DNA from: Xylona heveae TC161
Taxonomy: Eukaryota > Ascomycota > Xylonomycetes > Xylonales > Xylonaceae
Direction: 5' to 3'
Length of the DNA stretch: 64,000 nucleotides
Assembly: GCF_001619985.1 (NCBI RefSeq)
Contig: NW_017264195.1
Location: forward strand, 1,364,001 to 1,428,000
The notes beneath the pieces are model-generated. The model searched no databases. It was given only the letters and a program-made list of their open reading frames with translations, and had not been told where the DNA came from. Position numbers and translations under genes: made by a program. Shown here piece after piece: positions 1 to 64,000 of the stretch (its first letter is position 1; every line of letters starts with the position of its first letter).

Positions 1-1624
1 AAATTCAGTAGCTATGCGGCTTGCAGACCACTCTGAGGCCATTCTTGTTTTGCGTCAGCGGAGCAAATTCAATGGCGGGATGATAAAGGCATACCCTTGA
101 CAGTAGATGCTCTCATGGAGAATAGAATACAAGACATTTTGGTCGAAATGGAAGTAACCGTCAATCGTAGTCAGGGTGGATACAGTCAGAAACCCGAGAT
201 TTTCAAGCTCGTAATACGCACGGAGCACAATCTCTGAAGGCCTCGTTAGTGAGACTTTCTCCCAAGGGATGGATGCTCTCACCATGTACAACATCTATGC
301 CGCCTGTTTACCGTCAGAAAATGATATACGCTATATTTGTGTTTCTTTTAAGACTTACCATGAGTGCCAAACGCAAGACCAAACTGCCGAAACCTCAAGA
401 CAGAGAGATGTCCACCAGAAGGTAGCTTTGGCGAGTGATCGGCGAAGTATTGCACAAGTCTTTTCACCCTCTCGATGTCTTCTGGATATTTTTTATAATA
501 TGCCTGATTGCGTTGAATGACCTTTTCTGGTATGTGTCAATGACAGGTTCCGTGACTAGTTAAAGAAAGGGCGCCATACTATATGTGTGTCTGTAGACGT
601 CATCCGGCTGTCTGACCAGCGGCGGAAGTCCACCGCAAGTGAAAACTGCACGCATAAAGTTAGAAATGCTCGGAAGCAATAAAACGAGTCACAATTAACC
701 TTCTCTCAGAGACGCCGGGCTATGCAATCAATCAACATCTTGGCGGTTCATCAGTTCCACAGGAAACTTACTATTTGGAAAGGTAACAAATGGCGCAGAA
801 ACCTCCGAAGCTTTGACTCATAAGACTCCATTGCTTTTTACCCTTTGGATAGTAAGCCGTGAGAACCTCTCGAATAGCTTCACAGTCGGCAACTTTGAGG
901 GCTGTTAGCTATCATTTGAAGCTCAAATGAGTTGTGCCTCACCTATGTTGTCCGCCCGGAAAAACTTTAGGTAATTGGCTTGCTCTTGTGCATTTCCTTT
1001 TTGTGCAAGCGTCGCTGCACTTATCGGGCTGCTTAAGCCAGTGCCACGCTGGTCGAGAAACAGGATCTACGCGTTTTTACAGATCCCAAATTGTCAGTCT
1101 CTTTGTTGGGGACATATCATAATTGAACTTTTCGCCGTACGAACCTGATAGCCTTTGTCCAGTATGGGCTTGACAAAGGAATAGTAGTTTTGAGGGGAGC
1201 TACATTCGAAGCCGGGGCCACCTTGATCAATGAGCTTTTACCAAAGATCTTCATCTCATACTGCATTCAAGGACTGTCCTACCTTGTAAATACACCACTG
1301 CACTCGTTTACATCAGCTAGAGAACCTAGATGGATTCATGCAAGGAAAAGTGTTCAGGTAGATCATACTCCATGGCAATTGCTTTTCTTTCTCGTCCTTT
1401 AGATCTGCATTTACCTCAGCAAGCCTCACGCTTCTTGCAAAAAGCTGCAAAGTGCCGTCTTTAGGCCGCGCATAATCCTTAGGAACACTGAAGAAAAGCT
1501 CCGAAATCTTCAACTTTCCTGAAAGTACGTGCACCCATTAGCGCAAATCACCATGATATGGGTCGCGCAAACTACCTGGCGCAGTGTATGGACCAAAAGT
1601 CCTCAAGAGCTTTGCAGATGCCAT
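1..1624 (-). CDS. Proline iminopeptidase-like alpha/beta hydrolase (partial, C-terminus beyond base 1)
   Basis: Serine peptidase family S33 enzyme, expected to release N-terminal proline (or act as a related hydrolase) in the cytosol. Exons, read on the minus strand: 1624-1576, 1518-1369, 1297-1283, 1221-1145, 1066-943, 892-772, 719-700, 645-580, 526-359, 303-283, 233-95, 43-<1. They join in phase into 234 residues with no stop. Visible family features are the N-terminus MASAKLLRTFGPYTAPGKLK, an oxyanion GGPG at about residues 72-75, DQRGTGLSSP, the nucleophile elbow SQSFGG (Ser166), CGGLPPL, and HESIYCQG near the end. The catalytic Asp and His should lie outside the window. Three exons are tiny (15, 20 and 21 nt), and no single frame shows the gene. 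The usual first Gly of GQSFGG is Ser here. It is head-to-head with the kelch gene. Identity comes from remembered family sequence; assignment is strong, substrate is inferred. Confidence 0.88.
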
Positions 1625-1949
1625 ATTGGGATTGATCTGAGACGATATGAAGCACAGACGGGAACTAGTTGTTTACATGCAGTTGGACTGGCGTTGGTTT
1701 GTATGTACCGTCAGTAGTGCGGGGAATCGACTGTGTGATGTCGGCAGCAACTTTAGACGGGTATCTCGGGTATAACTTCCGTATAGAAATTATGCAAACT
1801 CGTGCACTCTAATGTCGACACTATCAAAATCCCCAAGGTTCTTTCTCTCCAATGATCACGGGAAGCAGCCTGAACAGAGCCGATTAAATTTGGGCATAGA
1901 TCAATTTGCTTGTTTGGAAAATAAATTCTGCCCCTGATAATTCCAAATT
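1625..1949. promoter_or_regulatory. Shared intergenic region of peptidase and kelch genes
   Basis: This 325-bp stretch lies between the divergent starts of the peptidase-like gene (minus) and KEL3 (plus), so it must hold both promoters. I see no tRNA, repeat or further gene in it. The sequence is moderately AT-rich next to the KEL3 start. Confidence 0.6.
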
Positions 1950-4219
1950 ATGGGTAAAAAGGACAAAAAGTCAAAGGTAGACAAAAAGGCCAGGGTCGCC
2001 GAAAAGCAGAGTAAAAAGGCGGCCCAGAAAGAGAAGAAGGCCAGCAAAAAGGGTCCCGCGGGTGACGATAGTGATGCTGAAGATGTTGATCTGGACGCTG
2101 TCCTTGCACAATATGCGGAGCAGGTAAGGCGATTCCTTGCCATCAAGAAAGCGGGTTATTGTCGCATATCTCGTGTTTTCCCCATGGGTTGCTATCGCTC
2201 GTTTGAACTGTTGTTTTGATTTTTCGTGTATAAATTCTTTTCAAATTTTGCTTTTCTGTCAATTTTGATTCAAAAAATTTGTACAGCCTGCTGATATGTC
2301 TATAGCAAGCACAATTTCTGAAAGTCACGGAAGTGGGATGTGAACCGCCCCCGTCAAGATCTTCAGCTACCCTGATCGGGTCCCCTTCAAACAGTAATGA
2401 ACTCTTTCTTTTTGGTGGCGAGTACTTCAATGGAGCTCTGGCAAAATTTTTCAATGACCTCTATGTCTATATAATAGACAAGGATGAGTGGCGACAAATC
2501 ACCAGTCCTAACAGTCCTCTTCCCCGAAGCGGTCACGCTTGGTGTCGAGGCGGCAATACCGGAGGAATCTATCTTTTCGGCGGAGAATTCTCTTCTCCAA
2601 AGCAGGGAACCTTCTATCACTACAATGACTTCTGGAGGTTAGAGCCATCAACTCGAGAATGGACTCGAATTGAGACCAAAGGCAAAGGCCCGCCAGCGCG
2701 GAGCGGCCACCGAATGACGTACTATAAAAACTACATCATCCTCTTCGGTGGCTTCCAGGACACTTCTCAGCAGACCAAATACCTCAATGATCTCTGGATT
2801 TATGACTGCTCGACCTTCACATGGCATAACCCTATTCTTCCCCAAGCAGCCCAAAAGCCCGATGCAAGGTCATCCTTTTCCTTCCTGCCCCACGATCAAG
2901 GCGCTGTTATTTATGGCGGTTATTCTCGAATAAAGCTCAATACGACGGCAGGAAGACAGACCAAAGGCGGCGGCGGTATGGCGCAACGGTCTATCCTGAA
3001 ACCTGTTATTCACCAAGACACTTGGTTCTTGCGCATTGTCCAGCCTGGGTCCGACGCACCTGCAAATGCCCCTCCGACCATCCGCTGGGAACGGCGCAAG
3101 CGGCCGGCTAACCCACCAAACCCGCCCCGAGCGGGTGTCACCATGGCCCACCACAAAGGCAGAGGTATTCTTTTTGGCGGCGTGTATGATGTCGAAGAAA
3201 GCGAAGAAGGCATCGACAGCGAGTTCTTCAACACCCTGTTCGCTTGGAACGTCGAGCGAAACCGATTCTTCCAGCTAACAATCCGCCGTCCTCGTAGCCC
3301 GCCAAAGAAGCAGCAGGCCGCTGATCGGGGAGGCAGACGTGGTCGTGGAAAGGCCGACGAAGAGGAGCTTCTTCGAAACCTGGCTGCCTTGGAAGCAAAG
3401 CTTTCCATAGATGACGCTGAATCGGTCAAAATTAGCAAGACTCCGGACGAGGATGAGGATGATGAGCCAGCGAAGCCGCAGAAAAACGTTCTCATGGAAC
3501 TTCCCCACCCCAGATTCAACACTGCAATGGCGGTACAGGACGACGTTCTCTATCTCTTCGGCGGAACCTTTGAAAAGGGCGACCGGGAATATACATTCGA
3601 TGAGATGTGGGCTGTCGATCTTGGAAAGCTTGATGGCGTTACGGAACTTTTCAAGCGCGAGCTGGAGAACTGGGAGGGCAGCGAGGACGAGGAAAGCGAG
3701 GAGGAAGATGAAGATGAAGAAGAAAGCGGCGATGAGTCCGACGCTGAGGCAGAGGCAGCAGCAGCAGAGGCCAGCACACGAGCGACATCGCTTGATTCTG
3801 AAGAAACCGCTGCCGCTGCTGCAAAAGCAAGCAAAGGCAAAGACGCCGAGGCGGCTGCCTCATCAGAGGACCCTGCAAACGCAACTGAGGATGCGACTGC
3901 CTCGTCCGCTCTTGCACAAGCTGACGGTCTGCCGTATCCAAGACCCTTTGAGTCTCTACGTGATTTCTTCGCCCGCTCATCGACACAGTGGCAAGACGTG
4001 TTGTTGGCGAAGCTTGAAAAAGCAGGTGTTGCTCCGGAAGCGAGGTCTATTAAGGAAATCAGGAAGCAGGCTTTCGAAATGGCAGAGGAAAAGTGGTGGG
4101 ATTGCAGAGAGGAAATTCGTGCCCTTGAGGATGAGCAGGAGGAGGCTGGTATTGGGGAAGTTGTTGCTCTCGAGGAGCGTGGGAGCGGTGGTGGAGGAGG
4201 TGCTGGTCGACGCCGGTAG
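1950..4219 (+). CDS. kel3: Kelch-repeat protein, KEL3/KLHDC4 family
   Basis: Two exons (1950-2123 and 2306-4219) encode 695 residues. Exon 1 is a lysine-rich, then acidic tail (starts MGKKDKKSK, then DDSDAEDVDLDAVL). The 182-nt intron has donor GTAAGG and acceptor TATAG, and exon 2 resumes in phase with QAQFLKVTEVGCEPPPSR. A kelch propeller follows, with blades recognisable by LFLFGGEYF, GGIYLFGGEF, YIILFGGFQD, AVIYGGYSR, GILFGGVYD and LYLFGGTFE. An acidic linker (about residues 500-560) leads to a C-terminal helical domain of the DUF4110 type (FESLRDFFARSSTQWQ, AFEMAEEKWWDCREE). The function of the family is poorly known; yeast Kel3 is cytoplasmic. Glycine-rich C-terminus. Identification is strong; function is not established. 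Confidence 0.93.
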
Positions 4220-4444
4220 ATGGGTTAGGATCTTGATCCGGTGTTACAATATTTACATTCATGTAAAAGAATATAGACCATAATGAAGCAAAAAGAATAG
4301 TAAATAGTTGAGGGTCCGTCCAGTATATACAAGTTTCTAGTTGGGAGTTTAAAAAAAGCGTCAAATCTATTATGCGTTGCTTCTCAACCCCATGAAAAAG
4401 CATCACGAGCGTCCTACGGGAGGAATTAAAAAGTAAAAAGTGAT
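4220..4444. other. 3' flank of KEL3
   Basis: Non-coding sequence between the kelch stop codon and the SINE-like element. It probably holds the KEL3 3' untranslated region. No gene seen. Confidence 0.5.
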
Positions 4445-4780
4445 GAACGATGTGGGGTGGCAAAAGAGTTCGGAGACCCCGGCTTTGCAGAAGACGGTTC
4501 AGGCAACCTACATCTCTTACCCCGTTTTACCTCGAGCCTTGTCGCGGTGACCAAGGGATGGAGCAAAGGTCGCATAGGGCCAGAGGAAACTAATCCTCAG
4601 TGCCCATCCTCACGCCCCGCTCAAGCGAGAAGAATTTAATCCTCAGTGCCCCCTTGCGCCGCCCGGATTCGAACTCGAGATAGAAACATTCAGGGACATA
4701 CTGATGCACCACATGCGGAATTGAGGAAACCATCAACCCTTCGGCCATCGACCCTTCGGCCATCGACCCTTCCGGTTAAC
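4445..4780 (-). repeat. tRNA-derived SINE, copy 1 (diverged)
   Basis: Read on the minus strand, the element starts with a degenerate tRNA-like head near 4780 and ends near 4445. A B-box-like GTTCGAATC lies at 4666-4673, but the T-stem does not pair properly, so it is not a working tRNA. A body block at 4488-4523 and a second at 4461-4480 closely match the copy at 62.9-63.1 kb (62931-62965 and 62897-62916) in the same order and orientation. Internal oddities: the phrase AATCCTCAGTGCCC occurs twice (near 4590 and 4639), and the head carries a 15-bp unit repeated from 4737. Family assignment is my inference from the two copies. Confidence 0.75.
4737..4775. repeat. 15-bp tandem repeat at the SINE head
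   Basis: The 15-bp unit CCCTTCGGCCATCGA occurs at 4737-4751 and again at 4752-4766, followed by a partial third copy (CCCTTCCGG). The last partial unit matches the end of the other SINE copy, so the extra units look like a local expansion in this copy. Confidence 0.85.
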
Positions 4781-5007
4781 TAAGGTACTTATTAAATCAA
4801 ATATATGGATGCAGGTGAGTGAATGGATTCGGTAGCGGGAGCCTCGGAGGTACGGGAAAGGATACCACCGAGGTGAGTTTGCCCCGGGGGCTTTGGATAT
4901 TCACCGCTGGCCCTGGATGCCCGGGAGGCCATGTCGTGTGTTAGTATGCAATCCGCGGAGAGAGCCACCAACCCCTTCCCCATAGCCTTTTGGTAACCTC
5001 GCAGCAT

Positions 5008-6716
5008 CTAACTCTGAGTCCTCGAGACATCGGCCAAAACGTTCCTCACGAGCTCAAAGTCCCGTTGGACATCCACTCGCCAGGTCGAAATAGCAATGCG
5101 AGTTGCCGGCGAGCCTCCCCAGCTGGTCCCAGAAACGTACATCTTTGACGTATCCTTGATCTTCTGCACGAGAATTCGGTTTAGCTCAGGATCTTTGGCA
5201 CGGAAGAGAACTATAATATATATCTTCGACAAGAGCTCGGTTTCTGAAACAGGCACGCCTTGATCAGGAAGCAGCTCATAGTCCTCTGAGTCGTGAATCC
5301 ATCCTGCAATTTCGCGGGCAAGGCGGATTTGACGCTGCAACATATCCTTGTATCCTATCCGTCCATAGGCTAGGAGTGTGGCAAGTACCGGGAGTGCGCG
5401 GAAACGCCTCGAGTTCTCGATACCGATGTTCAGCGGAGATGGAATGGAGCTGGAGAAGGGATCGTCGGGGGACTTGGGGCCGGTATTGGAGCTGAGATAT
5501 GCTGCGTTTGGATTTCTAAAGACGGACTCCGCAAGGGAAAGATGGCGAGTGAAGAAGAATCCGCAGTCATAAGGCTAACATTGAATTAGTTTTCGGAATG
5601 TGAATGGCCATCAAAGCGAATAATGTCTGAAGAAGAGCACAGCGGAGGATGCTTACCACATTAAGCAGTTTATGTCCGTCACCAGTTATAGAATCTGCCA
5701 GCTCAAGGCCCTCGCAGCCGCGCATTACGTGTTCGAACTCGACTGAGTCTAGGATTCGGCCAAAGAGACCAAATGCTGGAAACCAACAGGAAGCGTCAGC
5801 ATATCCCTTGATAGACTTGGCAGAAGGGCTCAGAGAATAACGTACCGCCATCGACATGGATCCAAGCACCGTATCTATCACAAAGAGCACGAATATACTG
5901 CATATTCTGCAGTCCATTCGTGGCAAAATGACCAGTGTTGACTTCTCCACAAGATATGGCGACAATGGTAATATACTCCGGGTCCGCAATACACGTCTCC
6001 AATTTAGACATGTCGAATTCGACGGATCCTTCGACGCTGATGTTTTTGACAGCAAGGCGGCCGAGGCCGACGATACTTGCTGCCTTTGACAGAGAAGAAT
6101 GCGGAGTTGTTGTAAGGATCTGGATTCTGCGATTCAGTCGGCTGGCGACCTCTATGAAGCCGTGCTCTGCCACGCTAATTTCAGAGCCCTTTAAGACATG
6201 GGACACAACAAAGTCCCTCCCGCAGGCGAGACCAAGCACATTGCTTGCTGTTGCTCCTGTGGTGAAGGTCCGACCAACCCATGTCTTTTCGTCGAGATGG
6301 AATAGTTGCAGGAGCAGCCGAAGAGCCGTGTCTTCTACCACCGTTGCAATTGTTTCCTTGGGCAGATGCACCTGTACATTCTGGTCAAAGTCTGTGACAA
6401 TATGGTCTGCGATTAATGCTGCCGGTGTCACTCCCCCTGTCACAAAACCATAATAATTTGGTGATTGGCTGTTGGCGCTCAGTGCAGGGACGAGTTCTTG
6501 GAGTATATATTTCGAAGTGCTTTCCACCCCGAGACCGTCGTCACGGAGAGCTGTGGGTAATGTTGCAATTGCCTGCTTCATTAGATCTCCATCAGGCAGA
6601 ACTCGCCTTCCGTGAATCTCATGCCGAGTATGGGCACCATGACGAAGAAGATCTGTGTAAAGTTCCCCAGAGATATCTTCCATGGTGAATAGAAATGGAG
6701 GGCTATTGGTGATCAA
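5008..6716 (-). CDS. Pyridoxal-phosphate-dependent group II decarboxylase
   Basis: Three exons (6716-5846, 5775-5657, 5574-5008) give 518 residues, the usual size for the aromatic-L-amino-acid/glutamate/diaminobutyrate decarboxylase family (fold type I). The order of landmarks fits: YYGFVTGGVTPAALIADHI (substrate side), TTGATASNVLGLACGRD, IHVDGAFGLFGR with the ring-nitrogen aspartate (Asp289), then DGHKLLNVPYDCGFFF, where Lys326 should form the PLP Schiff base. That lysine motif straddles intron 2, which confirms the splice. A second methionine at 6683 (MEDISGEL) is an alternative start and may be the true one. The C-terminal domain ends VQRDFELVRNVLADVSRTQS. Substrate cannot be told from sequence alone. 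It is divergent from the RecQ gene and has no pathway neighbours. Confidence 0.93.
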
Positions 6717-7237
6717 GGAATCGACTCCAAACGAGAAGCAAGATTAAGCAATATCATGTATTAAATGAGACTTGCAAATGCTCTACAATTCCCACATCTT
6801 GACGAATTGCAACCCTATAATCAGCAAATATGAATGGGAAAATGCTGACAATACTTCAAGAATAAATTAAACAGAATTTACTCCGTAAAATAAAGAAAAT
6901 TCAAAGGAAAAATCTAATGAAGGATTTGTGAAAGATATTATGGAGCTATCTATAGTGCACGCAGAAAAAAATAGAAAATACGGTATAAACGGACGCTGTT
7001 GTCAAAGATGATGTTGAGTCCGTCCCACGTTTGTCATAGGGCGTGAGGTTGTCGGCGGCTAAACGTCGGGATCATCCTAACATCACGTGATACCGCGACT
7101 CACCACCATGAACCTCTCAATTTATCCGCGATGGACGACGCGTTAGGCGAATGATAATGATCACGCAGCATCGCGACTAACATTGAAGATATGATCGATA
7201 TTTTATCACCGCTTACACCCGGCCATGGTACGACTTA
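6717..7237. promoter_or_regulatory. Divergent promoter region, decarboxylase/RecQ
   Basis: This 521-bp AT-rich spacer separates the divergent decarboxylase and RecQ starts. It contains A-rich stretches and no recognisable gene. Confidence 0.5.
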
Positions 7238-10200
7238 ATGACGAAGAATAATTTACGGGAGCACATTTCTTGGTTGCTGGGGGCAAAACCATACCTGCCG
7301 CCCCAAATCGGACCGCTTCCGCCTTTGATAGACTCGATCTCGACAGACATCGCAGAGCCAATTGTACTTGAAGAGACCCTGTTTTATCCGCGACTAGAGC
7401 AAACAAACACGAAAGATGACTTTTTGGATCTCGACGCGTTTGATGCTGGACCTGAAGCAGGACTCACGCCCCCGCAATCACGAGAAACCTCGCGTTTCCC
7501 ACCACCGATAAACGCGGAGGAAATATCTATTGGTGCTCGCAACTCTGCTAACATGGCTCGACTTCGTTCCGCTCCGAACTCTTCTACTAAGCCCCGTCTT
7601 GTTAGTCGAATACTCTCGCCGGCCCACGCAGCTCCTACGAGAAGTACTCTCTCTGGAAAACCGGACTTTCACCAATATATCGAGGGTGAGTAATGGATGC
7701 CACTGTATCAGAATGGACACCGTAATACTAAACAAGAGCCTAAGGAACACCTTCTAATCGAGCGTCAAAATCAGTCTCATCTCTTAATGCCAAACCAGTG
7801 GATTCTCGGTCCAACCATCAATTGCTCACCCCGAGTCTCTCGTCCGCACATTCAGCAGCGTTCTATGTGGACTCAATTGATCTTACGGGCGATGCTGATA
7901 CGCAAACCGCTTCTTCAGATACAGTTGAAGCTTTTGGGGAGTCTAGGGCGATATGGAGAGAAGACTCCGCTTCGAGACAGGAGCCTTTGGTCAAAAGAGG
8001 AACAAAGAGGAAGAGCGAGGAATTCGAGAACGATACAGATCGAAGATCTACCTCGCGCGAACCCTCAGCGGGGTTCATAGCCATAGAGGCATTTCCAGAA
8101 GAAGCACCACAAACATTCTCAGAAAATCCTCCACGATCCCCGTCTCGAAACGCGTCTGATTCAACGGGTCTGCCTAGAGACTCCGATTCCTCGAGAACTT
8201 GGGGTAAAGGCGAATCTGGGAAGGAAATGCACGATGATACGGCAATCGGGAAAAGAAAACGAAAATCACTCAGCTCGATTTCTCCTTCGCCAAGTTCGAA
8301 GGTGACTAGTATATCGGAAATGCCTTCAACAAGATCACCAGCTAAACAACACCAACCAACGCACAGTCGCTCTAGGATGTCACAAGAAGATCCTGAGGCC
8401 TCAGACCCACCAACTTCGATACGTATGCCGCAAACTGCTCCTAGGATTAATGCCGGAACAAAAAGGCGCCTGAAGCCAGTGATCGAGGACTCTGAGGATG
8501 AAGAGGACGAACTTGCAAGGGATGATATGGAAGTAGATGATAAACACGAGATCGCGTCACGTTTAACTTCGCCGGAGAAACCACGGCATACGACTACGGA
8601 TGCTGACCGTCGAAAGCAGTGGTCCCAATCCAAAAATGAAAGTCAAATCGCAACTATTGGGGAGCTTGGAAACACTCATGTGAAGGGATCACCCAGAAAG
8701 TCAACGCGCAACGATCCAGTTGCTCCAATAGAAGACAGTAACGGCCCTTCGCCGTTTTATGAGGATTCGCCTACGAAGGCAAAGATGGTCCAGCCTTCCA
8801 GCGCTCAGTCCAATTGTGTTTCCTCTGCCCCAATATCTGAAGAAGAGAGAGCTTCCGTTCAACGATTTCTCAAGGTTCCGGCGACAAAAGTCGAAGAGGT
8901 TCTCAGTAAAACCCAATGGGAGCTTCGTGCAAACTCTGAAGCAATTTTTCAATATTTGTCCGAAGAAGGCGCCGAAGCGCCGGTCCAACTTACGGAACAG
9001 GGGAAATATCTGAGGAGCAAAAGTCAGTCACTCAAGGAATTGCTGGAAGTCAGGAATGAGTATATATCCTTGTTGGAGAAGAAGGAGAAACTTAAAGCCA
9101 GGGTCATTGAAGCGCTTGAGGAAGGACTAGAAACATCAGAATATCAAGGAGTTCTCGAAGAGAGTCGCTCAGCAACACAAACGCTCAAAAGGCTTGACGC
9201 AAAGGTTTTTTGGCTTCTGAAACAAGCCTCATTCACCAGTTGCGGCTCGGACCGAGCAACACAACCGCGAGAGGAGCAGGATTTGCGAGGAAGCGTCATG
9301 GTGCAATCCACGCAAGCCCCTTCCCAAACTTTTCAGACAACACCGCTTTCCAATCCCAACGAAGGATTTATACAAACACAGCTTGTTCATCAGACCCAAG
9401 TGCCAGTCTCGAACGAGCTGTCAGTATCACAGCGAGTAGGAGCGCCAAGCGTCACGTCAAACAACATTTTAGGTTCTCGTCCAATAGTACGAGAGAAGCC
9501 GAGCGCAGGCCAAATTCCCGCAATGCCAACTGCCAGAGGAATATCAGCTAGCTTGGGCGGTGATGATTGGAATGACGAGGAGGAGGAGGCTATGTTGCCC
9601 AAGCCTAGTTTCAGAGATGACATGAGAAGAGCAGGAGGGTCTCATTTCCATGCCAGTAATGGATCCCTAACTACTACCCAGCTGGGCCAGACTATTCCCG
9701 GAAAGGCGGCGAACGATGAGTATGAATTTGATGATGCTGTTTTTCAGGACGACGAAGAAGCTCTCTTTAGTAGGAATATGGGTCCTTCGGCGTTTGACAG
9801 GATGGAGGATGATGAGTTTTGTCATGATGATGATAATGACATGTTGGAGGTTGCCGAAAATTTGGAATATGAGCACTCGTTCCAATCGAGGGATCAAGAT
9901 TCTTTCACCTCACGTCAAGCACTGGCAGAAACATCCGGCAACATAAAGACGCCGAGGAAAGGCAAGGACACTGAAAGGCGCCGTGAAGTGAGCCAGACTT
10001 GCGAGAGTGCAAGCACCCCTGACATGATGCAGCACCCGTGGTCCAAAGAGGTCAAAGCAGCAATGAAGGAACGCTTCCATTTGCGAGGTTTTCGACACAA
10101 TCAGCTTGAGGCAATCAATGCAACGCTTGGTGGGAGGGATGTGTTTGTCCTCATGCCAACTGGAGGCGGCAAGTCGCTATGCTATCAGCTACCCTCCATT

Positions 10201-13020
10201 GTCAAGTCAGGCCGGACTCGTGGAGTGACTGTTGTGATATCGCCTCTTCTCAGTCTCATGCAGGATCAAGTTGAGCATCTCCAGAAGCTAAAGATCCAGG
10301 CGTTTTTCATCAACGGTGAGGTCAGTGCTCAGCGTCGCAGGCTGATTCAAGAAACCCTCCGGGAACCGAATGTTGAGCAGTTCATACAGTTGCTCTATGT
10401 GACGCCGGAAATGCTGAGCAAGAGCCAAGCTATGACAAATGCCTTCAGAAGTCTTTACAACCGAAAAAAACTAGCTCGTTTCGTCATTGATGAAGCACAT
10501 TGCGTGAGCCAATGGGGCCATGATTTTCGTCCAGACTACAAGTTGCTGGGAGAAGTCCGATTGGACTTCCCTGAGGTGCCAGTGATGGCTCTGACGGCGA
10601 CTGCTACGGAAAATGTCAAGGTAGACGTTATCCACAATCTTGGGATGGACGGATGCGAAGTGTTCACGCAAAGCTTCAACCGACCGAACCTGACCTATGA
10701 GGTGCGACCGAAAGCGAAAGCAACCGAAGTACTTGACAGCATTGCCGAAACAATTCAGAACTACCAGGGGCAGTCTGGAATCATTTATTGTCTTTCACGG
10801 AAGAATTGCGAAAGGATTGCGGCTAAACTGTGCCAGGAGTATGGTGTTAAGGCTTGCCATTATCATGCGGGAATGGAAAATAGCGAGCGAACAGAAATAC
10901 AAAAGCAATGGCAGAATGGAGAGTACGATGTTATCGTTGCCACAATTGCATTCGGAATGGGAATTGATAAGCCCGACGTTCGTTTTGTCATTCATCATAC
11001 CATTCCCAAGAGTCTCGAGGGATATTATCAGGAAACGGGCCGTGCTGGTCGAGATGGGAAGCGCTCGGGCTGCTATCTGTATTACGGGTATCAGGATACG
11101 ATGGGGATTAGAAAAATGATTGATGATGGAGATGGAAGCGAGGAACAAAAGGAGCGCCAACACAAAATGCTCCGCAATGTCGTTCAATTTTGCGAGAACA
11201 AGTCTGATTGCCGCCGCGTACAGGTCTTGGCCTACTTTAATGAGTCATTCAGGAAGGAAGACTGTCACAATGGATGTGACAACTGCAATTCCAAGAGCGT
11301 TTTTGAGACTCATGACTACACTGAATATGCTTCAAAAGCACTGAAGTTGGTGCGCCGATTTGGCCGGCAAAGAGTCACACTATTACAATGTGTGGACGTA
11401 TTTCGTGGCAGCAAAACTAAAAAGATCTTGGGCTCTGCGCAGTCAAGGTTTCCTGAGTATGGAGCAGGTTCGAAGTTGGAACGGGGCGAAGCTGAACGTC
11501 TGTTTTATCGTTTATTGAGCGAAGGTGCGCTAGAGGAGGTGAACGTGATGAACAGAAAGAAGTTTGCGACGCAGTATATACAGGTAAGCTTATCTGATTC
11601 CTCTTGAGTATGCAAGGAATGTGCTCACGAATCATGCAAATAGCCTGGAGGAAATTATATGGATTTCATGACGGGAAGAAGGCGAGTTAAAATTCAAGTT
11701 CGCGTGTCCCCTCGCAAAACGAAAGAATCATCGAATTCAACTAGGACCACCAAGAAAAATACTGGGGTGGAAGCATCACGTCATGAGTATCCCCAATCAA
11801 CAAATGTGTCTTCTCCGATACAGCAAGCCGCATCCCGGCGAAAAGTCAAGCAATACCGTTACGAAGAGAAAGGTGATGCCCAACTCCACCGTAACGGCTA
11901 TGCGCGTGATGAGTTTGTGGTCTCTGATAATGATCCTGGAGGCGCCGAGAGCACCGATAGCGATGATGGATTCGAGCCAATTCGTATTGCTGGGAGATCA
12001 AGGAAAGCGCCGAACAAGGAACTTGGACCGCCTATCACCACCGATGAAAAGCTTACCAGTCTCAACGCCATGCATGTGCTCGTGCTCGAAGATTTTATGC
12101 ACCATGCAAAATTGGTCAGTAATAAGGTGAGTAAAATATCACGACAATATAAAATGTTGGGATATAGATTCTCACACGCATGACTCTATAGATTATTGTG
12201 GACAAAGGACTTCGCTCTCAACCATTTAGCGACACCATATTGCGAGAAATGGCAATCAATTTCCCCAAAAGTATGTACTTGATGTAAGGGCCTCTGAATT
12301 TACATAAACTGACTCTGTGTCCTACAGATAAGGAAGAACTGCTTGAAATTCCGGGCATTGACCCGGAAAAGGTCAGGTTCTACGGGGAAACATTCTTGAA
12401 GCTGGTCTCGAGCGCCGAGAACCGATATACGACGCTGATGCGAGAGAACGAGGACCGCACGGCAGATCCAAACCAGGCCAATGTAATTGATATCAGCAGC
12501 GACGAGGGGGACGGCTTTGCTGCTGGCGCCTTTGGAGAGGTCGACGAATTCGGTGATCTCGATCCATCGCAAGAGCAACGCAGTTCATATTTTCAATCCG
12601 TGCCCGAAGTTGATGCTTTTAATGCCCAGTGTACGTTTGAGTGCAATCTTCAAAGCCTTTCCTAAAGTCTGACACCGTTGCTGACTTCCTTCTCTGAATA
12701 CAGTCACTCAATTAGAGCCACCCGCTCAAACTTCCCGCTCCGAGCCCGCGGGTCAAACCTCTGGACCCTCTCGAGCTTTTAGCGACAAAGTAAATAGCCG
12801 GAGCCGATCAAAAAGTGGAACGGGCTCCGGCGGGAAGAGAGGCTCCTCCCGAGCTGGAGGTAGCGGAAATAAGAGCCAAAGCCAAAGTAGAGTGACAAAA
12901 CGGTCAACAGGCTCGAGAACAAGCGGCGGCAAATCAGCAAGCGCCTCGAGCTCCAAACAAAGTGGCGGTCGACAAGCTACTCTGACTGGCGGTCGAGGAA
13001 TCGGCATGATGCCGATTTAG
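7238..13020 (+). CDS. sgs1: RecQ-family DNA helicase (Sgs1/BLM/MusN/QDE-3 type)
   Basis: Six exons (7238-7685, 7745-11583, 11644-12126, 12192-12270, 12328-12630, 12704-13020) encode 1822 residues. This is an ATP-dependent 3'-5' helicase that would act in the nucleus with topoisomerase III on recombination and replication intermediates. The N-terminal ~900 residues are disordered and acidic/Ser-rich, as in Sgs1. The helicase core has Walker [14 protein letters not shown] (Lys959), DEAH at 1065-1068 and the RecQ-specific [14 protein letters not shown]. The zinc-binding part has Cys1299, 1305, 1323, 1327 and 1330. Winged-helix (RQC) and HRDC domains follow; HRDC (about 1567-1645) is split by two introns. 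The tail is Ser/Gly/Lys/Arg-rich and ends in [10 protein letters not shown]. Each intron joins in phase and restores family sequence, for example [19 protein letters not shown]. Start [14 protein letters not shown] matches the fungal family. Confidence 0.96.
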
Positions 13021-13827
13021 CTATCTCGCCCGTCGTATGATTGTGTTCTCTTTGAATTGTTTTTTAAATCTGCATGAGCGAATATCTTTCCCAAGCATTC
13101 TTCTCTTTCTTGATGGCCTTGTCTTTTTCTATTTACTTTTCATCAATCTGCATGATATCATATGGCGTTTGGGACGGCGTTGTAGTGTAATATGCAAGGG
13201 GACACAAGAGAAACACGGAACCGGCGCTTGCAAGGCGACAAATATTTACTCTCTATGGTCTCGCCTCTAGATGATTTGTCCTCGCGCTGATACTCCCTGA
13301 GGGCAGATATATGAGGGGGTCTTCTTTCAGCTTGTTGCTAGCCTGTTTTATCTTAGGATGAGTTCTGTTTTTTTTTTTCTTTCTTTCTGGTCGGTAGAAT
13401 CGGTGTTGGCATCCTCACATTGTATATCGGCTCTGGCGCTTACCTTTTCGTTGGCATTTTTCATTTCCTTTGCTGCCATCTCTCTTTTGAACTAGTACGT
13501 TGTATAAGTCATGTCATGACAGAACCACTTTTATCTCTTCATCCGCAAGACTCCAACGCAACGTCATGACATCTTTAGATTATAGGACTATCATTTTCAC
13601 TATCGCCATCTTTTCGTGCCTAGTTGCGTCAAACAAGCATCATGCATTTATTTACTATTATTTTTCTTTTTTCTCTTTTCAATCAAAAGAGATATATACA
13701 GGTTCATTATCACGACTCCCGGTCGTCAGAAAGATATGCACATCCAAAACACATAGAAACCCTTTCCTTCCCTCCCCCTCCCCATCCTTCCCCCTCCCTT
13801 TCCTTCCCTTCCCCCTTCCCCCGCACT
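13021..13827. other. Convergent 3' region of RecQ and lipase
   Basis: About 0.8 kb between two converging genes. The first 650 bp are T-rich on the plus strand, typical of a 3' untranslated region for RecQ. The part next to the lipase stop holds a nearly pure polypyrimidine tract (13760-13822, listed separately). No gene seen. Confidence 0.5.
13760..13822. repeat. Polypyrimidine/polypurine tract
   Basis: About 63 bases are C or T on the plus strand with a single A, in short CCTTCC/CCCTCC units. It lies just past the lipase stop codon, so it would be a polypurine stretch in the lipase mRNA. Confidence 0.85.
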
Positions 13828-15473
13828 CTACTCCCTATAAATCTCAAAGTTTCCACACGCACTAATATTACCAAAATACCAACTATGCGCATCGAGATCC
13901 AGCCCCGGCGGCTCGCCCGTATTTCCACTAAGATTCACATCGCCCGTCAAGACCTCAATCACGCCGGGCGTCACGGGCACCTCGTTCCCCGTGGTTATCC
14001 AATACTCGGGACTGATATGCACAAAGCCCAGCAGGAGCGGCGGCAGGCGGGGCACCGGATCGTCGTAGTGCGTTACCCTGTAATTGCCCGCGCCGGGGTT
14101 ATTCGTGATATAGTCGCTCAGCGGCGCGGGCGCGATCCGCGGCGAGCCGAACGTGTATAGTGCCGCGTTGTACCCGGCTTTGCGCAGCTCGGCGGCGGCG
14201 AAGTCTGCAATCGCGCCGCCCAGGCTATGGCCCGTGACGACGACTTGGTAGGACGGGTGTGCGGAAGCGGCGGCCTCGACTGCCGCGAGGACGCCAGACC
14301 GCGCTTCGACCCAGGATGTCCAGAAGCCTTGGTCCGCGGAGCAGCCGGCGCAGATGTCGGTGGTGACGAGCGGGAAGTCGGCGTCCGCGAGGAAGTTCCG
14401 GATGGAGTTGGACCCGCGGAAGGAGACGACGATGAGGGAGTGCGTGGAGTCGATGGCGACGAAGCCGGTTACGTCTGTTAGGAGGGAGCTGGATGTGTGT
14501 TAGGGTGGGATAGAAAGGCGGGTGGGGGAGGGAAAAGAGAGGGAGGGACAAAAAGGCGGAAGGATAAGAAAAGTTGAAGAGTGGGAGAAAGAGGGGTAGA
14601 GGGAAAGAGGTGGGAGAGAGTGGGACAAAAGAAGAGGAGGAGGGGTACTTTTGAAACTCAAGAGAGGTAACGGTATTGGATGCCTCTACGAGGGGACAGT
14701 TGCCCGGCGGACAAGTGACTTTGTTGCCGGGAGAGTTGTTGTTGTTGGCACAGTACGCCGCGGCGGCGTATTGCTCAAACAGGTTAAATTTGTTGAAGAG
14801 GTCTTGGCTGATTGCTGTTAAGCGGTCTGGTTAGTTAATCTGTCTCGTTCAATGAGCGGTAGAGCTCTCTTCGAATTGAGACGGAATCAGGGGGTTTCAG
14901 CAATGGGCAGAGGAAAAAGAGGTGATCGGAGTATTATCAATGTCGGATAGAGAGTTAAGAGTAGATCAATGAAAAAGCAATGAGAGAGAGAGAGAGAGGG
15001 AGGGAGAGCAAGGCGAATTGACGTCAGAGGGAGACTGGCGCAGTAATAAGTCCATGGCAAAACGTCCCTTATAGCAAGAAATAAGAATGATAGAGAGACA
15101 AATATGAAGGGACAATTGGTTTTGGAGGGCATTCGTCCATTCGAAAATCACAGAATAAGCAAAGACAAGAAATCGAAAAAGAGGTGTGATGCAGCAAAGA
15201 TGGGATTGATATATTTGTGAGTTGAATCGATCCGAAAAAAAAAAAAAAAACGAATAAAAGAATAAAAGAATAAAAAAAGAAAAAAAGAAAAAAGTTGATG
15301 CTATCGTTGACGCCATATCAAATGAAACTAATCAAACATACATCCTAAGGAATAGGAAGAAAGAAAGGAGAGGATAAGGGAATCTATTGCTTACAGCGAG
15401 TTTCCAATGGTGCGGCTTGAACTGAGACGACGCCAATTGCAAGCGCAATGGACAGCAAATTCCACGAAACCAT
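13828..15473 (-). CDS. Secreted class-3 lipase (Thermomyces/Rhizomucor lipase family)
   Basis: Three exons (15473-15395, 14814-14649, 14488-13828) encode 301 residues, the normal size. Secreted esterase of triacylglycerols or feruloyl esters. A signal peptide is clear (MVSWNLLSIALAIGVVSVQA, then a likely propeptide ending near PLETR). The mature part starts ISQDLFNKFNLFEQYAAAAY. Cysteines in YCANNN, TCPPGNCP and CAGC match family disulfides. The catalytic triad is visible: Ser170 in GHSLGGA, Asp225 in YDDPVPRLPP and His283 in DAHSWYFG. Intron 2 uses a weak GTACCC donor but restores SLEFQ-NSLLTDVTGFVA exactly. Intron 1 is 580 nt, unusually long here and full of purine-rich simple sequence; a branch-like CTAAC lies just before its CAG-like acceptor. 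Substrate preference (lipid versus feruloyl) is not decidable from sequence. Confidence 0.95.
14815..15394 (-). other. Long low-complexity intron of the lipase gene
   Basis: The 580-nt first intron. It contains a (GA)n run (about 14981-14999), an A16-type run near 15235, and three GAATAAAA units near 15252-15275 on the plus strand. All are pyrimidine-rich in the transcript. No coding sense is evident. Confidence 0.7.
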
Positions 15474-18400
15474 ATTGAAACAAACGGTTGTATGTTTCCA
15501 AGGGGAGCAGTAAAGGCAGAGGACTGCGACAGCAACTGGAAAGATTGACAAGACGTCAAATAGAGCAAGCAACTCAACTATTTCCACAAGAAATAGGCAC
15601 AGCAAAGCTGCCTGCGCAATACCGATATTTTGCACAGGAGTGCTTGAGATCGCTGCTGGGCTCAGTCAAAACGAAATTCCTACCGCAAAGGCTGCCATGC
15701 TAGCTTTATATCCGCATCATGTCTCGCTGCCTTTTTCCGGCCATCCGCCTCCTCATCGTCTCCCGAGGCGGGGTGCTCTCAGCAAAGAGCATTTGGCATT
15801 TGACTCCTCATTTCCTCATCTCCTCACATATCCACATCTGCCCGATTGAGTGAGCCTAGCGGCTGGACCCGAGGCCGAGATATAATTATTTGCCGTCCCG
15901 TCAAGCCATGCCGCTGGCTTAGCAAGGGTTTGATTTGGAAACGGCCCTAGCTTCTGACATGTCCACTTCAAGGAATCAGATCTCGAACCATGAGGGCGGC
16001 GCTAAGCCTCGAGGCAGAAGATGCGAAGAACATTTGCCGTGACATTTGAAGAGTCTTGCAGCAAGCTCAAGCTAGCGCTAAAGAAAGGGAAAACCAAGCC
16101 ATTCGTGCTGATTGGACTGCCAAAAGAGGAAAAAAGGAAAGAAGCCAAGTGCATCCAGGAACGAAGCAGACGCCTCAGACCACAAAGAAACGCGGGGTAA
16201 AAGGGATGGAAGGCGAGGAAGCGCAAGGGCGGAATCATGCGGAATAGGAGTAGGTCAGGCGTTCCACGGAAAGGATAGATTCGTTTCCCGGTCTGGCCGG
16301 AGGTAGATCCTGAACGGGAACAGGAACAGGAATGAGGAAAACATGGCGGTGTGTTTGTGTAGTGTGTGCGCCTCCGGGAATCAGCCGATGCCGAGGGATG
16401 AGCCAGTCGTTGCAGAATACCGCAACGTTGTGGTTGCGCGTCTTAACCCAGAAGCTTAAATTGGGGTGATGCACTTTGCGTTAGTGGCCCCTGATGGTGC
16501 CCTATAGGAGCTATTGTGCAAAGGTGCGCTGTCCAGTGATACACTGACCATGAAAGGGCTTTAAAGAACCAAATATGACTGTAGCATCACGGTCATGCGA
16601 TGAATTAGCGCTCAATGTGGATGCATTTGGGAGATATTGCAAGCCCCAAGAGCACGATGAAAGTAACATCGTCCACTGTTTAATTCAGGAGAACAGATTG
16701 AAGCAGATGACCAATGAGACGCGAGAATCGGCATATCGTAGAATCCCGGCATCAAGAAAAGAGAAAGTCATGGTCTGGACGATCTATCGATTTCGGGATC
16801 GGCGGTATGCACTGACGGATGCCTGACCAGAATGGGAAAATTGACAAAATGCCACATGAACCTTGCGTGGACCACTTGTACTTGGGTATGAAAGGCTGGA
16901 CAACTAGGGTCTGGTGACGAATCCACATACAAATAATGTTGCGACGCGCCCGCCGAGTCCAATAGAATTTGAAAAGACATGTATGCCGATTTCATGGCTT
17001 TCGTTTGTAGATCGTTAGTGCAAATCAAGCACAAGCCACCGTAACCATCACATGGGTTGGTAGGGGTCAGGGATTGGCCAATAAGGCATGACATATAAGG
17101 CACTGCAGTAAATCCCGGGTGATGGTTGTACCATCGTATACTGTAGATACAAGTTGGACGCACTCGACGTACTCGACAGATTCATGCCTTCTTTCGGTAT
17201 CAGTATTTCTTTCTCTCGGCCAGTAAGACCCCAATGCTGTCTTCCCTCTAATCACGCATTGACGGACACCCTACTGTATCGTAGAATCAGAAGCTCAGAT
17301 AGCCATCACTATGACTCTAAACACCGAGTTCGTCTTGAAGTCGTTCTCTCTGCCAAGCGACAACGTGGCAAAAGACGTTTTGGCCTTCCGCAATGCGAAG
17401 GACAATAGAGTCGCCCTGTCAGATATATCTGGCAGAGACGAATATGTGACCTCGTATTCATTTTTGCCCCCTCGGCTTCAGATTTAGTTTGAAGTGGTGG
17501 AGGCGGTCGAATTGCAAAATAATACGATGGCCTCTTCATTCAGTATGAGGATGACCAGCATCAATAACATTCGGTCGCTAGAAATTGCTTGTTGTAGAAG
17601 CACAGTTGCTTCTGCAGCTGGGCTTTGACGGCTTAACTGTTGGAGAGGGTCAATATGAAGGTTCAGTTAACAGCAATCTCCACGCGCGGATAAATTGCCG
17701 AGGATCTGCAAGTCACAGGGCGGCCCCGCTGCCGGGCGGTATCTTTCCGCCATGGCAACCTTCTCCGCCGGATGATTTACTGAAGATGGAAGGCCATAAA
17801 TCGCTGAAACCATAGCGTCTTACATGATTTCGTGCGCGTTGTTGCAGCCTGATGCATCGCGGACTGAAAAAGGTGTACCTCTGTCCCGGCAAAAATATAT
17901 GACCCCGCTCACTGCCTGGCACCTAGTTCCTTGGCGAAGCTGACAGCTATTGGCAGGGATTCCCTTGGGAAGGTTAATTCGACATTTGATAGTATCATTT
18001 TATCGGATATACATGGCGCAGGAAAATATCCAATATTATGTGGCTGAAATGCTTGAGAAGAGCACCGACATTGTCCGATGAGGAGCATGACTAGTTTGCT
18101 CAAGTGATCGGATTTCGGCAACCATCACGGTTCTGCAAGAATCTATCAACATGGTAGGAGGACAATTCATTGTTCAGGGCGAAGAGCGAAGAGCATTTCG
18201 ACTGCATCAAAATCCATTCAGGGACTTTTATAGGTTGAATTCACTTGACGAGGAAGTGGATTTCGGGGAGAATTGATTTTCTGAAAGAATAGAATTATAT
18301 CCTAGTCTGGTATCCCAGAATGGGACCATGACGGGTGATAGTGATCTTGAGAAAGTCATCGCTTGTATGGCATTCTATATGGGTATCAATATTGCTGAAT

Positions 18401-18537
18401 GTTGAGTTTGCCATGGCGTGATTTCTGCTTTGATAATCTAACCAGAGGATCTTCCTTTTGTGCGAACCAACCAAAACCTTTACCTAAACGCCCCATTAAC
18501 TTAAAACATACAAGCCGTGCGAGAATCACAACCATGA
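15474..18537. other. Gene-poor region of 3.1 kb
   Basis: I tried both strands, including splice-joined short frames as in the first gene of the window, and found no family-like sequence. Its longest frames (80-130 codons) have no recognisable motif. The first few hundred bases must contain the lipase promoter and the last few hundred the 3' untranslated region of the permease. Confidence 0.55.
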
Positions 18538-20204
18538 TTACTTGTATTCTCGCAAGAAAAGGTTGCGGCTCCAACCATCCTCTTCGACAACAACAGTTCG
18601 AACGAGACGGTAACCCCGTAGCTTGGGCCAAACAATGGCCCAGATGAGCCAGTAGATGGCACCGGCACCGAAGATAGCAAAGCCGACGACGCAGTGCAAG
18701 TAGTACGGCAAAGTCTTGTAAATGTTTTGACCATCCTGAGGAGGTACAAAGGGTGCAAGGACGAGATAGAGGTTACTGAGGAGGAAGAAGATGGTGACTG
18801 GAAGGGTGGCCTTGATTGGAGGACTCCAGTTGAATTTGTCCTTGTTGAAGCATATATAGGCCAGGCCAGCAGCAACAAAACAGTTGACAACAGCGAGCGG
18901 GTAAGAGATGACGTTGAGGATAAAATTGTAAGCATCTCCAGGAGGCGGTGCCAACATGATGATCACCGAGACGACCCAGTGCTCAAACAGACCAGCCAGC
19001 GGAGCGTTAAAGGGCTTGTTAGACGCCCAGAGCCTTGACCAAGGTAGGATACCCTCACGACCGAGTTCTTGGACCAGCCGACCTTGTGAGAAAATGACAC
19101 TCAAGACGTTTCCAAAGGCGGAGAGCGCAATAAAAACCGACAGAGCCTGCTCGGCGCGAGGCCCAAAGACGTTTCTGAAGAAGGAAGCAGCGAGCACGCG
19201 TCCCGAGCTCAGAATTTCGTCCTTGGGAACGGCAGCAAAATAAGCAATGTTGCAGAGCATGTAGAAAATGCCGACAACAGTCAGTGCGAGCGGCCCGGCA
19301 ATCTTGATTGTCCGAACAGGGTTTCGCATCTCGCTCATTGCGTAATTGGCATTGCTGTAGCCGATAAAACTCCAGATGACATTATACAGAGCCGTAACGA
19401 CACCATAAGCAGACCCAGTGGTGCCTTCAAAAGCATTATCGAAGTTGTGGGGATTCTCAATGTGCATATGACCTCCAAGGGCAGCAAAGCCAGAAATGAT
19501 GATGATAACCATGATCAATAGCTTGATGATGCCAAGGAAGTTTTGAAGCCGCAGACCCCAATTAAGAGCCAAGCCGTGGATCAAGAAAGCAGTTGTAATA
19601 CAAGCCAGGCCGATACCTCGCTGGTTCCAGCGATTGACCTCAACCTGGGCAGCGTTGAGAATATACTCGCCAAAGATGACCGAATTGGATCCAGCCCAGC
19701 CTAAAAAAGAGATATGAGTATAGATTCTGGGAAGAAAACTAGACAAATATTGAACAGTCTTGGAAGCTTCTTACCAAGAAGAATGACATATCCGGTGTAT
19801 ACTCCAGTGGCTAAGAACTTTGGCCGCCGATAGACAAACTCGAGATAGTTCTTTTCGCCTCCATTCCGGGGCAATGCAGTTCCGAATTCCAGATACACGG
19901 CCATGCCGGCCGCAGCAAACAGGAATCCAAACACCCACATGAAGAGGGACAAGCCGACGCTTCCACTGAGCGAGAAGATGCTGCTAGGTGTGGAAAAGAT
20001 GCCAGCCCCAATCATCCGGTTGAAAATGAGGAACACTGCCGAGGTCAGGCCAATCTTTCTTCTGGAATCACTTGTTTGATAGGCGTTCTCGCCCTCCTGG
20101 ACGGCATCCTCGACTCCAGCACCATCCTTCTCCTGGCTTGTTGCAGAAGTGGCATACAGTTGGACTGGAATGTTGTCCTTGGGTTCGATGTTTGTAGCCG
20201 ACAT
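18538..20204 (-). CDS. mup1: Amino-acid permease, high-affinity methionine permease (Mup1-like)
   Basis: Two exons (20204-19775, 19700-18538) encode 530 residues. It is a plasma-membrane APC/LAT-type transporter with about twelve hydrophobic segments, between a 60-residue polar N-tail and a short C-tail. The family signature of TM1 is present: FLIFNRMIGAGIFSTPSSIF. The intron (74 nt, GTAAGA/TTTAG) restores GYVILLG-WAGSNSVIFGEY in TM3. Other fungal Mup1 landmarks are WSFIGYSNANYAMSEMRNPV, ASFFRNVFGPRAEQALSVF, GREGILPWSRLWASNKPFNAP and LAPPPGDAYNFILNVISYP. It should import methionine (and cysteine at lower affinity); the N-tail has lysines that would suit arrestin/ubiquitin-driven endocytosis, known for Mup1, not shown here. 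A 63-codon upstream frame ends 10 nt before the start. Confidence 0.92.
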
Positions 20205-21013
20205 ATTGCTATGATTATCCGGGTAAAATGACCACCATATATTGGCAAAAACAATCACACAGTTGCAATGAAGCACGGCATGAGATTAAAATTGACAGAG
20301 ACATCTTTCGCATTTTAAAACTTTTTGTAAATCCTTCCAGGTCCTTTGCAAACTTGAAATGATTCACGATTTCCATGACGAAGAGAAATTGCGCCATTGA
20401 AGCCATTGTATTTTGAAGCAGCCAAAGGGATAAAATTTAGGTAACGCATTGGACGTTTTGGGCAGGAGACACGGCTTGACGTCGAATGATTAAAGTTGAT
20501 AGGGTTAGTGTCTCCTGTCACTCCCTTTGGGCGTCGCGGTGTTAATGGCGTGCTCGCTTGCGCTTCTTCCCGCCACGAACTTTTGCTTCTAGAATTGTCA
20601 CCTTGATGCCTCGAGTCGTCAACCCCAAGGGAGGAACAACTGCCAAGCTTCGGATGATCGTCCATTTTCATCAGATCATTTTCCTCTTGCGCCATTCCTA
20701 AAACGCGCAAAATTTCATGTGTTTGCCGAGCGAAAGACAGGGGAAACGCTGATCATTTCAAAGTTATGCCGATGCTAACCGAAACCGCGCTTCATTATAC
20801 TGAGAGGATGCCTCATTGTTTGTCCTTACAAAGGGTAGGATATTATAAGCCGAAAATGCAAACAGCGCCGTCAAATGTAGCAAAAGAAGATCGACTGCTA
20901 AAGAGCCCAAGCCGCGCCTTTTGGAAATGAAAACCTGGAATCTCCCAATTCAAGTGATTCATCCTGACTCCACCCATGCAGAACTTGAAAACTCGAGAGA
21001 AAAGCGGAACGCA
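20205..21013. promoter_or_regulatory. Upstream region of the methionine permease
   Basis: This 809-bp region lies between the permease start (minus) and the DOP1 stop (minus). It holds the permease promoter and leader. On the minus strand a 63-codon frame (20406-20215) starts MASMAQFLF and ends just before the permease ATG. A 131-codon frame (20710-20315) has a polar sequence and no known family. Neither is called a gene here. Confidence 0.45.
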
Positions 21014-24000
21014 TTACGAAACAATGGTGCGCTCGTTGAAAATATCTGCAAGCAGATCCTCGATGCAGGTCTGCACATCCGGTGGACCCATGTGATAGGT
21101 GCTTTCAAATTCGTAAATGCTCAATTGGCGGAAAAAGGGCCGCAGAACCTTCGCAAGAAGGTCGTCTTTCGGCATGTCTTCGAAGCTGCTCGATTTTAAA
21201 AGCGGTCGTCGACTGTCACGAATTGAATGACTTGACCCGATACTCGCATGGCCAGCATGCGCATTGGAAGTTGATGTCGAATCAAGCTCCTCGGAGACCT
21301 CATCAACGAGACCAGTGGCATGCCAGTTCTCCGGGCGATAAACAGCATCAATCGTATCAGTGATGAACAAAAATTCGTGAAGCTGAAACTCGTCTGGCGC
21401 AATAGTAAGGAGGGTATCAAGAAGCTTGCAAGCCTGTAGGAGAGAGAAGCTATTGTACGTATCAGACTGTTCACCCGGAAACGCAGACGAGATTGCGTCT
21501 CTCAGTTCTGAGTTGATGAGAGGCCAAAGCGAAGCCAAGTGCACGGCCGAGTTTTTAAGGACGATCGCACGGATCACCATGAAGACTTCGGCACGCGTTG
21601 TAGAGGATGGTGATGATGCGGCAGTGGCGGTCATGAGTTCAGCCAACTTCTCCTCCAAGCTTGGCAAGTTAACGACAAAATTATCATCCTGATTTGCAAC
21701 AAGCAGAGCTGCTATTCGCCGAAGATTTAGCTGCGCCTTGCGATCAGCTTCTTGGCGGGCCGAAGACGCCCCGACTCCAAACATTATACCGGCTGCAGTA
21801 GGTGCGGAGATACCTCTGAGTAGTTCTGTCAGACGATCCTGATCACCAAGAGTCCACTGCCGGAGGAGTGACAGCCAATGGCTCTGTACATAGGGCAAAG
21901 GGGTCGAGAAATAACGAGGATCATTGAAAGCATCCGCAACATCCTTTCTCCAACTTTTTGACGCATTTGCCAGTTTTGATAGCTGGTAAAGTAGATCCAG
22001 CACACATTTGGTGACAGTAAAAGGGAACGTCTTGGCCCTAAATATCGGCGCGATGACATTCGTGGAGATAATTGAGGCTACTGTGGCTATTCGATCCGGT
22101 TCAACCACGACCTTGGGTAAATGGGGCATAGTGGTTGATAATATTCCAATCACATCATCGTATCGCGCTGCCTTCTTCTCAGCGGATTGTTCAGAGCCTT
22201 CCTTGGTCGCAGCCACGGTTTCTGTCATAATTGGCGGCGGAGAATCTTGGGAAATTGATACAGGCTTAGTCGCGAAGGTTGCAGAAAGAAGGCGGACGAA
22301 CAGTTCCTGTACGTTCATCAGTTAAACCATTAGCTTCGACGACAAGCGCTTACTTACTCCTAACTCTTTCCGCATCTTGCGCTGTTCTCCAAAATTTGTT
22401 TCATCCACTTTTTCACCAAGGATACTCATGAATTCTAGCAGCCTAGGAAGGGTGTGCCGATGTGGGAAAGGGTTCGAGAGGACATCCCGCAGGAACGTTA
22501 CACAGTCTGCCCATATCTCGTCCATTGCGTCCTCTTCTAGAGAACGGGCGTAATCGACAAGAAAATCGACCATATCAGGACCTGACAAATTTGATGTGAG
22601 ACTAGATTTGCGAAGGGGGTCGAGGGCACCAGGGTTCGTCCTGCTGTAAATGGCATTGAAGATTGCGGGAATCGTGTTTTTCGGCCGTGAGCCGTCCAGG
22701 ACATGGAGCAGCTGAATAATTCGAGAATTATTAGCGTTGCCTGCTGCTACTCTTGAATCGCGCCAGATGACTACAAGCGTCTCCAAACATTCAAGCTCCT
22801 CGGCCGAGAAGAGGTGTTCTAAAATTCTTCTCGCGCGGTTACGCACTCTCAATGAGGTAAATGCGAATGATGCTGGAGGGTTGAGAATATCAGCGGAGCC
22901 TTCCGACGTCACATTCTCCCACGACCATATCTCGTAGCATATTCGGACGCTGTCTTGAAATGAGAGTACTATCGTTAAACGATCATTAGTGGACGCACTG
23001 CGTGCTTGGTTTGCCTCACTCGTAAAGACACCAGATACCATATTTCCAAAAAAGCCCTGCTGCTGGTCCGGGCTTTTGACATTGACACTTTTTGCCTCGT
23101 CAATCACCAATCGTTGGTGGGCTGTTGCCAGAACTTGTTCCAAGCCATTCAAAAAGGCAATCACTGCGGAGTCCGGTGAAAATTCCTGGACGGCTCTCTT
23201 GTTTCTGAAGCTAGCTTTCAGCACCTGGAACGTATTATTGGCTTGGGCACAGAGACACCCCACTAGAGGTAATAGAACTTGATAGATCGTGTCCGTAAAA
23301 AGCGGGATACATGCTGCAAGAAAGTTTACCCAGTTATCCAGAATCAACCGCCCTGACGGCGACGAGAGTCCTTTCTGAATGCATCCTATGAGGTCTCGAC
23401 ACAGGTCAGGGTCGATGGATCGTGGTGAGGGCATGTCAATTTGCTCTGCAGAGGTGGACAATCGTGACAGCCTCCTCTCTTCTTTTGACACGGACTTACG
23501 TTGTGTCACATGTTCGTTGGACGTGGAGGTGAGGAATCTTAGTTTTAATGCAGCCAGAAGGGCGTCCATGAGCGATTTCTGAAGGAACGTTTCTTCGCCA
23601 TCAAGAACGGAGAGGAGTCTCCCCATCAGAAATTGCTCGACTTCAAGCTGATCAAAAACGCTGGGCCCACTAGGGCCAAGCATGAGTTGCTCCAATACCG
23701 CTACCGTTGAGCTAAAAATCTCGGATCCTCTTGCTTGCTTTTTCTTGTCTTTTACCGGCTCGTAGTCTTCGAGGATCTGAACACAAGTCTGGACAATAAC
23801 TGTCTGCAGATTGATACCACTTGCTTGGGCTGTTGACATGAAATAGTTAGAGAGAGTATATACGAGATATGCTAATCAATGATATGGCACTTACTTGCAG
23901 AATCTTTTCCTTGTCCGGCTTCAACCGCCCCTGATATGAATCTATGGTTCAAAGCCTGAGAAGCATTTTCGGGAGCCAGTCTTAATACCTTTAGCAATGT

Positions 24001-27000
24001 GTCTAAATAGTATAGAGAAGTTTCGAAATCACACTGCGCTCCAAACTCGCCCTCGCCTAAACCTGAGCTGGCGATCGTCGACCGCTCCGCCCAAGTTGTC
24101 TGGAGCTTTGAGAGGATGAGCACAAGAATTCTTAGGAAAGTTAGTCCGGTTATTTCGAGATCAGGTAGAACTGTCGAACGAGATCGAGATACTTTACTTA
24201 CTTGTCGATGCTAAGGAGCGTTTGGAGCCAACTCCTGACGAACATGAAATTCCCAATTTCTTTCTCGGAAAGACCATCCAGGAGCAGGAACAATGGCCGA
24301 GTGAGCATTGTCTCAAAATTTCCCGCTGCTACTCTGCTTGGTCGCCGATCACCTTCAGACGCAGTTGCAGGAAGCGCCTGCCCACTTTCGGGTTGTACTT
24401 GTACGCTGTGAGTCCAAAGTACCGCAAATCTGTTGGCGGTGTTCATGTCATGCTCTTCGTAAGCTTCAGCCTTTGAGCCGTGTATCACGAGCCGAGAAAT
24501 AACTGCCTCAACCTGACGCTCCATCGGAGTCAGAGATTCGAGATGCCAAAGACATCGAACGGTCTCAACGTGGTATTTCGGTTGGGCCGGAGACAGCAGA
24601 TCCCACGCTCGTTGCACAAGTGGATCCACCAGCTTGGTGATTTGGCCTTCCAAGTCATGGCCGGGATTACCAGATGACAAAAGAGCTGAGGTGACGGTTA
24701 TTAGAGCAGAGAAGATTGAGTACGACAGGTCAATGTCTGAAATATCATTTGATGATTGCAAAGCGAATTGGAATGCTTCAAAAAGCTCATTCCGATCGAT
24801 CGACTCTGGCCGGGGGAGTTTGTTTAACATTGCCACAAAGAGCTTTGTTCGGTACTCGATAGATGAAGCTGACTGCGAGCGAAGACCCCGAGACAATGAC
24901 CCGGAGACCTCATATAGAAGCAACTCGCCAACCTCCTTTGCTGGGAAAGGCGGGTTTGAAATGTCGAGATTTCCTTGTGCCTGAACATAGAATCGTCTAA
25001 TCTTCCCTAACAGCTCGCCAGGCTTGGAGATAGACGGCTGGCTTGGTCGTCGAGGAGTAGTGGACAGTTCAGTAGCAGTACTTACGAGAAAGGCCCGCTT
25101 CGGAATCATTTCCATTAGATGGTTGGCGATACTCAAAGCTTGGCTTAGAATCCGCTCTTCAGAATCGGAATTCCCTGATGATTGTTTCACATCTCGCGAC
25201 CTGACCAATGCTAATAGGGCAAGAGTCACCAAAGGCATATGAACGATCAGCATCTCTTCTTCCCTGATGTTGAAGTGATTAACAATAAAGTCCACAAGAT
25301 CAAGCTTTTCTTGTCTTATACGAGCGTTCAATGAGGTATCATTCAAGGCAGCTGTAACCAGACCAAAAATCTCGCCCCATATCAAGCCACTTTCCACACC
25401 GTCGAAAAAAACACTAGCACTTCTGAGTACTTCAGAAAAATTATCATATGAGGTTGCAATATGCTCATAGGATCGAACATTCTCCAGCGCAGGGAGAAAG
25501 ATTGCTGGTATCAGCAGCTCGCCAACTTCCCAGCGATCCATTAGAGACAAGCATATTTTGAAAGGTCGAGCTCTTTCCCCAGGCGCTTTTATTGGACGAT
25601 CGACAAGTGCCCTGAGGCTCCGAATCAGCGGCTGAAGCCCGAACTTTTTCAAATAGTGGGCGTGATCAGGTCTGATATTAGTATCGCCAGACGACGGCGT
25701 ATCAGGTACACGGTCATTCTCCGAGGTAGAGGATGATTCAGGTCCTAGGAGCCAGACCCATAATCGCCGATTCAAGCTCATGTCTCTGCGAGCGACCACG
25801 CCCGCCGCAGCCCCAACTAGTTTCTCCAGGTCTGCCGGGTTTGCCTTGCTTTGCAAAACCGATGAATCTAGCGGCAGATGTGTTACCAGTAAGTCCAGGA
25901 ACCCTCTTTGGATGAGGATATTTTCGTCGGATAAGCCTGTTATGAAGCATCTGATCAAAAGGCCTGGCTCCGGGGACACAACATCTTCTACTGATGAAGG
26001 GCTTTCTACAGAGTCGACCCCATTTCCTTCAATGGATGTGTCCGACTGCACTGATCCGCGACGAGGGTCGACTCCGAGTTTCGGTAGCCGTCTGGCAAGA
26101 AAGGCCAGTGCACCTTGCCTCCTGCTTGGGCCCGTAATAGACGATAAGAAGAAGCATTGCCAGAAGTATGAATCGCCAGTTCCGTAGATCTTGTCCAACG
26201 TGATCGTCTCCTTGTCTCTGAGGGCATCTCGGAACCCGTCTAGAATTCGAAATGTGCGCTCAAAATCTTCGCTGGTCTCTTCTTCTAAGCCAGGAAGCAG
26301 GGAGAGAATGATTGCTTTCAGGGCAGGACGGAGGGCAGTTTTATCAAGTCTAAGTACGTGTTCTTCCAGGAGCGATAGAAACGCGGGCCGAACGGAAAGA
26401 GAGGCGAATGACAAGGTCGGAGTCAATCCTGGAAGATACTGGGGCAGGTCGCGGGCTAGGTGTTCTCTCTGCAGTTTGCGCAGCATTAGTGACATTCCAC
26501 TAGTGGTAAGTCCTGCAGAGTCTTGTACATACGCCAATTGTGGAGAATATGAATGCGTAGACGTCTAGAGCTTTTTGATGCACGCCGGACGGCAGGGAAG
26601 GGTTCATGCATTGTGCCAGGCGCTTAGCAACAATCGTCTTATGAGGAATTACGGTGATATTAGGAGGATGTGTTTGCAGAGCCTAAAGTTCAATGCATCA
26701 GCTTCTGTCAAGTTAGGAGGGACTAGTTGATGCTGACTTTGAGCAGGCGGCCTAGGAATGAAATGTAGTCTGCCCATTCTTGCAAAGCAGTCTCAAATAA
26801 TGCTAACACACGAGCTACATTGGAGGCATATCTTCGATATGATTTGTCCTTTTTGAGTTCCTCTAAAGACGCACGAGCAAGTCAATTGCTGTCCAATTCT
26901 TTTGAAAGTTTCTGAATAAATAAGAATTGTAACGTACCCTCTTCAACTCTGGACTGAGCCAGATGGTTTATAGGGGAGGATCGACCAGAGCTTGCTGGGG

Positions 27001-27037
27001 AGACAGACCGTGGTCTGAAGCCAGGCTCGAGACTCAT
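21014..27037 (-). CDS. dopA: DOP1/Dopey family protein (DopA)
   Basis: Seven exons (27037-26938, 26862-26738, 26682-26533, 26468-24202, 24130-23895, 23829-22358, 22306-21014) encode 1880 residues, a normal size for fungal Dop1. This is a large peripheral protein of the trans-Golgi/endosome that works with Mon2 and the flippase Neo1 in recycling; in Aspergillus it is needed for normal development. The Dopey N-terminal domain is clear: KKDKSYRRYASNVAR, QEWADYISFLGRLLKALQ, HQKALDVYAFIFSTIG, ARDLPQYLPGLTPTLSFASL. Intron 2 has a weak donor (GTCAGC) and intron 3 is hidden in an open frame, yet both splices restore family sequence. The rest is helical-repeat-like, with leucine-rich C-terminal helices ending CIEDLLADIFNERTIVS. 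It shares a 296-bp promoter region with MON1. Confidence 0.94.
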
Positions 27038-27333
27038 CGCGTCTCACAATTCAAGAGTCGACACTCGTTACATCTAGAACTAATTGACAGCAGTTTGCAT
27101 ATCGTTATATCCTTTCTGGGGAGCTTCACGCGTCAGTGTGGCTGTTCATGTTGTGGTCACTTGTCCTTCGCGGTTTTAGTTGTCCTCGTCTGCCGTACTA
27201 ATCTATCAAGATAACCGTCATAGTTTCTTCCCCAGATCTCCCCTGTCGAACCACAACAAAGTGCTCAGTACCTTCGAATAGAGGACGTGAGTCCGAGCGA
27301 CTTGCTCTGCTAAGAGAGGGGATACATGGCCTA
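27038..27333. promoter_or_regulatory. Shared DOP1/MON1 promoter region
   Basis: A 296-bp spacer between two divergent membrane-traffic genes. No other gene seen. Core promoters for both directions must fit here together with both leaders. Confidence 0.65.
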
Positions 27334-29662
27334 ATGGAGGAGTCTAAAGAAAGCCAGAAAGAGTCTGGTCAAGCCGGCAATGGACAGCCATCCCCGGAGA
27401 GCTCCAAGCCGAGGACGCCAGAGCAGGAAGCTAGAATACCAGGTAATGGGGGAAATGGCAGCTCTGGGACAAATGTTGAGGGGCGTGAAGAGGCACAAGA
27501 CAATGCTTTAGTTGCAGAGACAATTTCACGTACGGTTCACAGCAAAGATTCATCTGAAATTGACCGAGAGTCATCTGCCGAGACCCCTCCACCATTACCT
27601 CCCCGGCCAGTAAATCTGGAATCAACTGATGCGCAGAATACCTTGCATCTGTCTGGAAAGCAAGCCCGGCCCAAGTTACAATCACATCCGACGACTGCAG
27701 TGTCATTAACCGACATTAGCACGCAGGTAAACAATGAAGGAATTCGGGAGACGTATCCCAGCACCACTGGAGGCCTTACTTCCCCGCTGTCAGTCGCCAG
27801 TCAATTCAACAATCGGTTCGGGAGTCCAAAGAGCAGTGAAACAGAAGATACTGCTAGCATCAAGAGCTATGTCCCTACATTGGAGACGGGCGGAGATGTG
27901 GAAAGTCTACTTGGAGAGGTCCTGGGGAATGGGCAGCAAGACCCCGCCTGGAGGTTTATGACCGCTCAGGGCGAGAACCAGAACGCTGCCGATGAACTTC
28001 TGCCCGAAGATGCAGCGTTTGAGAAGGATTTTCAGAAGGAGTTCAAAGAGCTTGAAGCGATCAATGCAGAGGGCACAAATGAAGGTGGGTTTTACCGTCT
28101 ACTGCGTTGCGATGGATCCGTACTTATAGTTTATCATAGAGGCTGTTCTAGACGCATGGACATCACGAATGAAGCATTTTCTCATCTTATCTGCTGCCGG
28201 CAAACCCATTTATAGTCGACATGGAGACGATAACATTACATCGGGCTACATTGGAATCATACAGACGATCATTTCCTTTTACCAAAACGCAGACGACACG
28301 CTGAAAAGCTTCACCGCGGGTGATGTTAAATTTGTTGTGCTCTCAAAGACTTCATTGTATCTAGTCGCTATCAGCCGGCTGGGAGAAAGCGATGGACAGC
28401 TCCGAGCGCAATTGGAAGCGCTTTATATGCAGATTTTGTCGACATTGACACTTCCACGGCTGCAAACCATATTTTCAAACCGGCCTTCTTCTGATCTGCG
28501 GAGGCCGCTTTCGGGCACGGAGCCATTGCTCTCTGCTTTGGCCGATACTTTTACTCGTGGCTCTCCGCCAACACTCTTATCCGCACTCGAATGTCTGAGA
28601 CTCCGAAAATCGCATCGACAAGTGATTGACCAGACATTGCTCAAAACGCGGACCGAGAATCTCTTGTACGGATTAATTGTGGCAGGTGGACGGCTCGTCA
28701 GTGTCGTTCGGCCCAAGAAGCATTCTCTCCATCCTAGCGATCTGCAGCTGATTTTCAACATGCTCTTTGAGACAGAAGGGGTAAAGACTGCTGGCGGTGA
28801 GAATTGGATACCCCTTTGTCTGCCAGGCTTCAACAATACTGGATTTTTGTACATGTACGTGAGCTTCTTGAGCGCAAAGGAAGACGAGAACGAGGATGAG
28901 AGTCAAAGGCCAAGCACATCGTCTTCCTTCAACAAGGAAGAAGAGGTAGCTGTTTTGCTCATCAGTCCCAAAAAGGAGAGTTTCTACGAAATGCAGCAAA
29001 TGCGTGATGACGTTGTTGAGGTGAGTGTTCCTTTCGAATTCTATACCTGATGGACGACAGTCCATTTACTTGTCAATCTAGCAACTTCAAAAGAATGGCA
29101 GCATGGACTTGATCAAGGCAGCCGTCCGTCGAGGACGACCTCATGTGACCGATGTGGTCCCAGGCACTGTACTGCGTCACTTTTTGTACAAGTCAAAAGC
29201 AAATGTTCAATTTGCTATGCCATCATTTGAGCCGCATTTCAAAGGCTTAGTCGCTCGACGAAAGTATGTTTCTTTGAATGGTTTAAGAACTTGATGCTTA
29301 CGCGACTTGTAGGCTTTTATCGATATATCATACATTACATGCCAATGTGCATTCCAAAATCTCCCATCTCAAAGTCCATTACTGCGTCAGCCGGGACTCG
29401 ATTTCACTCGCGTGGACAACACCTCTTTTTGAGCTGTACTGTGTTGCCGGCCCGTCTGCGAGTCGCGGTGCTCTCGCGCAAAGCGCAAACAAGGTTGTCC
29501 AATGGGCTCGAAAGGAGGAGGAGCGAATATTTATCATCGGAGGAGCTGTACGTACTTTTCAAAGATTTTTGTCAATTCTTCCTCTTGGTCCTCTGTTATT
29601 TTGCCCTTTACTTCCTGATCTTCCTTTCATCTTCACTCGCTAATCACTTGCAGGTATTCTAA
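27334..29662 (+). CDS. mon1: MON1, vacuolar fusion protein
   Basis: Five exons (27334-28084, 28140-29020, 29082-29263, 29313-29547, 29654-29662) encode 685 residues. Mon1 pairs with Ccz1 as the guanine-nucleotide exchange factor of Rab7/Ypt7 on late endosomes, autophagosomes and vacuoles. The first ~250 residues are disordered, with a proline run (PPPLPPRP). Three longin-like domains follow: [60 protein letters not shown], then [21 protein letters not shown]. The C-terminal part reads [17 protein letters not shown]-type sequence and IFIIGGA. The last exon is only 9 nt (Val-Phe-stop), but it is supported by the CACTTGCAG acceptor and by family ends in GGAVF or similar. All five exons join in phase. 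Confidence 0.94.
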
Positions 29663-29794
29663 CATCTTTCGTCCTTACTAATTTCATCGCGCACATTCGC
29701 ATCCTGCGTTGTGTTGCATATATCTCGGCAAACCAGGCGTTTGGCAGGCGGGCGGTTCTCCTGGCTTTTATATCCCATGGCACGTTTGTCATTT

Positions 29795-29843
<49 letters not shown>

Positions 29844-30067
29844 TTTTTTTTTCTTATATATGCATTGGTCATCTGTCGCATATCATCGCATCTTTCTCCT
29901 ACTTCTCACACAAGTATTGCTCAGTTATATTCTCAATCTGGCACAGATAGACTTTCTACAAGAATATATATCTTTTTACCAGTGTATTGTATTTATGTTT
30001 GTATTCGTATATTGACAGCCAAATTCCACCCAAGTATCTCGTCTGATTAATCCTCTTCTCTCTTGGC
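29663..30067. other. 3' region of MON1 with a T46 run
   Basis: Spacer between converging MON1 and NIF3-like genes. It holds an uninterrupted run of 46 T (29796-29841), one A, then 10 T. No gene seen. Confidence 0.7.
29796..29852. repeat. Poly(T) tract
   Basis: T46-A-T10 on the plus strand. No target-site duplication or element body was seen beside it, so I call it a homopolymer rather than a retroposon tail. Confidence 0.9.
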
Positions 30068-30896
30068 TCAGAAGTCTTCCAGTTTGTAAACCTCATACGC
30101 CACCTCTTCATACGGATGCGCGCTACGAACACGTTAGCATATCTCTCCATATCAGCGGATTGTAATAGAATGCGTGATGCGTGACGCATGATGTCAGTTG
30201 CAAGTGTAAGTGTCATATCCAGCAATTCCCCAATGCTGTTCAATCGTCCCTCTAGAATGACAAACAAACGCGCCAAACCAAATTACTTTTTCTTATCTTT
30301 TTTTTTTCCTTTTCTTTCCTTTTTCTTTTTATTTCCTTCTCTCTTTTTTACTGTTTCTCTTTTCTTTTCTTTTTCTCCTTCTTTTTTCACGACATTGAGA
30401 TGTAAATTCAGAATAGAAGAATCGAATAAATGAATGAACGAATGAATGAAGAAAAGAAGTGCAGAAAGAAAAAAGGGGGAGAGAGAGAACGAATGAATGA
30501 AACTATTAAAAAAAAAAAAAGAAACAAAAAAGTGATTGGGCGAATAGGACTATTATACTCATACCTCTTCAACGCATCAACCGCCTGACGAACCACATCC
30601 GTCCCCACACACAGCGTCTCGACACGCATCTCCTCGACTTTCTCCAGTACGCCGCGCGCCCCGATATTCGGATTCGCCGTGTCGCCCGGCATGAACTGCC
30701 CGATGCCCGGGATCTCGAAGCAGACCTGCGTGTAGTTCCCCGGACCAGGGTACCGGCCTGCACCGGCACTAAAGATGGCGGCTTTGCATGCTGCCAGGCT
30801 GGTATGTGGGACGGTGAAGACGAGCTTGTATTTTGCGACTGCTGCGGCTGCGGCAGTTGCAGAGCTGGCGAGTTTGGCGGCGGATGGAGCGGACAT
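30068..30896 (-). CDS. Small NIF3/YqfO-like domain protein
   Basis: Two exons (30896-30565 and 30122-30068) encode 128 residues. The sequence KYKLVFTVPHTSLAACKAAI, GAGRYPGPGNYTQVCFEIPG, GQFMPGDTANPNIG and, after the splice, ALKSAHPYEEVAYEVYKLED is the compact ferredoxin-like domain found inside NIF3/YqfO proteins and as a stand-alone protein in fungi. Its biochemical role is unknown. The N-terminus is Ala-rich (20 residues) and could be a weak targeting sequence. The 442-nt intron is long for this genome; its inside is purine/pyrimidine-biased simple sequence. The splice is supported by donor GTATGA, branch-like GCTAAC, acceptor GTAG, and by restoring the HPYEE motif. Confidence 0.9.
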
Positions 30897-31026
30897 TATT
30901 TTTTTTGTGGTCCCCTTTGTCTTTCGTTGTTTTTCGTTGTTTTCGCTGCGGATAGTGATATTGTGAGAGCGGTTGGAGTGGTTGTTGTATTGTTTTGTTG
31001 TGTTGGAGGTGTAGTTATGTAGAGAC

Positions 31027-31120
31027 GGTAGGTAGGTAGGTAGGTAGGTAGACGGATAGATGGTGGTTGGGTAAGTAGGTAGGGTTGTAGGTAGGTAGGT
31101 AGGTAGGTAGGTAGGTAGGC
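31027..31120. repeat. (GTAG)n microsatellite in two blocks
   Basis: GGTA/GTAG tetranucleotide units run at 31027-31051 and 31087-31120, with a degenerate stretch between them. It lies 130-225 bp upstream of the NIF3-like start codon. Confidence 0.95.
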
Positions 31121-31334
31121 AGGCACAATATCTGACAAGAATGCAAATATGAGGTTCGACAACAGGATATCTCACGGGCTCGAGTCCTTGACGTGGGTTT
31201 AAATACAATTACATGAGTCACCTACAAAGACTACAACAAGCGCGGAAGATCCTGTTAGGGTCTTGGGTCTTGGGTCTTGGGTCTCGTCTTACGTATCAAA
31301 AATGAAAAATCTGAAGAGATAAAGTGCAAGTCTT

Positions 31335-31708
31335 GATCGCTATGGGAAAGATTTGACGTACAGTGTGTTACGGCGTCGTATATAACTCGGGGTGGATATG
31401 GAAACAATTACGGGCGGGTATAGAAATAGATAAGACGAGAGAATCTTGATCCCTATGGGAAGGATTTAACGTTCCGCTGCCCCTCTGTACTCCCGAGGCC
31501 CGCTAACAGTAACGTGGATCTCTAGAGTTAAGGTATGGTTCGTAACGAGAACATAGGCAGCGATAACGGCTGATCGCTATGGGAAAGAATTAACGTTTAG
31601 TGGGCCTAATTTACGGCACACGACTAAAGTGCCCCGCTGTTATGGCTCTGAAAGGGGGGAATATGGGTATAAGATAAGAAGTTATCGCTATGGGAAGGAT
31701 TTAACGTT
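31335..31708. repeat. Four spaced copies of a ~25-nt motif
   Basis: Copies at 31335-31359, 31448-31473, 31572-31597 and 31682-31708 share the core CTATGGGAARGATTTAACGT with one or two changes each. Their spacing is 113, 124 and 111 bp. The sequence between them is diverged, with only faint similarity, so either an old ~115-bp tandem repeat has decayed around a conserved core or these are spaced protein-binding sites. Confidence 0.85.
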
Positions 31709-32740
31709 GAGGGGTACTTTGGATGGGGACCTACACTATGGGAATGTCCCCAACTGGAGCAGGGTCATTTGGAGTTGCTGTGCCTTGATATGTCCAGCTG
31801 CTAACGGGCTGGGCTCACTCGTACCTGGGCCTGCTAAATAGAACAAAGGGCGAAACGAAAAGGCGAGGCAAACGGTAGATACAAAGTAACGTCCGTCCAT
31901 CGCTAAAGAATGGTGGACATGCGCGTTTTTCAGGTATAGTATTACTTGAAACTTCACTGGAATGAAAGCCACAGTTGAAGCCGAGCTACGAGGAGGTACA
32001 ATTTTCCAGTTATGTCATAACTGTATGATAACATGATATTGTCAAATGTGGATAAGTCAGTTAAAAGGTGAGATTAAAGCAAAGACAACGCTACATAAAT
32101 GAAAAAGAAGATGAAAAAGAAAAGTAAAATTAAATTAAAAAGGAGATTGGAAAGAGAGAGAGCGGGGGGAAAGAAGAAAAGAAGAAAAGAAGAAAAGGAG
32201 AAACAAGGGTGAATATAACTGGTAAAGTAAGCCAATGCTAAACTTGTGTCTTGAAAACGCCAGCTCAGAATAATATGACAGCATAAGAAAATACTATAGT
32301 CACAGTACTCTAGAAGGAGAATTTTCGAAGTGATTGTAAGAAAGTGGTATAGTGATATGATATAACCAAGGTGTAGCATGTCTAGCTATCTACATGCGCC
32401 GCTATTGCTCTAGCTATCTAAATATATTCTAGTCTAATAGTACAGATATATCATGCTCTTATGAGTCGGAAATCTTGTCTGACGCTTGTCTCCATACCAT
32501 GCAAACAAGAATATCAAAGGAAAGAATAAAAGTAAAGAATAAAAGAAAATAATAAAATAATAAAATAAAAGAAAGGAATGATGATAAATTGAGAATAAAA
32601 TGAGAATCAAAAACAAAAAAAAATGATAAACTGAGAATAAAAAGAGCATAAAAGGACTAAACGCCTTGCGCATTGGAAATAATCATGCGAGCAACACCCA
32701 ACATGCAACATGCTAAATCAGTCTCCAATGCAAGGATTTA

Positions 32741-35734
32741 CTACGCCAGAGCCTCACCGACCCAGTCCATCTGCACGCCACTGACGCCCCGCGCATAGCT
32801 CTTATTCGTAAACACAAACTCATTATACATGATAGCTTCGACCTTCTTCCCGAAAAGGCCCGAGGAGGGATGGATCGCGACCGTCTGGTTTCCGATAATC
32901 GTCTTGTACGAGCCATCGGGCATCATGCGGGCCGTGTTGTGGGAGAAGCCCTTGAGGAAGCAGCGGAGAATGAGACCCGCGCGCTCGGGGGTCACGGCAT
33001 ACGTGCGAGAATCATAGGCGACAATGTCGTCGGCGGAAATGGGCAAATGTGTGGTTTGGGCGCGGAGTTGTTTGCGTACGTCCTTGACGATGACGTTAGT
33101 ATAGACTTGACAATTGAGCGTGAAAACTAGAAATGGTGAAAGAAGAAGAAGAAGAAGAAGATAAAGAAGAAGGGGGTGAAATGGGTCCCCGCGCTCTCTA
33201 TTCGCGCCTGAAAAAGAGGGCAAAGAAATAAACGGGAGAGAAAAGAGCTTTGGAAATACAAGGACAAAACGAATATAAGAACAACTTACCATGACAGCTT
33301 GCATGGCTCGATGAGAGACAAAATGGCGTTCAGACCAGGCCTTTCGATCCGAATTCTCACCCGCATACGCCTGCACTGTGGCGAGCAAGGTCAAATGGTC
33401 GCCTTCGCGCCGAGAAATGTCTCTCCGAGCCGTCTCGGCCTCTTCCTTCTTCTCCTCCGACGTGAGATTCAAAAACACATTTTCCACGCTCAGTGCCGAA
33501 ATGATATCAATCGCTTCCAAGAGACAATCCATGTCTGGGTTTGCCGCAGCCAGAAGGACCCTTCCGAGAGACGGCGTCAGCGGGAGTTTCGCGATTTTCA
33601 AACCAACCTCGCTGATGGCGCCGTCGTCCTGAAGCGCGCCCAGCTGGTAGAGTTGCAAAAGAGCCTTTTCCAGTGCCTCTCGCGGTGGGCGGTCCAGGAA
33701 CGGGAAATTGATGATATCGTCGATGCCACGAGCCTTCATGGTGAGAATCGCTTGGCTAATGTCGCATCGAAGAATTTCAGGGGTGTTAGCCTGTGCGAGC
33801 TGCAGGTAGTCCTTTTCTGTATATAGTCTGTAGCATTGTCCGGGTGCTTCACGGCCTGCACGACCTTTTCGTTGAATCGCGGCGGATTTAGACAAAGGTT
33901 TGACCAGCAACGAGTCCAAACCGAGCCGGTTCCGGAATTGCTTGATTTTCACTTTGCCGCAGTCGATGACGTACCGCACGCCGGAGACGGTGACGGACGT
34001 TTCGGCAATGTTGGTGGCAAGAATGACTTTGCGGGTCTTGGGAGGAGTAGGTTGGAACACGCGCTGCTGAGCAGCTTGAGGGAGCGCGGCAAACAGCGGA
34101 AGCACGAGGAGCTGTTAAAATATTATTAGATACACATGAAACATGGGTCGGAAGGAAAATGGGAGAAGAAAACATACCTTGGGCAATTCAGGACTCATTC
34201 CCGAGGCGTACTCTCGGACAAGTTGCTCTAGATTCTCGACTGTATCTTGGCCAGTGAGGAAGACTAGAATGTCGCCCGGAAGAGGCTCCTTATAGTGAAT
34301 TTGGAATATCGAATGTAGTGCGGCATCGACAAAATCTTGCACAGGCTCAGGGGTATAAAAGATCTTGACGGGAAACTGCCGACCTTCGATGAAACACACG
34401 GAAATGTGAGGAGACCCGAATTTGACCGGGTCGAATTCCGTAAATGGAGCGGACTCATCTCCCTCTGGGTTTCCGTTTTTGTGTTTCTTTACGAGGGCAT
34501 TAGATTTGGAATCAGTGTTTGGCCCAGGCTTGGACACGGTGCCGTTGGGTGTTCCATAAGCCTTCTTTGAAGCTTTGTTGTCGTCCGACGATATTCCCGA
34601 CCATTCAGTTTCCTCTTCGTCTTTCTTGATTGCCTTTTGCCCCTTTCCATTCACAGCAGCAGTCGGCTGCTTAAATCCTGCATCGAAAAACTTCAATAGA
34701 CCCTCCATATCAGCAGTGGCACTCATGACCACCACCTTCAACGGTATTCCACCACGTCCCTCATTCTTGCCTGAGACCATCTTTTGCAAAAATCCCGCGA
34801 CCAGATCCACGTTGACGCCTCGCTCGTGAATTTCATCCACCACAACAGCGCTGTACTGTCTCAGCCACGGGTCCCGTAACATTTCTTGCAAGAGCATTCC
34901 TTCGGTGAGAAACTTGATCTTGGTATTCCGTGAAATCGAGTTGTCGAATCGCACCGAATATCCAACTGTGCTTGCTGGTGATGAGTTTCCCAAGGGCGTG
35001 CCCATCTCCTCCGCTACACGACGTGCCAGCGAAATAGCCGCCACTCGTCGCGGCTGCGTAATAGCAATGCACCCTCCCACCGAGAGATCTTCAATCGGGC
35101 CTTTGCCATCCTTTGCCACCTTGACCATCTGCGGCCTGCACCAGGGTTCGGTAGACAGGAATTGAGGCACTTGCGTACTCTTTCCGCTACCCGTTTCACC
35201 GACCAGCAACATGACATTCTTCTTCGCCAGCGACTGGCGGATTTCGCTCTGATGCGCCCAAATCGGAAGATCCTTGCGCTTGGAGAGTAACGCATTGGCT
35301 TTTGCTTTTAGCGACGAATTGACCGGAGATCCATTTCTTCCTTTGCCATTGTTGTTCAGGCGCTCGGACTTGCCATTGAGCTCTTTGCCTGAATGTCCTT
35401 GGTGCCGTCTTTGTCCTTCTCTGTCATTGTCTTCACGCTTTACTTGATGCCGCTTTTGTCCGTCTCGATCATTATCTTCCCTCTTCCGCTTCTTATTTAG
35501 TACTTGCGATTGCTGTTGCTGTTGCTGCGAACTCTTCTCCCCATTCAGCTGCGGCGAATGCGGCTGTGGCTGCGTCTGTTGTTGAAACTTTTCAAACTTT
35601 TCTGCCTTCTTCTGCTTCTCCTGCTTCTCCTGCTTCTCTTTCTTCTCTTCCAGCGCCTTGTTTATATTAGTCGTTGCCGGGGCACGGTCATTGAAACCCT
35701 CGTCGTCAAATTTGAAATGTCCCTTTGGCGCCAT
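32741..35734 (-). CDS. DEAH-box RNA helicase, Dhr2/DHX33 group
   Basis: Three exons (35734-34178, 34111-33290, 33082-32741) encode 906 residues. It is likely a nucleolar ATP-dependent RNA helicase for small-subunit rRNA processing, as known for yeast Dhr2. The N-terminal 140 residues are Lys/Glu/Gln-rich with a Gln run and two copies of REDNDRxGQxRHQ. The core has GETGSGKS (179-186), TQPRRVAA, DEIH (300-303), SATAD, FLTGQDTVENLEQLVREYAS, ATNIAETSVTVSGVRYVIDCG and QRKGRAGREAPGQCYRLY. HA2 and OB-fold domains end in SYARGVSGVQMDWVGEALA. An insert of about 70 polar residues lies after SATAD. Intron 2 (207 nt) has a TACTAAC branch and restores MQAVM-DVRKQLRAQ. I start at the MAPKGHFKFD methionine. 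The choice of Dhr2 over other DEAH groups rests on overall layout. Confidence 0.88.
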
Positions 35735-36794
35735 GACAGTATACTGTATATTGATACGGTGGAGTTTCTGGTCCAATTCTTCAATCCAGCTTTTTGGTCC
35801 AGCTTCTCACTCCAGTATCTCAGTCCGGCTTCTCAGTCTCCTTCCTCGCTCCAGTATTCCAAGAAAACAATATCCCAACCCAGCAGACCGGTATCGTTGC
35901 GAAATTTCTAAAACTTTGCCCGACTCAGCTGCGCCGTGCTCTTAAAATAGATCGCTCAAACAATGCAACCTATTACCGCCCACGGCCAATTTTGGCAGTA
36001 CGGTTTGCCCGGGAAAAAGGGAAAGGAGGAAACCGGTGCAACGGTGAAAGTCAAGCAGTGCTGGTGAGAATCGCAAGGGAAACTTTCCTCCCGACTTTCT
36101 CAACTTTTGCCGACCCTGCGCCGCGAAAACGGACAAACGCCCTTCACCGCCCTCGGCTACGGCTCGGGACTTGCCCTTTTTTTCCATCTTCCATCTTATC
36201 TTATCAAAAGCAGCGATCAATTGAGTGTTTACAGTCTGGATACTCACGTATGGTATAGAAATAAATCCGCAGTTCTACGGGGGAAACATAATCGAAATAT
36301 ATCACGTCGGGTCTTGCTGGACCAGGGAGTCTTCGATGATTTGAATTGCCACGTATGCTTGACGTGCAAAAATATAAAGTATTGACTGTTGGAGAAAGAC
36401 TAATTGCAATATTCACGGGAATATAGGGGTGAAGGCAGTTTTTATAAACACGTATGAATATGACGAAGCATCCCATAGAAGGATCGCAAATAAAATGCGC
36501 TCTGAAAGTATTTAAATTGAATTTGACGTGTGCCTCCCGGGATGGTGGAGGGTTCTGTAGCTTCTTTTGGATATATACCTTTTCTGAAGAGGATAATAAT
36601 AATGATACTAATAATGATAATAATATATTCCGAAAAAAAAAAAAAAAAAAAAAAAAAGGCTTAAAAGCCACAAATAAATCCAAAACGAAGAAAACTCGCC
36701 CAAACCAACTAAATCAAGATGGTATCCAAATACTCCAATCCATTACATATCAACTTTGTAACGCCTAAAAACGCAACTCCACATATAGCAGAGT
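35735..36794. other. Spacer between helicase start and Zn2Cys6 gene end
   Basis: 1.06 kb with the helicase promoter and the 3' region of the Zn2Cys6 gene. It holds a 25-A run (36633-36657) and ATAATGATA-type repeats just before it. No gene seen. Confidence 0.6.
36633..36657. repeat. Poly(A) tract
   Basis: Twenty-five consecutive A on the plus strand, preceded by AT-rich AATGATA-like units. Confidence 0.9.
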
Positions 36795-39789
36795 TCATAC
36801 CACAGAAGGCTGCGGAAACAATCGATCCCACTCATCCCAATCGATATCCAGCATGAGTTCGTCCGGCGACGAGGAGTTGGTAGACCGGGACTCAATAGTC
36901 GGCGGCGCCGATGGCTGCGGGGGTGGTGCGAAGAAGTACTGATAATTCTGTGCAATGGGTTTCTGCCCACTGGGAATGGCAGTAGGACTATATGCCAAAC
37001 TTCCACCAGCATCGAAAGTCCTGCTCCTTTGACTTGTAACGCCAGGACCGTTATCAGACAAATTCGCGCTCGGACTAGTCACGGTCGCACCATGAGCAGC
37101 TGGGGTGTAAGGGGAGTCAGGATTCGGGACGTTTGTGTAGTTGGCGCCAAAATCAGGTTGCTGAACTGATTGATCGGCATAAGAGACAAAACCGAGGGGA
37201 GTGTATGCCGCTGGCGGCTTCACTGGTTGGCGGGATACGTCTGAAATTGGTGATGGAAAAGCAGAGGCGGGAGGAGGTAATTGCGTGGGTCGTTGTGGTG
37301 AGGACGGGCTCTTCGCCTCAACCTCTTTTGCTTTTCCTTCACTCTCCTTCTGATGTCGCTGCTGCGCAGCATAAGAGACATCTAATCGATTTTGAACACT
37401 TGCGACGTGTGCCGGTGATTGATTCGGAAGAAAGGTTGAGAAGGGTAGATTGAACCAAGATAAATTGGACGGAGAAGATGCTTGTGCTGGTTGGGAAGGA
37501 TCACCCAGAGTACCCATATTTATACCTGTCACGCCTGCACTTGTCTCAAGTACGTCTTTTGCGGCTTCTTCTTGTTCATGTCGTTGCGACACGCGTGCAA
37601 CCCTTGAGCCGACTTCACCCTCCAGATTTGCAGGCGCCCGCATCTTGCGAAGTTCACGATATACGTCAGTTCTGTCGCGGATTTCGGTCAACATCCTTCG
37701 CGCCTTCACCTCGCGGGGGAGATCAGAAGAAAGTTCAAATGTGTAGTCGAGGACCTTCCAAACTCTATCTGCGAGAGGCTGATTGGGATAAAAGTAGATT
37801 TCTATGAGCAGAAACAAGCCCGAGTGAAATTGCTGGCAAGTCCTTGAGAACCAGAGCCAAGGTCGAAGCTCAGGGGACGTTTCAATTTCAATGGCGGCTT
37901 CGAGCTGTTCCACAGCACACGAAATAGCCACCTGTCGTAGTCGATCTGGGATTTTCTTGTGCGGAGAAGCCATGAAACGGTGTAAGATCATGAGGAAATT
38001 TCTGTTAAAGTGTATCTGAAAGACGAGCCGCGCGTAACGGTGTAATGGAACGGTGTCGTCGAGCATGGTAAGGAATTTCTCTTGCATAGTACGACGGAAA
38101 TTGTCAACTTTTCCAAGGAGATGGAGGAGAGTAATTTCCTTGCGCTCTAATCTTGGGCGCTCAAACCAAATCATCCGGTGGGTTTCATGGCATTCGAAGC
38201 GAACCCGGGCAAAGGTCATGTCAGTCCAAAACGGCGCATCTTCTGTAGGAGGAGAAGAGGATCCAAAAGCTGTGTCGTCGACATTGAGCGGGAATTTAGT
38301 ATCGAAATCGTCACGCCGGATTGACGGTCGTGGACCGTGGGCGTCGCAGGACCGAATATCGAGATAGCACAGTTGATACCAGATGAGCCGGCGGACGTGC
38401 GTTTCAAGAGGAGACAGGCCGTAGTTGGTTCCGTCGCGATGGAGACCCATGCATTGTGCAATCCTGATAGCTGCTGCCACGAGAACGGCATGGGTACGAG
38501 AGAGTTGATCCCGACAGATAGGAATCTTTCCATGTAAGCAACCCGAATGACGCTTAATACCAGGAGGGATGTAAGAAGTGGTAGCCTACAAGATACATGA
38601 CAAATGCCTGCAAAGTTTCAATCTTGGATGTGCGGAGAAAATTTGCCCGCGCCAGAGCAGACTCGGTGCCCAGTAAAAAGTTCTCTGTCAGCCGGGCTTT
38701 GTTCACGCCGAATTCGGAAAATGAGGTTTCCTCTGGCATGCTGACAATGGCAGAGAACATGGCCGCAAAGACAAGCGCTTGCAGTGATGCCGTAGGTTCA
38801 ATGCCTAATGAGACCTGAGCCCAAAAGCTACGGTACTGCCGCTCAAACGTCGGTCGATGCACAACTCGAGCGATATAATGGACAGAATCAAAATACTGCC
38901 CAATCAGCCGGTCTGCGGCTGACCTTGAGGGGAGATAGTCCATCAAAGCGCTCCGCTCTGGAATGCCGCCGAAAAGAAAGCCTGGAGAGGGCTCGAGATA
39001 CATCGGTGGAGGTTCCAAGGAGCGGCGGAGATCTTCTTTGTAGAATAAGGATCGAAATCCAGAGGACGAAAGAGGTGTATATTCCAATCCATCATCTGTG
39101 TGCTTCAATGCCATATCGATCTAAAAAAATTATATAGTCAGCGACAAAGCTGTATGGCGACATAACGCCCTGTGACGACGTGCCTCCTCTGCAAATTTCG
39201 GCCGGAAGAATCCTCCAATGCGCTCTGTCAGCCTGACTTTTCCCAGTTGAATTCCCAAGTCCATTAACACATCGTCCGCATCATCATCATAGACAGCATC
39301 CTCGATAGCGTTTGGGGTTGCTACTAGATGCTGCTCATCCAGCGAGTCTGAGTCATCTCCAGCTGCCGGTAGAAAAGATAAGTCCTCCTGTTCAACGTTT
39401 CTATCAGTGGTCCTTGCAGGAGAATCATCCTCTCTTGTGACATTACTGGCGGCATCTCGAGCGAGACCCAGTTCCAAATCACCCATTTTCTCTTTTACTT
39501 CTTTGAGCTTGAGCTGGGCCACAGCATCGGTAGCTGGTGCAAGGAAGACGCAGTCTCGATTGGCCTTTGTGCAATTGACACATGGCTGTGACCGATTGCA
39601 GCGAAGCTTGCGGCGACGACACTCGAGACATGATGTTATCATGCGATTTCGGCGACGGATCCGCGGAGGATGTGCAGCGGCAGCTGCAGGAGCAGTGTTG
39701 CCCACCAGGGACGTGGTGATAGGTGCTGGACCCTCCGCGCCAGGGGTAAAGTCGTCGGAGCTTTTGTTCCGTGCAGAAGCAGTCGCCAT
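36795..39789 (-). CDS. Zn2Cys6 fungal transcription factor
   Basis: Three exons (39789-39184, 39120-38590, 38525-36795) encode 955 residues. The binuclear cluster is complete: Cys54, 57, 64, 70, 73 and 80 in CLECRRRKLRC and PCVNCTKANRDC, preceded by a basic RIRRRNR. A fungal-specific middle domain follows (VVHRPTFERQYRSFW, AAAIRIAQCMGLHRDGTNYG, RRLIWYQLCYLDIRSC, GPRPSIRRDDFDTKFPLNVD). The C-terminal 200 residues are Pro/Ser/Gln-rich and would suit an activation domain, ending in an acidic DIDWDEWDRLFPQ. Intron 1 only works in phase as a GC-AG intron (63 nt, GCACGT...TTTTTTTAG). Intron 2 (64 nt, GTAGGC...GGAAAG) restores AFVMYL-IPICRDQLSR. Target genes are unknown. Confidence 0.93.
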
Positions 39790-40841
39790 TATTCCTTTCC
39801 CATACGCGCCCTGGCAACCCGTCGGCTTTGTTGGCCCTCCTATCGCTCGATTCGACGCTTGGCAGACAAATGTTCTGGAGATACGGCCGTAAGGTGTAAC
39901 CGCTATACTAAATGTCTGATATGTGCTTAATTCTCGAGCTACTGCCGACCAGTTAGTCCAAAAGACATGGATTAGGATTCCAGGAGCTCCAGATCATTGC
40001 TCACTTTAGAAAACGCGCACATGGAGCACAATCTGGCGCGCAGAATATGTTGACAGATACTGAAGTTGCTGGGGGTTTCGAAGCTATAGATTACGACGGG
40101 ATAAGCTGATTGGCGAGGTTTTCTTTTGTACACTTTGCGACGCTCCTTCAACATTAATTCTCATAGATGACCTTGAGCATTAGCTCTACATCAATTGCTG
40201 CAGCATATAAATACCATGACCCTCTCATTCCAAAAGTGATATTGCTAATGTTATTACCAGGGCGATATCATGGCACGAGACGAAGTTGAGAAGCTCAGCT
40301 AGCTAAAGGCAATATCTCCGCACAGATCAACAGCATGCTAAGGATCAATTCAGACAGAACATTTCCTATTCTCAGAGTGTATAATTCATCTTTAAAACCT
40401 CCTCTGTCAACTTTCACCTTTTTTCTTTCTCTTTACAGTTATATCCACAATGTATACATCTCAGACGCCGTTTGCATCCAACTGTGCTGAACTCACCCCA
40501 CATCGGGAATATCGGGACCTAAATTCGCACGTGCGGAGTGGGGGAATGCTCCTCCGATACTGATAACTCCATAGTGACGTGAGCTTCGCAGAGCTAGAAA
40601 GAAGATCAACAAATGACGACAAATGTTAACACTGTTGCCTCAACTCTAGATTACACGTTACATTTACACTTGGCTTATTTATATCATCTTAAATCCCGTC
40701 AACTTGATTCCAATACATCTGAATTCTATTAATTCCATTTCCTTTCAATTCAATCAATTCAACCTCACCCACAAAACCCCACCGAAACCCAAACCATCCA
40801 CCGTAATCCTGAAAGCCTTCAAAGGGAATAAGGGTAAAAAA
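39790..40841. promoter_or_regulatory. Divergent region, Zn2Cys6 factor/ABM-like gene
   Basis: 1.05 kb between divergent starts. The last 150 bp before the ABM-like start carry repeated AATTC/ATTCAAT units (40720-40765). No other gene recognised. Confidence 0.5.
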
Positions 40842-41730
40842 ATGTCCGAAACCACCGAAATTGCCTTCGTGTCCTTCCAACCGGGCGTCAGTGTCGAAGA
40901 TGTTTCGAGCCCCGCCGGCCGCATCTGGCAAGACATGTTCAACAACACGCTCGACATCCAGGGCAGCCGGAGCGCATACTGGGGACGAGTTGTGGAGAAC
41001 CCCAGCGCCGCCATTCTTCTAGTCAGTAAGTCTAAATCCCCCTTGTTCTCCCACCTACGCTCCGCCTCCGTCCGCACCGCCTCACAATTATAACCCCTTC
41101 AAAAAACAAAACTTTCATATTTGAATTAGGCAGGAAAAAGAAAGGGACTTTAAAAAAAAATTTAAACTAATACGTCAAAAAAACACAGACTGGGACTCCC
41201 TCTCCTCGCACACCTCGTTCCAAAACACGCCCGAATATGCGCCTCAGATCCGCGCAGTGACCTCGCTGCTATCCTCCTCTCCACTTCTCTACCACATCAC
41301 ACTCGACCAAAAGGCGCTGTCGCGAGCATTGAGCAAGACAAACAGCTTCGTGACGGAGATTGCAACATGGTATTTCCCTCCGACAATCACGGAGACACAA
41401 CAGTCCGAATTTGAAAAGCACGTTGCGGATCTTTGCGTTGAGGCGGCGAAGATTGACGGATTCGTGCCCGGCGGGACGGCAAGCGGCTGGGGGCTTGAGG
41501 AGATCAAGAACCCCAAGACACCAGAGGGCGAAGAAGCGCAGGATGTCAAGAGTTATACGCTCTTCTGTGCGTGGGAGAATGTGGATGCGCATATGAGGTT
41601 CCGCGACACCGAAGGGTTTAAGCGCACGATTGCGCCGCTGAGAGAGAAGAGCGCGGCGGTGGAGATGCGGCATGTGGCGTTTGGTGAGGCGCTGAGGCAG
41701 GGCGCAGAGGGACGACCGTTGGGATCTTGA
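40842..41730 (+). CDS. Uncharacterised dimeric alpha/beta-barrel (ABM-like) protein
   Basis: Two exons (40842-41025 and 41189-41730) encode 241 residues; the 163-nt intron has an ACTAATAC branch-like site and restores ILLV-NWDSLSSHTSFQ. Two similar halves are visible. The first (residues 1-85) begins EIAFVSFQPGVSVED and includes AAILLVNWDSLSSHTSF. The second begins NSFVTEIATWYFPPTITE and includes SYTLFCAWENVDAHMRFRDT. This layout is that of two ABM/ferredoxin-like domains in tandem, as in many fungal proteins of unknown role. No cofactor motif or signal peptide. The gene is real (codon bias, splice, conserved-looking motifs); the fold call is an inference. Confidence 0.82.
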
Positions 41731-41897
41731 GTTCATACGAGTATAAAGACATAGGAGTTACCAATATAGACTGGGGGGGGGGGGGAAATGGGGACCAGAT
41801 GATTGCTAGAAGTTACGTGTATGGAGCAAAACAATAACAATAATGACATACATCTAGCCCAATCTAAATAATTGGATTTCCAAAATGATATGATAGA
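41731..41897. other. Convergent spacer with poly(G) run
   Basis: 167 bp between converging stops. It contains an uninterrupted G11-type run near 41774-41784. Confidence 0.7.
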
Positions 41898-42892
41898 TCA
41901 AATGCAGCTGGATTTTCCCTTGTACCTGTCCTTGTCCTTTTCCTTGTCCTTTTTCTTGCTTTTGCCTCCGTCTTTCTTGAGCACCACGACTAAATCTCTG
42001 AGAAACTCTGGATGCCAACTACCCTTTTGCGTCGATAGCAGTGTTTCCGTCTTCATGCGCGCAAAAAGCGCCACCACCGCTCGACGCATCTCGGACTGCG
42101 GATGGGTTGATTCGTACAACAATTTTGTATCTGCCGGCGTGGGCGCGGTATTCGTCGCCGCCGCACGCTTCTCTAGCCGACGTATGAGCTGAGATTGGAG
42201 GCTCGAAGCAAGCAGTCGATCCGCGAGAGCGTAGAGGCGCAAGAGAAGAAAAAATGCCGGCCGATCCGCATCTACCTCTGGATGGTACAGCTGGTCAGTG
42301 TACAGCCATGTGGCGAAATAGTCAAACGTGTCGACGTCTTCGCCGGGCAAGACGACGGATCTGGTGAGCGCTTCGCGAAAAGCGGCGCGAGTTTGGGCCC
42401 GGGGTTTAATTGCTGGACAGCCATCACCGTTGTTATCGACATCGTCGGGTGAATATCCGCCGCTGAGAGCGGCGCGGAAAAAGTCAGATTCTTGTTGGAG
42501 AAGCTTTGCATGAAGGCGAAAAATGTGTTCTCGGGGCCCCACTTTGATGGTAATGACTTCGTTGAGATCTTTGAATGGGATTCTAAAGCATTCATTCCAA
42601 ATGAGTAAAAGAAAAGTGATAACTTGTCAGGTACTCTGAATCAGAGGGCTGGAGCATGTGATTTTTTTTTTCAGGAGCATGGAGGTGTATTTGTTGTTTA
42701 AGTATTTGGTTTTTGGGAAACGGCATACCTGAAAGAAATACAGGGTGAACAATAATCATCATCAGTATACGCGCGCTCAAAGGTATTTTGCTTCTCAGGA
42801 TTCTCATAGCCGTACGCATAGTCGGCTTCTTCTTCTTCTTGCTTCATACTGGCGAGATTTTGGTTATCGTATGATCTCTTCAAAGGGTTCAT
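41898..42892 (-). CDS. BTB/POZ domain protein
   Basis: Two exons (42892-42729 and 42582-41898) encode 282 residues. The 146-nt intron restores SFRIPFKDLNEVITIKVGPR, the start of a fungal BTB fold. The domain continues EHIFRLHAKLLQQESDFFRAAL, VVLPGEDVDTFDYFATWLYT and LLLRLYALADRLLASSLQSQ. The tail is Lys/Asp-rich (KSKKKDKEKDKDRYKGK). Such short fungal BTB proteins lack a second domain, and their partners (possibly Cullin-3) are unknown. An N-terminal 50-residue acidic piece precedes the domain. Confidence 0.9.
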
Positions 42893-43680
42893 AGGTAGCT
42901 CTCAGAGGGGGCTGCTGCGGCTTGCAATATTAGGAACGATAGAACAACATAACAAGTGGACAAGTTCCCACGACCGGATGGGCAAGGTGCGAGATGAGTG
43001 TGAATAAATACGTAGCCGTGTCGTTAGGTAGAGTTATCAACCTGGATACATCCCGAAGCCACTGCGGGCATCGAATGAACGAGACAGGTATGCTCAGGAA
43101 CTTACCAGATTACCCTTCTTCCTTCCAGAAATGCCGATATGGTTTATTGTTGGCGGTCAGACTCTATACCAAACATGGATTTTGCCAGTAGTATCATTGT
43201 TTCAATCGTGCATGCGCTATCCTCTCGACAAAGAATTTGAATGCGCATATTTCTGAACCGAAGAGAAAAGAACTGTCAAGCATTTGGAACGATCTGGTTG
43301 AAGATTTACCTACCAAGTATGCCAAGATTGGCGGGAGCAGTATTCCTTGTCTCTATCCATTTCAGCAGCAAATAAATTACGGCTCCTCGTGAGGTATAAG
43401 GTAGGAGAAGCTGAGAGCAAATTGGCGTTGCAAATTCTTCATGCAAGGTAGATGAGGCAGCGGGGCAGAGACAGTGTCAAGGGAGAAAGTTCTGTCGTGT
43501 CATGAAATTATGTAAAATACAGAAGATCTTGTTGGGAAAAACAGAGTCCATTTTTAGGGTCGCAAACTTCGCCTCCAGTCCGAAATTGAAATGGAAAGAA
43601 GAAAAGAGGAGAATCCATAAAACACAACACCGAAAAAGAAAAGAGAGCAAACCTCAAAGAAGTCGCAGAGATCCCATAAG
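42893..43680. other. BTB upstream region and KH 3' flank
   Basis: About 0.8 kb between the BTB start (minus) and the KH-gene stop (minus). No repeat or gene recognised. A 93-codon plus-strand frame at 43502-43783 overlaps the last KH exon and has no family features. Confidence 0.5.
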
Positions 43681-45299
43681 TTACACGCGGTGCTTTTCGC
43701 TTTCTGTAGGAGACAAGAAGGTTAGTGGCAACGTCAGAGGCAGACATTATTCTTTTAGAATTAACTCACCAAGCCTAGAATAGAGCATATAAAGAGCCAT
43801 CTGGTTGCATTCCTGGGTTCCAGTAATGGTGACCAGACGCTCATTGCTGTTGTCCTGTGGCTCATTGATCTTAATCACACTACCACTCAATTGTCGAATC
43901 TCATTAATCTTGGCACCACCCTTGCCAATGATTGCACCAACCATATCGTTGGGAATGAAGATTTGCTGTGTAAGCGGCTGTCCAGGCATCATGCCTGTCA
44001 TGGGGTTGGCACCGCCGGCAGCAGCAGCGGCAGGTCCAGCGTGAGCAGAAGCAGCCGTAGCCATGTGTGCAGCAGCATGGGGCTGGTGCGGGCCTGCACC
44101 AGCGTAGCCTACCTGGGGAGAGCCGCCGTAGTGAAGAGGCGCAGCAGCAGCCTGCTGAGGAGCCTGGCCGTGAATGTAGGGCATACCATACGCGTTAGCA
44201 GGAGTGCGAGCAGCAGCGTGGCCTGCATGACGCTTGAATGTGTCCGGATGACCATAGTGACCGCCTGCAGGTTGCGGGACATAGGGGACAACCTGCATGC
44301 CACCAGGGACGACACCGGCAGGCCCACCGCTGCGAGTGGCATAAGCAGAAGCGGCGGGGCCACCAAAGCGTTCAGTAAGCTGTTCAACAAGGGTGCTGGC
44401 TACATAGTATGTAGCAATGTGAACGGCATCAGCGACACCAAGAACAACCAGCGAGCGCTCAGTAGAGAGAGGAAGGCAAGAGTCAGAAGCATTCAGACGA
44501 GCTCCAGAAGCTTCCTGAATCTCTCGGATGCGAACACCCTGCTTGCCAATAATGGAACCAATGAGAATGTGCGGGATGAGCAAACGCAGGGGATAAGTCT
44601 TTGACTGGGGCGTCGAAGGAGCCTCGAGGGCCTCGTTGTTCAGGGTGCGAATGATAAGACCGAATGCCTGTCAATTAAATTAGCATCTGTGCAAAAATTT
44701 CCCTTCCAAAGTATAAAGGGCCATCGTACCTTGGCAACGGCGTCTACAGGACCGCTGACGGTCAGAATGCGCTCAACGGCGCCTCGAGAGTAGTCGCTGA
44801 CGGTGCACTTGGCACCAGACATGCGGCGAATTTGAGTTACATTTTCACCGCCCTTACCAATGACGGTGGCAGCCTCGGCGCTGGAAATGACGGCACGAAC
44901 ATGGATCCAATTGGTTTCGTCCTGCGTAGTTTGCGTAGCAGTAGGAGGAACAGCTACCTGTCCAGTGGCGGAGGCCGTAGTGGATTGAATAGGCTGGGTG
45001 TCTTGGGTAGACGCAGCGCCGAGCTGCTCAGTCGTAGCAGTCGCATCAGGCGCCGTTACATTTTCCGTTGTTCCGTTCTCAGCAGCGGGAGGGGCGAATG
45101 CGCCGTCACCTTGGTTCGCCTCATCGGCCGCTGGGACAGGCTCGGGAGCTTGATTGCCCTCAGCTTCTTCGCCCTTGACAACCTTATCAAGAGCCGGGCG
45201 CTTGGCTTCTGGCTGGTCGGTTGGGCCGGATGGGGACGAAGGGTCCTCTAGAGGCCGCTTCTGGGAAGGAGCAGCTGTCTGAGTTGGCGAAGCAGACAT
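43681..45299 (-). CDS. Triple-KH RNA-binding protein (hnRNP K/PBP2/Rnc1-like)
   Basis: Three exons (45299-44730, 44667-43770, 43703-43681) encode 496 residues. Three KH domains are clear, each with a GxxG loop: KH1 VIGKGGENVTQIRRMSGAKC (GKGG at 148-151), KH2 LIGSIIGKQGVRIREIQEAS, KH3 MVGAIIGKGGAKINEIRQLS. The first 125 residues are Ala/Pro/Glu-rich. The linker between KH2 and KH3 is Ala/Gly/His/Tyr-rich, low-complexity and could drive condensates. Yeast Pbp2/Hek2 and fission-yeast Rnc1 bind mRNA and affect stability, localisation or translation; a like role is inferred. The last exon is 23 nt (ESEKHRV, stop). Both introns are short and canonical. Confidence 0.93.
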
Positions 45300-46514
45300 G
45301 ATTCCTAGAAATTCAATTCTCCTGTTTTCGGGTTCACTTGGTGATGCTTTGGAAAAAAGAGTTTTGCAGCAGCTGCAAATAGAATGACTTGTTATTCTTG
45401 CTCGATTGTCTTTATGTACACCAGGTGCTTTCGAAAGAAAACGTGCTGGTGCTGGTGCAGGCGGCCGACAGGAGAGGTAATAAAGCGGTGCTCGGACGCG
45501 TTATGGGATTTTCTTGCTTGATTTGAAGATGGACGGTGTGCGGGAGAATGTCGAAAACGGAGAGCAAGAAGTGCTGTGACTTTGACTTATGCAAGAGTAA
45601 CAGTGCTGTGGGCCAAGGGAGGTGATGTCGCAAGAGCTGAGCTCCTGAGCCAGAGAGGCAAATGGAGGAGAAAAGAGTGCTGAGGGAGCGTATGAGGATA
45701 GCGGAGGGACAAGGCACGCAGATTCCGCGTGCAAAAAAACAAATTGATGGATTATTGAAAAGATGAGATGAGAGTAGATCAGTGAAGGCGAAGAAAAGGA
45801 TTGTTTTCAGTCTCAACGCCTGTTACACCCAAACCTTGGTTTTCCTTCGCCTGTGAATGCAACCCACGGGATCGATTCGATTGGGAAGGGAAGGGCAAAA
45901 AGAAGGTGGGCAGAAGAAGAGGATGAAGTGGCGACTCGGAACAAGCCCTTCGAAGAATTGAGGGAAGGATCGCAATGGAGGATGCGAGGGATGAGGTTGT
46001 TGAGGATGATGACCTCGCGCGTGTGTGTGAGACGATGATGCTGATGGGCAAGGGAGAGCAGGAGAGGCGAGAGCGAGAGCAAAGGGAGGAGTGAGCAAGC
46101 GCTAATCCAAACAGAGTTTAGGGTATTTCTCACTTAAGTTGAGGGGAAACACGGGGAAAGGACAAGAGGAAAGGGAAGGAACGACGACGAAAGTATTATG
46201 ATAAATCTCTCCTCATCAATGCATATCAAAGTCACTGCTCAGGAAAAATTGTCATTTGAGCACTAATAGTGAAAGAAACGGATACGTCTGAGCATTGTTT
46301 GTTTGACTTGACACCTGAACTGCATCGCTCTAGTCTACCCGTCGTTTCAGAAGCTCCGTGCATTGTAAACTTAGCAGTAGTTATCTATTGTAGCTGTGTA
46401 AAGCCCACCAAAGCTTCACAATAATTCCGTGTCTCAGCGACGACGCGTCTCACTTTGAACAACCCGCTAATGCTGCGACTTTCCGAATCATACCAACGTT
46501 AAAAGAAGGGCAGC
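45300..46514. promoter_or_regulatory. Divergent region, KH protein/CENP-K-like gene
   Basis: 1.2 kb between divergent starts. On the minus strand it is rich in CT and holds several short frames (up to 134 codons) without family features, which suggests a long 5' leader for the KH gene. No other gene recognised. Confidence 0.5.
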
Positions 46515-47662
46515 ATGAACCCTACTATCCCAATTGATCAGATACTTGAAAATCTGCAGAGGTTTGAAAAGCAGACCCAAGTCGAAAGGGCTCGCCATGG
46601 GGACGTGGAGCCAAGTCTTGAAGCTGCTTATGAAGCGCGTCTAGAGCGAATTGTAAAGGAGCTGAGAGACCAAGTGAAAGAGCAAGAGTCTGCGCTAGAA
46701 GAGGTAGGTGATTTCGGCCCGCATCCTTGGAATAGATATCACGAATCTCTAAACGGGATGATTTTATATAGCTTCGAGCGTCTGTTCGAGAACCTGCGGC
46801 ATTGACGCAGCCATCGCCCGACCCAAAAATTCGTCTGAAGCAGTTCCGGACCCTCGCATCGGCCTACACTTCCCTGACTCAAGCAGAGGATGTCCTTCCT
46901 GCAGCTGACTCACCACTTCCTGCTCTTCTAGCGATACGAAATGCGCAGCGCCAGATCGTGGAGACCAAGGAATCAATCCACCTTGTCCACGATGAACTGA
47001 CAAAGGCACGCAAGCGATTGGAACAGGAGGAGTCAGATCTTCGAGATACCCGTTTGATGCACACACATCTCGAGCAGCGGCTTGAAAAGTTGCGAGCCGG
47101 GCAGGAGGAACAGGAGCAGAGGTCCCCTGAAGAGATCTTCGAAGATCTGGTTCAAGAGAAGCAAGCAAAAATAGCAGCCTATGAGAGCGAGACGAAGAGG
47201 CTAGTCAAAGCTTTCAATGACTTTATTGAGAGTCATCTAGCTGCGATGCTCGCTGCTGAGGAGCTGGGTGGTCCTATTGTCGGCGAGCTTGGGGCAGTGG
47301 ACGAGGATATGCTCGCGGCAGGGTTCACTTCCAAAGGCAAAACAAAGAAGTTGAAGACGAAACCAGCGCAAGATTCACTAAGGCAACAGAGAATCGACCA
47401 GATTTGGGGTCGTCAAGATGCAGACGAGGAGGATAACGAAGATGGTCTACGAACAGAAAAGGACGCAGCCGGGGCAGAGATACGAACATTGACTGAAGAT
47501 TTGCTCAACGCCTTGGCCGGATCAAACACATCGCCTTACGTAGAGCTTCCCAGAGATTCGGCCGCTGCTAGATTCCTTGTGCGCTCGAAGATTGCCCAGT
47601 ACCACCCCAAAGACGCTCGAAGGCTACGCCTAATCGATTTTGCAAAAGAGCTTGACGACTGA
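46515..47662 (+). CDS. Coiled-coil protein, probably CENP-K/Sim4-like kinetochore subunit
   Basis: Two exons (46515-46703 and 46772-47662) encode 359 residues. Long coiled coils are visible at about residues 40-65 and 125-210 (ETKESIHLVHDELTKARKRL, EESDLRDTRLMHTHLEQRLE). A central part reads RLVKAFNDFIESHLAAMLAA then EELGGPIVGELG. The C-terminus AAARFLVRSKIAQYHPKDAR and LRLIDFAKELDD is strongly conserved in my memory of fungal CENP-K/Sim4-type proteins, components of the inner kinetochore (CCAN). I considered Fta4 (CENP-U/50) and prefer CENP-K for the coiled-coil layout, but this is family recall and not a search. The 68-nt intron (GTAGGT...TATAG) keeps phase. Confidence 0.75.
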
Positions 47663-47762
47663 ATGACTATACAAACGCTATTTAACCCTGCGATGCAGCA
47701 AACAAGAATGAGAATGCTCATGCAAAACTCCAATCACCCATGCAAATCTGTTTGTACAATGC

Positions 47763-49963
47763 CTAGCATTTCAGCTGGATGCCTTGCCGCAACTCCGCTT
47801 CCCGGACCTCAAACATGACCTGTACGCCAACAAACAACGCCGCGCATGCTGCAACGAAAAACAAAAGGCCTAAATGTGTCAATTCAGATAGCTCAGACAT
47901 GAGAAAAAAGGTGTTTCGAGCAAACCGTACCTGAATAACTTCCAATGATCCCATGCACAAGATCTTTGAGTCCATCTAAGCCGACAGCGAAGCCGACAAG
48001 ATTTGCCGCCATCATCATCAAAATATTGCCGACTGCACCGATGCCGCAAATCACTCGATACATTTCCTTGCGGTTCTGCCATTTCCGCGGTGGGAAAAGG
48101 AAACGGGCCAGGATCTCAGGCAGGATGAAAAGCGTGATCAGCCACCCCCACATCAAAAGTTTGAGGTTGATGTCGTGCCAGAGCGCGACAAAAGTGAAGA
48201 CCACAAGAGAATTAACAATAGTCCGCACCGTTCCCCACGGCCCACGTGTGGCACTACCACCCAATGGGATATAAATGTACCGCACAATCCATTTATTATA
48301 GCTGCGATGCCATGCTCTCCAGAAGGCCAAAGCTGACGGGTTGTTGGACATGCATCGCACCATATTCTCCGGTGGGTCAATGCCATCTACCAAAGCCCAG
48401 AATCGAAAGAACCGCCAAGGTAGCAGGAGCTTGAGCCAAATGATGTGCAGGTTAAAATACCCTAACATGCTCAACTGGAATGGGGTGTAAACTTCCCACG
48501 CCGGCTGCGATTTTGATATGGCGACCGCGTAAATAAAATGGAGCATAAACTCCATCGTCAAAAGAGCGAGAAAGAATCGAATACCATATAGAACAGTCCG
48601 GCTTGTGGTGATGCTCGGTGCTGGATACCTCAATTGCGCAATAAAGTCATTAAACGTCAAGATGGGGCCTGCAAGATAGAGCGGAGAGTAGAGGGTATAT
48701 GCGATGTAGTTGATCCAGCAAAAGTCTTGCGGCTTGGCCGGAATCGCAATGCGGTCTCGTTCAGAGAGATTGCTAGGGTCGAGTTGTTTCTTCTTATAAG
48801 CGTTAATGACATATATACTATCCTCTCGTCGAAAACCATTCTTTGCTGGAAATCATGCTTACCTCAATCGGGCTCCCGCCTTTAAGATCTAGACTCCAAT
48901 AATAGTCTAAGTTGAAACTGATCAAACGCAATACTGTAATATTGAACAAAACCTCCCATCGAGGGATCAGACCACCGTAGCTGTCAAGCCAAGCCCCCCA
49001 GTTATCAGATCGAGCAGGGTCCGCTGGCGACGCAGGAGCAAACCAGGAGACGATATGTGAAAATCTATAGCCCTCACATAGTTCATTGGCGAAAAGAATG
49101 CTTATATTGAATACCCAGGTCGTAACCGGAATATACTCTTTTGGAAGTCGCTTTGCGATGCCGAAATTGATAGCAAGGATGACGAGAACCTTGAATGCGG
49201 AGAATCCGTGTAACGCGCATAAGAATATGCCGGCAAATATAACATCAAATCTGATTCGTTGCTCCAATCTCGCATCGGCCGCAGTCGAGAGGGTTATAGG
49301 ATCAATTCCGTTCTGGCTAGTAGAACCGGGTTCAGCGAGTTTGACGGCATTGGCATTGCCTTTCACGGGATTGAAATAATTATATAGTCGCCGAAGAAAA
49401 GGATGTACTGTGAGAACAATGAGGAGATATGGGACGTTTGAACGAAAACTAGCATATTGTAGATCGGAATTATCCTGGGAAATTGTCGTTAATGCAATTC
49501 TGCACAGAGGCAATGTTCGTAAGCAGCATACCACTTTGCGGCCTAAGATCCAACCAGGGGATAGAAGATGCTTGTATTTCGGATAATTAGGGTCCGATTC
49601 TAATAAGGTATTCAGTAATCTTTATGGGAAAGAAATATAGATAATAGTGGCCTACTTACCCTTCGATACATCGTACGTCACCTTAAACATCATCGGGACC
49701 ACGATAATGAATACAATGTAATAAACGTAAAATTCGGGTGTTCGCCATCTGGAAGGCGATGATCCTTCAGGTATGACTTGCGCTGAAGCATTTCTGCAAA
49801 TTGCGGGCTTCGAGCTATCCTGATCCTGTACATGTCGCGTGAACTCGAGACGTTCGTCGGCATTAAGCGCAGCTATTTTCGAGGGCGTTTTTGAAGAGGT
49901 GGTAAATCTGGTGTCGAGCGTGTCGAGAGAGTACAGCCTCTTTAGAAACAGAAGCCAACTCAT
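47763..49963 (-). CDS. gup1: GUP1, MBOAT-family O-acyltransferase
   Basis: Five exons (49963-49660, 49599-49532, 49474-48863, 48792-47931, 47869-47763) encode 650 residues. Gup1 is an ER multi-pass enzyme that remodels GPI-anchor lipids; it was first named for glycerol uptake. Family landmarks: [20 protein letters not shown] start, [61 protein letters not shown]-type region (here [20 protein letters not shown]) with the Asn, and the MBOAT His in [17 protein letters not shown]. About ten hydrophobic segments. All splices are in phase and canonical. In-frame methionines upstream (50110, 50134, 50167) would add up to 68 residues without a stop; family starts support 49963. It shares a 380-bp promoter region with ARP4. 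Confidence 0.94.
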
Positions 49964-50343
49964 GGTTGCAACTTTGGTCGAACCATATGAACCAAATTTG
50001 TCACAAGTGAACGTGGGGACAACTACTATTTTGGCCGGAGGTTGAAGATCAGGGGAAGCAGGGTCCGACACCCCCCCGGTTATCGCCGCGTAAGAGCTTA
50101 AATTATGCATTTTCACAACTAATCTTTTATGCATCGTTCTGCGTTTATGCTCTCCACCAACCACCATTACTTACCTTGACTTGCAGGTACAGTGGAGCCG
50201 CAACGCCGCCAAGAGCTCGCGATCAAGTTCAAGTTCCATTCTACTAGAGCTCACTTCAACCGATTTCCTGGAGAAGCTCATCTTGAAATTACTTTGATCG
50301 TCCAGGTTTCTTTTCGCCGCGCCGAACGAGCAGCTGTTCAATT
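49964..50343. promoter_or_regulatory. Shared GUP1/ARP4 promoter region
   Basis: A 380-bp region between divergent starts. On the minus strand part of it is open in frame with GUP1. No separate gene recognised. Confidence 0.6.
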
Positions 50344-52189
50344 ATGGCTGCAGCTCAAAGTTCCTCCATCCCTCCCTCCAACGTGGAGTACGGAGGAGGT
50401 ACGTAGTGCACAGGCATATGGATCGCATACCGTTCGATTCGCTGACTTTTGATATTGCAGATGAAATCTCTGCCATCGTCCTTGATCCCGGTTACTCGAG
50501 CATGCGAGCCGGCTTCGCGGGAGAGGATGTACCTAAAGCCGTCGTGCCCTCGGACTATGGTATCCTAGGTTCAGGTTCCGAGGAAAAGTACCTGTTCGGC
50601 GACAACTCGATACACACACCTCTTCCGGGCCTTTCTATCAAAAACCCTATGTCCAAGGATGGCACCGTCGAGGACTGGGACACTGCGACCAAGGTTTGGG
50701 AGCATGCGATCACTTCCCGTCTGACAAGCGGCAAAGCAGGCGATCCCGCGACAAATGGCTTGAACGACCCGAGCAATGAGGATGGAGACGCGAAGATGGA
50801 AACCGCAGACGAAGGAGAGAAGCCGTTGGAGGAGAACCCTCTACTGATGACCGAGACGGGATGGAATCCGGCCAAGTCGAGAGAAAAGGCAATTGAGCTT
50901 GCCATGGAGAATTGGGGCTGCCCTGCCTTTTGGCTCGCTCGGAACGGTGTCCTATCTGCGTATGTTGGACTTTCAGCTGCCTAATATTCTGGGTCAATGC
51001 GCTTACATTCTTAATACAGCTTCGCCGCGGGTCGGGCATCGGCACTCGTTATTGATCTCGGAGCATCCAACGTCTCCGTCACACCTGTCCACGACGGATT
51101 AGTTCTGAAGAAGGGTACGCACCGCCTTAGACTCGAATCTTTTGGAGGGGAAAGATGGTTAACATTATACAGGCGTTACGCGCTCTCCTCTCGCTGGAAA
51201 CTTTGTGTCCGATCAATTGCGCCTCTTATTCTCGAGCTCGCAACCTCAGATCCCCTTGACACCGCACTACCTCGTATCATCCAAGCAGCCTGTGGACGCT
51301 GGCTCACCCGCACAAGCTACCTACAAGACCTTTGCCAACCCGCCCGACGCCAGCTTCCGACGACTTCAAGAAGATCGCGTTCTTACAGAATTCAAAGAAT
51401 CCGTCGTGCAAGTGTGGGGTGGGCCTGGCCGATTGAGCTCCGGCGCACAGGGCACTACCAACGAAGACGTCGTCAAAACATGGCCTGGTCGCCCATTCGA
51501 GATGCCTGATGGATGGAACCAGGTCTTTGGCGCAGAACGGTTCAAGGCCGTCGAGGGCATTTTCGATGCCAAGGCCGCACTCAGTGTATGTTCCTCAAGC
51601 CCAACCCGTCCTTTACATCCCAACATGAAGCAAAATCGAAGAAAAAGGCTAACTGTTTTGTGATTTCTTCCAATTTCCAGGACGCCGACCATCCCGCTCC
51701 TACCCAAAACCAGACCCTCCCGGCCCTGATTCAAGCCTCCCTCAACAATGTCGACGTAGATATCCGACCCCATCTTCTCGGCAACGTCGTCGTCACCGGC
51801 GGCACATCACTCCTCTACGGTCTCACCGACCGTCTCAATAGCGAACTCCAGCAACTCTACCCCGCCGTGCGCGTGCGTATCCAAGCTCCCGGAAATACGT
51901 CCGAGCGACGCTTCGCTTCATGGATCGGCGGTAGTATCGTCGCCAGCTTGGGTACCTTTCACCAGGTATGTCATTTGCCTGTGCCTTCGCCTTTGCTCTT
52001 CTTNNNNNNNNNNNNNNNNNNNNNNNNNNNNNNNNNNNCCCTCCTTTTCCCCCTTCCCTTTCTTTAGCACTCCTTCCATCTCGTCCGAAACCATCTGGAA
52101 TCATACTAACGCAACTCAACTAGATGTGGATATCCAAGAAGGAATACGACGAGCACGGCGCCGGCATCGTCGAAAAGCGGTGCAAGTAG
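50344..52189 (+). CDS. arp4: ARP4, actin-related protein 4
   Basis: Six exons (50344-50398, 50461-50959, 51020-51114, 51173-51585, 51681-51965, 52124-52189) encode 470 residues. Arp4 is a nuclear actin-like subunit of the NuA4, SWR1 and INO80 chromatin complexes. Landmarks: [20 protein letters not shown], the Arp4-type insert (about residues 80-145, acidic), [20 protein letters not shown]-like phosphate loop ([20 protein letters not shown]), [57 protein letters not shown] and [12 protein letters not shown]. All exons join in phase. A 35-base N gap (52004-52038) lies inside the last intron, so the coding sequence is intact. Confidence 0.96.
52004..52038. other. Assembly gap (35 N)
   Basis: Run of N inside the fifth ARP4 intron, flanked by CT-rich sequence that could be hard to sequence. 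The true length is unknown. Confidence 0.99.
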
Positions 52190-53341
52190 TGCCGGATCCC
52201 TTGGAAATTTTGTTCTCTGTTTTCTCTTTATTTCTACTTCTCTTTTCATTGTTTCCATTTTCGTTGTTTCCCTTTCTCTTTTCCTTAGTCTATTCCCCGA
52301 CGCGACCCCAATCCTTCCTCATGTGAAGACTTTTCCCCCCAACAGACTTTTGGTCTTTTCGGATCATAGGAGGGAAAAAAGAAAAAGTTTCTTTTCATTC
52401 ATATCAAAAGAAAAGCGTCGCCTCCAACAGCCCAGCCCAGCCCACGGAACACGGACCAGAGCGAGCTCTTTCTTTTCTTTTCTATACTTCCCAAATCGAT
52501 TGTGGCTTGCGGGCCATGTGTTACACTACAAGGCAGTATAGTTTGGCGTTCTTATCTTGTTGAAAGCGGTTCTGGGAATAAATATCCCCCCTACGATACA
52601 AATTAGACGAAAATCGAATTCGATGTGAGATACTTTTATCTCGTACGAGATAATTGTGCAGTAATGCAGTAATGCAGTAATGCAGTAATGCGGTAATGAA
52701 GTATATAGTATACAGTATACAGTATACAGTGAGGAAAGGAAGCTTATTTGGTTGATTGGCAGATTTGGATCATTATAGAAGTTCTTTGTTATTTTTTACC
52801 GTAGCATCCATCATCTATTCTCGTGTTTTCAATGATTTGAACGCGGTATAGAAAGCGCATGGAATATAAAAAGAGAAATATCAACGGATAAGGGATAAGG
52901 GAAATGGAGACATGTAGAGAAATATGGATCGGGCAAAAAAAGAAAAGAGGAGTTGAAAAAGGATATTTCATTGATATAAGACCTGGGTATCTAGATAGAA
53001 GAGAAGTTGAGGAGGCAATGACCAGATTGCAAGTGGAGTAAATCGTGAGAAAGTGAAGAGGTACTAGTAAAACATGAAGTGGGGGAAGGTAAAAGCCAGA
53101 AAAGGTACGAGATATTGGGGGAAACAATGAACATCAAGAACCAACGGGGAATCATCAAGGTCATGACCAGAGACATAAAATCATAAACAAGAAGTCTTAA
53201 AACACGTGAATGAGAAAAGAGAGGGACAGTGTAGACTCCAGCACCAGCCCCATGACTCCTGTTTGTCCTCTGTCAATTGTAGGGAAGAAAAAAAAAAAAA
53301 GAAAGAAGACAAAAAAATGACAAGAAGCTAGGTCTTTCAGC
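52190..53341. other. Convergent 3' region, ARP4 and RxxS-repeat gene
   Basis: 1.15 kb. CT-rich on the plus strand after ARP4, purine-rich on the plus strand before the minus-strand gene, as expected of two 3' regions. It holds a short tandem (TGCAGTAA units, about 52661-52700, and TATACAG units, 52705-52730). No gene recognised. Confidence 0.6.
52661..52730. repeat. Short tandem repeats (AGTAATGC and ATACAGT units)
   Basis: Four to five units of an 8-9-bp TGCAGTAA type, then three of the TATACAG type. Minisatellite-like and unremarkable. Confidence 0.85.
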
Positions 53342-55967
53342 TTATGCGGCAACTTCAAGCCCGAGCTCAGACTTGCTCTCAGTCTCGGCTTCTTCACCTA
53401 AACTGCTCAGACGCTTCAACTGCGGTGCAGAGGGGTGATGGCGGAGTTTGCCTATTGCAAGGGTGTCAGTCGATGGCTTACACGCTAATATTACTCAGCA
53501 GGATTGTTACTTACGGCGAAAAAGAGACTTGAGACTTGGAACACTTGAGCGGCGTCTAAGGCCATGTTGAGGCGGTATAAATTCAGATAGTTGATGGCAG
53601 TCATTTGCATCCTGCAGCACTGGCGCCGTGGTTGATGACCGAGATGGGCTTGAAGACTGCGCCGGCGTCGGGACTTCTGCCTCAAATGGCAACTCGGGCG
53701 TCTCTTGCTCCAGAATTGTTTCCATCACAGGCTGACTCGACTCGTCGACCACATCCGTTGTGGTGACCGGATGCGAGGCAAGTGGTGAAGGCTGGGGCTC
53801 GTTAGCAGGTGACGTGTCCGTTCGAACAGGTTCTTCTGCGGTCGAGCTCTTGCGCGGAGAAACGTTGGCATTGGAGTCGTGGGAGGATTGCCGTGAAGAT
53901 TTCTCGGGACGGCCTCCTTGTCGTTTCCGTAGGGAGAATCGACGGACTAGCGAGCCTGTTCGAGAGAGAGGAGGTGCAGCTTCAAGGGCCGCCTGCATTA
54001 CTTCCTCGGCCGCTGGCTCTGTTGATAGCCTTGGGAACGGCTCGTTAGGTGTTGAGGTAGGCTCTTGGGGCTTTTCTCCAAAGGCTCCCAAGTCGGGAGG
54101 GGGCAAAGGTAAAGGCGAAGATATTTGCAGTGTCCGCCGTGGACGCTGTCGCCGGGACAAACGCCGCCTTAGATTGGATGCGCCTGATGCTGGCGCTTCC
54201 GAGGCAGGAGTAGAATCCTCTACCGTAGGGCCTGGCTCTCCAGGATGCCCTTCTTCTTGTCCAAGGGACTCCTGAGCTGTCAGTTGCTGCTCCGCATGTC
54301 GTCTTCTGCGAACCGAAAGATGACGAGTGATGGAATTTGACTTTGAAAACGGACGATCAGCCGCGTGAGGAATGACCGAGCCTTGGTTGGTGGATGGATT
54401 TTCTTGCTGAGACGAGGATTCTGGGCGCGAATCCGCTGTGTGGTTGGAGTTGCCAGAAGAGTAAGTAGAGTCTTGTCGTTTCCGAGTTTGACTGTTTCCT
54501 TTGGGTTTGCGCCGCGAGAGCTTGCGAACAATAGAACTTGTCTTTGACATTGGTGGGGTGGAAAGGGGAGGAATCCTGGTGGCTGGGTAATTTGACTCCA
54601 TTTCACGTTGCGGCCGAGTCTGCAAGCAAATATCCGCGGATGCCCTTGACTCCTGAACCACAAAAGCAGACCCCAGTGCAGTTGGCATCTGTTGTTGATC
54701 TTGCTGCTGCCTTTTGCTTGGTCTTGGCCTCTTGCGAAGGGAGAATTTGCGTGCAAGAGAGCCCGCTCGTGCAATCGTCTGGACTGCAGATGTCGGAGCC
54801 TCTCCATTGAGTTTCTCAAACGTATCAACAGCGTTGGAAATTTGCAACTGCTCCGAATTGTCAAAGGATTGCCGCTTATGAGATCCTGCATTCTCCTTGA
54901 AATGAAAATCGAAGCGATCGAACTCAATTGATAGGGATCTTGCCGGTAACGCAGTTGGTGAGAGCGGCGGGGATGGTGGAATGTCAATCATCGATGCTCT
55001 CTGTTGCACCAAAGTAGCATTGGCGCCCGCAGCAAACTAAAATTCATTTATCAGCCTCATCTCATTCAGCTCACACGGGATGCAAGTGCCTTACCCTAGT
55101 CCTCCGGCTCGCATTCCCAGCACGGCGTTGAATTTCCTCCACAAGGCTGCCTAACTGTGACAGCGCTACTGCGAGGGTATTACCCTTCATTTGCAACGAG
55201 CAGAATGCACGATACCATCCATCTGCATTGCCCCGCATTGCCGAGAAGAAATTAGATAATTCACCCTCCGGGTCCTCTGAGACGATATCGTTCTCGTCAA
55301 TCTTATTCAGATAGCCGTTCAGTTCCAAAATCGCGGCTACACCACTCAAAACATCCTTTAAAGCATCAGCCATGGCGCTCGAGGTCCGATTGATGATGTG
55401 GTCAATCATTTCGTTTCCCTCAACAATCGATCGTCGAAATCTGCGGTCTTCGAGCATGGTGTCGAAAACGTCAGAATGTTGGAGGGGCAAGCGAAGGTAT
55501 TCCATCCTTTCTTGGATATCTTTTTGTGCCAGATCAAAGTCATCGAACGTCTTCTCAATAAATGAATCTATCTCGTCCACATGTGTCTGCAAGATTCGAA
55601 AGACTTCTTCATCTGATTTCGCTAACCGCTGGTGGACCAGATGGACGCCAAATGAAATCTGCGCAACAAGTTTCCACAGCGGGTCGAATCGCTCATCTGC
55701 CTTTTTCTGCCATCGACTGGCTCCAGTGGACTCAAACGAATTTTGCCGTAGAAGCCGCTTTCGTTTCGACGCGGCATCGCCAGTTTCTAGACGGGACTGC
55801 GCTTCGGCACATTCAAGAGTTTCCAGCAATGACTCCTCAAAGGCGCCTTGCATGGACGACAATGGGTGTATAGGTGGTTGATCCATAATACCATTACTGT
55901 CTGACGCAGCTGTCATTGCGGATGAGTCAAAACTTGCCAAACTGGCGTGGTGAGCATGAGCTCCCAT
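53342..55967 (-). CDS. Uncharacterised protein with helical N-domain and five basic RxxS motifs
   Basis: Three exons (55967-55095, 55036-53515, 53451-53342) encode 834 residues. I do not recognise a named family. Residues 90-290 look like an all-helical domain (WKLVAQISFGVHLVHQRLAK, IDSFIEKTFDDFDLAQKDIQ, MADALKDVLSGVAAILELNG). The rest is disordered, Ser/Pro/Gln-rich and contains five motifs of the type S-[LI]-x-R-[KR]-[FL]-S-x-R-[KR] at about 383-394, 458-468, 525-537, 578-589 and 652-663. Related basic stretches lie near the C-terminus (SLKSLFRRK; LKRLSS). The motifs fit R-R/K-x-S kinase sites and polybasic membrane-binding patches. Each exon joins in phase; exon 3 gives a sensible C-terminus ending GLEVAA. 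Role unknown. Confidence 0.87.
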
Positions 55968-58900
55968 TCTCCTTTTCTGGGTTGTTGATGATCGTCAGTC
56001 ACAGTATGTAGGAGTTATGCCAATCACACCGCATCCGTCGCGCGGCGACAGGGGTGTTATAAGGCGGGGAATTTTCCCCATCTTGCGGGCTCCAAAGGGA
56101 TCGGCCTTTTTCCAGAAAAAAGGGGCGGACGCGCAACGTTCGCGGAGCATCGTGCAAGTGTGAAACAGCGCCAGGAGGGCAAGAAAGGGTCCAGTTTGGC
56201 CGAAGGGGCGGAACCTGACAGTTAGCCTATGTTCCGTCTTTGTCGAAGACCACACACAAGGGCTCAGCTGTCTGGTACCGAAGCTTAGCTTTGACCGTGT
56301 CGAGGTCCGTACCCTTGGTCAAGCCGGGAACGCACGTTGGAATGGACTGCTCGCTTTCGTAACTAGATACGGTTGTGGTTTAGCCGTCCTTTAAATAAAA
56401 TTTTTTTGAAAGAGATTTATCCACTTGTCAACTCCCAGAATCATTTCTCGGCTTCTCATTATCTTCCCCTTTCAAATATTAAATATATTCGTGCATATAC
56501 TGCGTATGTGACAAACGGCAAAGTTCAGTATTCCGTGTGAGACACAAGGTCATGGCCAGTTGGGGGACAAGCAAGCCCCCAGATTCGTCGTAAAGTACTC
56601 GTACTCCGTATTCGTCAGAGGGCTCTCATTTGCTGGTTCCTGAAGGCGACCGAAATTAACTGTGGGCCGCATGAGGCACACAACCAAATATCGAGCTGGC
56701 TTAATGAGAATAAAGCCGAGAAAAATTATGCGTCGTCCCCACTTGATCATGTCAGCGTATTTTTTCTTCTGCCCATGAAAGCCAACTCTGCATATTCGAA
56801 CAAAGAACCCATTGAATATTGTTCCTGCGTCGCAAGGTAGAATCCAGATACGTCTTTGTGCCCTGGGTTTGGGACGCATCAAGTTGTCATTCGCGTGTAA
56901 CGTTCGCATGGTCTAAGCACAACGACCACGCATCAGGGGCATCAAGAGGCCGCTTCCCTTTCACATATAAGCTTCGCACTAAGCGGACACTTGTTACGCT
57001 AGGGGATGATCATCACCATCACCCTCGCCTTTGAGCCTTATTGTCCAGGATCTTGTTTTGCTCATCATCTTGGGTCGGACTGGTTATCATCCATTTCCAT
57101 ACCAGTGAGAGGCGCATGGGGATGTCCAGACCGACTTTTTTTTTTTTTTTTTTTTCGTTTTCGCCTTTATGCATGACACGAGGCCATGTTCCTAGCTTAT
57201 CTCTGCAACCGTGAGACCTGATTCAGGGCCCTCGTGTGAATCGATGCACCCTTCGTATTTAACGGAAACCATACATCTCTGTTCCAGTGGGGCTTCAATA
57301 CAGCTCACGCACAAAGCCTAAAAAAAGGCCTTGCAGAAGTGGTAGCATCGGGCGGCCCCCGAAGAGGTCAAAGGGCTGGCAATTCTAAACCGTGTCATCA
57401 AAGCGACCCCAGAAGATGAGATTGCGTCATTTGGGGATCTGAAAGAAGATGTGTACCACGTGAGACTGAACTGCTGGATATCGAAATAAGGGTAAACTCG
57501 AGCACCTCATTCGTTGTTATATCTGTATTGTGACTTGAAAAGTATCGATCATTAATATAAGGGTTTCTATTCCGTGATGATTTGCGCGACCCAAAGCAGA
57601 TCCTCCAATCGAAATTTCGGTCCGATGTCGCCTAGGTCGCGCCGTTAAGCATCACAAATCTCGGGCTTTGAATGCCCATCATTCGGGCTGCCAGCCTTAC
57701 GGCACCTGCTTTTCTTCTGCCATTCTTGGTCGAACTGCTCCATTTCAATCCTTGATAAATAAAGCATGGCTGTAGAAGGTTTTGCGGTTTGCCAATTCTA
57801 TTGTGTGCCGATTTTCCTTGCCTCGTATACGTCCAGAGATCTGTCACGCAATCACAGAGCCACTTATACAGTGCTCTCCATTGCAGCCCCAAATCGCGGA
57901 TGATTTGATGCAAAGCTTGCAACTGAGGTTTTGCATCAGCTGGAATATTGAAATCATTCGAATTAATGCACGAAAGCCACTTGTTTAGCTTTCTTTGTCC
58001 AGTAGAAAAACGTAGCATGGTTAAAAGCACTTGGTGGCAAAATTCAGCTGCTCATCAAGATTTTGTCGCTCTCACAAGTAGATCTTCCTAACACCGTAGG
58101 ACTAGACTCTGACATTGGCATTTTTGTTGTGGCTTCAATAGGTCCAAAGTCGGGGGAGGCGACTTTGTCAGCCGCGGATACAATTTAAATGACGATAACG
58201 ATTGAGGTAGGATCATCGTGGCACAACCAGCAATGGGAAAGCTGTCAGTGCGTATCGTGATGCTATCGATGGAATAGAGTAAGTCCACTTCAGTCATCAT
58301 AGACAAAATCGCGGTTTTCAAGAGATTCTTTGCACGTATCGAGGCTGCGCGTCCCGTTATCTTTCCCAGTCTGTATTAATCCCATCGGCGACACGGACCT
58401 CGCACCTCATCTAGGAAGAAGCTGCAGATCAAAGTTGGCAATGTAATTCAGCTGTATCGTTTAGTACCTTGAAAGTCTTCATGTGAGCGTGACGCCAGTT
58501 TTACACCAAGTTCCAAACTGCCAGAGTGCTTTCGGCTGTGGCCTCCGACCGCGAAAATTTTTTCTCACAATTGCAAGATGGAAACTCACCGTGAGCGTTT
58601 CAACATCGTCGCAAGATGACTACGATACAACGGACAAAAGAAACCCTTCTCAGAATGCTGGAGATTGAAAAGCCACGGTCGGCACATCAGATCCTATAGC
58701 CGAGGATTTCTGCTTTGGTGGTTTGATGACATACAAGCAATTCCCCTTGTTCTACCCAGTTTCTGCAAGTCCATGAAGATCTGAGAAGAGGTGGTTGATA
58801 ATGACAGGCTTCAAAAAGGACAACAGCCACGATGCAGAGTTCAGAGTGAAGGGTCTCGGGGCTTGTCATGAAGAAGAAAGCTACATTCTCGCTCCAAAAG

Positions 58901-60357
58901 GCGGGTCGGTCGTCATCACATCTCTGTTTGTCTTGTCATCTTCAAATCTATTGCATCTCCCTCGCATCAATGAAAACGACAGTTGCAGACTTTCATACGA
59001 TAAATCGACCAAAGTGCGAACCGTTGCTACGAATTCTCAGGAGACAGAACCTCAGCTCTATGATTCGGTCAGAAATTTACAGCCGAGTATGAACCAGCCT
59101 TTCATCCTCTCTAGACAAGAGCTCAGAGTAGGGACGTCATGCTTTCAAATACGTCGTCTATCAGTGGATGAAGCCATTATCCCGGGTTCAATGATCGATG
59201 GTGCCTGGACTCATCTCCACGGGCATGATCCGACATTCCGAGATAGACGCGGTATGCCACGCATGACATGGGCTTGAACAACACCTCACGGTCAATTCCA
59301 ATGGACTGACACAGTAAACATGAGAGATGGGCTGCTTTCGATTATTATTATGCGAATTACCTACGTCTACCGGAGATGCTGACCGCGGAGAAACAAAATA
59401 CGTGGGTCCAACGCGTTTCTTATCGTTATCTTTCCGGTCTGAAAATAATCAGACATGGCGATCCTCTCGCGGCATGACATCGCTGACAGCTTTGGCCCTG
59501 GGCTTCTGAAAGATAAGGCTCCCGGTACAGGAACGCCAAGGGGGAAGAGGCTACATGCTAATTTGTCCAATATCTTCACCTTTCCTAAAAAGTTGCAAGC
59601 CATTCTCTGAAAGCGTATAGCTCCCGGTCACTGCGCTGATAAGGGTTTCGGCAAGTCTTATTGGTTCTTTGGTTCCTTGCGCCTTGATCAACACTGGATT
59701 TTCCGTCCCACGCATGTGAAACATCATCGTTTTTTTTGGCCATGGACTTGCTGGATCCAATTGAATTTTCTTCGAGCCGCTTCGACAGATCCTACCATGA
59801 CTAGATGAGCATGACACCGTGACCGTCCTTTTGACGTGCAGCATTAGCAAAAATGAGAAAGGCCGGCGATCTAGATTCAACTATATGGTATTTGCATTCT
59901 CCAAGCCACAATCCGATCGACAATAAAGGCGGTTGGCCTTTGCCAAAAGATCTAGTGGAACCCCTTATCGGCAATTCATCTCGCATCACTTTCTGGGGGT
60001 GGTCGAACTAAATACAGAGCCGTCATTCTGGGGCTTGATCGTCTCGGCCGTCACTTGTGGGGTTCCGGACAAGGTCTCCTACGCAAATCCGCGGATTTAC
60101 TTTGCATCTCTTCTGCGTTGACCAAATGCCTGTCTTTAATTCGGTAGGCTAAGTCGTCCAAACTATTAAAACCAAGTCGATGCTCTTGATATCCACCGGC
60201 TCTATCACCATTCTCCAACAAGCAAAGCATACTAGGGGAATATTTTCCATTATTTTTTTCTGGTGTTGTTTGTTTTGCTCAACTGCAACCGCCAGAAGTG
60301 TTTCTGAGAGACTATATACCATCTCGAGGCTTCTTGCCGTCATAATCCCCTGTCGAC
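55968..60357. other. Gene-poor region of 4.4 kb
   Basis: I found no family-like sequence in any frame, allowing for splicing. The longest frames are 132 codons (58030-57632, minus) and 160 codons (58795-59277, plus), without recognised motifs. A T20 run lies at 57136-57155. Contains the promoter of the RxxS-repeat gene at the left and of the nitrate transporter at the right. Decayed genes cannot be excluded. Confidence 0.5.
60085..60098. promoter_or_regulatory. 14-bp perfect palindrome upstream of the nitrate transporter
   Basis: AAATCCGCGGATTT is its own reverse complement, 260 bp before the transporter ATG. It has a CCG/CGG inverted pair as bound by Zn2Cys6 dimers, and on each strand ATCCGCGG differs from the known NirA site CTCCGHGG at one base. 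Binding is an inference. Confidence 0.55.
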
Positions 60358-62189
60358 ATGGGTGTTGATCTAGCAATTATTTTCAAGGCCCCTAGGGTCA
60401 ATCCCATCAACCGAAAAGCGCAAACGATTCCTGCCCTTAACCCTATCAACACATATGGACGTGTCTTCTTTTTCTCCTGGTTTGGTTTCATGATTGCATT
60501 CTGGTCGTGGTATGATGGAATTGTTCTCTTCGTCCGTTTCTAAAGGATTGCTTCGCTAATGAGATGATAGGTATGCTTTTCCACCATTGGTGCGTCTAAA
60601 CAAAATCCCTTTGACAAGACTCAATATCTTATGGGGCCTAAACTAATCGTGCACAGATGACCTTGACCATTTCAAAAGACTTGAAATTGTCTCAGGCAGA
60701 TGTTTCCAACTCGAACATTATTGCATTGGCAGCAACGTAAGTTCCAATCGTAATAAACAACTCTCCTTTAAATATAAGCTAAACTAATCTTTTAATTTTA
60801 GGTTAATTGTTCGTCTCGTCGCTGGCCCTGCCTGTGACCGCTGGGGTCCTCGATATACCTTTGCGGGATGTCTTCTTGCTGGGGCCGTTCCCACTGTTCT
60901 TGCCGGCTGTGTATTCAATGCCAAGGGACTTTTGGCTCTCCGCTTCTTCATCGGTATCCTTGGCGGGTCCTTTGTACCTTGCCAGGTCTGGTCGACGGGG
61001 TTCTTTGACAAGAACATTGTCGGAACCGCCAATGCCTTGACTGGCGGTCTAGGTAACGCTGGCGGTGGTATCACGTACTTTGTCATGCCCGCCATTTTCG
61101 AGTCGCTTGTCAAAAACCAACACTTGAGCCCCCACACGGCCTGGCGTGTTGCTTTTGTTGTGCCATTTATCCTCATTACTGCCACTGCCATTGCGCTTGT
61201 TCTCCTCTGCCCTGACACCCCGACTGGCAAATGGAGTGAGCGTCACCTCGCAGCCGAACAGAATCTCGAAGCTCACCAAGTCGACCGTCACGAGGTTGAG
61301 GGTCAAGTCGTCGACATTCCCGAACACCAGGCCGGCGAGCGCAAGGAGAGTCAACCAGACTCCATCACTCCGCCGGCCATTGACATGGACGAAAAGGCCA
61401 ATACTGAAGGCAAGGCATACGCCGATCGAGAAGCCCAACTCGGCGAGCAGCAAATGCTTGACACCGCCAAAGGCGAGGTCATTTCCAAGCCAACCTTCCG
61501 CGAAGCTCTTCCCGTCATTTTCTCTTTGCCTACGCTTACTTTGGCCGGCTGCTACTTTTGCACGTTTGGCGCTGAGCTCTCCATCAACAGCATCCTCGGC
61601 GCATACTACCTCCACAAATTTCCTCGTCTGGGCCAGAGCGAGTCAGGAAATTGGGCTGCCATGTTCGGTCTGCTCAACGTCGTGTGCCGTCCCATTGGCG
61701 GTTTCTTCTCCGACTTTGCTTACCGCCGCAGCAAAAACCTCTGGGTCAAGAAGATCCTGGTGCACAGCTACTCGATCATCAACGGTGCCTTTTTATTGGC
61801 TATTGGTCTAACTAACCCGTCTAAAGAGGCTACCATGTTTGGTCTCTTTGCTGGAATGGCTTTCTTTCTTGAGGGCGCCAACGGCGCCAACTTTTCTCTC
61901 GTTCCCCACGTCCATCCTTTTGCCAATGGTACGTACCCACCACACTCTTAGACTTTGTGAATCATGTTCATATCAGTTAAACTAACATGGCATTTCAATA
62001 GGTATCGTCTCCGGTCTCACCGGCGCTGCAGGCAACCTTGGCGGTATCATTTTCGCCATCATCTTCCGTTACAACGGCAAAGATTACGCCCGAAGCATTT
62101 GGATCATTGGTGTCATCACCCTCGCCATCAACGTCTCTTTGTCTTGGATTAGACCTATTCCCCGCAGCCAAATCGGCGGAACATTATAA
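60358..62189 (+). CDS. crnA: Nitrate/nitrite transporter (CrnA/NrtA, NNP family of MFS)
   Basis: Five exons (60358-60509, 60571-60589, 60657-60736, 60802-61928, 62002-62189) encode 521 residues. Plasma-membrane proton-coupled nitrate importer. Both nitrate signatures are present: [17 protein letters not shown] in TM5 and [16 protein letters not shown] in TM11. TM2 has the MFS motif [13 protein letters not shown], and the conserved arginine of the substrate site lies in [14 protein letters not shown] ~90-residue charged cytoplasmic loop (about 235-325) sits between the two halves, as in fungal CrnA. Exon 2 is only 19 nt but is required: it restores [19 protein letters not shown]. All phases match. 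No nitrate reductase or nitrite reductase gene lies in this window, so this copy is not in a visible nitrate cluster. Likely induced by nitrate via NirA/AreA, inferred. Confidence 0.96.
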
Positions 62190-62725
62190 ACACGCGATAG
62201 ACATTCTCATTCCTTTGTTTCTTTCTTCAGTCTTCCTTTTTTTCTTCAAGACTCTGGATTTTATTTTCTCTTTATTCTCGTTCTTGAGATATCCGATGGT
62301 AAGCTGGGCTAAGCACAAAGCAAGCGTTGTATTGAAGATCTTTTTTTTTTTCGGTCTCCCCTTCCCTTACGTAACTCTTTTTTTCCCCTATAAAGCTTTT
62401 CGGGGGTATATCAGTTATACCTATGACGGATCATCGGACGGATCGCGGATCAGTTATTTTCTTTTCTATTTTTTTTTCTTTTCTCTTTCTTCCCCCGATC
62501 ATATTATTACACTCGGAGTAGGGCAGAAAGCGGGATACCATCTAAGACTCGTATCACCAGTCGACTGTATTCAATTCACCTAAGAATTAAAAACGATGAA
62601 TATTTTCTTCTTCTAAACCTCCTCCTGCTCCTCGTCGTCGTGGTCGTCGTCTCGAAATTTTTGTCGCGCCACCTCTCATCTTTCCTCCTTTTCATGATAA
62701 TCGTTTGCTTGTTCTTGAGTCTCTA

Positions 62726-62815
62726 ATTCCCCTTATGGTCTATCACTGTATTCCCTTATTCCCTTATGGCATATTACTGTATTTCCCTATGATCAACCAC
62801 TGTATCAGCTGTACG
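62726..62815. repeat. Three imperfect ~31-bp tandem units
   Basis: Units of the form CCCTTATGGTCTATCACTGT, spaced about 31 bp, with changes in each later copy (CCCTTATGGCATATTACTGT and CCCTATGATCAACCACTGT). Confidence 0.85.
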
Positions 62816-62871
62816 GTGTACTGTAATCCTTCAGCGAGATTAGGGCCTTTGTAGTAAGGAAAAAAAATAAA

Positions 62872-63117
62872 TAAATTATAATAATAACATGAGCGACAAA
62901 AAGGGTTCGGATGCCCCGTCTTCTCTCATTCGAAGAACGGTTAAGACATCCTACATCTCTACCCCTTCCCCGATGCGGCCTCATGAGGGGCACCAGTGAG
63001 GCAGTGGAATAAATCCCAGCTGCGATTGTGGTGACACCCCGACTCGAACTCACCTCGGGAAATTCCAGGACGTTGAGAGAGCTATTAACCACTCTGGCAC
63101 CGTCCCTTCTGGTTCAG
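62872..63117 (-). repeat. tRNA-derived SINE, copy 2
   Basis: Read on the minus strand, it begins at the head near 63117 with a tRNA-like sequence of the long-variable-arm (Leu/Ser) kind. An A-box-like TGCCAGAGTGGTTAA lies at 63086-63100 and a B-box-like GTTCGAGTC at 63041-63049. The body follows, ending in an A/T-rich tail at 62855-62885 (on the minus strand rich in TATTAT/TTTATTT). Blocks at 62931-62965 and 62897-62916 match copy 1. There is no protein-coding part. Clear target-site duplications were not found. Confidence 0.8.
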
Positions 63118-64000
63118 ATGGGTAGTGTTTGACTTGCTATTTATGTTTGGTGGACAGTGAATGAAAAGGGCAAGCGAAGGCAGGAGCTGTGTGGTGTATC
63201 CGGGCAAACCGCAACGTGACAAGAGTTTGACTCGCCGCTTATACATATAGATAGATAGCAAAGCCATCAAGTCGTACAACTCTTGGCCCATCATGGCTCA
63301 TGAGTCGTGAGTTATTAGCACATGCCGTGTCATAGACTATAGTATGTCTAAAAGTCCTATCATGCGTGCGGCGTGCAGAGTGCCTGCAGGTCCCAAAATG
63401 TGTCTGGGCCTGAATGGCCGAATACCTGAATGCCTGAATGCCCCATGGTCCATGGAATGTAACGAACGTTCATACCAACCTACCAGGTATATTGTATACA
63501 TCCCTCCACCGTTCTACGGGTCTGGGCCGCAAGGGTAGGCTGCCGGAGCCAAGTCCCAGGTCAAGACGCAGACTTTACTCCATCGAGTCCATCTGGGACT
63601 TAGAGACGACAAGTAGTGCCATGGAATCTTGGAATCTTGCTGCCTTACAGCCTCACAGCTCACAGCCTCGCGGTCCTGCAGTCTCGCAGTTTTAGTTTCA
63701 CAATCCACAGTCAACAGTCCACAGTTCGAGTCAGCTGATTCTAAAATTTCGAAAAGCTTAAAGTTTGAAGTTTGAAGGGCAAAAGCAAAAGTAAAAATGT
63801 TCCTCATATATATCCCGCGGAGAGAAGGGGCGAAAATCCAAAGGAACCAATAGAACTGAAAGGACCGAAAAAGGAGGGTGAAAAACGAGGGAGAGACAAA
63901 AAACACAAATGATCAGAAGAGAAAAGAAAAGAAAGCAAAGGAAAGGAAAGGGAAGGAAAAACAAGATAGTAGAGTGAAGAATAGAAACACCAATAACAAC

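Follow-up and report, generated by a model that had tools for sequence, protein, structure and literature searches.

The closest described systems to the protein reported here are the animal substrates of aPKC, the MARCKS protein, and the substrates of yeast Pkc1. The aPKC substrates are described as carrying basic/hydrophobic (BH) motifs that keep them on the plasma membrane until phosphorylation frees them (PMC5783611, PMC4998004), and the MARCKS effector domain, which is strongly basic and contains several PKC serines, is described as an electrostatic switch (PMC4602126). For yeast Pkc1, a review gives R or K at both -3 and +2 as the minimal preference, and adds that Arg at +2 improves a peptide substrate and that losing the basic residues at +4 and +5 weakens binding (PMC5618247). 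Another study covers 65 yeast-human kinase pairs and names yeast Pkc1 as one of the 6 that diverge most in specificity, and metazoan PKC logic should therefore be transferred to it with care (PMC7809594). In the filamentous fungi Aspergillus nidulans and Neurospora crassa, PKC is reported to localise to the tips of hyphae and to septa as they form, and it is essential, or suggested to be so, in several filamentous species (PMC3509046).

We analysed a stretch of 64,000 nucleotides from Xylona heveae TC161 (the window), in which one gene encodes a protein with five spaced copies of a short basic motif. The gene lies on the minus strand, with its ATG at position 55967 and its stop codon at 53342, and its 3 exons join into a single frame that encodes a product of 834 aa. 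The coordinates proposed in an earlier note on this DNA, 53342..55967, were found to be correct, with GT..AG at both introns. The parts of the gene are as follows:

55967-55095, minus strand: exon 1, residues 1-291, a short N-terminal segment and a predicted all-helical region (from the open frame and splice site)
55098..55715, minus strand: predicted helical region, residues 85-290, acidic, pI 5.0
55037..55094, minus strand: intron 1, 58 nt, GT..AG
55036-53515, minus strand: exon 2, residues 292-798 and one base of 799, the Ser/Pro-rich basic tail with all 5 motifs
54731..54760, minus strand: motif copy 1, aa 384-393, SLARKFSLRK
54506..54535, minus strand: motif copy 2, aa 459-468, SIVRKLSRRK, with the lowest pseudosubstrate score among the five copies (see below)
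54305..54334, minus strand: motif copy 3, aa 526-535, SITRHLSVRR, with the lowest leave-one-out score, 13.7
54146..54175, minus strand: motif copy 4, aa 579-588, NLRRRLSRRQ, with a leave-one-out score of 14.3
53924..53953, minus strand: motif copy 5, aa 653-662, SLVRRFSLRK
53515..53557, minus strand: sixth basic block, aa 785-799, RRRSSVPSLKSLFRR, not a motif copy
53452..53514, minus strand: intron 2, 63 nt, GT..AG
53451-53342, minus strand: exon 3, the protein end and stop

Two single-sequence AlphaFold2 models predicted the N-terminal region to be all helix at low confidence (pLDDT 43 and 47), and because of these values no fold is claimed for residues 85-290. The tail (residues 291-834) is basic, with a pI of 9.9. 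Serine and proline account for 14.5% and 11.0% of its residues, compared with 10.5% and 6.8% in a background of 43 ORFs of at least 300 aa from the same genome, which bears out its earlier description as Ser/Pro-rich. Relative to the same background, the tail is rich in Arg (9.7 vs 7.6), poor in Lys (3.7 vs 4.9) and Gly (3.9 vs 6.5), and not enriched in His (2.4 vs 2.5). Judged from composition alone, it is probably disordered. The sixth basic block, close to the end of the tail, has a net charge of +8 per 21 residues and contains RRSSVP, a strict 14-3-3-like match; the motif model scores it at -0.6 (at aa 786), versus at least 30 for the motif copies.

The motif copies are spaced 75, 67, 53, and 74 aa apart. 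The earlier note had described them by the expression [S/N]-[LI]-x-R-[KR]-[FL]-S-x-R-[KR]; the array of five proved real, but the expression as first written literally matches only three copies, with copy 3 carrying H for [KR] and copy 4 carrying Q for the last [KR]. When H and Q were allowed, all five copies matched, compared with a mean of 0.00005 matches in shuffled tails, and none of 20,000 shuffles reached five. In a leave-one-out analysis, a model made from four copies was scored on the whole protein and on 93,790 background windows, drawn from 566 stop-to-stop ORFs, not all of them genes. Each of the five copies was the top window of the protein once the other four were set aside, and the background windows that equalled or exceeded copies 1 to 5 numbered 0, 0, 0, 2, and 0 of 93,790, respectively. 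Copy 3 stood narrowly above the background maximum (13.7 vs 13.3). Three columns alone are invariant in the alignment, R(-3), S(0), and R(+2); the copies carry L or I at -5 and F or L at -1. Around every copy, a stretch of 21 residues has a net charge of +7 to +9. The earlier description of the motifs as amphipathic did not hold up, as their hydrophobic moments fell between the 4th and 79th percentiles of those of shuffled versions, an ordinary range. An amphipathic helix or strand is not known to be a requirement of BH motifs.

A comparison between the copies gave signs of constraint on the motif at the protein level. The 11-residue cores share a mean of 53% identity and the four residues that precede them share 30%, while identity in the farther flanks is 11% and 9%, where 8% is expected at random. 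Within the cores, the same codon was used in 14 of 58 same-residue pairs, versus 12.0 expected from the gene's own usage. As the copies share their peptide but not synonymous bases, the array does not appear to stem from a recent duplication of DNA. A recent tandem duplication was rejected on these grounds, with synonymous sites unrelated and DNA repeats short and weak; the best of them, between copies 1 and 5, spans 38 nt at 71%, and there is one exact 13-mer. From the sequences, the motif peptide appears to have been either kept, or arrived at more than once, which speaks for selection in an indirect way.

Within the sequence sampled, such an array belongs to this gene alone. Neither 416 ORFs taken from 200 kb of the genome nor 150 ORFs from the rest of the window contained a slightly widened form of the full motif. 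For the core R[KRH][FLIVM]S.R, there were 5 hits in the 416 ORFs and none in the 150 window ORFs, never two per ORF, and the looser form R.[FLIVM]S.[RK] occurred 22 and 11 times, with two or more occurrences per ORF in a single one of the 416. Searches of the organism's own genome covered 24.3 Mb on 17 contigs. There, the core DNA pattern was found in 496 places, compared with 603 for its reversed control, which is no enrichment, and the sole match of a 20-aa motif peptide was the peptide itself.

Searches for relatives of the whole protein were similarly negative. No paralogue was found in the same genome at E up to 1, the three matches being the gene itself. Exon 1 gave 3 and 29 pattern matches against viral and prokaryotic contigs, respectively, none of which was confirmed as a relative. 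No Pfam family matched above its curated cut-off (sole listing PF21111, E 0.043, 14.5 bits vs a cut-off of 27), consistent with the earlier view that the helical domain belongs to no recognised family. The best PDB matches were at the level of chance, both by sequence (E 0.58, dynein light chains, residues 65-113) and by motif profile (E 4.9), and a Foldseek search with the second AlphaFold2 model gave a best E of 1.4 and a top probability of 0.16 among the best 50 of 128 matches. Six motif strings were absent from the literature searched, and the protein itself is not named there; within that literature it is undescribed, while the kind of mechanism considered below is already known.

Among the Pfam-assigned neighbours in the window, none hints at the function of the motif-array protein:

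window 2306-4216: Kelch/DUF4110 protein (Pfam)
window 7744-11604: RecQ-type helicase (Pfam)
window 24201-26564: Dopey (Pfam)
window 28130-29047: MON1-type longin protein (Pfam)
window 50298-50981: actin-family protein (Pfam)
window 60788-61948: MFS transporter (Pfam)

The window also encodes a Zn(2)-Cys(6) domain of fungal type and a tRNA-Met (cat) at 59029-59125, whose 97 bases are long enough to hold an intron. Together with a KAR9-family gene (see below) and the genome size, the Zn(2)-Cys(6) domain gives the genome a fungal look, and the Pezizomycotina named in the earlier note are a plausible affiliation. Downstream of the gene, short tandem stretches of the gcagtaat and tacagtata types were seen by eye at 52660-52735, and a run of N, either unsequenced or masked, lies at 52004-52038, between this gene and the next one upstream in the window.

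The invariant columns of the motif correspond to the preference described for Pkc1. Arg is present at both -3 and +2 in 5/5 copies, and all five also have a basic residue at +4 or +5. The pattern R..[ST].R combined with a basic residue at +4 or +5 has five matches in the tail, every one of them at a motif, whereas shuffled tails contain 0.26 on average and 0 of 10,000 reach five. For R..S.R, the five occurrences compare with a mean of 0.73, and 7 of 10,000 shuffles reach five. The excess is modest, for so basic a tail, with the most permissive form, [RK]..[ST].[RK] (5 vs a mean of 2.0; 513 of 10,000 shuffles reach five). The earlier note had placed the central serines in a PKA/AGC-type context. 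The repeated basophilic AGC-kinase context stands, and R(-3), R(+2), and the basic residues at +4/+5 sharpen it towards PKC/Pkc1.

A Pkc1-like locus was found on the plus strand of another contig of the genome (C13), where two HR1 domains, a C1 domain, and a Pkinase_C segment lie within about 4 kb, the latter about 2 kb past C1. This order, established from the domains that flank the kinase, matches the layout of fungal Pkc1. Directly upstream of C1, the locus encodes LNRKGAIRQRK, which by its place and its Ala is the apparent pseudosubstrate of the Pkc1-like kinase. The motif copies resemble it, for example copies 1 (LARKFSLRKRP) and 5 (LVRRFSLRKRQ), but have F or L at -1, where the pseudosubstrate has Gly. 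All 153 S/T sites of the protein were scored against the pseudosubstrate, leaving its centre out of account, and ranks 1-4 and joint 7th went to the central serines of the five copies. The top five sites, comprising four central serines and S653, which is the -6 serine of copy 5, scored 17 to 21, while the fifth-best site of 3,000 shuffled tails never scored above 13. A single high score is not rare, as the best site of the same shuffled tails averaged 10.9 and reached 27. Among 15,394 background S/T sites, 2 equalled or exceeded the best copy, and the score of copy 2, 11, was reached by 0.5%. The closest background match, IKRRGSLRQRP (score 31), lies in a 549-aa ORF at C1:1860001-1870000 of the same genome, and is perhaps another Pkc1 target.

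Because the motif resembles the apparent pseudosubstrate of the same fungus's PKC, the protein can be put forward as a candidate PKC target. Of the readings considered, we favour the array as a set of PKC-type acceptor sites, and the protein as a multi-site target of its own PKC, although we give this somewhat less than an even chance.

The central serines could instead belong to a multi-site substrate of a PKA- or CAMK-type kinase that is read out by 14-3-3, as suggested in the earlier note. R-[KR]-x-S does fit four of the five copies, four copies carry a serine at -6 with R or K at -9, and the PKA-type pattern [RK][RK].[ST][^P] occurs 9 times in the tail, four copies included, against a shuffle mean of 1.82. 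The permissive 14-3-3 form, which comes from ELM, matches the tail 16 times, compared with 9.54 in shuffles (P 0.026), and hits copies 1, 3, and 5. No copy, however, matches the strict form, which requires Pro at +2; its only tail matches are at aa 627, 696, and 786 (the last being RRSSVP), all outside the copies and not clearly above chance (P 0.07), which leaves the case for 14-3-3 binding weak. Neither PKA nor 14-3-3 preferences are known to account for the invariant Arg at +2 and the later basic residues, and we regard this reading as unlikely. Other signalling patterns gave little: the NDR/LATS (Cbk1) pattern, with H at -5 and basic residues at -3/-2, had 0 matches, the Akt-type R.R..[ST] had 1, equal to the chance expectation, and RVxF and PxIxIT were not found. 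A second possibility takes the basic Ser/Pro-rich tail as a microtubule or plus-end adaptor with SxIP-like motifs for EB1, in which phosphorylation of the basic repeats tunes microtubule binding as in Kar9-type adaptors. Two [ST]xIP sites are present (TRIP at 444 and SVIP at 511, vs 0.30 expected), and the genome's KAR9-family protein likewise carries two such sites, SRIP and SLIP, within a tail rich in Ser. That protein is encoded about 49 kb away on the same contig and strand (C3:1468524-1470644, E 3.5e-78), and holds an SLRKFS without the Arg at +2. The Kar9 family (PF08580) thus shares a basic Ser-rich tail with SxIP-like motifs, and the N-terminal part of Kar9 is helical, as is predicted here. 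The SxIP count is marginal, however, with P 0.032 among 17 expressions tried, and no sequence relationship was found: PF08580 was not listed for our protein at E up to 10 (the HMMER filters drop most weak matches), BLASTP against the own-genome KAR9 protein gave a best E of 1.2, and that protein, the product of a separate gene, has no match to the motif core. An adaptor of this type seems distinctly unlikely.

Two further readings concern the basic, arginine-rich character of the tail. The copies may be patches for nuclear localisation or nucleic-acid binding, with the serines regulatory or incidental. A bipartite-type NLS pattern occurs 3 times, vs 0.05 expected, once at copy 2 and twice in the C-terminal block, and the MARCKS effector domain has been reported as a nuclear localisation signal (PMC4607481). 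In the tail, though, the monopartite K[KR].[KR] does not rise above chance (1 vs 0.34), and an NLS needs neither an invariant Ser nor L/I at -5 and F/L at -1, which makes this reading quite improbable. The protein might also be a septal-pore protein whose disordered tail makes it accumulate or aggregate at the pore, with the motifs as stickers. In the SPP/SPA proteins of filamentous fungi, disordered regions next to ordered ones are reported to show a bias to R and H and a depletion of K and G (PMC10023807). The ordered and disordered layout of our protein and its R-rich, K- and G-poor tail resemble this. The His bias of the SPP/SPA regions is missing here, with 2.4 in the tail vs 2.5 in the background, and, on a comparison made by composition alone, we see such a role as clearly unlikely too.

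Returning to the reading as a PKC target, we propose a mechanism in which Pkc1 would phosphorylate the central serines of the five copies. The unphosphorylated patches, being basic and hydrophobic, might, more speculatively, hold the tail on an acidic membrane or the cortex, and phosphorylation at several sites might then free it. The N-terminal helical region would carry a binding partner, and the site of action would be where fungal PKC works, at hyphal tips and septa. With a positive charge of +7 to +9 and hydrophobic residues at -5 and -1 around the serine, the copies have the local properties of BH motifs and electrostatic switches. They share with the BH motifs of the aPKC substrates Miranda, Numb, and Lgl a short basic/hydrophobic stretch with an embedded PKC-class serine. 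Those proteins are animal and paired with another kinase branch, however, whereas here there are five spaced copies per chain and membrane binding is putative. MARCKS is alike in its strongly basic stretch with PKC-type serines, but it has one dense block and a myristate, in contrast to five separate blocks here. The start of our protein, MGAHAH, departs from the myristoylation pattern, so MARCKS-like myristoylation was rejected and no second membrane anchor is seen. The likeness to fungal Pkc1 substrates and to the pseudosubstrate lies in R(-3), S, R(+2), the basic residues at +4/+5, and the resemblance to LNRKGAIRQRK; in contrast to these, the motifs have F/L rather than Gly at -1, and their phosphorylation is predicted.

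The same resemblance allows a more specific variant, in which the tail would be a multivalent PKC trap, its five near-pseudosubstrates with a central Ser occupying or buffering Pkc1 catalytic domains at the cortex. We consider this highly unlikely, although it has a parallel in the Par3/Kibra-type aPKC inhibitor that is also a substrate (PMC4998004). If it were true, the protein would set a threshold for cell-wall-integrity signalling and let go once all five sites were phosphorylated.

What is new here, as read from the sequence, is that the three invariant residues of the motif match a minimal Pkc1 site and that the motif resembles the apparent pseudosubstrate of the organism's own Pkc1-like kinase. 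A short linear motif could thus be tied to a likely kinase from a single genome, by way of the kinase's own pseudosubstrate. To our knowledge, few direct targets of fungal PKC are firmly established. With five clean candidate sites in a single tail, the protein would be useful as a PKC reporter and for asking how thresholds at the cortex arise from phosphorylation at multiple sites.
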